This document shows, one piece after another, positions 1 through 64,000 of a stretch of DNA of 64,000 nucleotides. The number at the start of each line of letters is the position of its first letter. Position 1 is the first letter of the stretch. The notes below the pieces were generated by a model. The model worked only from the letters and a program-made list of their open reading frames with translations. It did not search any database and was not told the DNA's origin. The translations under genes and the position numbers were made by a program. Origin of the DNA: Falsiroseomonas ponticola (lineage in GTDB: Bacteria > Pseudomonadota > Alphaproteobacteria > Acetobacterales > Acetobacteraceae); assembly GCF_016805305.1 (NCBI RefSeq), contig NZ_JAERQN010000014.1:1-64000 (forward strand), written 5' to 3'.

Positions 1-104
1 GCTCCATCGCTGCCGTCTGGCATCGCATTGGCTCGTTGCTTGGCGAGTTCTCACCAACCGAGTGCGCCAATTACTTCGCCCATGCCGGATACGCTTCAGT
101 GTAA
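1..104 (+). CDS. IS630-family transposase, C-terminal end (partial, runs off the left edge)
   Basis: The frame beginning at base 3 reads open from the window edge to a TAA at 102-104. It ends in the residues ECANYFAHAGYASV, which match the conserved C-terminus of IS630-family DDE transposases (typically ECANYF.NAGY). Only about 33 residues are visible, so the catalytic part lies outside the window. Transposases of this family cut and paste the element into TA targets. I could not define the terminal inverted repeat with certainty; it should lie between the stop codon and about base 130. The element marks the left border of the small two-gene unit that follows. Confidence 0.75.
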   Translation, partial: SIAAVWHRIGSLLGEFSPTECANYFAHAGYASV

Positions 105-224
105 GCCGATCACGCTCTAGCGGCAACCCCCGGCCCGCGGCGCGGTGCGACCGATATCGAAACAAATAAGTTGCGCAGTGCGGCATGATGTTGTCCGATA
201 CCCCCGGGCGGGGAGTATCGCGTC

Positions 225-1115
225 ATGGATGGCGCCTTGGCATCGGGGCCCGTTGACCCCGGGCTGCTCGAAAGGCTCGCGGTTCTGGAGGAGCGCTCCA
301 AGCCGAAGCCGAAGTCGGTAGTCGATCGCGTCAAGGAATGGGCGGGCGTGGCAACCGCGCTCATCGCCCTGCTCTACACTATCCCTCTCGGCGTCTGGGA
401 TACCTGGGTGACATCGCCGGAAGCCAGGGGGCGGGAGGCGCTGCGCAGCGCTCTGATCCAAGTCGCTGACCTGGAAAGCCGCCAGGCCCAGGGCTTCGCG
501 CAGATAAACGATCATCAGGCCCGCATCATCTTCCTCGGTGCCGTCGGTGCGCAGCGCGCCGCCTTGCTGGCGCGCGTGGAGCCGCTGATCGACGGACATC
601 GCGACAGTCTCACGGTGCCGGAACTCATGTTGCTCGGTTACAATCTGGCCCAGGCTGGCCGCACCGAACGGGCCATTGGGATCTTCGAGGCCACGGCCCG
701 CGCGGCGACGGCGCAGGGTTCGCCACTGCCAATGCGCGCGGAAGTGGACCGACAACTCGCCATGCTCCACAGCAACCTAGTTGACGGTCCGAACATCGCT
801 GCCGTGCGTATGCACTACGCGCGAAACCTTGCCGCGCTGTTGGTAAGCACCGGTCCGCTTGTGCAGCAGCAGGCGGCCGTGAGTGCGCTGGAATGGGCCT
901 TCGTGGAGAAGTTCGCCCCGCAGGGTAACTGGGCCTGCGGTACGATCCTCCAAGCCTGGGCGCTGCGCGTGCTCACGGTCCTGGCGCCGGCCGTACCGCA
1001 GGCGGCCTCGCTGCTCGAGATGGCGGAGGAGCGCTTCTCCCAACTAATCCGGCCCGCCACCCTGCCGCCCGTCTGTCCGGACGGCGTCATTCCGCCCGCC
1101 ATGGTGCGGGCATGA
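225..1115 (+). CDS. Membrane-anchored protein with helical (TPR-like) repeats, function unknown
   Basis: I do not recognise this 296-residue protein as a named family. Residues 1-35 are charged, residues 40-58 form one clear hydrophobic segment (AGVATALIALLYTIPLGVW), and the rest is alanine/leucine-rich helix. Residues 150-180 (LLGYNLAQAGRTERAIGIFE) look like a TPR-type helix pair. It is therefore probably a single-pass inner-membrane protein with a periplasmic or cytoplasmic helical scaffold. Its stop overlaps the start of the protease gene at 1112 by four bases (ATGA), so the two are likely translated together and may work as a pair. A GGGGAG stretch lies about ten bases before the ATG. Confidence 0.6.
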   Translation: MDGALASGPVDPGLLERLAVLEERSKPKPKSVVDRVKEWAGVATALIALLYTIPLGVWDTWVTSPEARGREALRSALIQVADLESRQAQGFAQINDHQARIIFLGAVGAQRAALLARVEPLIDGHRDSLTVPELMLLGYNLAQAGRTERAIGIFEATARAATAQGSPLPMRAEVDRQLAMLHSNLVDGPNIAAVRMHYARNLAALLVSTGPLVQQQAAVSALEWAFVEKFAPQGNWACGTILQAWALRVLTVLAPAVPQAASLLEMAEERFSQLIRPATLPPVCPDGVIPPAMVRA

Positions 1116-1702
1116 AGACGGTAAAGGGCCAAGCGGGGCGCCGCCACTGCCTCGCGCTCGCGGCAGCTTCCTGGCTGGCCGCGCGTCGGGCGGACGCTCA
1201 GTGGCCGCCAATCGACCTCGGCATCCCGAACATACCTCAGCAGACCCCTGTCTGGTGCTGGGTTGCAGTGGCCGAACAGATCATTCGCTGGCGCAACGGC
1301 GGCGCCGGTCCTAGCCAAGCGGAATTGGTCGCCATCGCCAACGGCTTCCCGCCCTTCGCCTGCTTGCAGCCGCCCAACCCGATGGTCATGCAGGCCTGCC
1401 TGCGGACCGGGCACCTTGTGGAAATTCAGCGCCTGATCTCGGCCTTCGGAGGCGGCTTCAGCCAACTCGCGCCGCCCGCCCATCCGGGCATCCTCTACGA
1501 CACCCTCCGGCGCGGCGCACCCATCATACTCGCCGTGCGCAGCACGCCCTTCAGCGGCCATGTAGTCGTCTTGCGGGGGTTAGTGCCTGCCCCAGATCCC
1601 CTCCTCATCATCAACGATCCGATGGGTTGGCCGGGGTTCGGACAACCCGTACCGTTCTCTCGCATCGCGGGCTTCTGGCAGGCGGCGATTGTCGTCGGCT
1701 GA
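1112..1702 (+). CDS. Exported papain-like cysteine protease (AvrRpt2/C70-like)
   Basis: The 196-residue product has an N-terminal export signal ending near ADAQ (residues 27-30), followed by QQTPVWCWVAVAEQ, the hallmark of the papain-like AvrRpt2-type (C39-like) cysteine peptidases. The likely catalytic triad is Cys49 in WCW, His150 in SGHVVVLRG and Asp169 in INDP. Such enzymes cleave peptides or act as secreted effectors; the substrate here is unknown. The ATG overlaps the stop of the upstream membrane protein, indicating coupled translation. Together with the adjacent IS630 remnant this looks like a small acquired unit. A role in interbacterial or host interaction is only inference. Confidence 0.75.
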   Translation: MKTVKGQAGRRHCLALAAASWLAARRADAQWPPIDLGIPNIPQQTPVWCWVAVAEQIIRWRNGGAGPSQAELVAIANGFPPFACLQPPNPMVMQACLRTGHLVEIQRLISAFGGGFSQLAPPAHPGILYDTLRRGAPIILAVRSTPFSGHVVVLRGLVPAPDPLLIINDPMGWPGFGQPVPFSRIAGFWQAAIVVG

Positions 1703-1707
1703 TCCGT

Positions 1708-2478
1708 CTAACCCGGCACCAGCCGCGCCGTCACCTCCTCCACCGGCGCGGCGGCCAGGCTGGCGCGCATCGCGGCCTCCGTCATCCAGACCTGGCCCGC
1801 GCCGAAGCGCCGGCCGCGCCAGGCCAGCCGCACCTCCGGCACCCGGAAGGGCCAGGGGGCGATGGCCAGCACGCCGTCGCCCTCGGTCAGTGTCAGGGGC
1901 GTGCGGGTCCCATCGGCCATCGGCGCCTGGCCGACGCCGCCCATGGTGGCGATGCCGCCGCAGACCGCCAGGCTCAGCGCATCCGTCACCGCGACCAGGG
2001 CGGAGGCGGTCGCGACCTGCTCCTCCGTCGCGCCGACCTGCGCCATCAGCGCCGCCTGCACCGCGGCCTGGCTTTCCCGGTAATGGCGCGCGGCGGGGCC
2101 ATCCTCCGGATGGTCCTGGTGGCGGTCGTCGTAGTGGGAATAGATCAGGCTGCCATGGCGGCTGACCAGCAGCCCCACCCAGGGCCCCCAGCTCGCCGTC
2201 GCGCGCGCCACGCCCTCGGCCCACATCGGCGCATGGAATCGGGCGCCGACCGCGCGGAAGACATGCGGGCGCCTGGTGGCGGGGTCGAGCGTCGGCGCCG
2301 CCTCCCACCCCATCCAGCCGACATCATGGTGCGCGCAGGCCGTGGCCACATCCTCGAAGGGCTCCGGCACCGCGAAGCCCGGCGCCCCCCAGGCGCGCAG
2401 CATCTGGCCGGAAACAAGGGCATGCATGGGCTGGCTCACCGCCATCCAGCTGCCATCCGCCGCTTCCCGGAACAGCAT
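1708..2478 (-). CDS. DUF3891 family protein
   Basis: The 256-residue protein begins at MLFREAADGSW and contains the ACAHHDVGW and SHYDDRHQDHPED segments expected of DUF3891, a family of unknown biochemical function with many conserved His and Asp residues that suggest metal binding. The frame stays open further upstream, but a longer start would run into the pntAA coding region; the ATG at 2478 has a GGCGGG element just before it. It is divergent from pntAA and convergent with the protease gene. No enzymatic activity can be assigned from sequence. Confidence 0.8.
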   Translation of the reverse strand: MLFREAADGSWMAVSQPMHALVSGQMLRAWGAPGFAVPEPFEDVATACAHHDVGWMGWEAAPTLDPATRRPHVFRAVGARFHAPMWAEGVARATASWGPWVGLLVSRHGSLIYSHYDDRHQDHPEDGPAARHYRESQAAVQAALMAQVGATEEQVATASALVAVTDALSLAVCGGIATMGGVGQAPMADGTRTPLTLTEGDGVLAIAPWPFRVPEVRLAWRGRRFGAGQVWMTEAAMRASLAAAPVEEVTARLVPG

Positions 2479-2611
2479 TCGCCCGCCCTTTTCCGCAAAG
2501 GTTTGCAGAATGCCGCGTGAAGTCGCACCTCGCCAGGGCCAGCGCGCTTGCCATCGGTGAAACAGCCGTTCATATGGCCCGCCACTTTGGCCGAGCACGG
2601 GGGTCGGATTG

Positions 2612-3742
2612 ATGCGCGTTGCGGTTTTGCGCGAACGGCGCGCGGCGGAGACACGGGTGGCCGCCACGCCGGAGACGGTGAAGAAACTCATCGGCATGGG
2701 ATGCACCGTGGCGGTGGAGGCCGGCGCCGGCCTCTCCTCCGGCATCCCTGACGCCCAGTATGCCGAGGCGGGCGCCGAGGTCGCGGCCGATCCGGCCGCC
2801 GCCCTGGCCGGCGCGGGGATCGTGCTGGCGGTGCGCGCGCCGGAAGCGGCGGAACAGGCGCTGATCCCGCGCGGCGCCATCCTGATCGGCACGCTGCAGG
2901 CCGACAAGGATGCGGCCAGCGCCTATGCCAGCGCCGGCATCGATGCCTGCGCCATGGAACTGGCGCCGCGCATCACTCGCGCCCAGTCCATGGACGTGCT
3001 GTCCAGCCAGGCGAACCTGGCCGGCTACCGCGCGGTGGTCGAGGCCGCGGGCGCCTTCGACAAGGCCTTCCCGATGCTGATGACGGCGGCCGGCACGATC
3101 AGCGCCGCCAATGTCTTCGTCATGGGCGCCGGCGTCGCGGGGCTGCAGGCCATCGCGACGGCGCGCCGCCTCGGCGGCCGCGTCTCCGCCACCGACGTCC
3201 GCCCCGCGGCGAAGGAGGAGATCAAGTCGCTGGGCGCCAGCTTCGTCGGCTATGAGGATGAGGAGAGCAAGGCGGCCCAGACCGCGGGCGGCTACGCCAA
3301 GCAGCTCTCCGCCAATTTCTACGCCGAGCAGGCCAAGGTCGTCGCCGCCCACATCGCCAAGCAGGACATCGTCATCTGCACGGCGCTGGTGCAGGGCCGC
3401 AAGGCGCCGACCCTGGTGACGGAGGCGATGGTCGCCTCCATGAAGCCGGGCAGCGTGATCGTCGATATCGCCGCCGATGCCGGCGGCAACGTCGCCGTGA
3501 CGAAGCCGGGCGAGGAGACGCTGACCGCGAATGGCGTGAAGGTGCTGGGCTTCACCAACTGGCCCGGCCGCATCCCCGCCGCCGCCTCCGCCCTCTATGC
3601 GCGCAACCTGCTGACCTTCCTGACCACCTTCTGGGACAAGGAAGCGAAGAAGCCCGCCATGCCGGCCGAGGATGACATCGTGAAGGGCGTCACGCTCACC
3701 CGCGGCGGCGCCGTGGTCCACCCCTCGCTGGCCTCGGCCTGA
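2612..3742 (+). CDS. pntAA: Proton-translocating NAD(P) transhydrogenase, alpha subunit part 1 (NAD-binding)
   Basis: This 376-residue protein is the soluble dI component of the membrane transhydrogenase, which transfers hydride from NADH to NADP+ driven by the proton gradient and so supplies NADPH. It has the alanine-dehydrogenase/PNT fold: an N-terminal domain beginning [23 protein letters not shown] and the nucleotide-binding loop [19 protein letters not shown] near residues 170-190. The ATG at 2612 is preferred over an adjacent TTG at 2609; GGGGG lies ten bases upstream. It heads the pntAA-pntAB-pntB operon, with an 11-base gap to the next gene. The split alpha subunit is the usual arrangement in Rhodospirillum-like bacteria. 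Confidence 0.95.
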
Positions 3743-3753
3743 GGAGCGTCTCC

Positions 3754-4149
3754 ATGAACCCCATCGACATCGCCAACCAGGCCAGCGCCCGCGCGCAGGA
3801 AGCGCTCACGCTCGCCGAGCAGGCGCGCCGCCTGGCGGAGGCCGCGGCCCCCGTCGCCGCCGCGGCCGAGCCCTTCCTGCTGCTGCTGACGATCTTCCTG
3901 CTGGCCTGCTTCGTCGGCTACCATGTGGTCTGGAACGTGACGCCGGCGCTGCATTCGCCGCTGATGGGCGTCACCAACGCCATCTCCTCCGTCATCGTGG
4001 TCGGCGCCATCCTGGCGACCGGCCTGTCCGACAGCATCGCCGCCAAGGTCTTCGGCTTCCTCGCCGTGACGCTCGCCGCGGTGAATATCTTCGGCGGCTT
4101 CATGGTCACGCGGCGCATGCTCGCCATGTTCAAGAAGAAGGGGAGCTGA
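3754..4149 (+). CDS. pntAB: NAD(P) transhydrogenase, alpha subunit part 2 (membrane)
   Basis: This 131-residue protein is the membrane (dII) portion of the split alpha subunit. After an alanine-rich N-terminal helix come the segments [20 protein letters not shown], about residues 41-60, and two to three further hydrophobic spans, with the conserved [18 protein letters not shown] motif. It forms part of the proton channel with PntB. It lies between pntAA and pntB with only four bases before pntB, so the three are clearly one operon. The basic tail ending MFKKKGS is expected to face the cytoplasm. Confidence 0.94.
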
Positions 4150-4153
4150 GCCG

Positions 4154-5563
4154 ATGGCCCAGACGCTCTCGACGCTGGCGTATCTCGTCGCCTCCGTCCT
4201 CTTCATCCTGGCGCTGCGCGGCCTCTCGAACCCCGAGACCAGCCGCCAGGGCAACCTCTTCGGCATGGTCGGCATGGCGATCGCCGTGGTCGCCACGCTG
4301 CTGAAGCCCGGCATGGGCGCGGGCGGCATCGTCATCGTCCTCGCGGGCCTCGCCATCGGCGGCACCATCGGCACGGTGCTGGCGCAGCGCATCCAGATGA
4401 CGTCGCTGCCCCAGCTCGTCGCCGCCTTCCACAGCCTGGTCGGCATGGCGGCGGTCTTCGTGGCGGCGGCCGCCTTCTACGCGCCGGAGAGCTTCGGCAT
4501 CGGCACGCCCGGCAACATCAAGGGCGCGTCCCTGGTGGAGATGTCGCTCGGCCTCGCCATCGGCGCCATCACCTTCTCGGGCTCCGTCATCGCCTTCGCG
4601 AAGCTCGATGGCCGCATGTCCGGCTCGCCCATCATCTTCAAGGGCCAGCACCTGCTGAACGCGGCGCTGGGCGCGCTGCTGCTCATCCTCGTCATCGCCT
4701 TCGTCATCACCGGCAGCCCGGTCCTGTTCTGGATCATCGCGATCCTGTCCTTCGCGCTCGGCTTCCTGCTGATCATCCCGATCGGCGGCGCGGACATGCC
4801 GGTCGTCGTCTCCATGCTGAACAGCTATTCCGGCTGGGCGGCGGCGGGCATCGGCTTCACCATCGGCAATCTGCTGCTGATCGTGACCGGCGCGCTGGTC
4901 GGTGCCTCCGGCGCCATCCTGTCCTACATCATGTGCAAGGGCATGAACCGCAGCATCGTCAACGTGCTGCTGGGCGGCTTCGGCGGTGATGGCGGCGCGG
5001 CGGCGGCGGGCGGCGGCGCGGCCGCGGACCGCGCGCCGGTGAAGGCGGGCTCCCCGGAGGATGCCGCCTACATCATGAAGAACGCGCAGAAGATCATCAT
5101 CGTGCCGGGCTACGGCATGGCGGTGGCCCAGGCGCAGCAGGTGGTCCGCGAAATGGCCGACCTGCTGAAGAAGGAAGGCGCCGAGATCTCCTACGCCATC
5201 CACCCCGTCGCGGGCCGCATGCCCGGCCACATGAACGTGCTGCTGGCCGAAGCCAACGTCCCCTATGACGAGGTGCATGAGCTGGAGGAGATCAACGCGG
5301 AATTCGCCGACGCCGACGTCGCCTACGTCATCGGCGCGAATGACGTGACGAACCCCGCCGCGAAGACCGACAAGTCCAGCGCCATCTACGGCATGCCGAT
5401 CCTGGATGTGGAGCGCGCCAAGACCGTGTTCTTCGTCAAGCGCGGCATGGCGTCCGGCTATGCCGGCGTGGAGAACGAGCTGTTCTTCCGCCCCAACACG
5501 ATGATGCTGTTCGGCGACGCCAAGAAGGTCACGCAGCAGATCGTGCAGAGCCTGCAGAAGTAG
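4154..5563 (+). CDS. pntB: NAD(P) transhydrogenase, beta subunit
   Basis: The 469-residue product combines a multi-pass membrane half (residues 1-270), containing the conserved SPIIFKGQHLLNAALG and GADMPVVVSMLNSYSG segments, with a cytoplasmic NADP(H)-binding dIII domain (about residues 290-469). The latter carries VPGYGMAVAQAQ, HPVAGRMPGHMNVLLAEA and VIGANDVTNPAA, all signature dIII motifs. A glycine/alanine-rich linker (GGDGGAAAAGGGAAAD) joins the two. It completes the proton-driven transhydrogenase. The operon ends at a strong hairpin terminator 65 bases downstream. Confidence 0.96.
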   Translation: MAQTLSTLAYLVASVLFILALRGLSNPETSRQGNLFGMVGMAIAVVATLLKPGMGAGGIVIVLAGLAIGGTIGTVLAQRIQMTSLPQLVAAFHSLVGMAAVFVAAAAFYAPESFGIGTPGNIKGASLVEMSLGLAIGAITFSGSVIAFAKLDGRMSGSPIIFKGQHLLNAALGALLLILVIAFVITGSPVLFWIIAILSFALGFLLIIPIGGADMPVVVSMLNSYSGWAAAGIGFTIGNLLLIVTGALVGASGAILSYIMCKGMNRSIVNVLLGGFGGDGGAAAAGGGAAADRAPVKAGSPEDAAYIMKNAQKIIIVPGYGMAVAQAQQVVREMADLLKKEGAEISYAIHPVAGRMPGHMNVLLAEANVPYDEVHELEEINAEFADADVAYVIGANDVTNPAAKTDKSSAIYGMPILDVERAKTVFFVKRGMASGYAGVENELFFRPNTMMLFGDAKKVTQQIVQSLQK

Positions 5564-5627
5564 CGCCGGCCCGTCACGCGGCGGCCGCCGGAAGGCGGCC
5601 TGTGCCTGAGGGCAGGAACAACGGGAA

Positions 5628-5656
5628 GGGGGGTCGCCAGGGCGGCCCCCCTTTTT
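5628..5656. terminator. Bidirectional rho-independent terminator between pntB and the BLUF gene
   Basis: Bases 5628-5637 pair with 5642-5651 (ten pairs including one G-T) around the loop CAGG, and five T residues follow. It sits just after pntB and four bases from the stop of the convergent BLUF gene, so it probably ends transcription of the pnt operon. Confidence 0.85.
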
Positions 5657-5659
5657 CGT

Positions 5660-6115
5660 TCAGGCCGCCGCGGCCAGGGCGCTGAAGGGCGTCGCCGCGA
5701 AGGCCGCGGGGCCGCCCCGCACCACCCCCCGCAGCGCCATCACCAGCGCCATCGCATCATGGCCCCGGCCCATCTCCGGCGGGATCAGGTCCAGGTCCGA
5801 CAGATAGGCCATGGTCCAGGTGGCGAAGCAGCGCGCCGGCGTCGGCGCCTGGTGCAGCAGCCGCACATCGTGGTGCCGCTCATCCTGCCGGATCAGGTCG
5901 AACATCGCCGTCACCATGTCCGGCGGCCCCTCCAGCGTCTGCGCGAAGCGCCCATGGCCGGACACCAGCAGCCCCGAAAGCCGCCAGGTCGCGTTCTTGG
6001 GGCGGGATACGCCGAGGATCTGCTCCACCAGCGCTTCCTCCTCCAGGTGCATGGTCCCGGCCGCGCGGCGGCTGGTGTAGATGACTCGCATCAGCGGAGA
6101 AGGCGTGGCGTGCAT
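5660..6115 (-). CDS. Short BLUF-domain blue-light sensor (first of two)
   Basis: The 151-residue protein is a single BLUF domain with a short helical tail and no output domain. BLUF proteins bind FAD and respond to blue light through hydrogen-bond rearrangement. The flavin-binding positions are visible: Tyr13 in VIYTSR, Asn41 and Gln59 in FAQTLEGP, with the Asn-Gln spacing of 18 seen in AppA; a Trp and Met follow in ATWTMAYL. I start at the ATG at 6115, which has GAGG six bases upstream; an ATG at 6148 would overlap the probable -10 element. Being a lone sensor it must act on a partner protein, which is not evident nearby. Confidence 0.85.
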   Translation of the reverse strand: MHATPSPLMRVIYTSRRAAGTMHLEEEALVEQILGVSRPKNATWRLSGLLVSGHGRFAQTLEGPPDMVTAMFDLIRQDERHHDVRLLHQAPTPARCFATWTMAYLSDLDLIPPEMGRGHDAMALVMALRGVVRGGPAAFAATPFSALAAAA

Positions 6116-6144
6116 GGGATACCTCGCGTGAACTGATGCGGGTA

Positions 6145-6150
6145 TCATAT
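6145..6150 (-). promoter_or_regulatory. Probable -10 element (TATGAT) of the first BLUF gene
   Basis: On the minus strand the sequence TATGAT, one mismatch from TATAAT, lies 30 bases before the ATG at 6115. No good -35 is seen. Its place argues for the shorter protein start. This is pattern matching only. Confidence 0.35.
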
Positions 6151-6184
6151 ATTGGACAATCCTTCCGCGGCGTTACCGCCGCGA

Positions 6185-6601
6185 TCACGCCCCCATGACC
6201 CCCGTATGCAGCAGCGTCCGCAGCCGCATGAGCATGAGGAGCGAGGCATTCCCATCCGCGAATTCCGCCGGCACCTCGTCCAGGTCCCGCAGCAGGGCCA
6301 TGCTCCAGGCCGGGAAGATCCGGTCCTCCACCACATCCACCTTCACGATCCGCATGTCGGTATGGCGGGGGTCGCGCTGGATCACCGTCAGCAGGCCGCG
6401 CACCACCAGGGGCCGGCCTTCCAGTACCTGGGCGAAGGCGCCCTTGCCATGCACCAGCACGCCGGTGACGCCGCGGCGCGGGTTGTTGCGCCGCGCGGAC
6501 TCCACGATGCGCGCCACCGTCGCGTCCTCGGCGGCCAGCGCCTCGCCGTGCAGGCGGCTGGTATAGACCACCCGGTGCAGCCGCCGATCGCTTGAATCCA
6601 T
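6185..6601 (-). CDS. Short BLUF-domain blue-light sensor (second of two)
   Basis: This 138-residue protein is a second stand-alone BLUF domain immediately upstream of the first. Tyr13 (VVYTSR), Asn40 and Gln58 (FAQVLEGRP) keep the same spacing, and FPAWSMALLRDLDEVP provides the expected Trp-x-Met. It is similar to its neighbour across the core but diverged at both ends, which suggests an old tandem duplication rather than a recent one. The two genes are separated by about 70 bases and may be partly co-transcribed, although the downstream copy appears to have its own promoter. The output pathway is unknown. Confidence 0.87.
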   Translation of the reverse strand: MDSSDRRLHRVVYTSRLHGEALAAEDATVARIVESARRNNPRRGVTGVLVHGKGAFAQVLEGRPLVVRGLLTVIQRDPRHTDMRIVKVDVVEDRIFPAWSMALLRDLDEVPAEFADGNASLLMLMRLRTLLHTGVMGA

Positions 6602-6691
6602 GCTTCCAACCCCGGCATTCTCCGTCGGCTGCCGGTGTCGTCGGCGTTTGTGAATGGCGGATTGCCCAGGGGCGCGGTTTGCGCCGCGCCG

Positions 6692-7978
6692 CTACCCCGC
6701 GCGGGCGGGCAGGCTGCGCATCGCGGCCGCGAAGGCCTCCAGCGCCTGGTCGATGTCGCGGCCCTCATGCGCCGTGCTGATGTAGTATTTGCTGTCGCCC
6801 TTCAGGATGCCGCCGGCGCGCATGGCCTGGTTCACATGCGCCGCCATGGCCCGGTCCGCCCGCAAGGTGGCGCGATAGTCGCCCACCGTGCCGCCGGCGA
6901 AGACCAGGTCGAAGAGCGGCGGCTCGCCCACCACCTGCGCCGGGATGCCGGCGCGCGCCACCGCGGCCTCCAGCCCCGCCATCAGCCGCCGCCCGGTGGC
7001 GAAGACGGCCTCATAGGTGCCGGGCCGGCGCAGCACCTCCAGCGTCTTCAGCCCCGCCACCGCCGCCACGGGGTTGCCGGACAGCGTGCCCACCTGCATC
7101 AGGAAGCGGTCCTCGCCCACCGCCGCGCGGTCGAACAGCGCCATGATCTCCGCCCTGCCCACTACCGCCGCCAGCGGGAAGCCGCCGCCGATCACCTTGC
7201 CCAGCGTGCAGAGATCCGGCGTCACGCCGTAGTATGCCTGCGCGCCGCCATAGGCGAAGCGGAAGCCCGTCACGACCTCGTCGAAGATCAGCACGATCCC
7301 GAAGCGGGTGCAGAGGTCGCGCAGCCCCTGGAGAAAGCCCGGCGCCGGCGGGATCAGCCGCTGCAGCGGCTCCACGATGATGCCCGCGATCTCCTCATGC
7401 CGCGCCTCCACCAGCCGCGTCACGGCCTCGAGGTCGTTGAAGGGCGAGACCAGCACCTCGTCGCGCACCGACCGCGGGATGCCCGCGCTGTCCGGCACCG
7501 CCTGCGGGAAATTCGCCAGCTGCTTCGGCGCGAGCGACATCAGCCCGTAGTCGCTCATGCCGTGGTAGCCGCCCTCGAACTTCACGATCCGGTCGCGGCC
7601 GCGGAAGGCGCGGGCGAGTCGCATGGCATAGAGATCGGCCTCGGAGCCGGAGGAGACGTAGCGCAGCTGCTCCGCGCAGGGCACGGCCTCCACGATCGCC
7701 TCGGCCAGGGCGATCCCCGCCTCGTTGTTGGCGAAGAAGGTGGTGCCACGGCCGATCTGCTCGCGCACCGCCTCCAGCACCTCCGGATGCCCGTGGCCGA
7801 TGAACAGGGGGCCGGAGCCCAGCAGGAAATCCACGTATTCCCGCCCCGCCACGTCCCACACCCGGCCGCCCTGGCCATGGCTGATGATGACGTCGCCCGG
7901 GAAGTTGCCGAAGGTCCCGCCCGGCAGCACGCGCCGGGCGCGCGCCCGCAGCGATTCCTCGCGATCCATCGAGTCCAT
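6692..7978 (-). CDS. Class III PLP-dependent aminotransferase (glutamate-1-semialdehyde aminomutase-like)
   Basis: The 428-residue enzyme carries the class III aminotransferase signature: SSGSEADLYAMRLARA for the phosphate of PLP (residues 109-124), IFDEVVTGFRF with Asp233, and the Schiff-base lysine Lys261 in LCTLGKVIGGGFPLAA. The closest named group is glutamate-1-semialdehyde aminomutase. However, alphaproteobacteria normally make 5-aminolevulinate by condensation of glycine and succinyl-CoA, so a role in haem synthesis is doubtful and the true substrate is unknown. The ATG at 7978 follows AGGGAGAGG at good spacing; earlier in-frame codons lack a ribosome site. It stands alone. Confidence 0.85.
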   Translation of the reverse strand: MDSMDREESLRARARRVLPGGTFGNFPGDVIISHGQGGRVWDVAGREYVDFLLGSGPLFIGHGHPEVLEAVREQIGRGTTFFANNEAGIALAEAIVEAVPCAEQLRYVSSGSEADLYAMRLARAFRGRDRIVKFEGGYHGMSDYGLMSLAPKQLANFPQAVPDSAGIPRSVRDEVLVSPFNDLEAVTRLVEARHEEIAGIIVEPLQRLIPPAPGFLQGLRDLCTRFGIVLIFDEVVTGFRFAYGGAQAYYGVTPDLCTLGKVIGGGFPLAAVVGRAEIMALFDRAAVGEDRFLMQVGTLSGNPVAAVAGLKTLEVLRRPGTYEAVFATGRRLMAGLEAAVARAGIPAQVVGEPPLFDLVFAGGTVGDYRATLRADRAMAAHVNQAMRAGGILKGDSKYYISTAHEGRDIDQALEAFAAAMRSLPARAG

Positions 7979-8112
7979 CGGCCTCTCCCTGCTGCGCCGC
8001 CAGTAGAGGCCGGGAGACGGGCGGCGGACAAGGGCGGGGCCCGGAACGCCGAAAGCCGCGGCTTGCGAGGGCATGCGCCATCGCACCGCGGCCTTCCGGC
8101 ACCGGACCCGCT

Positions 8113-8129
8113 CGTGACCGGGGGTCACG
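8113..8129. repeat. Perfect 7-bp inverted repeat between rpsU and the aminotransferase gene
   Basis: CGTGACC and GGTCACG face each other around GGG, 135 bases upstream of the aminotransferase start. It could be an operator or a weak hairpin; nothing else in the sequence decides. Confidence 0.3.
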
Positions 8130-8174
8130 CATTCGGTGTTCAGCTGATGTCCCGCCGGGGAGGGCGGGTCGTGG

Positions 8175-8232
8175 CGAGGGGAAGCCCTCGCGCCCCTGGC
8201 GCTACCTCCCGGAACCCGGCACGGCGGCCGGG
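8175..8232 (-). terminator. Two hairpins downstream of rpsU
   Basis: Just past the rpsU stop on the minus strand lie a CCCGGC/GCCGGG stem (8215-8232) and a CGAGGG/CCCTCG stem closed by a four-base loop (8175-8190). Neither has a clear T run, so they are possible terminators or RNA-stabilising structures rather than proven ones. Confidence 0.4.
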
Positions 8233-8248
8233 ACTCGGGAAGGGCGGC

Positions 8249-8452
8249 TCAGAAGCCTTCGCGCTCCAGGCGCTTGCGCTCCACCTTGCGGGCGCGACGA
8301 ACGGCTTCCGCGGCCTCGCGGGCGCGGCGCTCGGACGGCTTCTCGTAGTGGCGGCGGAGCTTCATTTCACGGAACACGCCCTCGCGCTGGAGCTTCTTCT
8401 TCAGCGCCTTCAGGGCCTGGTCGATGTTATTGTCGCGGACGACGACCTGCAC
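8249..8452 (-). CDS. rpsU: Small ribosomal subunit protein S21
   Basis: The 67-residue protein starts [20 protein letters not shown] and is rich in Arg and Lys, with the S21 core [18 protein letters not shown] and a basic tail ending [10 protein letters not shown]21 sits at the platform of the 30S subunit near the anti-Shine-Dalgarno end of 16S rRNA and helps initiation. The start is a GTG at 8452, chosen because a near-perfect ribosome site (AAGGAGG) lies nine bases upstream; extending the frame to an ATG at 8596 would add 48 unrelated residues. It is transcribed alone, divergently from def. Confidence 0.95.
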
Positions 8453-8461
8453 GCGGTGGAA

Positions 8462-8468
8462 CCTCCTT
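8462..8468 (-). promoter_or_regulatory. Strong Shine-Dalgarno fixing the GTG start of rpsU
   Basis: AAGGAGG on the minus strand is nine bases from the GTG codon and decides the start of S21. Confidence 0.85.
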
Positions 8469-8663
8469 GGTTCACTGGGGGTTGATGGCAAGAAACGCGG
8501 ATGCGCGCCGACAGGTTCCGGACTGGCCGGGACCCTCCGACGCGAAGGCGGCTGCCATAGCATGCCGCGGCGGCGATGCGAAAGACCCTCCCGCACCGCG
8601 CCGCGCGCATTACCTTAACCAGGCGCATCGCCAGCGCCCGCAGCATCCGGAATACCCGCCGCC

Positions 8664-9194
8664 ATGGCCATCCTGAAGATCGCCCGCATGGGCCATCCCG
8701 TCCTCATCAAGCCCGCCTTGCCGGTGGAAGACCCCTCGGCGCCCGAGATCCGCCGCCTGGTCGCCGACATGGCGGAGACGATGGAGGATGCCCAGGGGCT
8801 CGGCCTCGCCGCCCCCCAGGTCCATGTCGGCCTCCGCCTCTTCGTCTGGCGCGGCGGCGCCGGCAACATCCTCGCCCTCATCAATCCGGAGCTGGAGGCG
8901 GTGGGGGAGGAGACGGAGGATGCGTGGGAGGGCTGCCTCTCCATCCCCGGCCTGCGCGGCTGCGTCCCCCGCGCCAGGCGCATCCGCTTCCGCGGCTTCG
9001 ACATCGATGGCCAGGCGGTGGAGGGCGAGGCCGCGGGCCTCGCCGCCCGCGTCATGCAGCATGAGGCCGACCACCTCGACGGCGTGCTCTACCCCATGCG
9101 CATGCCCGACCTGGCGCTGCTGGGCTTCACCGAGGAACTCTCCCGCGCCGCCGTCCAGGCCCGCGACGCCGCCACGAAGGAGGCCAGCCGATGA
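8664..9194 (+). CDS. def: Peptide deformylase
   Basis: This 176-residue metalloenzyme removes the formyl group from the N-terminus of new proteins. All three family motifs are present: GLGLAAPQ (residues 45-52), EGCLSIPG with the metal ligand Cys91, and QHEADHLDG with His133, Glu134 and His137. Length is normal. The last four bases overlap the start of the COQ9 gene (ATGA), so the two are co-translated. A highly similar second deformylase is common in such genomes, so this may be one of two copies. The start follows the divergent region shared with rpsU. Confidence 0.92.
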   Translation: MAILKIARMGHPVLIKPALPVEDPSAPEIRRLVADMAETMEDAQGLGLAAPQVHVGLRLFVWRGGAGNILALINPELEAVGEETEDAWEGCLSIPGLRGCVPRARRIRFRGFDIDGQAVEGEAAGLAARVMQHEADHLDGVLYPMRMPDLALLGFTEELSRAAVQARDAATKEASR

Positions 9195-9787
9195 TCGAAC
9201 GCAGCGAGGAACGGGACAGCGCGCTCCGCGCCACCCTGCCGCATGTCCCCCGCCTCGGCTGGACCCGCGCGGCCATCGCCGCGGGCCTCGCCGATCTCGG
9301 CCGCGATTCGCTGGAACAGGACTGGCTCTTCCCCCGCGGCCCGGTGGAGGCGATCGAGGCCTGGTGCGACCTGGCGGACCGGGAGATGGAGGCGGCCGCG
9401 GCGGCGGAGGACCTCTCCGCGCTGCGCATCCCCGCCCGCATCCGCCGCGTCATCGTGATCCGCCTGGAACAGGCCGCGCCGCACCGGGAAGCGATCCGCC
9501 TCGCGCTCGGCCACCAGTCGCTGCCCTGGAACGTGCCCTCCGCCATGCGGACGGTGGCGCGCACGGCGGATGCCATGTGGGCCGCGGCCGGCGACACCTC
9601 CGCCGATTTCTCCTGGTACACCCGCCGCGCGACGCTCGCCGGCGTCTATGGCGCGACGCTCGCCTTCTGGCTGCAGGACGGGGAGGATGGCTTCCCCCGG
9701 ACGCTGGCCTTCCTCGACCGCCGCCTGGCCGGGCTCGCGAGATTGCAACGGCCGAAGCCGGGGGCGGGCGCGAAACGGGCCGCCTGA
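9191..9787 (+). CDS. COQ9 family protein (ubiquinone biosynthesis accessory factor)
   Basis: The 198-residue protein has the COQ9 layout: an N-terminal helix-turn-helix-like segment (VPRLGWTRAAIAAGLADLG), the core LALGHQSLPWNVPSAMRTVARTADAMW, and DTSADFSWYTRRATLAGVYGATLAFW, which in COQ9 forms the lipid-binding helices that present ubiquinone intermediates to COQ7-type hydroxylases. In alphaproteobacteria a helper role in ubiquinone synthesis is expected by homology. It overlaps def by four bases, and a 26-residue membrane peptide follows 39 bases later, so the three probably form one transcript ending at the hairpin at 9966-9996. Confidence 0.85.
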   Translation: MIERSEERDSALRATLPHVPRLGWTRAAIAAGLADLGRDSLEQDWLFPRGPVEAIEAWCDLADREMEAAAAAEDLSALRIPARIRRVIVIRLEQAAPHREAIRLALGHQSLPWNVPSAMRTVARTADAMWAAAGDTSADFSWYTRRATLAGVYGATLAFWLQDGEDGFPRTLAFLDRRLAGLARLQRPKPGAGAKRAA

Positions 9788-9826
9788 CGCCGCGTTGCCT
9801 CGCTGTAACCCCAGTGGAGGCATGGC

Positions 9827-9907
9827 ATGCGCGGCATCCTGTTGTGGCTGATCGGTATCCCCATCCCGATCATCATCCTGCTCTGGCTCTTCGGCGTGCT
9901 CGGATGA
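9827..9907 (+). CDS. Small (26-residue) hydrophobic membrane protein
   Basis: This very short frame encodes a single membrane helix beginning MRGILLWLIGIPIP and ending LLWLFGVLG. A GTGGAGG ribosome site is placed six bases before the ATG, and the reading frame is made almost entirely of hydrophobic codons, both of which support real translation. From memory, short proteins with the LLWLIGIPIPIIILL pattern recur in proteobacteria, so I think it is conserved; no function is known. It follows COQ9 closely. Too short for most gene finders. Confidence 0.65.
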   Translation: MRGILLWLIGIPIPIIILLWLFGVLG

Positions 9908-9965
9908 TGCTTCAGCCGCGTGCGTCAGGCCCCGGAATAGGCTAGACTTCCCGCATTCCGGGGAT

Positions 9966-9996
9966 GCCAAGGGGGCCGGGGGGCCCCACCCTTGGC
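9966..9996. terminator. Hairpin after the def-COQ9 unit
   Basis: GCCAAGGG (9966-9973) pairs with CCCTTGGC (9989-9996) around a G/C-rich loop. There is no T run, so it may be a factor-assisted terminator or part of the leader of the next gene. Confidence 0.45.
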
Positions 9997-10073
9997 TCGG
10001 GTCGCGCAACGATGGTTGCACGGCCCGGGCCGATGCGGCAGGCATGGCGTCCTCAAGGGGGAGTTCCCGCGCC

Positions 10074-10607
10074 ATGCGTCGCGCCACGTTTGCCTATCGC
10101 CTTCTCGCCGGCGTCCTCGCCGCCGGCATCGCCGGCCCCGCCTTCGCCCAGGCCTGCGTGCAGCCCGCCGAGCGTTCGGCCTTCGAGGTCCGCGCCCTGC
10201 AGAGCCAGCTGATGGTCACCGCCCTGACCTGCAGCCGCGACCAGGACTACAACGCCTTCGTCACCAAGTTCCGCCGCGAACTCGGCACCGCCTATTCCTC
10301 CATCGAGACGCATTTCCGCCGCACCGGCGGCGGCAACTTCGCCCGCGCCCGCGACGGCTTCATCACCCAGCTCGCCAACGACCATTCGCAGGACGGGCTG
10401 CGCCAGGGCACCGCCTTCTGCCCGAACGCCGTCGCGCTGTTCCAGGTCGCGCTCGCGCAGACCGACCTGAACTCCCTCGCGACCCTCGCCTCCGACCGCA
10501 ACATCCTGAACCCGATGGTCACGCCCGCCTGCCCGGAACGCCCGACGCCGACGCGCAGCCCGGCCCGCCCGGCCGCCAACACCCGCGCCGCCGCCCAGGC
10601 CCGCTGA
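10074..10607 (+). CDS. Exported protein of unknown function
   Basis: The 177-residue product has a clear signal peptide (MRRATFAYRLLAGVLAAGIAG... cleaved after FAQA). The mature part has several Cys (ACVQPAERS, LTCSRDQD, FCPNAVALF, PACPERP) that could form two periplasmic disulfides, and a low-complexity proline/alanine/arginine tail. I do not recognise a family. The start at 10074 is chosen over 10044 because it begins directly at the basic n-region and has GGGGGAG about ten bases upstream. It sits 19 bases before the ATP12 gene, and the three genes 10074-11603 may share a transcript. Confidence 0.75.
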   Translation: MRRATFAYRLLAGVLAAGIAGPAFAQACVQPAERSAFEVRALQSQLMVTALTCSRDQDYNAFVTKFRRELGTAYSSIETHFRRTGGGNFARARDGFITQLANDHSQDGLRQGTAFCPNAVALFQVALAQTDLNSLATLASDRNILNPMVTPACPERPTPTRSPARPAANTRAAAQAR

Positions 10608-10626
10608 GCCAGGGCCAGGCCGGCGC

Positions 10627-11331
10627 ATGAAGCGCTTCTGGGACGACGCGCGGGCGGAGGCGGCGGCGGGGGGCTTCGCCATCCTGCTCGATGGCCGCCC
10701 GGTGCGCCTGCCCTCCGGCGCGCCGCTCCGCGTCGCCACCGCGCCCCTGGCGGAGGCGATCGCCGAGGAATGGCGCCAGGCCGGCGGCACCAAGGGGGGG
10801 GAGATGCGCCCCGAACAGGTGCCGCTGACCCGCCTGGTCGGCACGGCGGAGGAGCGGATCGCCCCCGATCCCGCCGCCACCGTCGCCGCCATCGCCCGCT
10901 ACGGCGACAGCGACCTGCTCTGCTACCGCGCCACCGAGCAGCGCCTGGCCGCCCGCCAGGCGGAGGCCTGGGACCCCTGGCTGTCCTGGTCCGCCCAGGC
11001 GCTGGACGCGCCGCTGCGCGTCACCACCGGCATCATGCCCGTCGCGCAGACGGACCAGGCCCGCCGTGCCCTGACCCGCGCGGTGGAACGCCAGACGCCC
11101 CTCGCCCTCGCGGCCCTCGGCGTCGCCGTGCCCGCGCTCGGCAGCCTGGTGCTCGGCCTCGCCGTCGCCGGCGGCCACCTGGCGCCGGCGGAGGCGCATC
11201 GCCTCGCCACCCTCGACGAGGCGTTCCAGGAGGAACGCTGGGGCACGGACCCCGAATCGGCCGCCCGCCGGGAAGGCGCCGCGGCCGATGTCGCGATCGC
11301 CGCCCGCCTCGTCGCCCTCTCCCGCGCATGA
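10627..11331 (+). CDS. ATP12 family F1-ATPase assembly chaperone
   Basis: The 234-residue protein matches the ATP12 family, whose mitochondrial members bind the F1 alpha subunit during ATP synthase assembly. Diagnostic parts are the N-terminal MKRFWDDARAEAAAGGFAI followed by ILLDGRPVRLPSGAPL, EWRQAGG, IARYGDSDLLCYRA (residues 88-101), and the C-terminal ATLDEAFQEERWGTD. In alphaproteobacteria the gene is usually annotated as an ATP12 chaperone; its function there is inferred. The TGA overlaps the start of the acylphosphatase gene (ATGA at 11328), so the two are translationally coupled. Confidence 0.88.
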   Translation: MKRFWDDARAEAAAGGFAILLDGRPVRLPSGAPLRVATAPLAEAIAEEWRQAGGTKGGEMRPEQVPLTRLVGTAEERIAPDPAATVAAIARYGDSDLLCYRATEQRLAARQAEAWDPWLSWSAQALDAPLRVTTGIMPVAQTDQARRALTRAVERQTPLALAALGVAVPALGSLVLGLAVAGGHLAPAEAHRLATLDEAFQEERWGTDPESAARREGAAADVAIAARLVALSRA

Positions 11332-11603
11332 AGGCCCGGCTCCTCCGGATCGAGGGGCGGGTGCAGGGCGTCGGCTACCGCGACTGGATGGTGAAGCAGG
11401 CCAACCGCCTCGGCCTGCAGGGCTGGGTGCGCAACCGGCCCGATGGCAGCGTGCAGGCCCTGGTCGCCGGGGAGGAAGGCGCCGTCCTCACCCTTCTCTC
11501 CGCCTGCCGCCGCGGCCCCATGCTGGCGCGCGTGGACCTCATCCGGGAAAGCCTGGCCGAGCCCCCGGGCGAGCCCGGCTTCCACCGCCTGCCCACGGGT
11601 TGA
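11328..11603 (+). CDS. acyP: Acylphosphatase
   Basis: The 91-residue protein hydrolyses acyl-phosphates. It carries the family signature GRVQGVGYRDWM, with the catalytic arginine in the phosphate-binding loop (Arg19), and GWVRNRPDGSVQALVAGEE with the catalytic asparagine (Asn38 region), at normal positions in the ferredoxin-like fold. It overlaps the upstream ATP12 gene by four bases. The physiological substrate of bacterial acylphosphatase is not settled. The frame is open further upstream inside the ATP12 gene, but the fold starts at this ATG. Confidence 0.92.
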   Translation: MKARLLRIEGRVQGVGYRDWMVKQANRLGLQGWVRNRPDGSVQALVAGEEGAVLTLLSACRRGPMLARVDLIRESLAEPPGEPGFHRLPTG

Positions 11604-11635
11604 TGGCCCATCGGTCACCCATCCGCCGATAGTTC

Positions 11636-11664
11636 TTGTCCGGTTAACCATACTGTCCTATCTA
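11636..11664 (+). promoter_or_regulatory. Sigma-70-type promoter of the DEAD-box helicase gene
   Basis: TTGTCC at 11636-11641 and TATCTA at 11659-11664 are separated by the ideal 17 bases. Transcription would start near 11671, giving a leader of about 250 bases before the helicase ATG. Confidence 0.55.
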
Positions 11665-11923
11665 CCGCCCCGTCGGCGGGCGATGTCCCGCCGCGCCCCG
11701 GCCGCGTGAGCGGGCCTGGCGCCACGCCCCACCAAGGGGACCAGGCGCAGACGGAGGCCCGGACCGGGGCGCAGCACGCGGCACTTGCCGAAGGGGACCA
11801 AAGCCCCGGGCAGCCGCGCCTCAGTGGACAACATCGGACCGGCCCCGGCACGCGGGCAGGCCCTTCCACCACCCGCCCGCCCGGCATCGCGCCGCGCGGG
11901 ATGACCGGATTTGATCGCACTTC
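11665..11923 (+). other. Long GC-rich leader of the helicase gene (gene-free stretch 11604-11923)
   Basis: No credible gene lies between the acylphosphatase stop and the helicase start (320 bases). If the promoter at 11636 is used, the messenger carries a leader of about 250 bases containing two copies of AAGGGGACCA (near 11736 and 11796). Long structured leaders are a known feature of cold-shock-regulated helicase messengers; that regulation is inferred here. Confidence 0.4.
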
Positions 11924-13345
11924 ATGACGACCTTCGCCGAACTCGGCCTCGCCCCCCGCATCCTCCAGGCGCTGGAGGAGGAGGGCTACACCACCCCCAC
12001 CCCGATCCAGCGTGACAGCATCCCCCACGCCCTGAAGGGCAAGGACATCCTGGGCATCGCCCAGACCGGCACCGGCAAGACCGCCGCCTTCGGCCTGCCG
12101 CTGCTGCACAACCTGGCCGAATCGAAGGGCCGCCCGCCCCGCGGCGGCTGCCGCGCGCTCATCCTCTCGCCGACGCGCGAACTGGCCAGCCAGATCGCCG
12201 ACAGCCTGAAGGCCTATGGGCGCCACATGGGCCTCTCCGTCGCCGTCATCTTCGGCGGCGTGCCCCACGGCCCGCAGCGCCGGGCGCTGGCGCACGGCAT
12301 CGACATCCTCGTCGCCACGCCGGGCCGCCTGCAGGACCACATGGATGAGGGCTCCGCGCGCCTCGACATGGTGAACGCCCTCGTCCTCGATGAGGCCGAC
12401 CAGATGCTGGACAAGGGCTTCTGGCCCGCCATCCGCCGCATCCTGCCGAAGCTGCCCCAGCCCCGGCACACCATGTTCTTCTCCGCCACCATGCCGACGG
12501 AAGTCGCCAAGCTGGCCGGCGAGATCCTGCGCGACCCCATCCGCGTCGAGGTCGCGCCCGTCTCCTCCACCGCCGAGCGCGTGACCCAGAAGCTCGTCGT
12601 CATCGAGCAGGGCCGCAAGCGCGCCAAGCTGGCGGAGCTACTGCGGATGGACGGCGTCGGCCGCGCGCTCGTCTTCTCCCGCACCAAGCACGGCGCCGAC
12701 CGCATCGTGAAGAACCTGGACGCCGACGGCATCGCCGCCAACGCCATCCACGGCAACAAGAGCCAGGGCCAGCGCGAACGCGCCCTCGCCGACTTCAAGT
12801 CCGGCCGCGCCCCCGTTCTCGTCGCCACCGACATCGCCGCCCGCGGCATCGACGTGGACGGCGTGACCCACGTGATCCAGTACGACATGCCGGACACCCC
12901 CGAAGCCTATGTCCACCGCATCGGCCGCACCGCCCGCGCCGGCGCCTCCGGCATCGCGGTGGCCATGTGCGCCCCCGATGAGCGGGAGAAGCTGTGGCAG
13001 GTGGAGAAGCTGATCCGCATGCCCATCCCGGCGACCGATGAACGCCAGGACGTCTCCGTGCCCATGTACCGCACCCAGGGCCGCCCCGACGCCATCAAGC
13101 CCGCCCCCGGCGCCGGCGCCGGCCGCAGCCGCGGCCAGCCCGGCGGCCGAGGCCGCTCCGGCGGTGGTGGCGGCGGTGGCCAGCGCCCGCCCCAGCAGGC
13201 CCGCCCGGCCAAGCCGAGCACGCCCCGCGGCGGCGACGCCCCCGTCCGCCGCCCGACCGCCCCCGCGACGGCCGCGTCCAAGGACCGCGCCTGGCGCGAC
13301 GGCGACTTCCGCGACGCGGCGCCTGCGTTCCTGCGCAAGCGGTGA
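11924..13345 (+). CDS. DEAD-box ATP-dependent RNA helicase (RhlE-like)
   Basis: The 473-residue enzyme unwinds RNA using ATP. The motifs run in order: Q motif GYTTPTPIQ (21-29), Walker A AQTGTGKT (46-53), PTRELA, TPGR, LDEADQML, SAT, then the second RecA domain with ATDIAARGID and HRIGRTARA. Residues from about 385 on form a Gly/Arg/Pro-rich, probably disordered tail (GRSRGQPGGRGRSGGGGGGG) that usually adds unspecific RNA affinity. Such helicases act in ribosome assembly and mRNA decay, often in the cold. It is a single-gene unit with a long leader and is followed by two hairpins at 13350-13405. Confidence 0.93.
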   Translation: MTTFAELGLAPRILQALEEEGYTTPTPIQRDSIPHALKGKDILGIAQTGTGKTAAFGLPLLHNLAESKGRPPRGGCRALILSPTRELASQIADSLKAYGRHMGLSVAVIFGGVPHGPQRRALAHGIDILVATPGRLQDHMDEGSARLDMVNALVLDEADQMLDKGFWPAIRRILPKLPQPRHTMFFSATMPTEVAKLAGEILRDPIRVEVAPVSSTAERVTQKLVVIEQGRKRAKLAELLRMDGVGRALVFSRTKHGADRIVKNLDADGIAANAIHGNKSQGQRERALADFKSGRAPVLVATDIAARGIDVDGVTHVIQYDMPDTPEAYVHRIGRTARAGASGIAVAMCAPDEREKLWQVEKLIRMPIPATDERQDVSVPMYRTQGRPDAIKPAPGAGAGRSRGQPGGRGRSGGGGGGGQRPPQQARPAKPSTPRGGDAPVRRPTAPATAASKDRAWRDGDFRDAAPAFLRKR

Positions 13346-13349
13346 GACC

Positions 13350-13405
13350 TTGGGGAAGGCGCCGCCTTCCCCAAACCCCATCCGCCAGGGGCGAGACGCC
13401 CCTGG
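13350..13405. repeat. Paired-hairpin palindromic element (copy A), probable helicase terminator
   Basis: A perfect 12-bp stem (13350-13361 with 13363-13374) is followed after ten bases by a 9-bp stem, CCAGGGGCG/CGCCCCTGG (13385-13405). The same two-hairpin plan, with a similar second stem, recurs at 16036-16083. It starts five bases after the helicase stop and may stop transcription, but the repetition suggests a dispersed repeat family. Confidence 0.6.
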
Positions 13406-13467
13406 ACGGTCGGCAGTTTGGCGCCCGGACGGGGAACGCGAACCGCCTCGAAACCCCGCGCTACCGA

Positions 13468-13680
13468 GAACCCTCCCCCGCGCTTGCGGGGGGTTCGGCG
13501 CACGTCGCCGAACGCAGAAGGCTGGCAGGGTGCCTGCGCCGCCAACGCGCCCAAGAACCCTCCCCCGCGCTTGCGGGGGGTTCGGCGCATGTCGCCGAAC
13601 GCCGAAGGCTGGGGGGGTGTCTGTGCCACCGAGGCGCGCAAGAACCCTCCCCCGTCCTTGCGGGGGAGGGCAGGGTGGGG
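13468..13680. repeat. 87-bp tandem repeat with internal palindrome, two full and one partial copy
   Basis: The sequence starting GAACCCTCCCCC occurs at 13468, 13555 and 13642, a constant 87-base period. Copies 1 and 2 are nearly identical for about 57 bases and then differ; copy 3 stops after the palindrome CCCTCCCCCGTCCTTGCGGG and a GGAGGGCAGGGTGGGG tail. Each copy contains an inverted C-run/G-run hairpin. No gene is seen in 13346-13717. This looks like a REP-type extragenic palindrome amplified in tandem. Confidence 0.75.
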
Positions 13681-13717
13681 GTACGGCCCGCCTCACCGCA
13701 CCCAGCTGAGGCCCCCC

Positions 13718-13900
13718 ATGCGCGAAACCGTCCTGATGAAAGGCGAAACCGCCACCCTCGTCATCGTCACAGCCAACGGCCAGACCGAAGTCCTGGACGG
13801 CGAGGATGAAGTGATCGAAAGCCACAAGGACGATCGCCACGAGGCGATCCTGGCGCGGTACCTCGCGCAGGGCTGGGCGATCGAGGAAGACGGGCCGTAG
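13718..13900 (+). CDS. Small protein of unknown function (60 residues)
   Basis: The frame starts MRETVLMKGETATLVIVTANG and ends GWAIEEDGP; it is acidic toward the C-terminus (DGEDEVIESHKDDRHEAI). GAGG lies seven bases before the ATG. The pattern of alternating beta-type residues followed by a helix suggests a folded small domain, but I recognise no family. It lies between the tandem repeats and the low-GC island, and its base use is like the chromosome rather than the island. An in-frame ATG at 13736 is an alternative start. Confidence 0.55.
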   Translation: MRETVLMKGETATLVIVTANGQTEVLDGEDEVIESHKDDRHEAILARYLAQGWAIEEDGP

Positions 13901-14039
13901 TCAAACTAAACGGGACTTTGGAACCGATCTGCGCCGTTGCGGATGAGGCACGACGCTAAAGCGAGCGAATTTTTCGCTCGTCGCCTGTTTTAATATTTGC
14001 GGAAGGCGGAACCGCGCAATCTTAATCGATTATTATAAA

Positions 14040-15473
14040 TCATTTTTGGTGGGCTATATGTTTTTCGCCCTTCCAATGAATCGTCAATCCGCTTAAGTGT
14101 CGTATGGAATCAATTTCTGTAACTCTCGATCCATCCAGGTAGAGATTCTGAAGGTTCGGAAGGTCGCGCAGCACTTCGACGCTCGCTACGTTGGTGCCCT
14201 CAATGGCCAAAGTTTTGAGGCGTCGCATGCCTCTCAATGCGTCAAGATTTGATATTTTTGTACCATTCAGGCCTAATGTTTCTAGATTTTCAAGTCTTGC
14301 GAGCATTGTGATATCGGAAATCGTCGTTCCGTTTAGGTGCAGGCGGTTCATCTGGATAAGGTTTTGAAGTGGTCGCAGATCTTCAACCGCCGTGCCGCTG
14401 AGGTCGAGCCTTCGTAGGCGATGCAGCTTCGACAACGCATCGATATGGACGACCCCAGTCCGACTTAAGCCAATATTTTCAAGATTTGAGCATTGGCCTA
14501 CCATGGTTAAATCAGAAAATTCCAGTTTACCTGTAAAGGTGAGGCTGACAACAAGTGGCTGCCAGTGCTTCGGAAGCTGGTTGCCCGCCAAAAGTATGGA
14601 GTGAGCTTCATCGAGATCAAATGGCCTGCTTGTAGCGTGCACCCGCTCCGTCATGTGGCGCATTCTTCTGCGTACGAGCCAAACAGCCGTCTTTACACCG
14701 TTAGTTGCCCAGTCTGCAGCCTTAACTACAGCGTGGCTAAAGTATCGAACCGTGGGCGTTAGCCAGTCCGTTAGTGCCTCAACCGTTGCCTTCACATCGT
14801 TCGCGATGTCGCGAATCGCCTCCGTCGCGCGCGCGAGGGCGGCGATGTCGCTTTCGGGCGGGATGGCCGCATCGTGCCCCGTGCGCGTCTCCAGTCGTGC
14901 TGCACCGACCTGCACAGTCAGCGAAGCTAATTGCAGATTGAGAAGACCACGCTGATCCACGGCCATGTTTGTCTGCGGCTTTGCCGGTTCCGCGGTGGCT
15001 TTGGCCAATCCTCGCACATTGTCCTCGACGTTGCGCAGCCTTTCATCCAGGCGGTCCAGAATGGATTCGAACGCCGCGCGCGGTATCTGCAGTTCGCCGA
15101 ACTCGGACATGCGGGGTTCGAGGCCAAGGGCTTTCGCCGCATCCACGCCGTTCTCCAGCGCTTCCACCAGGTTGCCGCGTTCGCCGCGCAGCGCCGTCAG
15201 GGCGGGTGTTGGCGCCTCGAGTTCCGGGTCCAGTTCCGGCAGTTGAAGGCGGCGCAGGTCCTGCCTCGCCTTCGACAGATCCCCGCCGAGTTCCCTGGTC
15301 GCGCCCAGCGCCTCATTCGCGATGATCAGGTCGATCCGATCGAGTAACTCCTTGAAGTAGCGCTGATGCGCCGGGTCGTTGCTCAGCGCCAGGGCGGCGC
15401 GGAAGCGCTTCGATGCCCGCCCGATTTCGCCCAGGCGGTCGCGCATCGCCTGGATTCGCTCTGGCCGCGTCAT
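14040..15473 (-). CDS. Leucine-rich-repeat protein paired with a TIR protein (candidate split immune receptor)
   Basis: The 477-residue protein has three parts. Residues 1-165 are helical and charged, probably coiled coil. Residues 175-275 hold amphipathic helices (LTVQVGAARLE, VKATVEALTDWLTPTVRYF, VKTAVWLVRRRM). Residues 309-465 are leucine-rich repeats of about 22 residues, with units such as LRRLDLSGTAVEDLRPLQNL, LHLNGTTISDITMLARLENL and LGLNGTKISNLDALRGMRRL. LRRs usually bind proteins. Its ATG overlaps the TIR stop by four bases, so both are made from one message. The LRR half of the gene is far richer in A+T (about 35-45% GC in sampled lines) than the N-terminal half (about 60-75%). Function is inferred, not known. 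Confidence 0.85.
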   Translation of the reverse strand: MTRPERIQAMRDRLGEIGRASKRFRAALALSNDPAHQRYFKELLDRIDLIIANEALGATRELGGDLSKARQDLRRLQLPELDPELEAPTPALTALRGERGNLVEALENGVDAAKALGLEPRMSEFGELQIPRAAFESILDRLDERLRNVEDNVRGLAKATAEPAKPQTNMAVDQRGLLNLQLASLTVQVGAARLETRTGHDAAIPPESDIAALARATEAIRDIANDVKATVEALTDWLTPTVRYFSHAVVKAADWATNGVKTAVWLVRRRMRHMTERVHATSRPFDLDEAHSILLAGNQLPKHWQPLVVSLTFTGKLEFSDLTMVGQCSNLENIGLSRTGVVHIDALSKLHRLRRLDLSGTAVEDLRPLQNLIQMNRLHLNGTTISDITMLARLENLETLGLNGTKISNLDALRGMRRLKTLAIEGTNVASVEVLRDLPNLQNLYLDGSRVTEIDSIRHLSGLTIHWKGEKHIAHQK

Positions 15474-15979
15474 GGCGTTGGCCTTGCGGTGGCCGCGAAG
15501 GGCGAACGGGGCTTGATGCCGAACCAGTCCTGGATGCCATCGGAGATTGCCTTCGCCGCCTCCGCGAATCCATTCTCGGGCTTTGGCCAGTCGGCAACGG
15601 GCTTGAGGCGACCGTCATGGGTGGTCGGCACCACCTGGATGTAGCTGCCGAAGAAGCCCATCCAGCCGCAACGGCGATAGATCACCGGCATGACAAGCGC
15701 CCCGCTGCCGCGGTGTCTCGCCTGAATGGCGGGCCATTCCTTTGTCAGGATGTAGTCGGAGGCAAAGAAGTCGGCCGTCGCCAGTAGGACGAAGACCTGA
15801 GACCGCTCGATTTCTGCTTCGATCCGGTGGTTCCAATAGTCCCCCGCTTGGATGCGCCGGTCATGCCACACCCGAAGATTGAGCAGATGCGTGTAGCCCG
15901 TGAGGTGCACGCGCAACCGTTCAAAGGCGGCGTGGTCCGCATGCGAATACGAGAGGAAGCATTGTTCCGGCCCCGACAT
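15470..15979 (-). CDS. TIR-domain protein, first gene of the TIR-LRR module
   Basis: The 169-residue protein is essentially one TIR domain: CFLSYSHAD (strand A, residues 7-15), the BB-loop region VWHDRRIQAGDYW (37-49), WNHRIEAEIERSQVFVLLAT, and FFASDYILTKEWPAI, with Glu81 in the place of the catalytic glutamate of NAD-cleaving TIRs. Bacterial TIR proteins commonly hydrolyse NAD+ or make cyclic nucleotide signals during anti-phage defence. No sensor domain is present here; the overlapping LRR gene probably supplies it. The start at MSGPEQ is the first sensible Met; its ribosome site (GGTCGGGGC) is weak. GC is close to that of the surrounding chromosome. Confidence 0.88.
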   Translation of the reverse strand: MSGPEQCFLSYSHADHAAFERLRVHLTGYTHLLNLRVWHDRRIQAGDYWNHRIEAEIERSQVFVLLATADFFASDYILTKEWPAIQARHRGSGALVMPVIYRRCGWMGFFGSYIQVVPTTHDGRLKPVADWPKPENGFAEAAKAISDGIQDWFGIKPRSPFAATARPTP

Positions 15980-16035
15980 GCCCCGACCATGCCAGCCACG
16001 CGCCCGCTCAACAACCGCCCCATTGATGGCGGGGC

Positions 16036-16083
16036 CCGGGGGCCGCCACGGCCCCCGGCGGGGTCCAGGGGCAGCGCCCCTGG
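16036..16083. repeat. Paired-hairpin palindromic element (copy B)
   Basis: A 10-bp stem (CCGGGGGCCG with CGGCCCCCGG, 16036-16058) is followed by CCAGGGGC/GCCCCTGG (16065-16083). The second stem is nearly the same as in the element at 13385-13405. It lies between the TIR gene start and the next gene, and the two copies bracket the accessory island. Confidence 0.6.
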
Positions 16084-16194
16084 CCTGCTCTCCCCTGTGT
16101 CATCCCACCCTAGCCCGTTGACGCCCCGCCCCCCCGCTGCCACGTCTTTCGCAACGCTACGCGGGCAAAGACCCGCGCCAACGGGAGTTCGTCC

Positions 16195-17163
16195 ATGCCC
16201 CCTCGCATCACGCGTCGCGCCCTCGCGCTCGCGGCGCTGATCACGCCGGCCATCGCCCGCGCCCAGGACTACCCTTCGCGCCCTGTCCGCATCGTCGCCC
16301 CCGTCGCGCCGGGCGGGTCCACGGACCTCATCGGGCGTGTCCTGGCGGAGGAACTGAACCGCCGCTCACTGGGGCAATTCTTCGTGGAGAATCGCCCCGG
16401 TGCCGGTTCCAACCTGGCCTATGCCCATGTCGCGACGCAGCCGGCGGATGGCCACACGCTGCTGATCGGGCTGGACAGCCTCACGGTGAACCCGACGCTC
16501 TACAACCGGGTGGAGTACGACCCCGTCGCCTCCTTCGCGCCGGTCACCTTGATGGCGCGCATCCCGCATATCCTGGTCACGCATCTCCGCAGCCCCATCA
16601 ATGACTTCGCGGAGTTCATGCGCATCGCGACGGCGGAGCCGGACCGGCTGAATGTCGCGGTCTCCGGCATCGGCTCCGGCGGGCATCTGAGCGGCGCCGT
16701 CATCCAGCACCAGACGCGCGCGCGCTGGACCATCGTGCCGTATCGCGGCGGTGCGACGCCGATCAACGACCTCATCGCCGGCAATGTCGATGCCGCCTTC
16801 GTCACGCTGGGTGCGGTCATCGGCCATGTTCGCGGCGGGCGGCTGCGTGCGCTCGCCATCACCACGCCGAACCGTTTTCCGCTGTTGCCGGATGTGCCGA
16901 CGGTCGCGGAGGTTGCGCTGCCTGGCTACGATGTCCCGAACTGGTACGGCATGCTGGCGCCGGCCGGTACGCCCGCGCCCATCGTCGCCAGGCTCAACAC
17001 GATCATCAACGATGCGCTCACGGAGCCTCGCGTCCGCGCCACGCTGCTCGACAATGGGTTCGAGATCGTGGGCGGCCCGCCGGAGGTCCTGGGCACCCTG
17101 ATCCGGGAGAGTGTCCCCCGCTGGGCCACCCTGGTGCGCGCCGCCAACATGCGCGCGGAATGA
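16195..17163 (+). CDS. Bug/TctC-type periplasmic substrate-binding protein
   Basis: The 322-residue protein has a Tat-like or Sec signal (TRRALALAALITPAIARAQ) and the hallmarks of the Bug (TctC) family: YPSRPVRIVAPVAPGGSTDL at the mature N-terminus, FFVENRPGAGSNLAYAHVA, YRGGATPINDLIAGNVD and PLLPDVPTVAEVALPGYDV. These proteins bind carboxylates such as citrate, nicotinate or aromatic acids for tripartite transporters, but many Bug genes are orphans, as here where no TctA/TctB membrane genes are seen. Its stop overlaps a possible start of the hydrolase gene, so the ligand may be related to that enzyme's substrate. Confidence 0.9.
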   Translation: MPPRITRRALALAALITPAIARAQDYPSRPVRIVAPVAPGGSTDLIGRVLAEELNRRSLGQFFVENRPGAGSNLAYAHVATQPADGHTLLIGLDSLTVNPTLYNRVEYDPVASFAPVTLMARIPHILVTHLRSPINDFAEFMRIATAEPDRLNVAVSGIGSGGHLSGAVIQHQTRARWTIVPYRGGATPINDLIAGNVDAAFVTLGAVIGHVRGGRLRALAITTPNRFPLLPDVPTVAEVALPGYDVPNWYGMLAPAGTPAPIVARLNTIINDALTEPRVRATLLDNGFEIVGGPPEVLGTLIRESVPRWATLVRAANMRAE

Positions 17164-17180
17164 AGGAGAGAATGCGAGAC

Positions 17181-18083
17181 ATGCCCGAGATCATTGCCGA
17201 GGATCATTGGACGCAGCGGGATGGCATCAAGCTGTCCGTCTATCGCAAGCGCCTGGCCTCGGCCCCCGCCGATGCGCCCGTCTTCATGCTGGTCCATGGC
17301 AGCAGCTTCGGCGGCAAGAACGGCTTCGACCTGCAGGTCCCCGGCAAGCCCGGCTATTCCTTCATGGATGAATTCGCGCAGCGCGGCTTCGATGTCTGGA
17401 CCTTCGACTTCGAGGGTTATGGCCGCTCCGCCCGCACCCCGGGCTATTCCGGCTTCGACACCGCGGTGGCCGATACGCATGCGGCGATGGAGGTCGTGAC
17501 CAGGGTCACCGGCCAGTCCCGCGTCGCCTTCTATGGCAGCTCCTCCGGCGCCATCCGCGCGGCCTTGTACGCGGAGGCGAAGCCCGATCGCGTCAGCCGC
17601 CTCATCCTGGATGCCTATGTCTGGACCGGCTGGCAGGCGCCGACCTTGATCGCGCGGCGGCGGAACATCGCGAAGTGGCGGGACACGAATTGCCGCCCGA
17701 TCAACCAGGCCTTCTTCCACACCATCTTCAACCGCGACCATCCCGGCACGTCGGAGGAAGGTGTCGCCGATGCCCTGGCCGCGGCGGAGCTGGCCGATGG
17801 CAACACCGTGCCGAACGGCACCTATCTCGACATGTGCTCCATCCTGCCGGTGAACGACCCCGCCAAGATCACCTGCCCCACGCTGATCCTCCGCGGGGAG
17901 CATGACGGCATCGCGACCGAGAAGGATCTTCTCGAATTCTACAGCGGCCTCGGCACCACGGACCGTCAGTTCGCGGTGCTGCCGGGCATGGCGCATGTCA
18001 GCTACCTCGGGAAGAACCGCGCCATCTTCCACCACGCGGTCCACAGCTTCCTGACCGCCCCGTCCCGCACCGACACCCACTGA
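17181..18083 (+). CDS. Alpha/beta-fold hydrolase
   Basis: The 300-residue enzyme has the alpha/beta hydrolase order: the oxyanion region MLVHGSSFGGKNG (37-49), the nucleophile elbow YGSSSGA with Ser121, a late acid in LRGEHDGIATE and the catalytic His in GMAHVSYLG. The substrate cannot be predicted. The ATG at 17181 is preferred because AAGGAGAG is about ten bases upstream, but an ATG at 17160 overlapping the stop of the binding-protein gene is also possible. The tight linkage with the Bug protein suggests a scavenging pathway for an ester or acid. Confidence 0.85.
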   Translation: MPEIIAEDHWTQRDGIKLSVYRKRLASAPADAPVFMLVHGSSFGGKNGFDLQVPGKPGYSFMDEFAQRGFDVWTFDFEGYGRSARTPGYSGFDTAVADTHAAMEVVTRVTGQSRVAFYGSSSGAIRAALYAEAKPDRVSRLILDAYVWTGWQAPTLIARRRNIAKWRDTNCRPINQAFFHTIFNRDHPGTSEEGVADALAAAELADGNTVPNGTYLDMCSILPVNDPAKITCPTLILRGEHDGIATEKDLLEFYSGLGTTDRQFAVLPGMAHVSYLGKNRAIFHHAVHSFLTAPSRTDTH

Positions 18084-18102
18084 CCTGGTGGGGGAGGGGG
18101 GT

Positions 18103-18786
18103 TCAGCCGAACACCTCTCCCCAGGCCGCCATCAGGGCGCTGTCCGCCTCCTCCATCGTGGCCAGCACGCCGAGCCGGTGCAGGCTCGTCACCCCCAGCC
18201 CCTGCTCTGCGATCCCGCAGGGCACGATGCCGCCGAAATGGCTCAGCTCCGGGTCCACGTTCAGCGCGACGCCGTGCCAGGACACCCAGCGCGTGACGCG
18301 CACGCCGATGGCGCCGATCTTGTCCTCGGTCCCCCGCGCGCGATCGACCACCCAGATGCCGACGCGCCCCTCCCGCCGCTCCCCCTTCACGCCGAAGCGG
18401 TCGAGGGCGCGGATCATCCATTCCTCCAGCCCATGGACGAAGGCCCGCACATCCCGCGCCCGCACCGTGCCGTGGTCCCGGTTGAGGTCGAGCATGACAT
18501 AGCCCGTCCGCTGCCCCGGCCCGTGATAGGTCCATTGCCCCCCGCGCCCGGCGGCGACCGCCGGGAAGCGCGTCTCCAGCAGATCCTCCGGCCTGGCGGA
18601 GGTGCCGGCCGTGTAGGTGGCCTCATGCTCCACCAGCCACACCGCCTCCGGCTGCTCGCCCGCGCGGATGGCGGCGACACGCGCCTCCATGGCGGCCAGC
18701 GCCTCGGTATAGGGAAGCTGGCCGGGGCTGATCCGCCATTCCAGTGCGGAACCGGGCGGGGGGGGCGTTGTCGGGGGCGCTGTCAT
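18103..18786 (-). CDS. lipB: Octanoyltransferase (lipoate biosynthesis)
   Basis: LipB moves octanoyl groups from acyl carrier protein to the lipoyl domains of 2-oxoacid dehydrogenases. The 227-residue sequence has the signature [12 protein letters not shown] (81-92), the paired active-site residues Lys156 in [10 protein letters not shown] and Cys190 in IVPCGI, and normal length. The first 14 residues are a proline/threonine-rich extension. Its 5' end overlaps, on the opposite strand, the promoter of tRNA-Leu. It converges with the hydrolase gene across 19 bases. Confidence 0.95.
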
Positions 18787-18795
18787 CGGTTATAG
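18768..18795 (+). promoter_or_regulatory. Promoter of tRNA-Leu
   Basis: TTGTCG (18768-18773) and TTATAG (18790-18795), 16 bases apart, lie about 20 bases before the mature tRNA 5' end. Sequence match only. Confidence 0.55.
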
Positions 18796-18815
18796 CGCGG
18801 GCCTCTACCCGATAT

Positions 18816-18901
18816 GCGGTCGTGGCGGAATGGTAGACGCGCCAGCTTGAGGTGCTGGTGGGGGCAACCCCGTGGAAGTTCGAATCTTCTCGACCGCACC
18901 A
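18816..18901 (+). tRNA. tRNA-Leu (anticodon GAG), CCA encoded
   Basis: The acceptor stem GCGGTCG (18816-18822) pairs with CGACCGC (18891-18897), followed by A and encoded CCA. The anticodon stem CCAGC/GCTGG encloses the loop TTGAGGT, giving anticodon GAG for CUC leucine codons. A long variable arm (GGGGGCAACCCC) and the TTCGAAT T-loop confirm a class II leucine tRNA of 86 bases. Confidence 0.95.
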
Positions 18902-18923
18902 TCCTCGCGATGGTTCTCACGCC

Positions 18924-18956
18924 AAAGGCCCCGCCGGCATGCCGGACGGGGCCTTT
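18924..18956. terminator. Terminator after tRNA-Leu
   Basis: AAAGGCCCCG (18924-18933) pairs with CGGGGCCTTT (18947-18956) around a loop that is itself palindromic (CCGGCATGCCGG). It is symmetrical with A/T at both ends and can serve the tRNA and the convergent VOC gene. Confidence 0.8.
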
Positions 18957-18963
18957 GTGGTTC

Positions 18964-19455
18964 TCAACGGGCCGCCTTCGCCGCCTGCCAGGCCGCCAGC
19001 TTCGCCCGCGCGCCATTGGTCCGCGGGTCCATCGCCGCGTCATGCGCCGGCGTCTTCGCCGTCAGCTCGATCACATAGCCATTGGGGTCGCGGAAGTAGA
19101 TGGACTTGATGACCCCATGGTCGGACGGCCCCCGCGTCTCCACGCCGGAGGCCCGGCCCTTCGCCAGCATCGCCTCCAGCGTCTCCATGGAGACTTCCAT
19201 GGCCAGGTGCAGGTCGAAATCGTGCTGGTCGTGGAAGTCGAAGGGGCTGTCGGGCACCTCGAAGAAGGCGAGGTAGCTGCCATCCGCCAGCCGGTAGAAG
19301 GTGTGCAGCACCTGCGCCGTGCGGCCGGTGGCGGTGGTGCCGATCGGCATCGCCTCCGCCAGCTCCAGGCCCAGGAACTCCTCGTAGAATTTCCGGGTCT
19401 CCTCGGAATCCCGGCAGCGATAGGCGATGTGGTGGTAGCCCAGGATCGCGCCCAT
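18964..19455 (-). CDS. VOC (glyoxalase/dioxygenase superfamily) metalloenzyme
   Basis: The 163-residue protein has the paired beta-alpha-beta-beta-beta fold of the vicinal-oxygen-chelate family: LGYHHIAYRCRDSEETRKFY at the start with a metal-ligand His, the LHLAMEV strand with another His, and SIYFRDPNGYVIELTAK with the ligand Glu near the end. The reaction is unknown; glyoxalase, dioxygenase or fosfomycin-type chemistry are all possible for the superfamily. The start ATG overlaps the stop of the glutathione transferase gene (TGATG), implying coupled expression and perhaps joint detoxification of electrophiles. Confidence 0.82.
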   Translation of the reverse strand: MGAILGYHHIAYRCRDSEETRKFYEEFLGLELAEAMPIGTTATGRTAQVLHTFYRLADGSYLAFFEVPDSPFDFHDQHDFDLHLAMEVSMETLEAMLAKGRASGVETRGPSDHGVIKSIYFRDPNGYVIELTAKTPAHDAAMDPRTNGARAKLAAWQAAKAAR

Positions 19456-20123
19456 CACGCGGCCGCCTTCGACAGCACATGGTCCCGCCAGCCTTCCCAG
19501 GCCGCGTGCCCCGCCTTCCAGCCGGGCCTGGCCTTCATCGCCGCGATCCAGCGCTGCACCCGGGGGTAGGGGGCGTAGTCGAAGCGCGCCATCTCCCCCA
19601 GCGTCGCATAGGCCACGCCCATGTAGTCCGCCAGGTTGGGCTCCGCCCCGCCGAGGTAGGGCCCCGGATCCTTCAGCATGTCGGCATCCAGGATGCGCAT
19701 GAACCGCTCCCCCTTCGCCGTGCAGCGGGCATTCACCACCGCCTGCACCGCCGGATCCTCGAAGGCCATGTGCGGCATGATCCGCGGATACATCGCGCCG
19801 TAGCAGAATTCGCGGGAGAAGCCGGTGTTGAACCAGTCCAGCTGCTCATCGACGCGCGCCCGCGCGCGGGCGTCCCTCGGATAGGCCGGGCTCTCCGCCA
19901 GCGTGGCCAAGTAGCGCAGGATCGCCGCATTCTCCGTCAGGATGAAGTCGCCATCCTCCAGCGTCGGCACCTGCTGCGTCGGGTTCTTCCGGGTATAGCC
20001 GGGCCCCACATGCTCCCCGGTCAGCAGGTCCACCGGCACCAGCTCCAGCGCGATTCCCGCCTCGGCGGCGAACATCTCCACCGGCCGGCAGGTGGTGGAG
20101 CCACTGAAATGATACAGCCGCAT
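19455..20123 (-). CDS. Glutathione S-transferase family protein
   Basis: The 222-residue protein starts MRLYHFSGSTTCRPVEMFAA, a thioredoxin-like N-terminal domain, and has NPTQQVPTLEDGDFILTENAAILRYL, where VPTL (cis-Pro) and the following Glu-Asn form the glutathione site. The C-terminal helical domain contains PNLADYMGVAYATLGEM. Typical substrates are electrophiles or peroxides, but none can be predicted here. The ATG follows AAGGAAATTCC. It precedes the VOC enzyme with overlapping codons. It is divergent from maeB. Confidence 0.9.
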   Translation of the reverse strand: MRLYHFSGSTTCRPVEMFAAEAGIALELVPVDLLTGEHVGPGYTRKNPTQQVPTLEDGDFILTENAAILRYLATLAESPAYPRDARARARVDEQLDWFNTGFSREFCYGAMYPRIMPHMAFEDPAVQAVVNARCTAKGERFMRILDADMLKDPGPYLGGAEPNLADYMGVAYATLGEMARFDYAPYPRVQRWIAAMKARPGWKAGHAAWEGWRDHVLSKAAA

Positions 20124-20255
20124 GGAATTTCCTTCTCTCCGCCCCGGCCCTGTATCGCCCGCCGGCGCGTCCCCTGCCAAGCGCAACCGATTGCCCCGCG
20201 AACCCCGGTCGCGCCCCGCGAGCATCTCCCCTAAGGTAAAGGTGGAGGTGAATTG

Positions 20256-22535
20256 ATGGACGAGGATTTCCGCAAGGCCGCGCTGGACTATCACCGCCTG
20301 CCAAGGCCGGGGAAGCTGAGCGTCGAGCCGACCAAGCGCATGGCCACCCAGCGTGACCTGGGGCTCGCCTATTCGCCCGGCGTCGCCGCGGCTTGCGAGG
20401 AGATCGCGAAGGACCCCGACACCGCCTTCGAATACACCTCCCGCGGCAACATGGTCGCCGTCATCACCAACGGCACGGCGGTGCTGGGCCTGGGCTCCAT
20501 CGGGGCGCTCGCCTCCAAGCCGGTGATGGAGGGCAAGGCCGTCCTCTTCAAGAAGTTCGCCGGCATCGATTCCATCGACCTCGAGATCGAGCAGCGCGAC
20601 CCGCAGAAATTCATCGACGCCGTCGCCGTCCTCGAACCCAGCTTCGGCGCCATCAACCTCGAGGACATCAAGGCCCCCGAGTGCTTCGAGATCGAGCGCA
20701 CGCTGCGGGAGCGGATGAAGATCCCCGTCTTCCATGACGACCAGCACGGCACGGCCATCATCGTCGCCGCCGCGGTCCGCAACGGCCTGCTGCTGCAGGG
20801 CAAGCGGCTGGAGGATGTGCGCCTGGTCAATACCGGCGGCGGCGCCGCCGCCATTGCCTGCCTCGACCTGCTGGTGGCCATGGGGCTGCGGCGGGAGAAC
20901 GTGACGATCTGCGACATCGATGGCGTGGTCTGGAAGGGGCGCCCGAACACGGACCCCTACAAGGCCGCCTATGCGCAGGACACCAACGCCCGCACCCTGC
21001 AGGATGCGCTTCCCGGCGCCGATGTCTTCCTCGGCCTCTCCGCGCCCCGCATCCTGAAGGCGGAATGGCTGCCCCTGCTGGCGCCGAAGCCGCTGGTCCT
21101 GGCGCTCGCCAATCCCGAGCCCGAGATCCTGCCGGAGGCCGTCCGCGCCGCCCGCCCGGACGCCATCGTGGCGACGGGCCGGACGGACTACCCGAACCAG
21201 GTCAACAACGTCCTCTGCTTCCCCTTCATCTTCCGCGGCGCGCTGGATGCCGGCGCCACCACGATCAACGAGGCGATGAAGGTCGCCGCCGCCGACGCCA
21301 TCGCGGCGCTCGCCCGGATGGAGGCGAGCGAGGTCGTGGCCGCGGCCTATGGCGGCAGCGCCCCCACCTTCGGGCCGGACTACATCATCCCGAAGCCCTT
21401 CGACCCCCGCCTGATCCTGGAGATCGCCCCCGCGGTCGCCAAGGCGGCGATGGATACCGGCGTCGCCCGCCGCCCCATCGCCGACATGCAGAAATACCGG
21501 CATGAGCTGGAGCGCTTCGTCTTCCGCTCCGGCAACCTCATGCGCCCGGTCTTCGAGGCCGCGCGCAAGCGCCTCTCCCGCGTCGTCTATGCCGAGGGCG
21601 AGGATGAGCGGACGCTGCGCGCCGTGCAGACCGTGCTGGACGAAGGGCTCGCCGAGCCCATCGTCATCGGCCGCCGCGACGTCATCGCCGCCAAGGCCCG
21701 CGCCATGGGCCTGCGCATGGATTTTTCGGAGTCCGTCCGCATCATGGACCCGGCGGCGGATGAGGCGACCTTCGCGCCACTGGTGAAGCTGTACCAGGAG
21801 AAGGTGGGAAGGCGGGGGATCCCGCCCGATGCCGCGGGGCGCCGCGTGGGCAACCGCCCGACCGTCGCCGCCGCGCTGCTGCTGGAAGCCGGCCTTGCGG
21901 ATGCCTGCCTCTGTGGCGGCACCGGCGACTGGTTCCGCCACTGGCACCACGCCTTCGACGTGATCGGCAAGCGGGCGGAGGTGGACCGCGTCTATGCCCT
22001 CTCCGCCCTCATCGTCCCGAACGGCCACCTCTTCTTCGTGGACACCCACCTCACGGTGGATCCGACCGCCAAGCAGATCGTGGACATGACGCTGCTGGCC
22101 GCCGAGCAGATCCGCGCCTTTGGCCTGGCCCCCAAGGCCGCGCTGCTGTCGCATTCCAGCTTCGGCGCCTCCGGCGCGCCCTCCGCCCGCAAGATGCGGG
22201 AAGCGCTGCGCCTGCTGCGCGAACGCGCCCCGGATTTCGAGGTGGATGGCGAGATGCACGCCGACGCCGCCCTCGTCCCCGCCATCCGGGACCGCGCCGT
22301 GGCCGACAGCACGCTGACCGATGCCGCGAATCTGCTGGTGATGCCGAGCCTCGATGCCGCCAACATCGCCTTCAACCTGCTGAAGGCGGCCGGGGAGGGG
22401 CTTCAGGTCGGCCCCATGCTGCTCGGCATGGCCAAGCCCATCCATGTTCTGGTGCCAAGCGTGACCGCCCGCGGCATCGTCAACATGACGGCGCTCGCGG
22501 CGGCGCAGGCGAACGGGATGCTGGTGGTGGGGTAG
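20256..22535 (+). CDS. maeB: NADP-dependent malic enzyme with C-terminal phosphotransacetylase-like domain
   Basis: The 759-residue protein decarboxylates malate to pyruvate and reduces NADP+. Residues 1-430 are the malic enzyme part: [31 protein letters not shown] (metal and substrate), and the dinucleotide loop [16 protein letters not shown]. Residues 430-759 resemble phosphotransacetylase ([20 protein letters not shown]), a domain that in MaeB regulates rather than catalyses acetyl transfer, often through acetyl-CoA. Length is normal for MaeB. The ATG at 20256 follows GGAGGTGAATTG; an adjacent TTG is ignored. Together with the transhydrogenase it provides NADPH. Confidence 0.95.
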
Positions 22536-22588
22536 GGGGGGCGGGCGGGCGGCGCGGGAGGGCGAAGCGCTTCGCGCTGCTGCTCGCC

Positions 22589-23074
22589 ATGCACGCCCTC
22601 GCCGGCTGCGCCACTGGTGATGCCGACTACCTGCTGGACCTTTTCGCCAGCGGCCAAAGGGCTGCGCGGGCAGAGGGTGTGGCACCACGCGAATGGGGCT
22701 GCTGGTTTCGCGATCTGGAAACAATGGAGCCCTGCTTCGTGCAGACTGTCCAGCGGGGCCTGACGAGCGAGTTGACGGCTCGTCTTGGGACAGGCGCCAT
22801 GGATGCGGGGCGTCTCCGTCGCGAGTTCGGCCTCGATTGCGCATCGGCGGCGCCAGCCGGCGCTTGGTCATGCCAACGGCGGTTTGCAGCGCGGATGCGA
22901 TGCGGGCTCCAACCGATGGTCCCGGTGATCCCGGTGATCAATTACGGCCCATGGCGGTCCGGTGTGCAGCACGTCGATATCCGGCCAGGCGCGCCGGGGG
23001 CGGCGCCGGTCGTCGTCAGCCGCCTCGTGATCGACCCGCATCCCGGCGACGACAACACCTGCTCACGCCGGTGA
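22589..23074 (+). CDS. Doubtful lipoprotein-like open frame, start uncertain
   Basis: From the ATG the 161-residue product begins MHALAGCATGDADYLLDL. LAGC is a lipobox, and the codons just before the ATG would read KRFALLLA, so together they form a convincing lipoprotein signal of about 16 residues. Yet no ATG, GTG or TTG precedes that signal in frame; a run of seven G at 22535-22541 lies upstream, where a one-base change would alter the frame. The body (Cys-rich, with CWFRDLETMEPCF and CQRRFAARMRCG) matches nothing I know. It may be a damaged or very poorly started gene. Confidence 0.4.
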   Translation: MHALAGCATGDADYLLDLFASGQRAARAEGVAPREWGCWFRDLETMEPCFVQTVQRGLTSELTARLGTGAMDAGRLRREFGLDCASAAPAGAWSCQRRFAARMRCGLQPMVPVIPVINYGPWRSGVQHVDIRPGAPGAAPVVVSRLVIDPHPGDDNTCSRR

Positions 23075-23173
23075 CCGACCGTCCCGGCAGCGCGTGGCGC
23101 GCTGCGGCAAGCGGGATGTCTGCCAGGGAACCTGATCGAGGCCCGTGACAGGCCGCGACGCGGCGCCCCATCG

Positions 23174-23461
23174 TCACCCCCGGTCCTGCCTTCCGTGCCA
23201 GAGGGGCAGGATCAGCACCCCGCCCCGTGTCACCTCGTAGACAACGATATAAGGGGACAGCGCCACCAATTCGCGCGTCCCCGGAACGCGGCCGGGACGG
23301 CCCCGGTAGGGGAAGGCCTCCAGGCTGTCGGCCGCCAGAACCAGTTCCTGGACGAATTCCTCCGCCAGGTCGGGCCGTTCCTCGGCGAGATAGGCGAAGA
23401 TGCTGTCGAGATCGGCGGCCGCCGCGCGGGACCATCGGACCGGCAGCCCGCCATTCCTCAA
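23174..23461 (-). CDS. ParE/RelE-family toxin
   Basis: The 95-residue protein reads LPVRWSRAAAADLDSIFAYL, then AFPYRGRPGRVPGTRELVAL, SPYIVVYEVTRGGVLILPLWHGRQDR, the ordinary layout of the ParE/RelE superfamily (helix pair, Arg/Gly loop, beta strands, basic C-terminus). ParE-type toxins inhibit gyrase, RelE types cleave mRNA at the ribosome; sequence alone suggests ParE more than RelE. The likely start is a TTG at 23461 whose bases overlap the stop of the antitoxin gene (TTGA), making production dependent on the antitoxin being translated first. Confidence 0.8.
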   Translation of the reverse strand: MRNGGLPVRWSRAAAADLDSIFAYLAEERPDLAEEFVQELVLAADSLEAFPYRGRPGRVPGTRELVALSPYIVVYEVTRGGVLILPLWHGRQDRG

Positions 23462-23637
23462 TCCCGCCGCGCCTTCGTCAGTTCGGTCGTCCGGCGCCGC
23501 GCCTCCGCGATCATGTCCATCATCCGCTGTCGCATGACCTCTTGCGGGATCGTCTCGCCATCGGCGCGCGCCTCGGCGACCGCGGCTTCCAGCAGAAGCC
23601 GCTCGGTCTCGTCCCTCGCGGGGGGGAAGTCGCCCAT
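23458..23637 (-). CDS. Probable antitoxin of the ParE-like toxin
   Basis: This 59-residue frame (MGDFPPARDETERLLLEAAV..., ending LTKARRD) directly precedes the toxin and shares bases with its start, the classic antitoxin position. It is helical and charged with a basic C-terminal end; no named DNA-binding domain is evident, so it could be a shortened ParD-like partner or a different family. GAGGAG is three bases before the ATG. The same frame stays open upstream without another start codon. Evidence for an antitoxin role is mostly context. Confidence 0.6.
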   Translation of the reverse strand: MGDFPPARDETERLLLEAAVAEARADGETIPQEVMRQRMMDMIAEARRRTTELTKARRD

Positions 23638-23781
23638 GCGCTCCTCGATGCCGCCCAGGAACAGAGGATGGGGGCGACCCGGAGCCGATGCAACGCCGGA
23701 CCCGATAGCCCCCAGCCCCGCCGCCGAGAACCCGCACCCATCCGGGGCCCCCGCAAAGCCGCGAAGCGGTTTGGTGGGGAG

Positions 23782-24510
23782 CTACGCCTCCCCCGTCCCC
23801 AGCCACCCCGCCCAATCCGCCCGCCCATTCGCCGCCGCCCGCGCCACCGCCGCCTGGTGGTCATAGGCGATCGCCACCAGTTCGGCGGCAACCAGCCGCC
23901 CTTCCTCCACCTCCAGCACCGCGAAGCGCGCATGCGGCGCGCCCGTCACGCTCGCATGGGCGGGCGGCGTCGGGTCGTCATAGGCCGGCATGCCGACGCT
24001 GCCGGGGTTCACCACCACGCGCCCATCCGGCAATTGCCGGATCGCCGCCTGGTGGCTGTGCGCGCAGAGGATCAGCCCCTCCGCCGTCGGGCCGAGCCGC
24101 GCCGCCACCGCGGCACCCGAAGCCGGCACCAGCCGCCCGCCGGCCACATCCTCCAGCAGATAGGCATCGTCATCGTCGGGCCGCGCATGGAAGGCCAGCA
24201 CGCCGGGCAGGGGGCGCAGATGCACCGGCAGCCCGCCCAGCCCGGCCCGCTCCCCGGCCGTCAGCGCCGCGCCCGCGAAATGGTCGGAAGCCCCGCCGAC
24301 GCCCTCCGCCACCCAGCGGTCATGGTTGCCGCGGAGCGAGGGAATGCCCGCCCCGCGCAGCAGCGCCAGCGTCTCCGCCGGCCAGAGCGGCCCGGACACC
24401 AGGTCGCCGAGGTTCACCACCTCCGCCACCCCCCGCTGCCGCAGCGCGCCCAGCACCGCCTCCAGCGCCACCGCATTGCCGTGGATATCCGCGATCACGC
24501 CGAGCCGCAT
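23782..24510 (-). CDS. Calcineurin-like metallophosphoesterase
   Basis: The 242-residue enzyme has the phosphoesterase motifs in order: GVIADIHGN (4-12), VVNLGDLVSG, LRGNHDRW, and ILCAHSHQ followed by VVNPGSVG. These bind two metal ions. The layout matches the YfcE/MJ0936-like phosphodiesterase group; the substrate (cyclic nucleotide, diadenosine phosphates or other) is unknown. It starts at MRLGVIADIHGN, with AGGAGAGGG eight bases upstream, and overlaps the 3' end of the upstream membrane gene by 16 bases. Confidence 0.9.
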   Translation of the reverse strand: MRLGVIADIHGNAVALEAVLGALRQRGVAEVVNLGDLVSGPLWPAETLALLRGAGIPSLRGNHDRWVAEGVGGASDHFAGAALTAGERAGLGGLPVHLRPLPGVLAFHARPDDDDAYLLEDVAGGRLVPASGAAVAARLGPTAEGLILCAHSHQAAIRQLPDGRVVVNPGSVGMPAYDDPTPPAHASVTGAPHARFAVLEVEEGRLVAAELVAIAYDHQAAVARAAANGRADWAGWLGTGEA

Positions 24511-24980
24511 GCACCCTCTCCTGCCTTCACCCGATGCTCGAAGGTCACGCGGAAGCGCCGGCTGGTCTGCATATAGGCCAGGAAGGCCAGGTGGAACGCG
24601 ACCTCCAGCACCAGGTCGCCCACCGGGTCCGCGCTGGCCGGCCCGCCGGGCGGCCCGATCACCGCATCGGCCAGGGCCAGCCCCGCCGTGCCGACCACGG
24701 CGAGCACGGCATAGCCGGGCCGGAAGCCCGGCCAGAGCCGGAACCACAGCACCGCCATGCCGATCTGCGCCCCCAGCACCAGCAGGCCCAGCAGGTTGGA
24801 CGCCACCGCCGCGGCCCCCAGCGCGGAGTCCACCCATTGCTGCCAGGTCAGCACCACGCCGCCCGGCACGGACAGCACCATCAGCGCGGAGATGACGCGC
24901 AGCCAGCCGCCCAGGCCGTACAGCCGGTGCGCCTCCGCCTCCGCCCCGCTCACCCGCACCCAGCCCGCCACGGCCCCCAT
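24495..24980 (-). CDS. DUF2569-like membrane protein
   Basis: The 161-residue protein has LYGLGGWLRVISALMVLSV, the typical opening of DUF2569 proteins, and four predicted membrane helices (about 27-46, 55-80, 87-108 and 120-140 by hydrophobicity). Function is unknown for the family. It overlaps the phosphoesterase gene and probably shares its transcript. The first 20 residues are polar. It is divergent from the membrane protein at 25059. Confidence 0.65.
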   Translation of the reverse strand: MGAVAGWVRVSGAEAEAHRLYGLGGWLRVISALMVLSVPGGVVLTWQQWVDSALGAAAVASNLLGLLVLGAQIGMAVLWFRLWPGFRPGYAVLAVVGTAGLALADAVIGPPGGPASADPVGDLVLEVAFHLAFLAYMQTSRRFRVTFEHRVKAGEGACGSA

Positions 24981-25058
24981 GCCCCCGACGCGTCTCCTTC
25001 AACGCTTTCGTTCCTACCGGCGCATGAAGCCCGGCGGAAGCACCGGCGTTGACGGCGC

Positions 25059-25628
25059 ATGGCCCTGCTGACGCGTGACGACCTCCGCCGCCATTCCCCC
25101 TTCGCCTGGGCATGCCTGGCCGCGCTGGCCGGCGTGGCGCTGCTGCTCTGGGGGCTGGACAAGCGCAGCGCCGCCCTCGGCACCGCCGCCGGCATCCTCG
25201 GGCTGCTCGGCATCATCCTGCCGCCGCGGGAACGCATGCCCCACCTGTCGATGCGCCTGCGCCGCCTGCCCCGCGCGCTGGATGCCGCGCCGGTGCTGGC
25301 GACGCTGCTCAGCACGCCGGGCTACGGCCTCAACTGGTTCCACGGCGCGAATCCCTATGACGAGGTCGTCCACCTCGTCTCCGGCCTGCTCGCCGGCGCC
25401 GTCTTCGCGGGCCTCGTCCTGGCGGATGGCAGGCCCCGCGGCCGCCGCCGCCTGGCCGCGCTCGGCCTGCCCTTCGGCCTGGCCCTGGCCTGCGGGTGGG
25501 AGGGGTTCGAGGCCCTGCTCGGCATCATCGGCAACACCGCCGACACCCTCTCCGACATCGCGCTGACCGCCGGCGGCGCGGTGCTGGGCGCGGCCATGGG
25601 CGCGGCGCCCTGGCGGGGCCGGGCCTGA
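25059..25628 (+). CDS. Integral membrane protein (DUF2238/VanZ-like)
   Basis: The 189-residue protein has about five hydrophobic spans. The motif NPYDEVVHLVSGLLAGAVFA followed later by NTADTLSDIALTAGGAVLGA is the pattern of small membrane proteins of the DUF2238 (YjdF-like) and VanZ type, with conserved Asp and His facing the membrane interior. Function is unknown. It heads a pair with the EEP nuclease/phosphatase gene, overlapping it at TGATG. Confidence 0.7.
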   Translation: MALLTRDDLRRHSPFAWACLAALAGVALLLWGLDKRSAALGTAAGILGLLGIILPPRERMPHLSMRLRRLPRALDAAPVLATLLSTPGYGLNWFHGANPYDEVVHLVSGLLAGAVFAGLVLADGRPRGRRRLAALGLPFGLALACGWEGFEALLGIIGNTADTLSDIALTAGGAVLGAAMGAAPWRGRA

Positions 25629-26359
25629 TGCGCGTCGCCACCTGGAACATCCATCGCGGCCGCGCCGCCTTCGGCCGCTTCCGGCCGGACCGCATCACCG
25701 CCGTGCTGGCGGAGATGCGGCCGGACCTGGTGGCCCTGCAGGAGGCGCAGCACCATCTGCGCCGCGGCGCCCCCATGCTCGATACGGCGGCGATCGAGCA
25801 CGCCACCGGCCTGGTGCCGCTGCGCGTCGATCCCCGGCAGCAGGGCTTCCGGGGTAATGTGGTGCTGGTGCGGCGGGACGCGGTGCTGCTCTCCGGCCCG
25901 CGCGGCCTTCGCCTCGGCGGCTGGGAACCCCGCGGCGGCATCCAGGTGGATCTGGACCTGGGGCAGGGGCCCTTCCGGCTGCTCTGCGCCCATCTCAGCC
26001 TCGGCGCCCCGCGCCGCCGCGCCCAGGCGGCGCTGCTGATGGCGGCGATGAAGCCCGGCCTGCCCACGCTGCTGATGGGGGACCTGAATGAATGGCGCCC
26101 GGGCGGCAGCGCGCTCGCCGTCCTCGCCCCCGCCTTCGGCCATCCCGCCCTGGTGGCCACCTTCCCCGCGCTGCGCCCGATCCTGGCGCTGGACCACATC
26201 CTCTCCCACCCGCCGGGCCTCGTCGCGGCGGTGGCGGCGCATGGGACCAGGGCCGCGCGCCGGGCCTCGGACCACCTACCGCTGGTGGCGAGGCTGCGGC
26301 TCCACCCCACCCCGGCCGCACCCCGGATTGCAACCGGAACGGGCATGACGGAGTCGTGA
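25628..26359 (+). CDS. Endonuclease/exonuclease/phosphatase family protein
   Basis: The 243-residue product has the EEP-fold motifs: ATWNIHRG with the catalytic Asn (residues 4-11), LVALQEAQHH with the metal-binding Glu, LMGDLNEWRPGG and the final SDHLPLVARL with the Asp-His pair. Members range from DNA-repair nucleases to lipid phosphatases; lack of a DNA-binding insertion and pairing with a membrane protein favour a phosphodiesterase acting on a lipid or nucleotide, but this is inferred. The ATG overlaps the upstream stop by one base. Confidence 0.85.
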   Translation: MRVATWNIHRGRAAFGRFRPDRITAVLAEMRPDLVALQEAQHHLRRGAPMLDTAAIEHATGLVPLRVDPRQQGFRGNVVLVRRDAVLLSGPRGLRLGGWEPRGGIQVDLDLGQGPFRLLCAHLSLGAPRRRAQAALLMAAMKPGLPTLLMGDLNEWRPGGSALAVLAPAFGHPALVATFPALRPILALDHILSHPPGLVAAVAAHGTRAARRASDHLPLVARLRLHPTPAAPRIATGTGMTES

Positions 26360-26376
26360 TGGTCACTCCCGGTTTG

Positions 26377-26406
26377 TTGAGACAAAGCTTCCCACGCGCA
26401 TAGACC
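26377..26406 (+). promoter_or_regulatory. Possible promoter of the autotransporter gene
   Basis: TTGAGA (26377-26382) and TAGACC (26401-26406) are 18 bases apart; the -10 is poor. Weak evidence. Confidence 0.3.
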
Positions 26407-26433
26407 TTCCAGGAACTGGTCGAAGCCTGGAGG
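26406..26433 (+). promoter_or_regulatory. Hairpin covering the ribosome-binding site of the autotransporter gene
   Basis: CTTCCAGG (26406-26413) can pair with CCTGGAGG (26426-26433) over eight pairs, one of them G-T, with a 12-base loop. The 3' arm contains the GGAGG ribosome site that serves the ATG at 26438, so the folded message would hide it. This may limit or thermally regulate translation. Confidence 0.45.
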
Positions 26434-26437
26434 CCGC

Positions 26438-29400
26438 ATGCCCGGACCCGCCATGATCCCCGCCGCAAGCCGGCGGCGCGCCGCCTGGATGGCCGGCACC
26501 GCGCTCTGCGGCGCCGTCTCGGCCGGGGCCATCGGGCCGGCGCTGGCGCAGACGCTGTCGGGGGATGGCGGCCAGGCGGGGCCGCGGCTGGGCATCATCG
26601 TGGTGCAGGGGGGCGCCGTCAGCGCCACGGGCGCGGGCGGCGATGGCGGCAACGGGCTTCCCTTCACCATCTTCTCGATCCTCGGCGGCGGTGGCGGCGG
26701 CGGCGGCGTCACCGGCGGCGCCGGCGGCGCGGGCGCGGATGCGGTGGGCGGCCTGGCCACCCCCGGCGGCGCGGGGGGCGCGACCGCCGGGGCGAATGGC
26801 GGGGATGGCGTGGCCTCCGGGCTCGGCTCGGGCAGCGGCGGCGGTGGCGGCGCGCATGGCTGGGTCGGCGCGCTGCCGGCCGGGACCGTGGCCGGCGGCG
26901 CCGGGGGCGCGGGCGGGGGCAGCGGCCCCTTCACCGCGCTGGGCGGCGGCGGCGGCGGTGGCGGCGGTGCGGGCGCCGTCATCACCAGCACCGGGACCAC
27001 GGCGACGACGACCGCCACCATCTCGGGTGGCGCCGGCGGGGCGGGCGGCTATGGCGGGCCGGGCGGCGGCAATGGCGGCACGGGCGGCAGCGGCCTCGTG
27101 CTGCTGGAGACCGGCTGGACCCTGACCGTGGATGGCACCATTCGCGGCGGCGATGGCGGCAATGGCGGGGCATCGACCACCACCTCGCAGGGCGGGATCG
27201 GCGGCGCCGGCGGCGTCGCGCTCAACGCCGGCACGGGCAATACGCTCATCGTCAACGGCACGCTGATCGGCGGCAATGGCGGGCTCGGCGGCAGCGGCGC
27301 GAATGATGGCGGCTCCGGCGCGGCCATCCAGGGCCGTTCGCTCGCGATCACCCTGGCCGATGGCGCGACCGTCACGGGCGGCCTGCGGGGCGGCACCGGC
27401 AGCGCCGCCGTGGCCATGGCGCTGGCGGGCGACAGCACGCTGATCCTCGGCAATGCGGCGATGTCCGGCAGCATCAACCTGCTGGAAAGCGACACCGTCC
27501 TCACCATCCGCCCGGTCGGGGACCAGACGCTGACGGGCGCGATCATCGGCTCCGGCGGCGTCGTGCTGGATGGTGGCCATGTGCTGACGCTCGGCGCCCC
27601 CACCGCCTATTACGGCACGACGCATGTGACCAATGGCAGCACGCTGCGCGCGGGCTCGCTGAGCGCCTTCACCTCCCGCAGCGCCTATACGCTCGATGCC
27701 GGCACGACGCTCGACGTGAACGGCTACGCGCAATTCGTCGGCAGCCTGGCGGGCGAGGGGCGGGTGCTGCTGGGTGGCGGCACGCTCGCGATCGGCGGCC
27801 TCAACACCTCCACCACCTTCGCGGGCGCGATCTCGGGCGCCGGCGGGATCACGAAGACCGGCACCGGCACGCTGACGCTGACCGGCACCAACACCTACAC
27901 CGGCACCACCAGCATCACCCGGGGCACCCTGCTGGTGGGTGAGGGCACGGGCCTCACCGGCACGCTCGGCACGGGCGCCGTCACGATCGGCGCCAATACC
28001 GCCCTGAACCTCTATCGCAGCGACGGCCTCGTGCTCGGCAACGACATCTCGGGCACCGGCAGCATCGGCGTCTATCGCGGCGTCAACACGCTGAACGGCG
28101 ATGGCGCCGGCCGCAACCTGCCCGCCAGCTACACCGGCTCGGTCACCATCTACCCGGGCGCCACCCTGCTGGTGAACGGCGATTTCGGCAGCGCCGCCAT
28201 GGTGGTGCAGCCCGGCGCGACGCTGGGCGGCAGCGGCACGGCGGGCCGCGCCATGGTCAGCGGCACGCTGAGCCCCGGTGGCGCGGCCGGCGACATCGCC
28301 ACGCTCACCATCGGCGGCATCCTGCGCCTGACGGGCAACACCGTCCTGGTGATCGAGATCGGGCAGTCCAGCGCGGACCGCGTGGTGGCGGCGGGGGAGG
28401 CGACGCTGGGCGGCACGCTGCGCCTGGTGCCGGTCGGCGGCAGCTTCACCTTCAACACGCCCTATACCGTGCTCCAGGCGCCGAGCGTCACCGGCAGCTT
28501 CGCCCAGGTGACGACCTCCGGCAGCTTCGGCGCCGGCGTGTCGCCCCAGGTCACCACCAGCGGCACCGCCGTGCAGGTCACGCTGGTGCCGCAGCAGATC
28601 CCGCCCCCATCGGCCGGCGGCGACACGACGCCGACCACCGACACCAGCACCACCCCCACCGACACGACCGCCACGACGCCCCCCGCCACCACCCCCGGCA
28701 GCGTCGCCGGCGGCGGGCCCGGTAACCTCGTCAACGTCATCGGCGCGCTGAACCAGGCCATCGCCAATGGCCAGGACATGAACGCCTTCTTCGGCGTGCT
28801 GAACCAGCCCGCCGCCCTGATCGGCGCCGCCGCCAACCAGCTGAGCGGCGAGGTCGCGACCGCCCCCGTCATGATCGGTGCCCTCGCGGGCGCCCAGTTC
28901 ACGACGGCCATGCTGGATTTCGGCGCCGGCGGCCGCATCCTGCCCGGCGCCGGGGAGAGCGGCGCGGAGGATGACCCCCAGCCCGAGCCCCGCTTCACCG
29001 TCTGGGGCACCGCCACCGGCCAGTTCGGCCGGATCGGCGGCGATACCGCCCGCGGCTCCGCCGCCAGCACCGGCTCCGTCCAGGGCATCGCCGCCGGCCT
29101 CGATGCCCGGGTCGCGCCCAACCTGATCCTGGGCTTCGGCATCGCGGGGCAGGGCGGCGCGGCCAGCCTCGCCGGCGGGCTCGGCAAGGCGGACTCCACC
29201 CTGGCCCAGGCCGGCCTCTACGGCCTGGCGCGCCTCGGCGCGCTGCAGCTCTCCGCCGCCGGCGCCTTCGGCCTGATGGAGACGGACACCACCCGCACCG
29301 TCCAGGCGCTCGGCCAGCGCCTGGCCGGGGAAGCCGATGCGAAGGTCTGGAGCGGCCGCCTCCAGGCCCGCTACGACGTGGTTCGCGAAGGCCCGCTCTC

Positions 29401-29833
29401 CCTCGGCCCCTTCGCCGCCGTCCAGGCCACGCGCGTCAGCACCGACAGCTACACGGAACGGGCCGTGACCGGCGGCGCCTCCGCCGGGCTGCGCGTCGCC
29501 GGCGGGTCGAACGACGTGGCGCGCACGGAACTCGGCGTCGCGATGGATGTGCTGGGCGGCCGCGTCGCCGGCGCCAGCATCCGCGGCACGGCGCGGCTCG
29601 GCTGGGCGCATTACCTGGCGCGGGACGCGGCGGCCACCGTCGGCTTCTCCAGCCTCCCCGGCACCAGCTTCCAGGTCCAGGGCGCGCGGCCGGACCCGGA
29701 CGCCATCCTGGTCGGCGCGGGGATCGACGCCCAGCTCACGCCCCGGCTCAGCCTCGGCGCGCGGTTCGAGGGTGAATTCGCGCGGGAGACGCGGATCGCC
29801 GGCGGGACCCTGCAGCTCCGCTACAGCTTCTGA
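26438..29833 (+). CDS. Autotransporter outer-membrane protein (type Va secretion)
   Basis: The 1131-residue protein has a signal peptide ending GPALAQ (residue 38), a glycine-rich passenger (about 40-280), a passenger stalk with autotransporter-associated beta-strand repeats such as GGITKTGTGTLTLTGTNTYTG (about 460-490), a Thr/Pro-rich linker (TTPTTDTSTTPTDTTATTPP, about 730-750), and a C-terminal barrel of about 280 residues ending LQLRYSF with the required terminal Phe. Autotransporters move their passenger through the barrel to the cell surface, for adhesion or enzyme activity. No protease or lipase motif is seen, so an adhesin-like role is likely. GGAGG precedes the ATG. Confidence 0.93.
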   Translation: MPGPAMIPAASRRRAAWMAGTALCGAVSAGAIGPALAQTLSGDGGQAGPRLGIIVVQGGAVSATGAGGDGGNGLPFTIFSILGGGGGGGGVTGGAGGAGADAVGGLATPGGAGGATAGANGGDGVASGLGSGSGGGGGAHGWVGALPAGTVAGGAGGAGGGSGPFTALGGGGGGGGGAGAVITSTGTTATTTATISGGAGGAGGYGGPGGGNGGTGGSGLVLLETGWTLTVDGTIRGGDGGNGGASTTTSQGGIGGAGGVALNAGTGNTLIVNGTLIGGNGGLGGSGANDGGSGAAIQGRSLAITLADGATVTGGLRGGTGSAAVAMALAGDSTLILGNAAMSGSINLLESDTVLTIRPVGDQTLTGAIIGSGGVVLDGGHVLTLGAPTAYYGTTHVTNGSTLRAGSLSAFTSRSAYTLDAGTTLDVNGYAQFVGSLAGEGRVLLGGGTLAIGGLNTSTTFAGAISGAGGITKTGTGTLTLTGTNTYTGTTSITRGTLLVGEGTGLTGTLGTGAVTIGANTALNLYRSDGLVLGNDISGTGSIGVYRGVNTLNGDGAGRNLPASYTGSVTIYPGATLLVNGDFGSAAMVVQPGATLGGSGTAGRAMVSGTLSPGGAAGDIATLTIGGILRLTGNTVLVIEIGQSSADRVVAAGEATLGGTLRLVPVGGSFTFNTPYTVLQAPSVTGSFAQVTTSGSFGAGVSPQVTTSGTAVQVTLVPQQIPPPSAGGDTTPTTDTSTTPTDTTATTPPATTPGSVAGGGPGNLVNVIGALNQAIANGQDMNAFFGVLNQPAALIGAAANQLSGEVATAPVMIGALAGAQFTTAMLDFGAGGRILPGAGESGAEDDPQPEPRFTVWGTATGQFGRIGGDTARGSAASTGSVQGIAAGLDARVAPNLILGFGIAGQGGAASLAGGLGKADSTLAQAGLYGLARLGALQLSAAGAFGLMETDTTRTVQALGQRLAGEADAKVWSGRLQARYDVVREGPLSLGPFAAVQATRVSTDSYTERAVTGGASAGLRVAGGSNDVARTELGVAMDVLGGRVAGASIRGTARLGWAHYLARDAAATVGFSSLPGTSFQVQGARPDPDAILVGAGIDAQLTPRLSLGARFEGEFARETRIAGGTLQLRYSF

Positions 29834-29888
29834 GCGGGCGGCGCGCGGGCCCCTTCCGGCGGGCCGGGCGCGGGGCCATCTTCCCGCC

Positions 29889-30587
29889 ATGCCGAACCTG
29901 CCCGCGAAACCCGGCAACGCCGCCGTCGCCGCCTTCCTCGACAAGGTGGCGGCGATGCCGGCGGTCGCCACCGCGCCGGGCCGCGCCGGCCGGCTGATCT
30001 TCGCCATCGACGCCACCGCCAGCCGCCAGCCCAGCTGGGACCGCGCCTGCCACCTGCAGGCGGAGATGTTCGCCGCCGTGCGCGATACCGGCGGGCTCGC
30101 CGTCAGCCTCGCCTATTTCCGCGGCCATGGGGAATTCGCCGCCACCCCCTTCCTGACCTCCGCGCCGGACCTTGCCCGCCGCATGGCCGGCGTCACCTGC
30201 CTCGGCGGCCACACGCAGGTCATCCGCACGCTGCGCCACGCCCTGGCCCAGACGAAGGCGGAGCGCGTGAACGCCCTCATCCTCATCGGCGATGCCTTCG
30301 AGGAGGAGGTGGACGAGGCCTGCCACCTGGCCGGCGAATGCGGCCTGCGCGGCCTGCCGCTGTTCTGCTTCCTGGAAGGCCAGCACCCCGTCGCCGCCAC
30401 CGCCTTCCGGCAGATGGCGAAGCTCTCCGGCGGCGCCTTCGCGCCCTTCGACGGCGCCAGCGCCACCGCGCTGCGGGACCTGCTGCGCGCCGTCGCCGTC
30501 TATGCCGCCGGCGGCCGCCGGGCGCTGGCGCGGCTCACCAGCCCCGCCGCGCGCGGCATCGCGGGCCAGCTGCCCGCGCCCGGCTGA
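29889..30587 (+). CDS. VWA-domain protein
   Basis: The 232-residue protein contains LIFAIDATASRQPSWDRA (about residues 38-55), a von Willebrand A metal-site variant where DATAS replaces the usual DxSxS, then YFRGHGEF, GGHTQVIRTLRHALAQ and ALILIGDAFEE. VWA domains bind proteins, often within assemblies with ATPases. It is cytosolic as no signal is seen. Its stop overlaps the ATG of the J-domain membrane gene, so the pair may be a small chaperone-linked complex. Function is unknown. Confidence 0.8.
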   Translation: MPNLPAKPGNAAVAAFLDKVAAMPAVATAPGRAGRLIFAIDATASRQPSWDRACHLQAEMFAAVRDTGGLAVSLAYFRGHGEFAATPFLTSAPDLARRMAGVTCLGGHTQVIRTLRHALAQTKAERVNALILIGDAFEEEVDEACHLAGECGLRGLPLFCFLEGQHPVAATAFRQMAKLSGGAFAPFDGASATALRDLLRAVAVYAAGGRRALARLTSPAARGIAGQLPAPG

Positions 30588-31276
30588 TGGCCGCACTCGC
30601 CCTCGGCGCGCTGGCGCTCGTCCTCCTCCTCGGCCTGCTGCAGCTCTTCGTCGCGGCGAAGCCCGGCCAGGTGAAGGCCGCCCTTGTCTGGGGCGGCGGC
30701 GCGCTCGGCCTCGGCCTCTTCGCGCTGCTGCTCGCCACCGGCCGCGGCGGCCAGGCCTTCTGGGCGCTGGCGCTGTTCGGCCCGGCCATCTGGCGGTGGT
30801 GGAAGGGCAGGGCCGCCGCCGCCACCTTCGCCCGCGGCGGCGCCGCCGCGCCCGGCCTCGCCTCGGATGTCGAGACCTCGCACCTCGCCATGGCGCTCGA
30901 CCATGACAGCGGCCGCATGACCGGCCGGGTGAAGGCCGGCCGCCATGCCGGCGCGGACCTCGCCGACCTCGACCTGCCCGCGCTGCTCGACCTGATGGCG
31001 GAACTCGCCGCCGCGGATCCCGATGCCGTGCCCCTGCTGGAAGCCTGGCTGGACCGCGCCCATCCCGACTGGCGCGACGCGCCCCGCCCCGCCACCGCCG
31101 GTCCGCTGACGCGGGCGGAGGCGCTCGCCATCCTCGGCCTGTCGGAAGGCGCGACGCCGGAGGCGATCAAGGCCGCCCATCGCCGCCTGATGCGCACCGC
31201 CCATCCCGACCAGGGCGGCTCCGACTGGCTCGCCGCCCGGTTGAACGAAGCGCGGGATCTCCTCCTCGCGGAGTGA
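30587..31276 (+). CDS. Membrane-anchored J-domain protein
   Basis: The 229-residue protein has two N-terminal membrane helices (residues 3-22 and 34-52, then a third weaker span) and a C-terminal J domain: ALAILGLSEGATPEAIKAAH followed by MRTAHPDQGGSDWLAARLNEA, where HPD is the DnaK-activating motif. The order membrane-then-J resembles Pam18/Tim14 of mitochondrial import motors and the bacterial DjlA-like group. It probably recruits DnaK to a membrane site. It overlaps the VWA gene and is followed by galU after 66 bases. Confidence 0.85.
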   Translation: MAALALGALALVLLLGLLQLFVAAKPGQVKAALVWGGGALGLGLFALLLATGRGGQAFWALALFGPAIWRWWKGRAAAATFARGGAAAPGLASDVETSHLAMALDHDSGRMTGRVKAGRHAGADLADLDLPALLDLMAELAAADPDAVPLLEAWLDRAHPDWRDAPRPATAGPLTRAEALAILGLSEGATPEAIKAAHRRLMRTAHPDQGGSDWLAARLNEARDLLLAE

Positions 31277-31342
31277 GACGGTGGACGCTATCCGCCGTCC
31301 ATGGCATGGCTTGCGCCCTCACCGCCAAGGGAATGTCCACCC

Positions 31343-32212
31343 GTGCGCAAGCCGCTCCGCAAGGCTGTCCTCCCCGTCGCCGGCCTCGGTACCCGTTTCC
31401 TGCCCGCCACCAAGCAGATGGCGAAGGAGATGCTGCCCGTCGTGGACAAGCCGCTGATCCAGTACGCGGTGGAGGAAGCCCGCGCCGCGGGGATCGAGCA
31501 GTTCTGCTTCGTCACCGGCCGCGGCAAGACCATGCTCGTGGACCAGTTCGACGTGGCCTATGAGCTGGAGCGCACCCTGACGGAGCGCAACAAGACGAAG
31601 GAGCTCGACATGCTCCGCGCCCAGGCGCTGCCGCCGGGCTCCATCGTCTCCACGCGCCAGCAGGCCGCGCTCGGCCTCGGCCACGCCATCTGGTGCGCGC
31701 GCTCCTTCATCGCCGACGACCCCTTCGCCATCCTGCTGCCGGACGACCTCATGCTCTGCGACGTCTCCTGCACGAAGCAGCTGGCGGATGCCTACAACGA
31801 GACCGGCGGCAACGTCGTGGCGATCGAGGAGGTGCCGATGGCGCGCGTCTCCTCCTACGGCGTCATCGCCCCCGGCGAGACGAGCGGCAAGCTGGTCGAG
31901 GTGAAGGGCCTGGTGGAGAAGCCGCCGGTCGAGAAGGCGCCCTCCAACCTCACCGTCATCGGCCGCTACGTGCTGATGCCGGAGGTGATCGGCCACCTCT
32001 CCAAAATGGAAAAGGGCGCCGGCGGCGAGATCCAGCTGACGGACAGCATGGCCAAGCTGATCGGCACCCAGCCCTTCCACGGGCTGCGCTACGAAGGCCG
32101 CCGCTTCGATTGCGGCGACAAGGCCGGCTACCTGGAAGCCCAGGTCGCCTTCGCGCTGTCGCGGCCCGACATGGCGCCGGCGATGCAGAGCATCATCAAG
32201 AAGTATAGCTGA
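31343..32212 (+). CDS. galU: UTP-glucose-1-phosphate uridylyltransferase
   Basis: GalU makes UDP-glucose for polysaccharides and lipopolysaccharide. The 289-residue sequence has RKPLRKAVLPVAGLGTRFLP with the nucleotide-binding GLGTRFLPATK, EMLPVVDKPLIQYAVEEA, ILLPDDLM and VEKPPVEKAPSNL. The GTG at 31343 gives the usual length; the ATG at 31301 would add 14 unrelated residues. It precedes the phosphomutase gene by 24 bases, and together they convert glucose-6-phosphate to UDP-glucose. Confidence 0.95.
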   Translation: MRKPLRKAVLPVAGLGTRFLPATKQMAKEMLPVVDKPLIQYAVEEARAAGIEQFCFVTGRGKTMLVDQFDVAYELERTLTERNKTKELDMLRAQALPPGSIVSTRQQAALGLGHAIWCARSFIADDPFAILLPDDLMLCDVSCTKQLADAYNETGGNVVAIEEVPMARVSSYGVIAPGETSGKLVEVKGLVEKPPVEKAPSNLTVIGRYVLMPEVIGHLSKMEKGAGGEIQLTDSMAKLIGTQPFHGLRYEGRRFDCGDKAGYLEAQVAFALSRPDMAPAMQSIIKKYS

Positions 32213-32236
32213 GCGGAAGCGGAGACGACGCAGACC

Positions 32237-33649
32237 ATGACGGCCTTCAACCACCGCTTCGACCCCACCTCGCTCCGCGAATACGACATCCGCGGCATCG
32301 TCGGCGAAACCCTGAAGCCGGAGGACGCCTTCGCCATCGGCCGCTGCTTCGGCTCCATCGTCTCCCGCGCGCAGGGAACGAAGGTCGCGGTGGGCTATGA
32401 TGGCCGCCTCTCCTCCCCGGAACTGGAAGCCCAGCTCGTCGCCGGGCTCCGCGCCTGCGGGCTGGAGGTGCTGCGCATCGGCTGCGGGCCGACGCCGATG
32501 CTCTACTTCGCCTCCTACGCGCTGAAGGCCGATGGCGCGATCATGGTGACGGGCAGCCACAACCCGCCCAACTACAACGGCTTCAAGATGATGCTGGGCA
32601 AGAAGCCCTTCTTCGGCCCGCAGATCCAGGAAATCGGCCGCATGGCGGCGGAAGGCGATGTCGTCCCCGCCGCCGTCGGCACCGACCGCGCCGTCGATGT
32701 CTCCGACGACTACATCGCCCGCATGCTGCAGGACTGGGATGGCGGCGACCGCGCGCTCAAGGTGGTGTGGGACCCCGGCAACGGCTCCGGCGCCGAGATC
32801 ACCAAGCGCCTGGCCGCGAAGCTGCCCGGCACGCATTACGTCATCAACGGCACCATCGACGGCACCTTCCCGGCCCACCACCCGGATCCGACCGTCGCCA
32901 AGAACCTCGAGCAGATCATCGCGGAGGTCGCGAAGAACGGCGCAGACCTCGGCATCGCCTTCGATGGCGACGCGGACCGCATCGGCGTGGTGGACAATGA
33001 GGGCCACATCCTCTTCGGCGACCAGCTGCTGATCGTGCTCGCCCGCGATGTGCTGAAGTCCAAGCCCGGCGGCACCATCATCGCCGACGTCAAGGCCAGC
33101 CAGGTCCTGTTCGATGAGGTCGCGAAGGCCGGCGGCAATCCGCTGATGTGGAAGACCGGCCACAGCCTCATCAAGTCCAAGATGGCGGAGACCGGCAGCC
33201 CGCTGGCCGGCGAGATGTCGGGCCACATCTTCTTCGCGGACAAGTGGTACGGCTTCGACGACGCGCCCTATTCCGCCGTGCGCCTGCTCGGCATCGTCGC
33301 CCGCATGGCGGGCAAGCTCTCGGAAGTCCGCGCCGCGCTGCCGCAGGTCATCAACACGCCGGAACTCCGCTTCGATTGCCCGGACACCCGCAAGTTCCAG
33401 GTGGTGGCGGAAGTGAAGTCCCGCCTGGCCGCCGAAGGCGCCAAGGTGCAGGACGTGGACGGCGTCCGCGTGCTGACCGAGGATGGCTGGTGGCTGCTCC
33501 GCGCCTCCAACACCCAGGCCGTGCTGGTGGCCCGCGCGGAGGCCAAGAGCGAAGCCGGGCTGGAACGCCTCAAGGCCGGCATCGCCGCGCAGCTCCAGGC
33601 CTCCGGCCTCGCCGCGCCCGACTTCACCGGGGAGAATGCGGGCCACTGA
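32237..33649 (+). CDS. Phosphoglucomutase/phosphomannomutase
   Basis: The 470-residue enzyme interconverts hexose 6- and 1-phosphates through a phosphoserine. It has [11 protein letters not shown] at the start, the phosphoserine loop TGSHNPP (Ser107), the metal-binding loop DGDADRIG (about residue 236), and the sugar-specificity loop [13 protein letters not shown]. This form often takes both glucose and mannose phosphates (AlgC/PgmG-like). It follows galU in an operon, which supplies UDP-glucose and GDP-mannose precursors for the surface glycan genes farther right. Confidence 0.94.
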
Positions 33650-34010
33650 CGCCGGCCTCGTGCCGGTCTTCCTCTACGGCACGCTGCTGGACCCCGCGAT
33701 CCTCGCCGCCCGCGCCGGCCGCCGCGGCCTGCGTGGCGTGCCGGCCACGCTGCCGGGCTGGGGCCGCGTGGCGCTGCGCGGCCAGCCCTACCCGACGCTG
33801 ATCCGCGCCCGCCGCCAGGCGGTGCGCGGGCGCCTTGTCACGCTGGCGGGCGCGCCGCTCCGTCGCCTCCACGCCTATGAAGGCGCCTGCTACCGGCTGC
33901 GGCCGGTGCTCGTCCTCGCGCCGCGCGGGCGCCTCCGGGCCCTTGCCTGGATCGCGCGTCCCGCCCTGGCGAATGCCGCGAGGCCGTGGCAGACCTTCCC
34001 ATCCTCGTAA
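33636..34010 (+). CDS. Gamma-glutamylcyclotransferase (AIG2-like) family protein
   Basis: The 124-residue protein has [13 protein letters not shown], the substrate-binding YGTLxxP motif of the GGCT fold, and [10 protein letters not shown] with the likely catalytic Glu. Family members act on gamma-glutamyl peptides or related amines; the substrate is unknown. The ATG at 33636 overlaps the end of the mutase gene by 14 bases, with GGGGAG too close upstream; a GTG at 33660 is an alternative start. Confidence 0.82.
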
Positions 34011-34145
34011 CGCGAAACACGCGAAATAGTGAGCGGCTTGCCCACCCCCTCGGTGCTGGCGTCACGCTGCCCTTCGCGTGCATGGTGAAACGGTGGTGTT
34101 GGATATGCGTTGGCAAAGGTGACTGCGGGGATGGAGGGTCAGGCG

Positions 34146-34508
34146 ATGCCAGCGGATGGACGACGGGTCCTGGTCGTGGAGGATGAGGCGCTCGTCGCCA
34201 TGCTGGTCGAGGATGCGCTGATCGACGCCGGCTTCGCCGTGATCGGCCCCGCCGCCACGGTGGAGGAGGCGATGAACTTCCTCGCCGCCGAACGCCCGGA
34301 TGCCGTGGTGCTCGACCTCAACCTGGCCGGGGAGACCTCGACCCCCGTGGCCGATGCGCTGGCCTCCCGCGGCATCCCCTATGTCATCGCCACCGGCTAT
34401 GGCGCCTCCGGCCTGCCGGCCGGCCACCAGCACGCCATGGTGCTGGCCAAGCCCTATGATCCCAGTGAGCTGACGGCCATGCTCGGCCGCATCTGCGCGC
34501 CGGTCTGA
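34146..34508 (+). CDS. Single-domain response regulator
   Basis: The 120-residue protein is a bare receiver domain: VLVVEDE with acidic residues 12-13, the phosphorylation site Asp57 in VVLDLNLAG, the Thr in YVIATGYG, and the conserved Lys in LAKPYD. No output domain follows, so it works as a CheY- or Spo0F-like phosphate shuttle. The ATG at 34146 follows GGAGGGTCAGGCG; an ATG at 34131 and a TTG at 34110 are weaker starts. No kinase is adjacent; the nearest one is at 37095-39281. Confidence 0.9.
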   Translation: MPADGRRVLVVEDEALVAMLVEDALIDAGFAVIGPAATVEEAMNFLAAERPDAVVLDLNLAGETSTPVADALASRGIPYVIATGYGASGLPAGHQHAMVLAKPYDPSELTAMLGRICAPV

Positions 34509-34607
34509 AGCCCGGCCGCCGCGCCGCCCGGGGCCGCCGGCTCTTGCCGGTGGCGGGCCAGGCGCTCTCCCGCTAACCTGCCCATCGTTGGAAGATTGGC
34601 GGCAGGC

Positions 34608-35366
34608 ATGGCGACAGAAGGGCTCACGCGGCGGGCGGCGTGGCGGATGGCGGGCGCCGCGGCGCTGGCCTGCACGGCCAGCGGCAGCGCCATGGCCTCC
34701 GAACAGGATTCGCTGCAGGCGGCGGCGCGGCTGACTGCCACGGCGCTGGCGCGGGAGCTGGACCGCCAATGGGCGCGGCTGCGCGCCCTGGCGGTGGAGG
34801 TGGAGCGCGGCCAGGCGGCGCAGCCCGTCGCGGAACTCCGCCGCATGATGAACACCGCCCAGCAGGCGGCGCCGCACACCGTCTGGATCGGCGTCGCCAA
34901 TGCGCGGGACGGCAAGGTCATCGCCGCCTCCTCCGGCGTGCTGGAAGGCGCCGATGTCTCCGCCCGGCCCTGGTTCCAGGCGGGGCTGCAGCGCCATTTC
35001 GTGGGGGACGTGCATGGCGCGCAGCTGCTGGTCACGGCGCTGCGGCGGGACCCGCGGGACGAACCGCTGCGGCTGATCGATTTCACCACGCCCATCCGCA
35101 ACGCCGCCGGCCAGGTGGTGGGCGTGCTGGGTTCCCATGTCGATTGGCGCTGGGTCACGGCGATCATCGCCAATGCCCCCATCCCGCCGGGCGCCCAGGT
35201 GGCGCTGCTGTCGCAGCAGGGCGCCGTGCTGTTCGGCCCGGAAGGCCAGTGGCTGTCCGTCAGCCCCCGCCCGCCGCTCTCCCTGGTCCACCAGGCGCCG
35301 GAGGCACCGAGCCTCGGCTGGCGCGTGGTCGGCCTGCCCGCCAGCACCATGCGCGGGCGTGGCTGA
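34608..35366 (+). CDS. Exported Cache (PDC-like) sensor-domain protein without output domain
   Basis: The 252-residue protein has a signal peptide (AAWRMAGAAALACTASG...SAMAS) and one extracytoplasmic Cache domain: LTATALARELDRQWARLRAL in the long helix, VWIGVANARDGKVIAASSG, ADVSARPWFQAGLQ (the R-PWF motif) and DFTTPIRNAAGQVVGVLGSH. Cache domains bind small ligands such as amino acids or organic acids. Normally they are joined to kinases, cyclases or chemoreceptors; here the domain is free, possibly delivering its ligand to a membrane sensor. It is downstream of the response regulator. Confidence 0.8.
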   Translation: MATEGLTRRAAWRMAGAAALACTASGSAMASEQDSLQAAARLTATALARELDRQWARLRALAVEVERGQAAQPVAELRRMMNTAQQAAPHTVWIGVANARDGKVIAASSGVLEGADVSARPWFQAGLQRHFVGDVHGAQLLVTALRRDPRDEPLRLIDFTTPIRNAAGQVVGVLGSHVDWRWVTAIIANAPIPPGAQVALLSQQGAVLFGPEGQWLSVSPRPPLSLVHQAPEAPSLGWRVVGLPASTMRGRG

Positions 35367-35445
35367 ACGCGCGTTCAGGCAATCCGGCCGGCGCCGCCCC
35401 GCACCCCCCGGAATAGCCTGACCGGGCGTTCAGCGAACGGCCGCC

Positions 35446-36807
35446 TCACACCGCCGCGCTGTGCCGCGCCGGCCCGCCGCCGAGATAGGCGTCGAAGGCC
35501 GCCGCGATGTGGCGCACGAAGCGCCGCCCGGCTTCCGTCGCCACCAGCCTTCCTTCCTGCACCGCCGCCAGCCCGTCCGCCACCAGCGGCTCCAGCCGCG
35601 CCTCCGCATCCCGCCACACCTTCAGCGGCACGCGGCGCAGGTCGAGCGAGAGGTCGCACATCACCGCCTCGATGATCCCGCGCCGCAGCCGGTCGTCCCG
35701 CGTCAGCGCCAGGCCGCGCGCGATGGGCAGGTGGCCCTCCTCCACCGCCGCCAGCCAGCCCCGCTCATCCGCCAGGTTCTGCGCATAGCCCTGCGCCAGG
35801 GACCCGATGGCGGAGGCGCCGAGGCCGAGCAGCACCGGCGCCCGGTCCGTGGTGTAGCCCTGGAAGTTCCGCCGCAGCGCGCCCGCCCGCGCGGCCACCG
35901 CCATCGGGTCCTCCGGCCGCGCGAAATGGTCGAGCCCGATCGCCACATAGCCCGCCGCCAGCAGCGCGCGCTCCGCCGCCTCCGCCTGGTCCATCCGCGC
36001 CATGGCGTCCGGCAGCATCGCCTCCGGGATCGCCTTCTGGTGCGGCTTCATCCAGGGCACATGGGCGTAGCCGAAGACCGCCACGCGGTCCGCCCCGGCT
36101 TCCGCCGCGAAGCGGGCGCTGGCTTCCACATGCGCCGCCGTCTGGCCGGGCAGCCCGTACATCAGGTCGAAATTGATGCCCTTGATGCCCGCGGCGCGCA
36201 GCTTCGCCACCGCCCCCCGCACCAGCGCCGGCGGCTGGATGCGGCCGATCAGCGTCTGCACCTCCGCCGCCATGTCCTGCACGCCGAGGCTGGCGCGCCC
36301 GAAGCCCTGCCGCGCCAGCACGCCCACGATGGCATCGTCCAGCAGCCGCGGGTCCAGCTCGACGGAAAGCTCGGCCTCCTCCAGGAAGGCGAAGCGCCGG
36401 CGCAGCCCCTCCATCACGCCCTCCAGCGCCTCCGCCCCCAGGGCGGAGGGCGTGCCCCCGCCGAGATGCAGCGATTCCACCGGCATCCCCTCGGGCAGCG
36501 CGGCGGCCAGCAGCGTCGCCTCCGCCACCAGGCCGCTCGCGTAGCGGCTGGTCCGCGCGACGGATCGCGTCACGCTGGTGTGGCAGCCGCAATACCAGCA
36601 GAGCGACTTGCAGAAGGGGATATGGAGGTAGAGGGAAAGCCGGTCCCCCGGCGCGACGGCGCCGAGCCATTGGCGGTACTCCGCCTCCGCCAGCGCCCGG
36701 AAATGCGGCGCGGTGGGGTAGGAGGTGTAGCGCGGCAGGTTCTGGCGCGCATAGCGGGCCAGCACGGCGCGGGAGGGGTGGAAGCCGGAGGGGGGGAGCG
36801 CGTCCAT
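35446..36807 (-). CDS. hemN: Oxygen-independent coproporphyrinogen III dehydrogenase
   Basis: This radical-SAM enzyme decarboxylates coproporphyrinogen III in haem synthesis without oxygen. The 453-residue protein has the iron-sulfur motif CKSLCWYCGC (Cys66, Cys70, Cys73), preceded by LYLHIPFC, then SLHLGGGTPSAL, LGVQDMAAEVQ and GINFDLMYGLPGQT. The N-terminal RYTSYPTAPHF is typical of true HemN rather than the HemW-like paralogue. The ATG at 36807 has GGAAGGATGGGGC before it. A 287-base region with iterated repeats lies upstream. Confidence 0.94.
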   Translation of the reverse strand: MDALPPSGFHPSRAVLARYARQNLPRYTSYPTAPHFRALAEAEYRQWLGAVAPGDRLSLYLHIPFCKSLCWYCGCHTSVTRSVARTSRYASGLVAEATLLAAALPEGMPVESLHLGGGTPSALGAEALEGVMEGLRRRFAFLEEAELSVELDPRLLDDAIVGVLARQGFGRASLGVQDMAAEVQTLIGRIQPPALVRGAVAKLRAAGIKGINFDLMYGLPGQTAAHVEASARFAAEAGADRVAVFGYAHVPWMKPHQKAIPEAMLPDAMARMDQAEAAERALLAAGYVAIGLDHFARPEDPMAVAARAGALRRNFQGYTTDRAPVLLGLGASAIGSLAQGYAQNLADERGWLAAVEEGHLPIARGLALTRDDRLRRGIIEAVMCDLSLDLRRVPLKVWRDAEARLEPLVADGLAAVQEGRLVATEAGRRFVRHIAAAFDAYLGGGPARHSAAV

Positions 36808-36996
36808 GCCCCATCCTTCCCCCTCGGGCAGCGTCGGCGCCTTGCGGAGGATCAAGTTCCCGGCGATTTCGCCACGCGCCGCGCGCGGCCCCTTCGCCCT
36901 TGCCCCAGGGCTTGTGTTCCTGATAAGTTCTGGTCGTCCCCGGGCGGCCTGCGTCCGGGGGGCGGGAATTTGTCCAAGGACCCCCGTGAATCGCGA

Positions 36997-37046
36997 CTAA
37001 AAGGGCTAAATCGGCATAAACGGGCTAAACGGGTTAGTGGCCTAAA
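36997..37046. repeat. Six iterated 9-bp (C)TAAA-type repeats upstream of hemN
   Basis: The motif GGCTAAA or a close variant recurs at about 36997, 37006, 37015, 37025, 37034 and 37042, roughly every nine bases. On the hemN strand it reads CGTTTAGCC. It is A/T-rich in an otherwise G/C-rich spacer and could be a set of regulator sites or a slippage array. Confidence 0.5.
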
Positions 37047-37094
37047 AGTCACGGCCGCGGCGGCAGGCCCCCCGCCGGATCAGGTCGCCGCGGA

Positions 37095-39281
37095 TCAGGT
37101 CGCCGCCGGCCAGCGGGGGGCGGGGGCCGGGCCGCGGGCGGGGGCGGCCGCCACCGGCTCCTCCTCCGTCGCCGGCAGCAGGGCGCGCCGGAACACCAGC
37201 GTGAACTCCGCCCCCGCCTCCGTGCTCTCCGGCGCATTCTCCGCCGTGATGCGCCCGCCGATGCCGCGCATGATGGTGCGGGAGATGGACAGGCCGAGCC
37301 CGGTGCCGAGCCCTGGCGGCTTGGTCGTGTAGAAGGGCTCGAACAGCTTGTCCCGCACCTCCGGCGCCAGGCCCGGGCCGCTGTCGCGCACCCGCAGCGT
37401 CACCTCGTCCGGCAGCGGGCCGATCTCGGCCTCGATCCGCAGGCGCCGCCGCTCCGGCGGGCGTTCCAGCAGCGCGTCGCGGGCGTTCAGCACCAGGTTC
37501 AGCAGCACCTGCTCCACCAGGATCACCTGGCCGATGACGGGGGGCAGCACGTCGGGCAGGCGCAGCTGCACCTGCACCCCCGCATCGCGCAGCGCCTGCC
37601 CGGCCAGCACCATCATGCCATGCACCGCGCCGCCCAGGTCGATCGCCTCCAGCGCCGCGACATCGACGCGGGAGAAGGCGCGCAGCTGCGTCACGATGGC
37701 CTTGGCGCGATCCGCCTGGGCCATGATCCGGCGGAGCCGCGCCAGCGCCTCCTCCACCCCGTCCTCGCCGGCTTCCAGCGCCTCCGCCGCGTTCTCCGCG
37801 GCCAGGGACATGATGGCGATGGGCTGGTTCAGCTCATGGGCGAGCCCGGCCGCCATCTCGCCCAGCGTCGCGAACTTGGCGGCGGTCGCGGCCTGCAGCG
37901 CCAGCTCCCGCTCCGCCGTGATGTCCTCCAGCACGCCGGCCACCTCGGTCCCCGCGGCGCCGCGGGCGGTGACGCGCGCGGTCTCCCGCAGCCACATCCA
38001 GGCGCCATCGGCGCGGCGGAAGCGGTATTCGGCGGTGGCCTGGGTGTCGCGGCGCAGCCGGTCCGGCAGGTCCGGCCCCAGCGGCAGGGTCTGCGCATCC
38101 AGCCCGCGCTGCCGCCAGCCCGGGCGCAGCGCGGCCTCGATGGTCCAGCCCGTCAGCCGCTCCACCCCCGGCCCGATATCGACCAGCCGCATGCCGCCGC
38201 CCGGCTCGATCACGGCGCGATAGGCGATGGCGGGCAGCGAATCCTCGAGCCGCCCGGCCGGTGCCGCCGGCGCCCGGCGCCCCGCCAGCAGCGGCAGCCC
38301 GATGGCCCAGAGCGCGAGCAGCGCCGCCAGCCCATAGCCGAGCCAGGCGCCTTCCGCCGGCGCATCCTCCAGCGCCGCGACCAGCAGCAGCTCGCCGCCG
38401 GCCGGCGCGGCGGCCAGGGTCAGCGCCGGCAGGCCGTCCGCCGCCGCGCGGCGGGATACCGTGGTCGCGGGGGCGGGCAGGGGCCAGAGCGGGACGGGCA
38501 GGGGCGTGCCGCCGGTCGCCAGCGGCATGCCATCCGCCCGCAGCAGCGCCAGCCGCAGCCCCGGCAGCACCGCCGCGTCACCCAGCGCGCGGTCGAGGCG
38601 CCTGGGGTCGATCGCGGCCACCGCGATGCCGGTGAAGCCGCGCGGATCGGCCAGCGGCCGCGTCGCCAGCAGGCTGCGCGGGCCGCCCGGCAGGTCCAGC
38701 AGCGCGGGCGCCAGCAGCGCCTCCGTCCGCCCGCCGCGATGCAGCGCGAAGCTCTCCCGGTCCGCCAGCGAGGCGCCGACCAGCGCCGCATGCGTCGCCC
38801 AGAGGATCCGCCCCTGCGCATCGGTCACGGCGGCGAACTGCAGCGAATCGCGCCGCGTCGCCTCCGCCAGCTGCCGCTCCGCCACCGCCTGCGCCGCCCG
38901 GTCGCCGCGCGCGATGGCCTGCTGCCGCTGCTCCGCCGCGCCCATCGCCTCGGCCAGCGCCTCGATCGGCGGGGCGAGCAGCGCCCGCGCGCCGCGCGCC
39001 GCGCGCTCCGCCGTCGTCATCGCCGCGGCGTCGCGCGTGGCGGCCTGCTGCTCCGCCTGCATCCACGCCGCGCCAAGGGCGAGGCCGGCCACGACCACGC
39101 CCGCCACGAAGCCGTAGCCGCGAGGTCCTGTCGTTGCGGGCTGCCTTTCGCGCTTGATGGGACCGCCGCCTCTCGATGGGGGAAGCCCCCGAGGCTGGTG
39201 AACCGGCAGGCCCCGCCGCACCCCGCAAGCAGAAGCCGCCGATTCGGAAATAAACTTACGGCAGGCGTCACGGAGTGGCAT
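37095..39281 (-). CDS. DctB-like sensor histidine kinase with PAS domain
   Basis: The 728-residue kinase has two membrane helices, GYGFVAGVVVAGLALGAAW (near residue 55) and LGYGLAALLALWAIGLPLL (about 310), bounding a periplasmic Cache-like sensor; a PAS domain (about 340-450, ending GVLEDITAERE); a dimerisation segment with the phospho-His in MAAGLAHELNQPIAIMS; and an ATPase domain (LLNLVLNARDALLE, DSGPGLAP, GLGTGLGLSISR). HELNQP is typical of DctB/FixL-type kinases. No adjacent regulator is present. The exact start is uncertain: the ATG at 39281 has no clear ribosome site. Confidence 0.88.
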   Translation of the reverse strand: MPLRDACRKFISESAASACGVRRGLPVHQPRGLPPSRGGGPIKRERQPATTGPRGYGFVAGVVVAGLALGAAWMQAEQQAATRDAAAMTTAERAARGARALLAPPIEALAEAMGAAEQRQQAIARGDRAAQAVAERQLAEATRRDSLQFAAVTDAQGRILWATHAALVGASLADRESFALHRGGRTEALLAPALLDLPGGPRSLLATRPLADPRGFTGIAVAAIDPRRLDRALGDAAVLPGLRLALLRADGMPLATGGTPLPVPLWPLPAPATTVSRRAAADGLPALTLAAAPAGGELLLVAALEDAPAEGAWLGYGLAALLALWAIGLPLLAGRRAPAAPAGRLEDSLPAIAYRAVIEPGGGMRLVDIGPGVERLTGWTIEAALRPGWRQRGLDAQTLPLGPDLPDRLRRDTQATAEYRFRRADGAWMWLRETARVTARGAAGTEVAGVLEDITAERELALQAATAAKFATLGEMAAGLAHELNQPIAIMSLAAENAAEALEAGEDGVEEALARLRRIMAQADRAKAIVTQLRAFSRVDVAALEAIDLGGAVHGMMVLAGQALRDAGVQVQLRLPDVLPPVIGQVILVEQVLLNLVLNARDALLERPPERRRLRIEAEIGPLPDEVTLRVRDSGPGLAPEVRDKLFEPFYTTKPPGLGTGLGLSISRTIMRGIGGRITAENAPESTEAGAEFTLVFRRALLPATEEEPVAAAPARGPAPAPRWPAAT

Positions 39282-39365
39282 CGTATGCCGGGCAAAACGG
39301 CCGAACGTTACGATCACGTCAGTCCTGCCGTGTCTTTCCTGCATCACGACAAGCGACGGGAAAGG

Positions 39366-41543
39366 TCAGGCGGTGCCTTCCAGCACGCCCTCGGCATGCT
39401 CCAGCGCCGCCAGCCGGGCGGCCAGGTCGTCCTCCCGGCAGGTCATCACGGCGACGATGCCGACGCCGACCACCCGGTTCCCGCGGTCGCCGAGCTTCAC
39501 GCCATCGCCGGCGTCGATCTCCGCCACCAGCCCGCCGGGGCCGGCCTTGGCCTGCAGCACGCAGGCCAGGCGCTGGTCGGGCCCGATGGCCAGGCGACGC
39601 CAGCCCTCCCCCCCGGCGCCGCGCAGGCGCAGCCGGACCGTGATGCCCCCGGGCGGGCCGCGCAGCTCCAGCATCACGCGCATCGCCGTGCCCGCCGGCA
39701 CCGCGGCCGGCAGGCCGAGCGTCGCCACCCCGTCCCGCGTCCAGCAGCCCCAGGCTTCCTGCCACCACCAGCCGAAGCCCTGGCGCACCCGTTCCGCCCA
39801 GGCGGCCGGAAGCGTGGCCGCCGGCGGGCCGCCGGTGCCGATCGCCAGCCGCTGGCCGAGCGGCAGGGCGGGCTCCGCCTGCTCCTCCGCCGGCTGCATC
39901 AGCGCGGCCAGGGCCTCCGCCGCCGCCTGGTGCCAGCCGCGCCCGGCGGCCTTGCGGTCGATCGCGGCTTCCAGCGCGGCGCGATGCGCCGGGTCCGTCA
40001 CCAGCCGGGCCAGCGCCTCCACCAGCGCCGGCTCATCCTGCGGCGGGAAGAACACCGCGCCGGGCGCGCCCGATTCCAGCAGCCCGGACTGCGCCGGCAC
40101 CACCGCCAGCTTGCCCGCCGCCAGGCTCTCGCTCACCGGCAGGCCCCAGCCCTCGTGGAAGGAGTTGTAGATGGTGAAGTCGCAGCGCGCGTAGAGCCCG
40201 GCCAGCGCCAGGTCCGACACGTCATGCAGGACGGAGACGCGGCGGCGCAGCTCCGGCGAGCGTTCGCGCAGGCCGAGCGCGGCTTCCGCATGCCAGCCGG
40301 GCTTGCCCACGCAGACCAGCCGCGGCACGGCGGCGGCGCCGAGCCGGCGGATCAGCGCCAGCCAGGCCTGGAACACCATCAGGTGGTTCTTCCGGGACTC
40401 GAGCGTGGCGACGAACAGCACGAAGCGCTCGCCCGGCAGGGGGGCGGGCAGGGCCTCCGCCGCCGCGCGCGCCGCCCCGGCCTCCGCCGGCGGGCCGAGC
40501 CCCTCCGCCGCCAGGCGCACCACCGTGGCGGGCAATTCGGGGCCGAGGGGGGCGGCGAATTGCCGCACGTCGCGGAGCGTGCTCTCCGAATTCGCCAGCA
40601 GCCCGTCGGCGTGCAGCGCGAGGGAGGCGAACCAGCGCGCATAGAGCCGGACCGTGAGGCCGAGGCAGTGTTCCGGCATCACCAGCGGCACGCAGTCATG
40701 CACGAAGGCGACGTAGCGGAAGGGCACCTGCGCGCGCAGGGCGCGAAGGCCGCGGAAGTAGTCCTCCACCCCCCAGGCATTGCCGAGCGTCGCGAGCGTC
40801 GCCCCCGCCCGCAGCGGCGCATCGGGCCTGGCATCGGCCTCGCAGAGCTTGGCGGTCGCGGCGCGCCAGGCCGGGTCATCCGCCCGCGCCTCCAGCCGCG
40901 CCAGGCCCAGCACCTGGCGGAAGGCCGCTTCCTCCACATGCCACCAGCGCCAGGTGGAGGGCTCATAGGCCATCAGCAGCAGCTCCGGCCGCCCCGGGCC
41001 GCGCGGCGCGGCCAGCAGGGCGCCCAGCATGCCCATCTGCACGCGCTGGATGCCGGTCGGCGTCCGGGCCTCCCGCAGATAGGCCAGCAGGTCGCTGACA
41101 TCGAAGGCAAGCTGCGTCGGCAGGCCGCCCGGGCGGGGGGGCGGGGCCTCCACCGGCCCGTCGCCGGGGTCGTGCCGCCGGTGGCGGACCAGCGCATCGG
41201 CGCGGCGCAGCACCGGGTTGTGGGGGGCGCAGGCCAGGGCGCGGCCGATCGCCTCCGCGGCTTCCCGCCCCCTTCCCAGCATGCGCAGCGCCTGGCTGAC
41301 CTGCAGCGGCGGGTCGAAGTCCCGCGGCTCCAGCGCCTCCGCCTGCCGGTAGAGCGCGAGCGCGCCTTCGAGGTCGCCGCGTTCCTTCACGCAATGGCCG
41401 AGCTGGACGACGATCTCCCAGTGCCGCGGGCGTTCGGCAAGGTAGGCGCGATAGGCGTGCTCGGCCTCCGCCCAGCGGCGCTGGTCGCGCGCCGCATCGG
41501 CTTCGGCGCGGATCGCGTCCGGCGTGGGCTTCGGGGTGTCCAT
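39366..41543 (-). CDS. TPR-containing glycosyltransferase (GT4 type)
   Basis: The 725-residue protein has an N-terminal TPR region (residues 1-110: EHAYRAYLAERPRHWEIVVQ and ALALYRQAEALEPRDFDPPL), a central GT-B enzyme with the donor-site motif FHEGWGLPVSESLAAGKLAVV (about 500-525) and VLFVATLESRKNHLMVFQAW, and a C-terminal beta-rich domain of about 120 residues. It probably adds sugar to a protein or glycan. Sequences of this type are often encoded by surface-glycan clusters. The ATG at 41543 is chosen from the domain start; the frame is open upstream. Confidence 0.85.
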   Translation of the reverse strand: MDTPKPTPDAIRAEADAARDQRRWAEAEHAYRAYLAERPRHWEIVVQLGHCVKERGDLEGALALYRQAEALEPRDFDPPLQVSQALRMLGRGREAAEAIGRALACAPHNPVLRRADALVRHRRHDPGDGPVEAPPPRPGGLPTQLAFDVSDLLAYLREARTPTGIQRVQMGMLGALLAAPRGPGRPELLLMAYEPSTWRWWHVEEAAFRQVLGLARLEARADDPAWRAATAKLCEADARPDAPLRAGATLATLGNAWGVEDYFRGLRALRAQVPFRYVAFVHDCVPLVMPEHCLGLTVRLYARWFASLALHADGLLANSESTLRDVRQFAAPLGPELPATVVRLAAEGLGPPAEAGAARAAAEALPAPLPGERFVLFVATLESRKNHLMVFQAWLALIRRLGAAAVPRLVCVGKPGWHAEAALGLRERSPELRRRVSVLHDVSDLALAGLYARCDFTIYNSFHEGWGLPVSESLAAGKLAVVPAQSGLLESGAPGAVFFPPQDEPALVEALARLVTDPAHRAALEAAIDRKAAGRGWHQAAAEALAALMQPAEEQAEPALPLGQRLAIGTGGPPAATLPAAWAERVRQGFGWWWQEAWGCWTRDGVATLGLPAAVPAGTAMRVMLELRGPPGGITVRLRLRGAGGEGWRRLAIGPDQRLACVLQAKAGPGGLVAEIDAGDGVKLGDRGNRVVGVGIVAVMTCREDDLAARLAALEHAEGVLEGTA

Positions 41544-41580
41544 CGGCACCGATGCTACCGCGCGAAGGGTTGAGCGGCCA

Positions 41581-42516
41581 TCACCGCGCCGCATCCTCCA
41601 GCGGCAGTTCCCAGGTCTCCGCCACCAGGTCATGGCCGAAGCTGCGATGGGGCTCCGCCGCCACCAGGCGGAAGCCCGCGCGGGCATAGAGCCGCCGCGC
41701 CGCGGCCAGGATGGAATGGGTCCAGAGCGTGACGCGGCGGTAGCCGCGCGCCCGGGCGAAGGCGATGCAGGCCTCCACCATCGCCGCGCCGATGCCGAGC
41801 CCGCGGGCGGAGGGCTCCACATAGACCAGGCGGATCTTGGCCGTGTCCTCCCCATGCCGGACCAGGAAGGCGGAGCCGGCGACGGCGCCGCCGCGTTCCG
41901 CGATCCAGCAGGCTTCCCGCGCCGGGTCGAAGTCCCGGATGAAGGCGGCGGCGATCTCCGCCACCAGCGCCTCGAACCCGCTGTCCCAGCCATATTCGGC
42001 GGCGTAGAGCGCGCCGTGGCGGCTGACGACATGGCCGATGTCGCCGGGCCGCGGCGGGCGCAGGATGAAGGCGGGGGCGCCGCCGCCCAGCAGCTGTTCC
42101 GCCGTGCCGAGGGCGGCGACCAGGCGATCCTGCTCCACGGCCGGCAGGCCCGCGACCAGCGCGCCGACCTCCGCCCGCGACTGGCCATCGATGGTCGCGA
42201 AGGCGTCCCGGCCGGCCTCGGTCAGGGACAGCAGGCTGGACCGGGCATCGGCGGGGTCCGGGCGGCGGGCGATCAGGCCGCGCGCCTCCAGCCCCTTCAC
42301 CAGGCGGCTGAGATAGCCGGCGTCGAGCCCGAGTTCCGCCGCCAGCCGGCCCGGCGGCGTGGCGCCGCGATCCGCGAGTTCCCAGACCAGCCGGCCCTCC
42401 GGCAGCGTCAGCGCGGTGCCGAGATAGCGTTCATGCAACAGGCCGATCCGCCGCGTGTAGAAGCGGCTGAAGCGGCGGATGGCGGCGACCGGGTCGGCCT
42501 GCGGGGCATCGGACAT
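41581..42516 (-). CDS. MarR-type regulator fused to a GNAT acetyltransferase
   Basis: The 311-residue protein has a winged helix (residues 10-140: LLHERYLGTALTLPEGRLVW, PPGRLAAELGLDAGYLSRLV) followed by a GNAT domain (150-300) with the acetyl-CoA motif VEPSARGLGIGAAMVEACI and LYARAGFRLVAAE. Such fusions occur in many bacteria; target DNA and the acetylated substrate are unknown. It is transcribed toward the ugp operon and separated from ugpC's stop by 64 bases. Confidence 0.88.
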   Translation of the reverse strand: MSDAPQADPVAAIRRFSRFYTRRIGLLHERYLGTALTLPEGRLVWELADRGATPPGRLAAELGLDAGYLSRLVKGLEARGLIARRPDPADARSSLLSLTEAGRDAFATIDGQSRAEVGALVAGLPAVEQDRLVAALGTAEQLLGGGAPAFILRPPRPGDIGHVVSRHGALYAAEYGWDSGFEALVAEIAAAFIRDFDPAREACWIAERGGAVAGSAFLVRHGEDTAKIRLVYVEPSARGLGIGAAMVEACIAFARARGYRRVTLWTHSILAAARRLYARAGFRLVAAEPHRSFGHDLVAETWELPLEDAAR

Positions 42517-42553
42517 GCCCCGAGGCTAGCGCGATGCTTGCCAAAAGCAAGTA

Positions 42554-43618
42554 TCAGCCGCCCATCCTGACCCCGGCCCCGTCGAAGACGTGGAAGGCCT
42601 CGGCCGGCAGGGCGAGGGGCAGCACCGCGCCGATGTCGCCGGCGGCGATGGGCAGGCGGGCCACCAGCACCTCGTTCCCCGGCAGGCGGCCATGGATGAC
42701 GGTCTCGGAGCCCAGCGGCTCCACCAGGTCCACCGTCAGCGGCAGGCCGTCCGGGCTCACCGCCACATGCTCCGGCCGGATGCCGATGGTGATCGGTGTG
42801 CCATCCGCGCCGGGCCGCGCGCCATCGGCGAAGGCGATGGTGGGCCCGGCCTTCAGCGCCGCGGCGGTGCCGCCCGCGGCCAGGGTGGCGCCGAGGAAAT
42901 TCATCGCAGGCGATCCGATGAAGCCCGCGACATAGGTATCGGCGGGCCGGCCCCAGACCTCCATGGGGGAGGCCACCTGCGCGGCGCGGCCCTTGTGCAT
43001 GACGACGAGGCGATCGCCCAGCGTCATCGCCTCCACCTGGTCATGCGTGACGAAGAGGCTGGTGACGCCGAGGCGCTTCTGCAGGCGCCGGATCTCGGCG
43101 CGCATCTGCACGCGCAGCTTGGCGTCGAGGTTGGAGAGCGGTTCGTCGAAGAGGAAGAGCTTGGGCTCCCGCACCACCGCGCGGCCCATGGCGACGCGCT
43201 GGCGCTGGCCGCCGGAGAGCTGGCGCGGCTTGCGGTCCAGCAGCGGGCCGATCTCCAGCATCTCCGCCGCCTCCGCCACGCGCTTCCTGATCTCCGGCAT
43301 CGGCATGCCGCGGATCTTCAGGCCATAGGCCATGTTCTCGAAGACCGACATGTGCGGGTAGAGCGCGTAGTTCTGGAACACCATGGCGATGTCGCGGTCC
43401 GCCGGTTCCAGCGCCGTCACGTCCCGGCCATCGATGCGCACGATGCCGGAGGAGGGTGTCTCCAGCCCCGCCACGATGCGCAGCAGCGTCGATTTGCCGC
43501 AGCCGGAGGCGCCGACGACGACGATCATCTCGCCATCCGCGACCTCGAGGTCGATGCCGTGCAGGACCTGCGTCGCGCCGAACTGCTTGCGGACGGCGGA
43601 AAGGGTGAGGGTGGCCAT
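42554..43618 (-). CDS. ugpC: Glycerol-3-phosphate ABC importer, ATPase
   Basis: The 354-residue ATPase has Walker [10 protein letters not shown] (residues 36-44), the Q loop, [14 protein letters not shown], Walker [17 protein letters not shown] and the switch His in LFVTHDQ. Its C-terminal regulatory domain (about 240-354) contains IGIRPEHV, typical of the CUT1 group that includes UgpC, MalK and MsmX. It closes the ugpB-A-E-C operon; its start overlaps the ugpE stop by one base (TAATG). Confidence 0.95.
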
Positions 43619-44511
43619 TACTTTTCCGTCTCCGTCAGGCCCTTGACGAACCAGCGTTGCATGAAGACCACGACGGCCACGGGCGGCAGCATCGCCAGCA
43701 CCGCGGTCGCCATGATGATGTTCCATTCGTTCTGGCTGTCGGAGGTGCCGATCATCTTCGACATGCCGACCACCACCGTCTCCAGGTCCTTGTCGGAGAC
43801 GATCAGCAGGGGCCAGAGGTACTGGTTCCAGCCATAGATGAAGAGGATGACGAAGAGCGCCGCGATGTTCGTCACCGACAGCGGCATCACCACGTCCTTG
43901 ACGAAGCGGAGCGGCCCGGCGCCGTCGATCTTCGCGGCCTCCACGTATTCGTCGGGGATGGTCAGGAAGAACTGGCGGAACAGCAGCGTGGCGGTGGCGG
44001 AGGCGACGAGGGGCACGACGAGCCCCGCCATGGTGTTGATGAGGCCGAGATTCACCATGACCTCGAAGGTCGGGATGATGCGCACCTCGACCGGCAGCAT
44101 GAGGGTGATGAAGATCAGCCAGAAGGCGATCATGCGGCCGGGGAAGCTGAAGAACACCACGGCATAGGCCGAGAGCAGGGAGATCGCGATCTTCCCGACC
44201 GCGATCATCACCGCCATGTTCAGGCTGTTCCACAGCATCAGCCAGGCCGGCACCTGGCCGGTGGTGCGCACGGCGCTGCCGCCGGTGGTCCAGGCGCTGA
44301 TGTAGTTGGTGATGGCCTGCGCGCCGAACCATAGCGGAACGTCGCCACGGCCGATGGTGTTGGCGTCATGGCTCGACCCCACCAGGGTCAGCCAGATGGG
44401 GAAGGCGAAGACCAGCACGCCCATGGCGAGGACGGCATGGGCGATGTAGCGCGACCGCGCCTGGCGGCGGGCGGTGGCGCGGGCCAGGGCGGCGTCGTCG
44501 AACCCGGCCAT
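43618..44511 (-). CDS. ugpE: Glycerol-3-phosphate ABC importer, permease E
   Basis: The 297-residue permease has six membrane spans and the importer loop [23 protein letters not shown], which contacts the ATPase (EAA motif, about 195-220). It opens with a polar N-terminus, [18 protein letters not shown], and ends [18 protein letters not shown], a usual UgpE tail. Both ends overlap neighbours by one base (TGATG with ugpA, TAATG with ugpC). Confidence 0.94.
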
Positions 44512-45392
44512 CAGTAATGCACCTTCCGCTCGACGAAGCGGAACTGCACGGCGGTCAGCGCGATCACGATCGCCATCAGGATGACGCTCTGCGCGGCGGA
44601 GGCGCCGAAATTCAGGTTCTGCACGCCGTCCACATAGACCTTGTAGATCAGGGTCGAGGTGGCCTGGCCCGGCCCGCCCTGCGTCAGCGCATGGATGGTG
44701 CCGAAGGTGTCGAAGAAGGCGTAGACGATGTTCACCACCAGCAGGAAGAAGGAGGTGGGGGCGAGGAGAGGGAAGATGATGGTCCAGAAGCGGCGGAAGG
44801 GGCGCGCGCCGTCGATCGCGGCGGCTTCCAGCACGGCGCGCGGGATGGATTGCAGCCCGGCCAGGAAGAAGATGAAGTTGTAGGAAACCTGCTTCCACGC
44901 CGCCGCCAGGATGACCAGCAGCATCGCCTGGTCGCCATTCACCTTGTAGTCCCAGCGGATGCCGATGCCGTTCAGCGCGCGGCCGAACAGCCCGATCTGC
45001 GGGTGGAACATGAACAGCCACAGCACGGCGGCCACCGCCGGCGCCACGGCATAGGGCCAGATCAGCATGGTCTTGTAGGCATCCGCGCCGCGGATCGCCT
45101 TGTCCGCCTGCACGGCCAGGAACAGCGCGACACCCAGCGCGCCGACGGCGACGGAGGAGGAGAACACCACCGTGTTCCACCCCGCGGCCAGGTAGTTGGG
45201 GTCCGCCAGCACGTCGCGGAAATTCTCGAGGCCCACGAAGTCCCGGGACAGGCCGAAGGCGTCCTCCCGCAGGAAGGACCCGTAGATCGCCTGGCCGGCC
45301 GGCCAGAAGAAGAAGATGCCGGTGATGACGAGCTGCGGCAGCAGCAGCAGCCACGGCAGGGCGACGCCCTTGAAGATCACCTTCTTGCGCAA
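44511..45392 (-). CDS. ugpA: Glycerol-3-phosphate ABC importer, permease A
   Basis: The 293-residue permease starts [20 protein letters not shown], has six membrane spans with LGVENFRDVL-like periplasmic loop ([13 protein letters not shown]), and the EAA loop [20 protein letters not shown]. The start is a TTG at 45392 with GGGAGG six bases upstream; no in-frame ATG or GTG is better. It follows ugpB after 86 bases, where no terminator is obvious, and is joined to ugpE at TGATG. Confidence 0.93.
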
Positions 45393-45478
45393 GCCCGGCC
45401 TCCCGCCGCCCGATGGGTCGTCACAAACGAAGCGGGGGGCGGGCGCGCGGCCCGCCCCCCGCGATCACGCAGCCCGGA

Positions 45479-46825
45479 TCAGCGGGCGGCGTTCTGGCGT
45501 TCGAAGTTGCGCAGCACCACGTTGCCGCGCGTGGTCGCATTGGCCAGCGCCTGCTCGCCGGTCTGCTGGCCCTGGAAGGCGCGCTCCAGCTCCTCCTGGA
45601 TGATGGTGCGGATCTCCACGAAGCCGCCGAGGCGGATGCCCATGGAATTCTCCGTCATCTGCCCGCCGCCGCGCAGCATCTGCTGGATGGGGACGTCGGC
45701 GCCGGCATTGGCGGGCTGGTTGTAGAAGCCCGTGGCGCGCACCCGTTCGAAGGCCGCGCGCGTCACCGGCAGGAAGCCCGTATCCGTGTGCCACTTGGCC
45801 GCCACTTCCGGCCGCGCGATCCAGGCGAAGAACTGCGCGATGCCCTGCAGCTCCTCCGCGCTGCGCGCGGCGTTGGGGCCGCGGTTCATCACCCAGAAGC
45901 TGGCGCCGCCGATGATGGAGTTGATCGGCGTGGTGCCCTGGTACACGGGCAGCATGCCGACGCCCCACTGGAACTGCGCTTCCCGCATGATGCGCGCGCG
46001 CAGGCCGGAGGAGGCGAAGATCATCGCGCATTCGCCGTTCGGGAACAGCGCATCCGCCGCGCCGTCACGACCGCCGTAGCGGAACAGGCCTTCGCGCTGC
46101 CAGGCGACCAGGTTGTTGAAGTGGCGGACCAGCAGCGGGTTGTTGATGCGCAGCTCCGCATTCAGCCCGCCCATGCCGTTGCCCTGCGTGGCCAGCGGGA
46201 TGTTGTGGATGGCGCTGAACTGCTCGACCATCAGCCAGGTCGGCCAGGCGGTCGTCATCGGGCAGGCATGGCCCGAGGCCTTGAGCGCGCGGGCCGCGGC
46301 CTCCACACCCTCCCAGGTCTCCGGGAAGACATCCGGGTTCAGGTTGGCGCGGCGGAAGGCGTCCTTGTTGTAGAAGACGACGGAGGTCGAGCTGTTGAAG
46401 GGCATCGACATCATGCGGCCGTCGGGCAGGCTGTAGTAGCCGCGCACGCCGGGCAGGTAGTCCTGGAAGTCGATGCGGGTATTGGTCTCGGCCAGCAGTT
46501 CGTGCAGCGGCTTGATGGCGCGGCCGGCGGCCATCATCGTGCCCGTGCCCACCTCGAACATCTGCACGATGCCCGGCGCCTGGCCGGCGCGGAAGGCGGC
46601 GATCGCGGCCACCATCGTCTCGGGGTAGGAACCGCGGAAGGTCGCCTGGATGCGGTAGCGGTTCTGGCTGGCGTTGAAGTCCGCCGCGATCTGCTCGAGC
46701 ATCCCGCCCAGCGGCTGGGTCAGGCCGTGCCAGAACTGGATCTCGGTCGGCGCCTGCGCCTGGGCCGGCATCCCGAAGCCGGCTGCGAGCGCAACGGCGC
46801 CCGCCATGATGGTACGGCGGAACAT
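45479..46825 (-). CDS. ugpB: Glycerol-3-phosphate-binding periplasmic protein
   Basis: The 448-residue protein has a signal peptide (MFRRTIMAGAVALAAGFGMPAQAQ) and matches UgpB closely: EIQFWHGLTQPLGG, FRGSYPETMVAAIAAF, FEVGTGTMMAAGRAIKPLHE, PFNSSTSVVFYNKDAFRRA, IIGGASFWVM and TGFLPVTRAAFE. It delivers sn-glycerol-3-phosphate or its diesters to UgpAE. The ATG at 46825 follows GAGAGGTCACATC; 46843 is a weaker alternative. A near-consensus Pho box lies 62-80 bases upstream. Confidence 0.95.
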   Translation of the reverse strand: MFRRTIMAGAVALAAGFGMPAQAQAPTEIQFWHGLTQPLGGMLEQIAADFNASQNRYRIQATFRGSYPETMVAAIAAFRAGQAPGIVQMFEVGTGTMMAAGRAIKPLHELLAETNTRIDFQDYLPGVRGYYSLPDGRMMSMPFNSSTSVVFYNKDAFRRANLNPDVFPETWEGVEAAARALKASGHACPMTTAWPTWLMVEQFSAIHNIPLATQGNGMGGLNAELRINNPLLVRHFNNLVAWQREGLFRYGGRDGAADALFPNGECAMIFASSGLRARIMREAQFQWGVGMLPVYQGTTPINSIIGGASFWVMNRGPNAARSAEELQGIAQFFAWIARPEVAAKWHTDTGFLPVTRAAFERVRATGFYNQPANAGADVPIQQMLRGGGQMTENSMGIRLGGFVEIRTIIQEELERAFQGQQTGEQALANATTRGNVVLRNFERQNAAR

Positions 46826-46887
46826 GATGTGACCTCTCCCCATGAAGCGTTGGTGGCGGGCACGTAACCGGCCCGCGTTGCACCTGT

Positions 46888-46905
46888 TTTACAGTTATAT
46901 GACAG
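46888..46905 (-). promoter_or_regulatory. Pho box upstream of ugpB
   Basis: On the minus strand the sequence CTGTCATATAACTGTAAA agrees almost exactly with the PhoB-binding consensus (two CTGTCAT/CTGTAA half-sites with 11-base phasing). PhoB-P would recruit polymerase here under phosphate starvation, as for ugp in other bacteria. Confidence 0.85.
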
Positions 46906-46927
46906 CCCGGTGAAGGGGCTCCGCGTG

Positions 46928-48130
46928 CTACTCGACCGCGGCCGCCGCCCGCAACCCCGCGATCATCGAGGATTTGAGCAGGTGGTCCCGCGCCCTGGCG
47001 GGGTCCCCCGCCACGGCCTGGAGGTCGGCCAGCAGCGCGGCGCGCTTCGCCGGATCCGTCTCCCGCATCCGGGCGCGGTTGCGGTCGGCCTGGGCGATGA
47101 TCTCCCGCTTCGCGATGGGCTGGCGGCGGCGGGTGTAGCGGTCCAGCAGCGACTCCGGCGCCTCCCCCCGCAGCACGGGCAGCAGCGTCGCGGCCAGTTC
47201 CATCGCGTCATGGATGCCGCCATTCATGCCCATGCCGCCGGAGGGGCTGTTGAGATGCGCGGCGTCGCCGGCCAGCAGCAGGCGCCCCACCCGGTAGGTC
47301 TCCACGATCCGCTGGTGGATGCGGTAGGGGCGGAGGTCCGGCACGTCATAGGCGCCATCCTTCGGGTGGATGGCCTGGAGCTTGCGCTGGATCGCCCCGG
47401 GCTCCAGCGCCTGCTCGATCGTCTCCCCCGGCGCGGGGTAGAGGCTGGCGCGCCACTTCCCCGGCACGCGCAGCAGGCTGAAGGTGCCGCTGAAGGCCGC
47501 GTGCTCCGTCCAGATGTAGTTGACGTTGGACAGGCCCTCGAAGGCCTCGTGGAAGGGGAAGGTGGTGGTGGCGAGGATGGTGGTCTCGGGATAGGTGTCG
47601 CCGGGGAAGTCGATGCCCATGGCCTGGCGCACCGCGCTGCGCGCGCCGTCGCAGCCGACCGCATAGGGCACGCGCAGCGGATCGAATCCCGTGCCTGTCA
47701 GGGTCACGCCATCCCCGTCCTGCGCCACCCCCTCCACCTTGCAGCCGAAGCGGATCTCGACCGCCCCGGCATGCTCCGCGGCCAGCTTCGCGAGGATGAG
47801 GCGGGAGAGCTTCCACTGTTCCGCCTGCAGCCGGTAGGGGTGGGCGGTGTCGTCCTTCAGCACGGAGAGGTCGAAGACCGCCCGCGCGCCATCGGCATGG
47901 CGGCGGATCTGCCAGGTCGGCGTCACCAGCCCCTGCGCGATCAGCGGCCGCGCCAGGCCGAGTTCGTCCAGCATGTCGAGGGAGGGCGGGTGGAAGGTGC
48001 TGGCGCGCAGCGCCTCGCTGATGTCGGCCTCCGCTTCCAGCACGACGGAGGGGATGCCTGATGTGGCGAGGCGAAGGGCGAGGACGAGGCCGACCGGCCC
48101 GGCGCCGACGATGGCAATGCGGTCATTCAT
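46928..48130 (-). CDS. FAD-dependent monooxygenase (PHBH-like, FAD_binding_3)
   Basis: The 400-residue flavoprotein has the FAD-binding motif IAIVGAGPVGLVLAL (5-19), the middle DG motif (VGCDGARSAVRQAMG), and LLLAGDAAHLNSPSGGMGMN, all features of the para-hydroxybenzoate hydroxylase family that inserts oxygen into aromatic rings. The substrate is unknown. It follows the HlyD gene after 24 bases and may be co-transcribed with the secretion genes; alternatively it is unrelated. It is upstream of the ugp operon. Confidence 0.87.
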   Translation of the reverse strand: MNDRIAIVGAGPVGLVLALRLATSGIPSVVLEAEADISEALRASTFHPPSLDMLDELGLARPLIAQGLVTPTWQIRRHADGARAVFDLSVLKDDTAHPYRLQAEQWKLSRLILAKLAAEHAGAVEIRFGCKVEGVAQDGDGVTLTGTGFDPLRVPYAVGCDGARSAVRQAMGIDFPGDTYPETTILATTTFPFHEAFEGLSNVNYIWTEHAAFSGTFSLLRVPGKWRASLYPAPGETIEQALEPGAIQRKLQAIHPKDGAYDVPDLRPYRIHQRIVETYRVGRLLLAGDAAHLNSPSGGMGMNGGIHDAMELAATLLPVLRGEAPESLLDRYTRRRQPIAKREIIAQADRNRARMRETDPAKRAALLADLQAVAGDPARARDHLLKSSMIAGLRAAAAVE

Positions 48131-48154
48131 GGGGCGCAGACTGCCCCGCGGCCT

Positions 48155-49507
48155 TCAATCCCGCAACGCGCGGCGCAGCGAGTCGCGGATCGGCGAGACC
48201 ATGTAGGCCAGCGCGCTGCGCGTCTCCCCCAGCACGAACATCTCGACCGGCATGCCCGCCTGCAGTTGCAGCCCCGGGATGGCGGCCAGCTCGCTCGCGT
48301 CGATCTCCGCCCGCGCCAGGAAGAACAGGTTGCCCTGCTGGTCCGATTGCTGGTCGGCGGAGACGTAGGTGAGGCGCCCGGCCAGCAGCGGCGTGGTGCG
48401 CTGGCGGAAGGCCGAGAGGCGGATGTTCACGCGGCTGCCGACATGCAGCTGCTCGACATCCGCCGGCGCGATCTTCGCCTCGATCACCAGCCGGTCGTCC
48501 AGCGGCAGCAGGTCCAGCACCGGCACGCCGTCGCTGATGCTGCTGCCGGGCGTGACGAAGCGGATATCGGTGACGATGCCGGCTTCCGGCGCCACCAGGT
48601 CCCGCCGGCTGCGGATGTTCTCGGCCGCCAGCACGCGCTGTTCGGCATCCAGCAGCTGCTGCTGGTTGTCCTGCAATTCGCGGGCGATGTCCTGCGCGCG
48701 GGTCAGGCGGAAGGTCGCCATCTCGGCCTCCGCCTGGGCGATGGCCTGGCGGTACTGCGCTTCCTGCGCGGCCAGGGACCCGGCGCTGCCCACGAGCTCC
48801 GCCTCCATCCGCTCCAGCTCCCGCACCCGGCTCATCAGCGCGAAGCCCTGCTGCGCGAGCGGCCGCTGGCCCGCGAGGTCGGTGCGGACGGAGGCGATGC
48901 GGCTGGCGACGGAGCCGCGCTGCGCCGTCGTCGCCTGCAGCTGTTCCCGCTGCACCGCCACGCGGCGTTCATAGACCGCCATGTTGCTGTCATAGGCCTG
49001 CCAGCGCGCGGAGAAGAGGCGCTGTTCCGACACCACGATGGTGGCCAGCCCCGGATCGCGTTCCGCCGCACGCAGGATCTCCGCCGGCGCTACGAAGCGG
49101 CGTTCATCCTGCTGTTCGGCGCGCAGCCGCGCCACGCGCACCGCCAGCGCGCGGGCCTGCGCGCGGGCCTGGGCGGCGGCGGCTTCCGCCGTGGTGGGGT
49201 CGAGGCGCATGAGCACGGTGCCCGCCTGCACGCGCTCCCCCTCCCGCACCAGCAATTGCTGCAGGATGCCGGGCTCGCTCAGCAGGATCGACTTGCGCCG
49301 GCCCTCCGCCACCAGCGACCCGCGGGAGACGACGGCGCGCTCGATCGGCGTGATGGCGGCCCAGGTCAGCACGCCGCCGAAGCCCACGAAGAGCAGCAGC
49401 AGCGCCGCGACGCCGATCCGCCGCACGCTCGGCATCCGCGCGGCCGCATCGGCTTCCGCGAAGCTCAGGGGGATGGATTTCGGGCCGGTGAGGCGTGCCG
49501 TGGTCAT
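48155..49507 (-). CDS. HlyD-type type I secretion periplasmic adaptor
   Basis: The 450-residue adaptor has a short cytoplasmic N-terminus, one membrane helix (RIGVAALLLLFVGFGGVLTW, about 28-48), a lipoyl-like half (ILQQLLVREGERVQAGTVLM), long coiled-coil hairpins (about 125-290), and the returning half (VVAPEAGIVTDI-like DLVAPEAGIVTDIRFVTPG). It spans the periplasm between the ABC pump and a TolC-type outer-membrane channel, which is not encoded here. The ATG overlaps the upstream ABC stop (ATGA). Confidence 0.93.
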   Translation of the reverse strand: MTTARLTGPKSIPLSFAEADAAARMPSVRRIGVAALLLLFVGFGGVLTWAAITPIERAVVSRGSLVAEGRRKSILLSEPGILQQLLVREGERVQAGTVLMRLDPTTAEAAAAQARAQARALAVRVARLRAEQQDERRFVAPAEILRAAERDPGLATIVVSEQRLFSARWQAYDSNMAVYERRVAVQREQLQATTAQRGSVASRIASVRTDLAGQRPLAQQGFALMSRVRELERMEAELVGSAGSLAAQEAQYRQAIAQAEAEMATFRLTRAQDIARELQDNQQQLLDAEQRVLAAENIRSRRDLVAPEAGIVTDIRFVTPGSSISDGVPVLDLLPLDDRLVIEAKIAPADVEQLHVGSRVNIRLSAFRQRTTPLLAGRLTYVSADQQSDQQGNLFFLARAEIDASELAAIPGLQLQAGMPVEMFVLGETRSALAYMVSPIRDSLRRALRD

Positions 49508-51189
49508 GCGCCGCGCATCGCCGGCCTGTCCGGCGCCTCCGTCTTCCAGGCACCCCGGGCACCGAGGCGCAGCAGCTGGTCCACCTGCCCGTGCCACAGG
49601 CCGGGATCATGGCTGACGATCAGGCAGGCCGCGCCGGCCGCCCGCGCCGCCAGCACCGCGGCCAGCACCGCCTGCCGCCCATCCTGATCCAGCCCGGCTT
49701 CCGGTTCGTCCAGCACCAGCAGGCCGGGCGCGCCATGCAGCGCGCGGGCCAGGCCGATCATGCGCTTCTGGCCCATGGACAGGCCGGCGGTGGGGCCGGC
49801 TTCCGTGGCGTAGCCCTGGGGCAGGCGCCCGATCATGTCATGCGCGCCCGCCATCCGCGCCGCGGCCACCACGCCTTCCGCATCCTCCGGCCCGAAGCGG
49901 CCGATGTTCTGCAGCACGCTGCCATCCAGCAGCTGCACATCCTGCGGCAGGTAGCCGATGCGCGGGCCGATCGCGTCCCGCGCCACCCGGTGCGTGTCCT
50001 GGCCTTCCAGCAGGGCGGTACCGGAATCGGGCGCCGCCAGCCCCAGCGCCAGGCGCAGCAGGGTGGACTTGCCCGTGCCGTTCGGCCCCAGCACCAGCGT
50101 GATGCTGCCCGGCGGGCAATAGACGCTGGTGCCATCCAGCACCGGGCGCGTGGCGCCCGGCGGCGTCCAGCTGAGGTCGCGGATCCAGAGGCCGGGATGC
50201 GCCTCCGCGGCCGGCGGCACGGGCTCCGGCGCCGCATGGTCGGTGAACAGTTCCTGCAGCCGGCGCCAGGCCAGCGCCGCCAGCGCCCAGTCGCGCCAGG
50301 ACAGCACGACGCGCGCGATGGGGGAGGTGGCGGAATTCGCCAGCATGGTCGCCGCGATGATGCTGCCCGGGGAGACCTGGTGATGCGTCGCCAGGATGAC
50401 GCCCGCCACCACGATCGTCCCCTGCGCGATGTAGGAGCTGTATTCGGTGATGCCGCGCACCGCCCGCGCGCGGGCCTGCGCCTCGTCGCCCTCGGCCAGC
50501 GCCGCGGCCTGCGCCGGTTCCCAGCGCCGCACCACGGCGTTGAGCATGCCGAGCCCTTCCAGCAGGTCGGCCTGCCGCAGCCGCCCCTGCAGCTCCGCCG
50601 AGGTCTTCACCTGGCGGTCGGAGGCGCTGCGCATCATGCCCCGCGTGGTGCGGTCCAGCACCACGCCCAGCGCGCCGATGGCGATGCAGGCGGACAGCGC
50701 GATGACGGCATAGACGGGGTGCAGCAGGTACAGCACGAAGAGGCCGATCGGCGTCGCCGTCATGTCGAACAGGTCGGCGATGGTCCCGCCGCCGAGGAAG
50801 CGGCGCAGCTCCGACGTATCCTGCAGCGCCGCCAGGCCCGGGCGCCGGCTGCCGGCCAGCGCGCTGCGGACCGCGGCTTCCAGCGCATCGATGGTGAGGC
50901 GCCGCGCCAGGCTTTCCGCCAGCGCCGCCATCAGCGTCGCGCGCATCGCGCGCATCACGCCGCCCATCACCAGGGCGACGAAGAAGGCCAGGGCCAGCAC
51001 CGTCAGGGTATCGAGGTTGTTGCCCTCGATCACGCCATCGAAGATGTGCATGGTCAGCAGCGGCATGCCGAGCAGGCAGGCCTGGCGCGCGACCGACAGG
51101 CCGAAGGCCGTCGCCAGCACGCCGCTGAAGGCGGGGGCGCGGGCCAGGGCCTGCGCCACCTCCGCGGCCGCGGTGCCGGCGCGGATCAC
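49504..51189 (-). CDS. Type I secretion ABC transporter, second half-transporter
   Basis: The 561-residue protein has a membrane domain (about 20-300) and an ATPase domain (325-550) with Walker A GPNGTGKST, YLPQDVQLLDG, LSMGQKRMIGLARAL and LLVLDEPEAGLDQDG; the switch His is in IVSHDPG. No C39-type protease domain is found. It most resembles PrtD/HasD-like T1SS pumps. The GTG start at 51189 overlaps the stop of the preceding, distinct ABC gene (GTGA), so the two are likely made in equal amounts and may form a heterodimer. Confidence 0.9.
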   Translation of the reverse strand: MIRAGTAAAEVAQALARAPAFSGVLATAFGLSVARQACLLGMPLLTMHIFDGVIEGNNLDTLTVLALAFFVALVMGGVMRAMRATLMAALAESLARRLTIDALEAAVRSALAGSRRPGLAALQDTSELRRFLGGGTIADLFDMTATPIGLFVLYLLHPVYAVIALSACIAIGALGVVLDRTTRGMMRSASDRQVKTSAELQGRLRQADLLEGLGMLNAVVRRWEPAQAAALAEGDEAQARARAVRGITEYSSYIAQGTIVVAGVILATHHQVSPGSIIAATMLANSATSPIARVVLSWRDWALAALAWRRLQELFTDHAAPEPVPPAAEAHPGLWIRDLSWTPPGATRPVLDGTSVYCPPGSITLVLGPNGTGKSTLLRLALGLAAPDSGTALLEGQDTHRVARDAIGPRIGYLPQDVQLLDGSVLQNIGRFGPEDAEGVVAAARMAGAHDMIGRLPQGYATEAGPTAGLSMGQKRMIGLARALHGAPGLLVLDEPEAGLDQDGRQAVLAAVLAARAAGAACLIVSHDPGLWHGQVDQLLRLGARGAWKTEAPDRPAMRGA

Positions 51190-52943
51190 GCGGCTTCCCC
51201 CGCCCGGCGGCGCGGGCCCGGGCCAGGGTTGGGGCCGGGCCCGGCGATGGCGGGCGTGAGTGGCGCCGGCGCCAGCTGGCCGCCCCGCAGCACCAGCACG
51301 CGATCGGCGGCGGCCAGCAGCGCCGGGCGGTGGGAGGTGAAGAGGATGCCCATCCCCTCCGCCGCCAGGCGGCGGATCAGGCGGACCAGGCGCTGCTCGC
51401 CCTCCGCATCCAGGAAGGCGGCGGGTTCGTCCATGACCAGCAGCCGGGGCCGGCCATACAGCGCGCGGGCCAGCGCCACGCGCTGCCGCTGGCCGGCGGA
51501 AAGCGGGCCCTCCGCCCGGATCGGCGTGGCGTAGCCCATGGGCAGCGCGGTGATGATCGAGGCCGCGTCCGCCAGCCGGGCGGCTTCCATCACCGCCTGC
51601 ATGTCGGGCGGGCCGAGCCGCGCAATCGCCTCCGCCACCGTGCCGTCGGTCAGCAGCGGGTCCTGCGGCAGGTAGCCGACATGGCGGGCGAAATCCTCCC
51701 GCTGCCACTGGCTGGTGGACTGGCCGTCCAGGAAGCAGCCGCCGGCGGAAGGCCGCACCATGCCGACGGCGATGCGCAGCAGCGTGGTCTTTCCCGCGCC
51801 CGCGGTGCCGGCGATGGCCACGGCGCGGCCCGGTTCCACCACCAGCTGCACGTCATGCAGCAGGGCGCGCGGCGCGCCGCGATGGGCGAAGCTGACGCGG
51901 TCCATCACCAGCCGCGCATCCCGGCAGGGGAAGGCGATGGCGCCATCCGGGCCGCGATCGCCCTGCGACAGCGCCTGCAGCCGCCGCCAGGATGCCAGCG
52001 CGCCGGCCCAATCCGTGGCGGCGCCGCCCAGCCGGGTGAAGGGGCCCACGATCTGCGACATCAGCAGCATCGTCACCAGCGCGCCGATGCCGACATTGGC
52101 GCCGTTCGCCGCCAGCACCGTGCCCAGCACCAGCGCGCCGCCGGTGCCGATGCCCGACACCGTGGTCAGCGCGGCGCTGATCCAGCGCCCGGCATTCTGC
52201 GCGCCGCGCAGCGCCGTGGCGCTCTCCTCCATCCGCGCCTCCCACTGGGTGGCGAGGTTGTGGCGCATGCCCATCGCCTCCACCGCCTCCGCGCAGCGCA
52301 TCGCATCCGCGACCAGGGCGCTGGTCTGCGCATGCGCGTCGTTGGAGGCGACGAGCGCGCGGCGCGTCAGCCTCTCCCCCACCACGGAGAGGATCGCGGC
52401 CATCAGGCAGCAGGCGAGCGCGAAGGCGGCGAAGGCCCAGTGGAAATACAGCAGCAGCAGGACCAGCAGCGGCACGATCACCGCATCCACCACGGCGGTC
52501 AGCACCGGGCCCGCCAGGCTGCGGCGCAGATCCTCCACATCCCGCAGCGCCTGGCCGGCGCTGATGTCGGACCGCCCCGCCTGCCGGGCCGCGGCGATGA
52601 CCAGCGGCGCCGCCATGCGCCGCGCCAGCCGGTGCGACACGGCCAGCAGCCCCACTTCCCGCAGCTGGTCCAGCGCCACGTTCAGCCCGATGGCGAAGCC
52701 CAGCAGCACGGCGAGCCCCGCCAGCGTCCAGCCATTCCCGGTGGGCAGCACCATGTGCCAGATCATCATCTTGCTGACGGTGAGCCAGAAGCCCGCCAGG
52801 GCCAGCACGATGCCGAGCCAGAGGGTGAAGCGCGCGGCGACGCCGATCTCCCCCCGCGCGATGTCCATCACGCCCTCCGCCCTGACCGGCTTGCCCCCCA
52901 TGCGGGCGGAGCCCTGCGGGGCGGGCAGGCGGCGCGCGGCCAT
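51186..52943 (-). CDS. Type I secretion ABC transporter, first half-transporter
   Basis: The 585-residue protein has a membrane domain (about 30-325) and an ATPase domain with Walker A AGTAGAGKTT, YLPQDPLLTDG, LSAGQRQRVALARAL, LLVMDEPAAFLDAEG and the His in FTSHRP. All catalytic residues appear intact in both halves. It diverges strongly from its neighbour at 49504-51189, so these are not a recent duplicate. The C-terminal 30 residues are proline/glycine-rich. Its ATG overlaps the stop of the 228-residue gene (TGATG). Confidence 0.9.
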   Translation of the reverse strand: MAARRLPAPQGSARMGGKPVRAEGVMDIARGEIGVAARFTLWLGIVLALAGFWLTVSKMMIWHMVLPTGNGWTLAGLAVLLGFAIGLNVALDQLREVGLLAVSHRLARRMAAPLVIAAARQAGRSDISAGQALRDVEDLRRSLAGPVLTAVVDAVIVPLLVLLLLYFHWAFAAFALACCLMAAILSVVGERLTRRALVASNDAHAQTSALVADAMRCAEAVEAMGMRHNLATQWEARMEESATALRGAQNAGRWISAALTTVSGIGTGGALVLGTVLAANGANVGIGALVTMLLMSQIVGPFTRLGGAATDWAGALASWRRLQALSQGDRGPDGAIAFPCRDARLVMDRVSFAHRGAPRALLHDVQLVVEPGRAVAIAGTAGAGKTTLLRIAVGMVRPSAGGCFLDGQSTSQWQREDFARHVGYLPQDPLLTDGTVAEAIARLGPPDMQAVMEAARLADAASIITALPMGYATPIRAEGPLSAGQRQRVALARALYGRPRLLVMDEPAAFLDAEGEQRLVRLIRRLAAEGMGILFTSHRPALLAAADRVLVLRGGQLAPAPLTPAIAGPGPNPGPGPRRRAGEAA

Positions 52944-53629
52944 CAGAGGGCCAGGATCAGGGCGAAGGCGGTCAGCGCGCCGAAGCTGGTCAGCCCGAGC
53001 AGCGCCATCAGCACCACCTGCCAGGTATCCGGCCCGCCCCGCCCGGCGCGGGGCGGCGAGGCTTCCGCCTGCATCGCCGCCAGGCGTTCATCCAGCCGGG
53101 CCACCCAGGCTTCCAGCACCGCGATCCGCTGCTCCGCCTCCTCCGCCGGGGCCATGGCGGATTCCGCGGGGGCGCGGGCGGCCACTTCCTGCAGCCGCTG
53201 TTCCAGCGCGCGCTGGCCGGCCACCAGCTGCTCGATCGCCTTGATGACCTGCGGGCTGGTGGCGGGTGCGGCGGCGGGGGCGGGGGGGCGGGCCTCCGCC
53301 GCCGGGCGCCGGAAGAGCTGGAGCGGTGCCTCCCCGCCCTCCGCCCCGCGCGCCACCACGACGAGGTCCGACCGGCGTTCGGCCCAGGCGGGCTTCAGCG
53401 GGAAGCGGAAGCCGTGGAAGGCATCGCCGATGCCGGCGCGCACCAGGTCCGTGCGGTGCCGGTCCGCGACCGTGGTGGCGACCGCCTGGCCGTCCAGCCG
53501 CAGCTCCACGATCACGCGTTCCGTCGGATGGGCGGGCTCGAAGGCCCAGCCATCGATCTGGTTGCCGCTCAGCCCATCGATGAAGCCGCGGATTTCCGGC
53601 GCCGCGCTGGCGTCAGCCGACCCGGACAC
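52943..53629 (-). CDS. Tail-anchored membrane protein with N-terminal GWA-type domain
   Basis: The 228-residue protein begins GFIDGLSGNQIDGWAFEPAH and goes on to VIVELRLDGQAVATTVADRH, RTDLVRAGIGDAFHGFRF; this beta-rich domain occurs in glycosyltransferases and surface-protein genes, function unknown. Residues 120-195 are coiled-coil like (RALEQRLQEVAARAP), and the C-terminus is one membrane helix (VLMALLGLTSFGALTAFALILAL). It lies between a glycosyltransferase and the two ABC genes, overlapping both. It may connect glycosylation with the export pump. Confidence 0.7.
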   Translation of the reverse strand: MSGSADASAAPEIRGFIDGLSGNQIDGWAFEPAHPTERVIVELRLDGQAVATTVADRHRTDLVRAGIGDAFHGFRFPLKPAWAERRSDLVVVARGAEGGEAPLQLFRRPAAEARPPAPAAAPATSPQVIKAIEQLVAGQRALEQRLQEVAARAPAESAMAPAEEAEQRIAVLEAWVARLDERLAAMQAEASPPRAGRGGPDTWQVVLMALLGLTSFGALTAFALILAL

Positions 53630-54938
53630 GCGCCTCTCCCCCCGCCATGCGCCGCGGCGCGGTGGCGATCGCGGCGTCCTCCGCCGTCTCCGCCGCGGCG
53701 GCCGGCGGCGCCAGCAGGCGGCGATACAGCGCCAGGTGCTCGACCGCCGCCTGGTCGATCAGCCGCGGCGGGCGGATGCCGGCGGCGAGCCTCTCCCACA
53801 GCCCCTTCTCCTCCACCGCGCGCCGCATCGTGGCGGCAAGGCCGGCGGCATCGCCGATCGGGAAATGCAGGCCATCGATGTCGTCGCGCACCGCTTCCGC
53901 CATGCCGCCCGCATTGCCGCAGATCACCGGCCGGCCGTGGCGGAAGGCCTCCATCGCCACCAGGGGCGCGTTCTCCCACCAGATCGAGGGCATCACCACC
54001 CAATCCACCGCCGCCATGCGCGCCGGCATGTCGCGCGCGGTGTAGAGGCCGTGGTGCCGCGCATCGGGCGCGGCTTCCAGCGCCGCCTTGAATTCGCCGA
54101 GGAATTCGTCCGGCTGCCAGGCGGTGCCGCCATGCAGCGCCAGGTCATGCGCCACGCCCTGCTTCGCCAGCCGCGCGGAGGCGCCGAGCGCCACCATCGC
54201 GCCCTTGAAGCGGTTGATGTGGCCGAAGAAGCCGAAGCGGTCCCGCCGCCCATCCGGCGCGGGCCGCGGCGGCGCGGTGGGGCCGAGCGCGATGCCGTTG
54301 CGCAGCACCTCGATCCGCGAGGCGTCCCAGCCGGCTTCCACGAAGCGGTCGCGCAGGAAGTCGGAGGGCGAGAGGATCAGGTCCACCCCCGCGAAGGCGC
54401 CGCGGATGCCGAGGTCCCGCAGCACGAGGTCCGTGCCGCCGCGCCCGGGGAAGCAGCGCCGGCAGCCATCGGGGGAGGGGCCGGGGCAGAGCCGGCCATC
54501 CACCGTCAGCAGCTGGCCTTCCTGCGGGCAGATCGCGAAGAAGTCGTGCAGCGTGACGACGATGCGCGCCCTGGGCGCGACGCGCCGCACCAGGTCCAGC
54601 GTCTCCAGCCCGAAATAAAGCAGGTGGTGGAAATGGATCACGTCGGGCTGGAAGGCCGCGACGAAGGGGCCGAGTTCCTGCAGCCCCCAGGTATCCAGCT
54701 GCGCCAGGTGGAAGCGGTCGAAATGGCTGAGCCAGACCAGCATCTCATCCGCATGGCGGCCCGCGGCCTGGAACAGCGTGCCCGGGCGGCGTTCGCGGTG
54801 CTGCCCGGTGACGGCGCCGAGGAACAGCCCTTCCACCCCATGCCGGTCGCGCAATTCGCGGAACAGGCCACGCGCCACCACCTCGGTGCCGCCGGGCTGC
54901 AGGTCGGGGTGGTTATGGCAGAAGACGAGAAGGCGCAT
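53613..54938 (-). CDS. GT4-family glycosyltransferase
   Basis: The 441-residue protein starts MRLLVFCHNHPDLQPGGTEV, a typical GT-B opening with the GGTE loop, and contains FGFFGHINRFKGAMVALGAS, VVMPSIWWENAPLVAMEAFR with the donor-binding Glu, and GNAGGMAEAVRDD. It probably transfers a sugar from a nucleotide sugar to a glycan. It heads the transcription unit that runs through the export genes, overlapping the next gene by 17 bases. A Cys-rich insertion (LCPGPSPDGCRRCFPG) is notable and might bind metal. Confidence 0.88.
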   Translation of the reverse strand: MRLLVFCHNHPDLQPGGTEVVARGLFRELRDRHGVEGLFLGAVTGQHRERRPGTLFQAAGRHADEMLVWLSHFDRFHLAQLDTWGLQELGPFVAAFQPDVIHFHHLLYFGLETLDLVRRVAPRARIVVTLHDFFAICPQEGQLLTVDGRLCPGPSPDGCRRCFPGRGGTDLVLRDLGIRGAFAGVDLILSPSDFLRDRFVEAGWDASRIEVLRNGIALGPTAPPRPAPDGRRDRFGFFGHINRFKGAMVALGASARLAKQGVAHDLALHGGTAWQPDEFLGEFKAALEAAPDARHHGLYTARDMPARMAAVDWVVMPSIWWENAPLVAMEAFRHGRPVICGNAGGMAEAVRDDIDGLHFPIGDAAGLAATMRRAVEEKGLWERLAAGIRPPRLIDQAAVEHLALYRRLLAPPAAAAETAEDAAIATAPRRMAGGEARVRVG

Positions 54939-55073
54939 GGTTCGGTGACGCTAGCACCTTGAGTGGATCAGCGGGCGAGGCTCTTCGCCCCGATGCCGCA
55001 AAAACATGTCCGCGGGAAGGGGGATACGACAATCCTCGCCCGTCCGGGTTGTTCCGGCGCCGGTGATGCCGCT

Positions 55074-57212
55074 TCACGCCGCCGCGAAGGTCTCCCCGGC
55101 CCGTGAAAATCCGTCCATCAGCGTGGCGATCGTGCGGTCCCAGCGATGGTGGTGCAATCGGCGATTGTAGGCGGCCGCGACGGTGCCGGCGTAGCCGCCA
55201 TGCTGGGCGATCGACTGGCGCTCGAAGTGGAACAGCTCCGCCGCCGGTTCGTAGAAGATGGTCCCGCCGGCCTCGCGCAGCCGCAGGCAGAGGTCGCTGT
55301 CCTCGTAGTCGCCGACGATGTAGCCGGCATGGAAGCCGCCGACCTCGTCCCAGGCCTTGCGGCGGATCAGCATCGCCGCGCCGGTCACGCCCGGCACGTC
55401 CCGCGGCCGGTTGGCTTCGGGGTAGTGGCGGGGGAATCCCTTGAAGTAGTGGCAGTTGAACCAGTCATCCCCCGGGCCGCGGGCGAAATACAGGCCGGCA
55501 TGCTGCAGCGACCCGTCATCGAACATCAGCTTCGGCCCGACGCAGGCGATGCGCCGGTCGGATTCCAGCCGCGCGAGGAGCGGCGCCAGCCAGCCCGGCC
55601 GGTCCGGCACCACGTCCGAGTTCAGCATCAGCAGCAGCGGCGCGGTGGCCACGGCGGCGCCGCTGTTGCAGGCGGTGGCGTAGCCGGCATTGCGCCCATG
55701 CAGCACCAGCGTGACGCCGATGCCCGCCAGGCCGCAGGTGCCGCGCAGCAGGTGCTCGGCCTCCCCGCGCTGCTCGGGGCTGTCCAGCACGTAGATGATC
55801 TCCGCCTGCCGCAGCATCGGGTCCCGCGCGAAGGCGGCGAGCTGGTGGCGGATGAAGCGGAGGTTCCGGTAGAGCGGGATGACGAAGGAGATGGCGGGCG
55901 CGGCCGGCGCCGGGCCGATGCGCACCACCTCCTGCCCCACCGGATCGGCGGAGGCGGCGGCATGCAGCCTTGCGGCGGCGGGGGCCAGGACCTGGTCCAG
56001 CAGGGCCGGGCCGACATCCAGCGGGTTGACGCTGCGCAGCACCACCTCCCGCGCCTGGGCGGCGGGGATCAGGGCGGGGCCGGCGATCAGCTCGATGGCA
56101 TCGCCGGAGCCGAGCGCGACCTCCACCCGCCATTGCGCCACCGGGCCGGGGCCGGCATCGGGCACATGCACGACGAAGCCGGGCCGCGGATCGGCATCGC
56201 CGAAGGGGGCCTGTTCGAACTTCTTCACCACGTCGGGGCGGCTGACGCGGAAGATGGATTCGGGCGGCACGGGGATGGGGCCGAAGGGGCCGCGCAGCAG
56301 CAGGCCGCGGGTCAGGCGCAGCGGGTCATGCAGCCAGCCCAGCAGGAAGACGCCGCCGCCATGGTCGGAGATCGCGCGGTCCACCGCGGCGCCGACGGCG
56401 TTCGCGGTTTCCGCCGCCGCGCGGGGCGGCGCCAGGGCCAGCACCTGCGCATCCCGCACCGCATCGCGGCACCAGGGTTCCTGCACATGGCGCCGCAGCG
56501 CGATGAAGGCCTGGCGCAGCAGGCCGCGCTGCGGCCCGTTGGGCTGCCGGGCGAGTTCGACCAGCGAGGGCGGGGGGGCGGCCGGGGCGGGCAGTTGCAG
56601 CGCGGTGCCGTCGCCCTGCAGCAGCACCGCGCCGGCCGCGCCCGCGGGCAGGGGGGAGAGGCCGGCCTCCGGATCCGGCACCCGGCCCAGGCCCTGGGGC
56701 GTCACCAGCCAGCCGCCGGCCTCGATCCGCCACAGGCAGCGCCCCTGGCCGAGCATGACCAGCGGGCGGGCGGTATCCGGCGCCGGGCGCAGCAGGGGCC
56801 GCGCCAGGGCGACCAGGTCCCGCGCCAGCGCGCCATCGGCGGCGGCGCGCAGCGGCCCGGCCGCCTTGCCGGCGAGCAGCGCCAGCAGCCGCGGCGCGGC
56901 GGCGAGGAGGGGTTGCAGCTGGTCGGGCGCGCGCGCCGGGCCGAGCGCCGACCAGGGCCCGCCCGCGAGGCGGAGGCCGATGCCCGCGCCGCCCCGCGCC
57001 TTGAGCAGCAGGATGGTGCCGCCGCCCGCCTCCTCCGGCAGGGGCATCTGGGAGAGGGGGCGGAAGGGCGCACCCTCATCGAGGCGGCATTCGGCGCCCT
57101 GGGCCTCCGCCGCGCCGCGCAGCACGACCATGGCCACATCCGTGCCGAGGCGCACCCACCAGGCATCGATGGCCGGTCCGGTCGCGGGCATGTCGGCGGG
57201 GGTGCTGGTCAC
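55074..57212 (-). CDS. Large protein with C-terminal GT2 glycosyltransferase domain
   Basis: The 712-residue protein has an N-terminal region of about 440 residues of unknown fold (many Leu/Ala/Pro) and a C-terminal GT-A domain: ISFVIPLYRNLRFIRHQLA, YVLDSPEQRGEAEHLL, ALLLMLNSDVVPDRPGW (with the metal-binding acidic pair), GAAMLIRRKAWDEVGGFHA and YEDSDLCLRLREAGG. It resembles rhamnosyl- or glucosyltransferases of glycan clusters. The start is GTG at 57212 with AAAGGG seven bases upstream; an ATG at 57191 is possible. It follows the RTX gene. Confidence 0.85.
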   Translation of the reverse strand: MTSTPADMPATGPAIDAWWVRLGTDVAMVVLRGAAEAQGAECRLDEGAPFRPLSQMPLPEEAGGGTILLLKARGGAGIGLRLAGGPWSALGPARAPDQLQPLLAAAPRLLALLAGKAAGPLRAAADGALARDLVALARPLLRPAPDTARPLVMLGQGRCLWRIEAGGWLVTPQGLGRVPDPEAGLSPLPAGAAGAVLLQGDGTALQLPAPAAPPPSLVELARQPNGPQRGLLRQAFIALRRHVQEPWCRDAVRDAQVLALAPPRAAAETANAVGAAVDRAISDHGGGVFLLGWLHDPLRLTRGLLLRGPFGPIPVPPESIFRVSRPDVVKKFEQAPFGDADPRPGFVVHVPDAGPGPVAQWRVEVALGSGDAIELIAGPALIPAAQAREVVLRSVNPLDVGPALLDQVLAPAAARLHAAASADPVGQEVVRIGPAPAAPAISFVIPLYRNLRFIRHQLAAFARDPMLRQAEIIYVLDSPEQRGEAEHLLRGTCGLAGIGVTLVLHGRNAGYATACNSGAAVATAPLLLMLNSDVVPDRPGWLAPLLARLESDRRIACVGPKLMFDDGSLQHAGLYFARGPGDDWFNCHYFKGFPRHYPEANRPRDVPGVTGAAMLIRRKAWDEVGGFHAGYIVGDYEDSDLCLRLREAGGTIFYEPAAELFHFERQSIAQHGGYAGTVAAAYNRRLHHHRWDRTIATLMDGFSRAGETFAAA

Positions 57213-57355
57213 GGATCGGCCCTTTTGCTGGGCGGCATCAATGACGCGGATGTGATCGGGCGCAAGCGGAAAGCCACCGGGGGAACGATGCCGGCCATGG
57301 CCCGCCGCCGCGCCACCCGATGCCTACGCCGCGCCGGGCACCGAAGGGCCCGGCG

Positions 57356-57919
57356 TCAGACGACCTGGACGATGGTGTCGATGTTGTTCGTCAGGTCGGT
57401 GGGGGAGATGCCGTGCAGCGTGATGGTATCGCTGCCGAGGGTGATGACGGCATTGCCGAAGCTGTCCGCGCTGACATGGCCGCCCGTCACCAGGTCGGCC
57501 GCGGCGTTGACGCCCGAGCCGTTGATGCCGCTGGCGATCTGCAGCGTGTCCGTGCCGATCGAGAAGCCGATGATCAGGTCATGGCCGAAGCCGCTGTCGA
57601 AGGCGAAGACATCGTCGCCCGTGCCGCCCAGCGCGGTATCGTCGCCGCCGCCGCCGACCAGCAGGTCATCGCCGCGGCCGCCATCGAGGTAGTCGTCCCC
57701 CGACCCGCCGCTCAGCGTATCGTCGCCATTCTCGCCATAGGCGGTGTCGTCGCCGCTGCGCAGCGCGACGTCGTCGTCGCCCGTGCCGGCCAGGACGACG
57801 TCGTCGCCAGAGCTGGAATCGACGGTGTCATCGCCACCGCCGGAGACGATGGTGTCGTCACCGCTCGCGGTTTCGATTTCGTCGCTGCCGCCGCCATAGA
57901 TCGACGCGAACCCTGACAT
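57356..57919 (-). CDS. Small RTX (hemolysin-type calcium-binding) protein
   Basis: The 187-residue protein is made almost wholly of about ten glycine/aspartate nonapeptides of the GGxGxD type, such as GGGDDTVDSSSGDDVVLAGT and GGSGDDYLDGGRGDD (residues 8-100), followed by a folded tail ending NNIDTIVQVV that may be the uncleaved C-terminal secretion signal. RTX repeats bind calcium outside the cell and fold after type I export. It is therefore the likely substrate of the nearby secretion genes. The ATG at 57919 has GGAGG five bases upstream. No catalytic domain is present. Confidence 0.85.
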   Translation of the reverse strand: MSGFASIYGGGSDEIETASGDDTIVSGGGDDTVDSSSGDDVVLAGTGDDDVALRSGDDTAYGENGDDTLSGGSGDDYLDGGRGDDLLVGGGGDDTALGGTGDDVFAFDSGFGHDLIIGFSIGTDTLQIASGINGSGVNAAADLVTGGHVSADSFGNAVITLGSDTITLHGISPTDLTNNIDTIVQVV

Positions 57920-58348
57920 CGGTGCCTCCACGCGCCCGGCCGGCCCAGGCCGTCGCGTTTTCTACCATCTCAGGAATGAAACCATTCACCACCAAAGTCA
58001 ACGAAAAGCAGCAAAAGGCCATCCTTGGCCGGGCAGGGCGCTGGCGGCGCAACTCGCTGATATTCAATCATTAACAGAATTTTGGACACTCAATACAAAA
58101 TATTACAACGTATCCATCTGCGCTGGCGCGGCCCCAGGGGCACGATACGGCCCGATGCGGCCCGGCCACGGCCGAAGCCAGCTTCGGCCACGCTTTCGCG
58201 GGCCCCGAGTCCCCGCCCGGCCCCGCGGGCCGGCGGGCCGGGCACCCCGCGGCGGGCCTCCGCGAGTTCTTGCCCGCTATTCAGTAATTGATCGCGATTT
58301 CGTGATCAACCGAATCGTCGCCACAGTATTCGTGGCGCGCGCCCGGGA
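57920..58348. other. Gene-free spacer upstream of the RTX gene
   Basis: No gene is credible in these 429 bases. The part 57960-58110 is A/T-rich relative to the window and holds promoter-like sequence on the minus strand (TTGTAT and TTGAGT near 58088-58098 with TAATG-type elements 17-18 bases on), but no single promoter is clear. The other part holds a hairpin at 58170-58189. Confidence 0.5.
58170..58189. terminator. Hairpin downstream of the WbsX-type gene
   Basis: GGCCGAAGC pairs perfectly with GCTTCGGCC around CA, 160 bases past the stop codon on the minus strand. Without a T run it is only a possible terminator. Confidence 0.4.
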
Positions 58349-61300
58349 TCAGCGGCCCCGGCCGCGCCGTCGCCGCGCCGCTGGGGCTTCGGCCAGCGGC
58401 TCCGGCGCGGGCGGTGCCGGGGGGGCGGGCAGGCGCAGCAGCGCCACCTGCGACACCGCGGCACCGGCCAGGCCCCGCATCGCCGCGGCCTCGGATTCGG
58501 GCGGCGTGGGGCCGGCGAGCGCCGCCGCCAGCGCGGCGCGGCGCCACAGCACGGCGCCGGGCACGGGATCCCCGCCGGCTTCGCGGATGGCGGCGAAGGC
58601 GGCGCCGGGCTCGGCCTCCAGCGCCGCCGCGGCGCGGCGCAGGAAGGGGCCGCCCGGGGCCAGGTCCGGATCGGCCAGCCAGATCAGCGCGGCATCGCTT
58701 TCCGCCAGCGCCAGGGCGGCCAGGGCGCGCCAGCCCGGCACGGGCGCCACCACGCGGCGCCAGTGGCGGTGCCAGCGCAGCGCGGCCTCCGCCGCGCCCT
58801 GCGCCACCAGCGGGTCCGCCCCATCCTCCGCCACCAGCAGGTCGGCCACCGGCTGGTCCTGCCGGAAGACGGCATCGAGCCGGCTGGCGAGCATGCGGCC
58901 GCGCCCCTGGCCCGCCACCACGGCGGCGATGCCCGGCAGCCCCGGCACCAGCCGCGCCAGCAGGGCGCGGGCGTGGCGGGCCTCGTCGAAGCGCGCCCGC
59001 GCCGCGGCGTGGCGCGCCTGGCGGGCCGCCGGGGTCGCCGGCGGGTCCAGCAGCCTCGTCGCCTCCTGGGCCATCGCCTCCACATCGCCGAGGGCGACGG
59101 CGGCGCCGCCGAATTCCACCGCCAGCGCCGCGGCGCCGCCCGCTTGCTCGAAGGCCAGGATCGGCAGACCGGCGGAGGCGGCTTCCTGCGCCAGCAGCGG
59201 GAAGGGGGCCTCGCGCGCGGTCAGCGCCAGCAGGTCCGCGGCCGGCAGCAGGGCGCCGGGATGCGCCAGGTGCTCCACCAGGTGGAACCCCTCCCGCGTC
59301 GCGGCCGCGATCTCGCTGCCCATCCAGGCGCGGATGGCGGGGTCCAGCGGCCCGACCCAGGCGGCGGCAAGCCGCGGATGCCGGGCGCGCAGGCGCCGGA
59401 AGAGCTGGATGAACAGGTCTATCCCATGGCGCAGGTCGCCCGGCCCGGCGCCCAGCAGCAGGGGGTCGCCGGGCGCGATGCCCAGTGCCTCCCGCGCCGC
59501 CAGCGCGGCCGCCGGGTCGGGGGCAGGGGCGGCCGGCAGCCCCGGCTCCAGCACCTCCGGCACCGCGCTGCCGCGCAGCTCCTCCGCCAGCGCGTCCCTG
59601 ACCGCCACGGCGGGCACCAGGCAGGCATCCACCTGGCCGAGGGCCGCCCGCAGCGCGCCGGTCAGGCCGCGCGCGCGCAGCATGGCCGGCATCTCCTCCA
59701 GCAGCAGGGTGGTGCGGATGCCGGCGCGAATGGCGGCGCGCGCCAGGCGGGCGGCCGCGGCGGCATCCATCACGGCGTGGCGGATGCCGCTGGCGCGGGC
59801 ATTGGCCAGCGCGGCCTCCGCCGCCGTCGCCACCGTCACCGGGCCGAGCCGGGCGAAATCGGGCTCCAGCGGCCCGCCCGCCAGCAGCAGCACCTCCACC
59901 CGCAGCCCGCTGCGCCGGGCGATGGCCTGCACGGCGGCGAGCAGGCGACGCGTCGCCTCCCGCTCCTCCGCATCGCCGGCCACCACCAGCAGGCAGGGCA
60001 CTTCCTGCGCCGCGCGGCCGATGACGGCGCGCGCCGTCGCGTTCAGGAAGGCGTGGCCGTAATGCAGGTCGGGCTCCAGATAGGCGCCCTCGCACCATTC
60101 GTTCCAGGCATTGACGCAGACGAAGGGCTCCGCGCCCATGAAGGGCCTGGCCGCCGCGCGCTCCACCAGCTCCCCCAGCCAGGCCTCGTAGGTGGCGGGC
60201 GTCGATCCGTGGATGATGACGGTGTTGGTGCCCTGCTTGCGCGGGTCGTTGTCCCAGCCCGGCACCGCGCATTTGATCAGCGGGTATTCGGGCTCCGGCT
60301 CCTCCAGCGACACGCGGGCGATGTCGTCATAGCTGAAGACGGTGCCGGTGAAGTCGGGGTCGAGGTAGTCGAGCGACGCGCTGATCGGCATCGCGCGCTT
60401 CGTCACCTTGTGCGGCGGGAATTCGATGGCGGCGTCGAAGCCGACCTCCCGCGGGTCGATGTCGTCGAAGCTCTGCGCCATGACGAAGACGGGGTCCTCC
60501 CCGTGGTCGTCGCGGAAGCGCTTGCGCCAGCCCGCCACGATCTCCTTCGGCTCCGGCATCAGCCCGGCGCGGTACATCATCAGCAGCGGGCGGCCATTGA
60601 CGCGGATGTAGCGCGGATCGCGGAAGTGCCGGGCGAGTTCGGCCATCAGCGCGGCCTCCTCCTCCGGCCGGTAGTCCTGGCTCATCAGCACGTCGTTCTC
60701 GGCGCCGTCCCAGCGCCGCGTCCAGTTCTCGTTCGCCCACATCAGGGCGAAGGGCATGTCGAGGCTGCGGTCCGCCAGGAAGGCATCGACCGGCTTTTCC
60801 AGCAGCCGGTGGCCGTTGAACCAGTACCAGTAGAAGACCCAGCCGAAGACGCCGCCGCGCTTCGCCATCTCGATCTGGCGGCGCATGACGTTCATGTCCG
60901 TCAGCGCATAGGGGCCGAGGTCGCGCGGGATGCGCGGCTGGTAGTGGCCGGCGAAGCGCGGCAGGGCGCGCGGCAGGTTGGTCCATTCGGTGAAGCCCTT
61001 GCCCCACCAGGCATCGTTCTCCGCGATCGCGTGGAACTGCGGCAGGTAGTAGGTCAGCACCTTGGCGCGCGGGCGGGCGCCATCGGGCAGGGGCTTCGCC
61101 TCCTCGAAATCCTCGCCGGCGCGGGTGTTGCGCTTGACCATGCGCGGGATGGTCGGCGTTTCCTGCGGCATGCGCGGATGCACGCCGGGTTCGTGCCGGT
61201 GGGCCAGCCAGTGCAGCAGCGGCGGCATCTCCGCCTGCCCGCCCATGTGGCGCTTGACGTAGTAGCGGCTTTCGAAATCGGGCGAGGGTTCGCGCCCTTC

Positions 61301-61789
61301 CTGCCAGCCGATCGTGACGTAGTGCTCGAAGGGATCGGCGCCGGCGCGCGCCACGTCGCGATAGGTCGCGAGGTAGAATTCCGCGTCGAATTCCGGGATC
61401 GGCGCGGCGCCATAGGCGCGGCTGCGCAGGTAATGCGCCAGCGCGGGCTCCGCGGGGTCCAGCCCGTTGCGCACGCGGTACCAGGCCGTGTCGAAATGCG
61501 GGCCCGGCTGGCGGCTTTCCAGGTCCCCGTGCATGACATAGTGCAGCACGGGGTCGAAGCCGGCGTCGCGCACATCGGGGTGCTGCGCCAGGTACCAGGC
61601 GGGGTCGAGGTAGTAGTTGGGCCGCCGTCCCTCGCGCCATCCGCGCGTCAGGAAATGCAGCGTCGGATCCTCGCCGGCATGGGCGACATCGGCGTTGTTC
61701 GCGACATACCATTCGGCATCGAGGATGCCGCTATCCGCCAGCGCCTGCAGGTCCGGCGCCAGCCCATCCCCAGCCGGCGCGCCGTCCAT
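58349..61789 (-). CDS. Very large WbsX-type (GH99-like) glycan protein with GT-B C-terminal domain
   Basis: This 1146-residue protein has three parts. Residues 1-200 hold about five repeats of the pattern WYLAQHPDVRDAGFDPVLHY...G..EGR, found in front of surface glycosyltransferases. Residues 240-600 match the WbsX/GH99-like family (YYLPQFHAIAENDAWWGKGF, ALMWANENWTRRWDGAEND, VCVNAWNEWCEGAYLEPD). Residues 680-1000 resemble a GT-B transferase (LLLGAGPGDLRHGIDLFI, LAFEQAGGAAALAVEF). WbsX-like proteins are thought to act in O-antigen or capsule synthesis. The ATG overlaps the rfbA stop (TGATG). Confidence 0.87.
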   Translation of the reverse strand: MDGAPAGDGLAPDLQALADSGILDAEWYVANNADVAHAGEDPTLHFLTRGWREGRRPNYYLDPAWYLAQHPDVRDAGFDPVLHYVMHGDLESRQPGPHFDTAWYRVRNGLDPAEPALAHYLRSRAYGAAPIPEFDAEFYLATYRDVARAGADPFEHYVTIGWQEGREPSPDFESRYYVKRHMGGQAEMPPLLHWLAHRHEPGVHPRMPQETPTIPRMVKRNTRAGEDFEEAKPLPDGARPRAKVLTYYLPQFHAIAENDAWWGKGFTEWTNLPRALPRFAGHYQPRIPRDLGPYALTDMNVMRRQIEMAKRGGVFGWVFYWYWFNGHRLLEKPVDAFLADRSLDMPFALMWANENWTRRWDGAENDVLMSQDYRPEEEAALMAELARHFRDPRYIRVNGRPLLMMYRAGLMPEPKEIVAGWRKRFRDDHGEDPVFVMAQSFDDIDPREVGFDAAIEFPPHKVTKRAMPISASLDYLDPDFTGTVFSYDDIARVSLEEPEPEYPLIKCAVPGWDNDPRKQGTNTVIIHGSTPATYEAWLGELVERAAARPFMGAEPFVCVNAWNEWCEGAYLEPDLHYGHAFLNATARAVIGRAAQEVPCLLVVAGDAEEREATRRLLAAVQAIARRSGLRVEVLLLAGGPLEPDFARLGPVTVATAAEAALANARASGIRHAVMDAAAAARLARAAIRAGIRTTLLLEEMPAMLRARGLTGALRAALGQVDACLVPAVAVRDALAEELRGSAVPEVLEPGLPAAPAPDPAAALAAREALGIAPGDPLLLGAGPGDLRHGIDLFIQLFRRLRARHPRLAAAWVGPLDPAIRAWMGSEIAAATREGFHLVEHLAHPGALLPAADLLALTAREAPFPLLAQEAASAGLPILAFEQAGGAAALAVEFGGAAVALGDVEAMAQEATRLLDPPATPAARQARHAAARARFDEARHARALLARLVPGLPGIAAVVAGQGRGRMLASRLDAVFRQDQPVADLLVAEDGADPLVAQGAAEAALRWHRHWRRVVAPVPGWRALAALALAESDAALIWLADPDLAPGGPFLRRAAAALEAEPGAAFAAIREAGGDPVPGAVLWRRAALAAALAGPTPPESEAAAMRGLAGAAVSQVALLRLPAPPAPPAPEPLAEAPAARRRRGRGR

Positions 61790-62673
61790 CACTGGTCCTC
61801 GCGCGCCAGCAGGCCTTCGAGGTAGGTGCCATAGCCGCTGTTGCGCAGCGGCTTCGCCAGCGCCCGCAGCTGGTCGGCATCGATGAAGCCCATGCGCCAG
61901 GCGATCTCCTCCGGCGAGGCCACCTTCTGCCCCGTCCGCTTCTCGATCGCGCGGACGAATTCGCCGGCTTCCAGCAGGCTGTCATGCGTGCCGGTGTCGA
62001 GCCAGGCATAGCCGCGGCCGAGCCGCGTGACGCGCAGCGACCCTTCGTCCAGATAGGCGCGGTTGAGGTCGGTGATCTCCAGCTCCCCGCGCGCGGAGGG
62101 CTTGAGCCCGCGCGCGATGGCGGGTGCCCGCCCGTCATAGACATAGAGGCCGGTGACCGCCCAGTTGGACTTGGGCGCCTTCGGCTTCTCCTCCAGGCTC
62201 AGCGCCGTGCCCTCGCCGTCGAACTCCACCACGCCGTAGCGTTCGGGATCGGCGACGCGATAGGCGAAGACGCCGGCGCCAGCCCCCTGGCTCGCGGCCT
62301 CCCGCGCCTCCTTCAGCCGCGTCTCCAGGTCGTGGCCGTGGAACAGGTTGTCGCCCAGCACCAGCGTGCTCGGCGCGCCCGCGAGGAAATCCTCGGACAG
62401 CGTCAGCGCGCGGGCGATGCCGTCCGGCTTCTCCTGCACCGTGTAGTCGAAGCGCAGCCCCCAGCGCGCGCCATCGCCGAGCAGCCGCTGGAACAGCGGC
62501 ATGTCGTGCGGCGTGGAGATGATCATGATCTCCTGGATGCCCGCCAGCATCAGGACCGAGAGCGGATAGTAGATCATCGGCTTGTCGAAGACGGGCAGCA
62601 GCTGCTTCGAGACCGCGAGCGTCGCGGGATGCAGCCGCGTGCCGGATCCTCCGGCCAGGACGATGCCCTTCAT
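61789..62673 (-). CDS. rfbA: Glucose-1-phosphate thymidylyltransferase
   Basis: RfbA/RmlA makes dTDP-glucose, the first step to dTDP-L-rhamnose. The 294-residue protein has KGIVLAGGSGTRLHPAT with the nucleotide-binding signature, SKQLLPVFDKPMIYYPLSVL, LVLGDNLFHGHDLE and VEFDGEGTALSLEEKPKAPK; YAWLDTGTHDSLLEAGEFV is the late catalytic segment. Length is normal. It overlaps rfbD by four bases (ATGA) and the WbsX gene by one. Confidence 0.96.
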   Translation of the reverse strand: MKGIVLAGGSGTRLHPATLAVSKQLLPVFDKPMIYYPLSVLMLAGIQEIMIISTPHDMPLFQRLLGDGARWGLRFDYTVQEKPDGIARALTLSEDFLAGAPSTLVLGDNLFHGHDLETRLKEAREAASQGAGAGVFAYRVADPERYGVVEFDGEGTALSLEEKPKAPKSNWAVTGLYVYDGRAPAIARGLKPSARGELEITDLNRAYLDEGSLRVTRLGRGYAWLDTGTHDSLLEAGEFVRAIEKRTGQKVASPEEIAWRMGFIDADQLRALAKPLRNSGYGTYLEGLLAREDQ

Positions 62674-63578
62674 GGCGCGCCTTCCTTCAACCCCGCGCTG
62701 GGCGGGCCGATCAGTTCATCCAGGCAGCGCGCGAGCGAGGCGCGCCAATCCGCGGGCGCGATGCCATGCACCCGCCCGATCTTCGTGCAGTCCAGCCGCC
62801 CATCCGCCGGCCGCGTCGCGCGCGTCGGATAGTCGCTGGTGGCGATGGGCGTCACCGCCGGGCGGCGATGGCCGCGCATCGCCGCCTGCGCCAGGATCTC
62901 CGTCGCGAAGCCGTGCCAGGTGGTGTGCGGCGCGCCGGAGAGGTGGAACAGGCCGAAGGCCTCGTCCCCCGCCGGTGCCGCCAGCAGCCGGGGCGCCATG
63001 GCGAAGACCGCTTCCGCCAGGTCGGCGGCGAAGGTCGGCGCGCCGTGCTGGTCCGCCACCACGCGCAACTCGTCCCGCTCCGCCGCCAGGCGCAGCATGG
63101 TCTTCACGAAATTGCCGCCGACCGGGCTGCAGACCCAGGCGGTGCGGAGGATGGCGCTGCGCGGATTGGCGGCCAGCACCGCCCTTTCCCCTTCCTCCTT
63201 GCTGCGGCCATAGACGCCGAGGGGGGAGGGCGCATCCGTCTCGACATAGGGCGCGCCCTTGCGGCCGTCGAAGACGTAGTCGGTGGAGAAGTGGATGAAG
63301 GGCAGGCCCCGCGCGGCCGCGGCCGCGGCCAGGTTCGCCGCGCCGTCCCGGTTCACCGCCTCCGCCAGCGCCGCGTCGTCCTCCGCCCGGTCCACCGCCG
63401 TATAGGCGGCGGCGTTCACCACCGCGTCGGGCGACGCGGCGGCCATGGCGGCCTCGATCGAGGCCCTGTCGGTCAGGTCGAGCGCCGGCGGTTCCAGCGC
63501 GGTGAGGGCGTGGCCGGCAAAGCGCGCCGCCAGCGCCCGCGCCACCTGGCCTTCCCGCCCCGCGACCAGCAGGCGCAT
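62670..63578 (-). CDS. rfbD: dTDP-4-dehydrorhamnose reductase
   Basis: RfbD/RmlD reduces dTDP-4-keto-rhamnose to dTDP-L-rhamnose. The 302-residue short-chain dehydrogenase begins MRLLVAGREGQVARALAARF (nucleotide loop), has DLTDRASIEAAMAAASPDAVVNAAAYTAVDRAE, HFSTDYVFDG with the catalytic Thr/Tyr region, and YGRSKEEGE (YxxxK). Its ends overlap rfbC and rfbA by a few bases, confirming a coupled operon. Confidence 0.95.
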   Translation of the reverse strand: MRLLVAGREGQVARALAARFAGHALTALEPPALDLTDRASIEAAMAAASPDAVVNAAAYTAVDRAEDDAALAEAVNRDGAANLAAAAAARGLPFIHFSTDYVFDGRKGAPYVETDAPSPLGVYGRSKEEGERAVLAANPRSAILRTAWVCSPVGGNFVKTMLRLAAERDELRVVADQHGAPTFAADLAEAVFAMAPRLLAAPAGDEAFGLFHLSGAPHTTWHGFATEILAQAAMRGHRRPAVTPIATSDYPTRATRPADGRLDCTKIGRVHGIAPADWRASLARCLDELIGPPSAGLKEGAP

Positions 63579-64000
63579 CAGAAGCAGGGTCCGAGATCGG
63601 CGAGCTTCGGCAGCACCCGGTCCTTGTCGGACAGCCGCGCCTGCCCCGGCGCGATGCCCCAGTCGATGCCGAGGGCGGGGTCGTCCCAGGCGATGCCGCG
63701 GTCGCAGCCCGGCGCGTAGAGGGCGGAGACCTTGTAGGCGACCTCCGTCTCCGGCTCCCGCGTCGCGAAGCCATGGGCGAAGCCCACGGGGATGTAGAAC
63801 ATCAGCCCGTTCTCCGCCGACAGCTCCGCCGCCACATGCTGGCCGAAGGTGGGGGAGCCGGCGCGCAGATCCACCGCGATGTCCAGGATCCGCCCCCGCA
63901 GCACCCGCACCAGCTTGGCCTGCGGCGCCGGCGGCACCTGGAAGTGCAGGCCGCGCACCGTGCCGGGATGGACCGAGAGGGACTGGTTGTCCTGGACGAA
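63578..64000 (-). CDS. rfbC: dTDP-4-dehydrorhamnose 3,5-epimerase (partial, runs off the right edge)
   Basis: The frame is open to the window edge and begins in the middle of the protein with FVQDNQSLSVHPGTVRGLHF, the well-known RfbC/RmlC region where the His of RGLHFQ is catalytic. Further on are LDIAVDLRAGSPTFGQH, MFYIPVGFAHGF and EVAYKVSALYAPGCDRGI. The missing N-terminus should be about 40-50 residues to the right. rfbB, needed to complete the pathway, is not in the window and probably lies further right. Confidence 0.95.
   Translation of the reverse strand, partial: FVQDNQSLSVHPGTVRGLHFQVPPAPQAKLVRVLRGRILDIAVDLRAGSPTFGQHVAAELSAENGLMFYIPVGFAHGFATREPETEVAYKVSALYAPGCDRGIAWDDPALGIDWGIAPGQARLSDKDRVLPKLADLGPCF

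Follow-up and report, generated by a model that had tools for sequence, protein, structure and literature searches.

The locus and its neighbourhood

The 64 kb stretch of DNA analysed here (the window) contains, on its reverse strand, a short gene for a TIR protein and a longer gene for a partner protein (Table 1). Both genes were found where the preliminary description had placed them, with a Glu residue (E81) in the catalytic position of the short TIR protein and a four-base overlap that reads ATGA. The partner consists of a helical N-terminal part, named HelA in this study, followed by an LRR module; the HelA family profile extends to about residue 275. No other gene in the genome of the window matches TIR_2. 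The assembly is rated at a completeness of 99.3% and a contamination of 6.83%; that the pair itself does not stem from contamination is shown by the orthologous locus of Falsiroseomonas stagni.

Table 1. Coordinates of the features at the locus (positions in the window)
Feature	Position	Strand	Remarks
Three GC-rich repeats with palindromic arms	13467..13670	.	Part of the flank
Small conserved ORF, 60 aa	13718..13900	+	Nine genus relatives have it at 68-98% identity
Variable slot holding the pair	13901..16016	.	Other genes here in sister genomes
Partner gene, 477 aa	14040..15473	-	HelA helical domain and LRR module
Exchanged part of partner gene	14040..14753	-	End of the HelA helix, N-cap and six LRRs
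Constant part of partner gene	14754..15473	-	Codes for HelA residues 1 to about 240, which are conserved in F. stagni
ATGA stop/start overlap of the TIR and partner genes	15470..15473	-	4 bases; kept at 14 of 16 loci
TIR gene, 169 aa	15470..15979	-	Predicted effector; Glu81 in catalytic position

Within the genus, this locus is a variable slot. Its left edge is the stop codon of the small ORF (13900), where similarity ends at 13899-13901 in all six nucleotide-aligned relatives. The right edge lies at 16017 in the comparison with genome G580; elsewhere, homology restarts only at lipB, at about 18105, just past which there is a tRNA-Leu gene. Fifteen genomes of the genus were compared, including that of the window, and ten of them are readable from the left slot edge. 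As to the others, the contig ends by the helicase gene in G195, G582, and G587, the neighbourhood differs in G095, and G583 has no close helicase match. An LRR gene occupies the slot in six of the ten readable genomes. The window and F. stagni carry TIR with HelA-LRR, G580 and G586 carry HelB-LRR (HelB being the linker of single-gene TIR-LRR/FGE proteins), and G581 and G585 carry a two-gene pair with a pentapeptide-LRR protein. No LRR gene is present in the slot of G590, G584, G152, or G588. In G152, the interval before lipB encodes an MmeI-like type IIG restriction enzyme (PADLOC E value 4e-293); this gene, in one sister genome, is the sole known defence gene seen in the analysis.

It had been proposed that the pair stands alone between palindromic elements, as would a mobile cassette. 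Such repeats do exist, on the left as listed in Table 1 and on the right as a palindrome at 16038-16056, a pattern that is not rare by chance (16 of 100 shuffles gave as many matches). They belong to the flanks, however, because flanking DNA that contains parts of them adjoins a very different gene in one of the sister genomes. For this reason, the idea of a cassette bounded by palindromes was rejected.

A PADLOC search of the ten larger ORFs of the window left eight without a match at 1e-3. The DEAD-box helicase matched 51 profiles, the best 25 of which are mostly of helicase type (top match BrxH; E value 1e-31), and we take these matches as generic helicase likeness. A hydrolase gave one weak match (E value 9e-5). 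These ten ORFs thus include no recognised defence gene next to the pair, and the housekeeping-like character of the neighbourhood is a point against the alarm function proposed below.

The TIR protein

The TIR protein matches the Pfam family TIR_2 (E value 6.4e-14) over the curated cut-off. Its best PADLOC match is the ThsB profile PDLC00420 (E value 5.5e-30; residues 7-158), and the match to the Pfam ThsB_TIR family (PF08937) is below the cut-off (E value 0.26). Membership in the FxsC family was rejected, as the sole NCBIfam match (FxsC TIR-like NF040588; E value 1.6e-7) has a score of 31, far below the cut-off of 130. The TIR profile also matches solved TIR structures, including those of Cat1, which we take to be a NADase, and of AbTIR, which is named as a NAD+ hydrolase in the list of structure matches.

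The residue E81 is invariant in all eight aligned TIRs. Glu is kept in 15 of 15 TIRs linked to HelA by alignment, and reading of the sixteenth sequence also gave Glu, so that the conservation of Glu81 among relatives, to which the preliminary description had attached weight, extends to all 16. With respect to F. stagni, the dN/dS of the TIR gene is about 0.09, which indicates purifying selection. The gene is present in two of the 15 Falsiroseomonas genomes. As called, three of the 16 TIR frames (L057, L167, and L168) are short at the N-terminus, a further point against the alarm function, and the TIR match at L057 contains two stops; some copies may be broken.

HelA and its linkage to TIR

The N-terminal half of the partner (first ~280 residues) has no Pfam match. 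In Pfam, no family over cut-off was found for the six HelA members scanned, and the scans made of Pfam, NCBIfam, and PADLOC give HelA no name. The AlphaFold model of this half (two sequences in the alignment) is helical, as had been described from the sequence, at the low confidence of a pLDDT mostly under 50, which also counts against our reading. Against solved structures, HelA matched chiefly coiled-coil stretches in the nucleo- and phosphoproteins of viruses (best E value 1e-5). We take these matches as coiled-coil resemblance and reject a kinship with such proteins; two scans of viral contigs revealed no relative. Homology between HelA and HelB was likewise rejected, and the two are treated as separate families because profile comparison gave a probability of 0.3% (E value 0.22).

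Leave-one-out HelA profiles recovered five of five held-out members (E values 3e-9 to 1e-36), while all other of the 778 ORFs scored 0.3 or worse. Among 397 genomes of the family, the profile detected 14 loci in 11 genomes. In a class sample of 357 genomes HelA was found in the window's own genome only (0 of 356 others), and the first profile, built from three rows, gave in the class search the own genome and a weak partial match (E value 4e-4). In a phylum sample of 388 genomes, HelA was found in the own genome and, as the one other clear match, in G1105 (E value 2.7e-67); a weak partial match in G959 (E value 7e-4) was left out of the locus count. The 16 HelA loci discussed here are thus the 14 from family genomes, the F. 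stagni locus, and the G1105 locus. The TIR and HelA module is rare, which is another point against the alarm function.

Each of the 16 HelA genes is immediately preceded by a TIR gene in the same orientation; the two genes are indeed conserved as neighbours, which the preliminary description had named as a check. The ATGA overlap is retained at 14 of these loci, and the genes are 15 and 6 bases apart at L172 and L173, respectively. Pairwise distances of TIR and HelA are correlated (r 0.83 for 15 loci; 0.68 without F. stagni; 0 of 10,000 permutations). For HelA residues 1-239, the dN/dS with respect to F. stagni is about 0.12, which again indicates purifying selection. Examination of the ORF lists by eye revealed no third gene common to the HelA loci.

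The LRR module and its replacement between sister species

The partner matches the Pfam families LRR_4 (E value 2.5e-16) and LRR_8, both over cut-off. The hydrophobic periodicity of the LRR region peaks at 22 residues (0.60), a value reached in none of 10,000 shuffles. At least five units of 22 residues had been counted previously; the period stands and the count rises to six, since the repeat pattern places units at residues 331, 353, 397, 419, and 441 and visual inspection adds one at 375. An N-cap occupies about residues 285-314, and the six LRRs run from 331 to about 465. AlphaFold predicts a solenoid of strands and short helices over about residues 288-469 (pLDDT mostly 65-87; two sequences in the alignment).

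The closest named genome found is that of F. stagni DSM 19981, in which both genes are in the same place within flanks that match at 86-95% identity, and in which the ATGA overlap is also present. Identity is 89% for the TIR proteins and 92% over partner residues 1-239. Calculated per 20-codon block, nucleotide identity is 77-98% up to residue 240 and 43% or less thereafter. Nucleotide matches end at window position 14746 and restart at 13899, beyond the stop codon of the partner gene, and homologous DNA borders the replaced segment on both sides. The LRR end has been replaced between the sister species, with TIR and HelA constant. In GC content, the LRR segment of the window (0.49) differs from HelA (0.65), TIR (0.62), the window as a whole (0.72), and the LRR segment of F. 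stagni (0.68). Because of this low GC relative to its surroundings, it was apparently in the lineage of the window that the LRR was replaced by foreign DNA.

C-terminal modules of the HelA family

The C-terminus varies among the 16 HelA loci. Five loci carry an LRR module (the window, F. stagni, L055, L167, and L169), seven an FGE-sulfatase/C-type-lectin module (PF03781; L057, L062, L166, L170, L172, L173, and L174), two a TPR module (L171 and L168), and one a PhyR-like end (L178, in genome G1105); one (L054) is unassigned. L169 is cut by a contig end and its LRR assignment rests on the cap and the first repeat, and L168 is also cut, with a Pfam TPR match below cut-off (E value 0.0016). The earlier view of the pair as a split receptor-like combination of TIR and LRR therefore needs amendment: it describes the window, but LRRs are present at only five of the 16 loci, and the conserved unit is TIR with HelA. 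The PhyR-like end of L178 comprises a sigma mimic and a receiver (PF22233, E value 2e-11; PF22029, E value 7e-7; PF00072, E value 4e-10). PhyR is a general stress regulator, and a C-terminus of this kind could likewise serve in stress regulation, which weighs against the alarm function.

Of the 12 inner branches in a tree built from the HelA domains of 15 loci, with L178 omitted, three are well supported, so that the number of exchanges read from it is rough. One group (support 99/99) unites two LRR loci with a TPR and an FGE locus, and another (98/99) unites one FGE with one LRR locus. The well-supported branches force three label changes for LRR and three for FGE. On the best tree the module labels change six times, compared with a mean of 7.0 after shuffling. 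The labels are not clustered beyond chance (55 of 200 shuffles were as low), which fits frequent exchange of modules and also a poorly resolved tree.

A profile of the five HelA-LRR caps, run on the 2377 ORFs of the fetched loci, identified further LRR genes (E values 3e-12 to 5e-4). The capped LRR is joined to HelB linkers in L128, L058, and L052, and to pentapeptide front parts in the second gene of L054 and in L065, L127, L066, and L125; Pfam detects the pentapeptides of L127, and those of the other four were assigned by reading. One HelB-LRR protein (L124) was missed by the cap profile, though Pfam detects its LRR. By eye, the front ends of L124, L125, and L127 are HTH-like, and Pfam shows no HTH. 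As judged from these profile matches, the capped LRR is found on quite different proteins.

Diversification of FGE modules by retroelements

At four of the 25 loci tested, the 3' end of the FGE region is covered by the template and variable repeats that mark a diversity-generating retroelement (DGR), two with HelA-FGE (L173 and L174) and two with TIR-HelB-FGE (L053 and L061). The repeats are 117-126 bases long, one copy being the 3' end of the FGE region and the second differing from it almost exclusively at its own A positions. Mismatches fall at template A in 12 of 14 cases at L053, 15 of 16 at L061, 14 of 15 at L173, and 11 of 15 at L174, an A-specific bias with P values of 7e-7 to 6e-12. 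Both HelB loci are broken in frame, L053 between TIR and HelB and L061 inside FGE. Genes for bAvd (PF22296; E value 3e-19) and a reverse transcriptase (PF00078; E value 3e-17) come after the HelA-FGE gene of L173. Reverse transcriptase and Avd matches occur at L173 and L061, and L172 has an Avd match of 44 residues.

The other five HelA-FGE loci, one of which (L170) lies near a contig end, showed no DGR repeats. Neither did the LRR loci among the 25 tested, and the F. stagni locus was also negative. The 64 kb of the window contain no reverse transcriptase or Avd match, and no repeat pair of DGR type was listed for positions 13300-16300 in a search within 200 bases. The diversification of the FGE end by DGRs is the strongest reason for regarding the C-terminal module as a ligand sensor. 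Together with the replacement of the LRR between sister species, it strengthens the case for a sensor role of the LRR.

Relatives outside the HelA loci

A search with the TIR protein in 200 family genomes gave 19 matches, and reading of the loci assigned a HelA partner to five of them and none to the other 14, which is a point against our reading. Six of the 19 are genes for TIR-linker-sensor proteins (L051, L052, L053, L058, L059, and L061); L053, L058, and L061 carry frame changes, and the linker family of L051 is unassigned. The remaining eight are of other kinds, two of them (G014 and G116) not read closely. A search with the whole partner in 200 family genomes gave 22 matches, most over the LRR only; that in G098 covers most of the length and that in G156 covers HelA only.

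On plasmids, TIR relatives occur on 39 records, and the eight inspected are longer TIR proteins of about 312-365 aa. None of these eight has an annotated LRR neighbour in the gene table, which is incomplete. LRR matches were obtained on 23 plasmids, none of which covers 80% of the partner, the best listed covering 41%.

Comparison with known systems

The pair shares with Thoeris a multi-gene organisation and a TIR of the same broad subfamily as ThsB. It differs in that ThsA was not among the matches listed for ten ORFs of the window, the direct neighbours included, and in having as partner a HelA protein with a sensor module. Plant TIR-NLRs and the bacterial STAND/NACHT receptors likewise combine a TIR effector with an exchangeable LRR sensor, but here two genes are involved and the middle is a helical domain without a named family. 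The likeness to plant TIR-LRR receptors that was originally suggested accordingly holds for TIR and LRR carried by two genes and fails for the central NTPase; a Pfam search at E values up to 1 found only TIR-type and LRR families in the two proteins, and no NB-ARC or NACHT NTPase.

The literature consulted, for the most part as excerpts, includes PMC7159879, PMC8195603, PMC10907252, and PMC7517822. In the portions available of Kaur et al. 2020 and 2021 (PMC7159879, PMC8195603), paired bDLD3 proteins are described, one being STAND-FGS and one TIR. These conflict systems resemble the present loci in constant and fast-changing modules, TIR effectors, FGS (FGE) domains, and two-protein pairing. 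They employ vWA/MoxR or STAND NTPases and death-like adaptors, as far as those portions go, none of which matched in the pair, and the same portions contain no TIR with HelA and LRR. On reading the ORF lists of the window and the HelA loci, no MoxR ATPase or vWA protein was recognised. The excerpted text of PMC10907252 concerns putative antigen sensors diversified by DGRs, the targets being STAND, VMAP, or CHAT-TIR proteins. It shares with our loci a hypermutated FGE/C-type-lectin end beside TIR-type effectors; here, in contrast, the organisation is a two-gene TIR/HelA-FGE or a TIR-HelB-FGE, and the LRR version of the window has no DGR. The combination of a constant module, exchangeable or diversified sensors, and TIR effectors is, on the same excerpts, already in print (PMC7159879, PMC8195603, PMC10907252). 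No description of a free TIR and LRR pair or of a HelA family was found in the literature searched, the coverage of which is partial, so that absence is not proven. We file the pair as a variant of TIR conflict systems that lacks the NTPase of NLR-like receptors.

Proposed function and alternatives

Based on sequence comparisons, the pair is probably an intracellular alarm made up of a TIR effector, a HelA holder, and an exchangeable sensor, with phage as the likely trigger. The TIR protein would be the effector and, once assembled, would cleave NAD+, leading either to its depletion or to a nucleotide signal. HelA would be the constant holder, binding TIR and keeping it in, or bringing it into, the active assembly, and translational coupling would provide TIR and HelA in matched amounts. 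Sensing would fall to the C-terminal module. In the window, the capped LRR would bind a protein of an invader, most likely a phage; FGE/C-type-lectin domains, TPRs, or a PhyR copy would take this part in relatives. On binding of the ligand, a signal would pass via HelA to TIR, the TIRs would assemble and cleave NAD+, and the infected cell would stop growth or die before phage release. Specificity would change through sensor exchange between species and, in some FGE versions, also through DGRs.

A physical complex, NADase activity, a ligand, and a phage trigger are what we infer. That HelA binds TIR in fixed proportion is suggested by the gene overlap, the correlated evolution of the two proteins, and the existence of a single-chain TIR-linker-LRR protein (L052). 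Assembly and NAD+ cleavage are suggested by the conserved Glu and by the profile kinship to Cat1 and AbTIR. Phage as the trigger is suggested by the diversification of the sensors and by the restriction enzyme in the interval of one sister genome.

The same loci could be read differently. The pair might sense internal stress or damage, with the module reading states of the host and TIR activity slowing growth, and both the PhyR-like sigma mimic with receiver at the end of one HelA partner and the housekeeping-like genes around the window locus would agree with this. Stress sensors, however, seldom need replacement between sister species or hypermutation driven by a retroelement, as are seen in the LRR and FGE modules, and the PhyR copy could just as well lure an invader protein directed against PhyR; we regard a stress function as unlikely. 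Alternatively, since the top PADLOC match of the TIR is the ThsB profile PDLC00420, it might act as in Thoeris and signal, by way of cyclic ADP-ribose, to a distinct effector that is encoded elsewhere in the genome and either depletes NAD or acts at the membrane. We consider this quite unlikely, given that ThsA is absent among the matches listed for ten window ORFs and that, by eye, no shared third gene was recognised in the ORF lists of the HelA loci. A STALD search of the genome found no match, and the same search was also matchless in its 14 control genomes.

The gene overlap and strict pairing recall toxin-antitoxin pairs, and the partner could be the antitoxin of a toxic TIR, with modules that serve localisation or inter-bacterial contests and not the sensing of a ligand. 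The same bacterial family, however, has single-chain TIR-linker-LRR and TIR-linker-FGE proteins (L052 and L059), which have another linker, and DGRs diversify some FGE ends, as expected for a sensor; an antitoxin role is, in our judgement, highly improbable. That the TIR is a scaffold without enzyme activity would accord with the fact that this activity is a prediction, but with Glu in the catalytic position in 16 of 16 cases we give this proposal very little credence.

Beyond the alarm function itself, which remains our preferred reading, the loci may represent a class of immune receptors free of NTPases, in which a fixed TIR/HelA engine accepts a plug-in LRR, a hypermutating FGE, TPRs, or a PhyR decoy. 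We put this forward tentatively and hold it to be possible rather than probable.

Implications

To our knowledge, how bacterial TIRs learn of phage is known for few systems. One of these is the subject of PMC12578639. The locus of the window and F. stagni amounts to a natural domain swap: two sister species have kept effector and holder in one place and differ there in the sensor. Because the sensor is swapped at an orthologous locus, the question of what it senses can be tested directly with two natural alleles. LRR recognition, TIR output and, in relatives, diversification by retroelements would here be linked without an NTPase. The HelA profile provides a means of finding such systems, since HelA goes unnamed in the databases searched. 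If the proposed receptor class is real, bacteria would possess a receptor with a sensor open to exchange or rewriting and, in addition, a built-in decoy resembling the target of an invader, as is known from plant NLRs.

Occupants and surroundings of the variable slot

In sister genomes, the slot that holds the TIR/HelA-LRR pair in the window (HelA being the helical domain of the partner protein) carries other genes; in one of them a MmeI-like restriction-modification enzyme lies in the same interval. The first gene of the two-gene pair at L127 and L125 was judged by eye to be HTH-like; it had no Pfam match, and none better than an E value of 0.006 was obtained with PADLOC. The 817-aa frame at L124 gave no TIR match. 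A lipB-like gene, recognized by reading, is located about 3.6 kb from a TIR/HelA-FGE pair in another genus (L057), so that such a gene is found near a TIR/HelA pair both there and in the genus of the window. The genome of the window also holds a second LRR gene, a 592-aa open frame (L138).

Coordinates of features at the slot and at related loci
Feature	Locus	Position
tRNA-Leu (GAG), beyond lipB and close to the slot	window	18816-18901
Unnamed protein and pentapeptide-LRR, 4-base overlap, in slot	L127	2175-4399
Same pair, in slot	L125	155-1956
817-aa open frame, HelB linker and LRR, in slot	L124	2403-4856
MmeI-like type IIG enzyme, same interval	L133	1309-4239
lipB-like gene	L057	79-750
Second LRR gene, match	L138 (G000:C28)	202864-203337
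DGR repeats over FGE end, TIR-linked gene	L173	2955-4845
Same	L061	2165-4074
Same	L174	6664-7199
Same	L053	8528-8967
HelA partner with PhyR-like end, after a TIR gene	L178 (G1105)	3673-5789
TIR and ATPase-like fusion	L063	5353-7110
HTH, reverse transcriptase and TIR genes	L148	2777-4954
NB-ARC and TIR genes	L151	859-4453

Other TIR arrangements

A single protein at L063 fuses a TIR to a part read as ATPase-like. On a Celeribacter plasmid (L148), an HTH, a reverse transcriptase and a TIR gene are consecutive and, going by their annotation, retron-like. On an Acaryochloris plasmid (L151), the TIR gene is immediately preceded by an annotated NB-ARC gene, a different kind of split from that of the window's TIR/HelA-LRR pair.

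Alternative C-terminal modules

Where the FGE module replaces the LRR, diversity-generating retroelement (DGR) repeats cover its end at several loci; matches to reverse transcriptase and Avd are present at L173 and L061, and an Avd match of 44 residues at L172. At L178, the HelA partner terminates in a PhyR-like sigma mimic and a receiver domain, and this end is possibly an integrated decoy of a host stress regulator.
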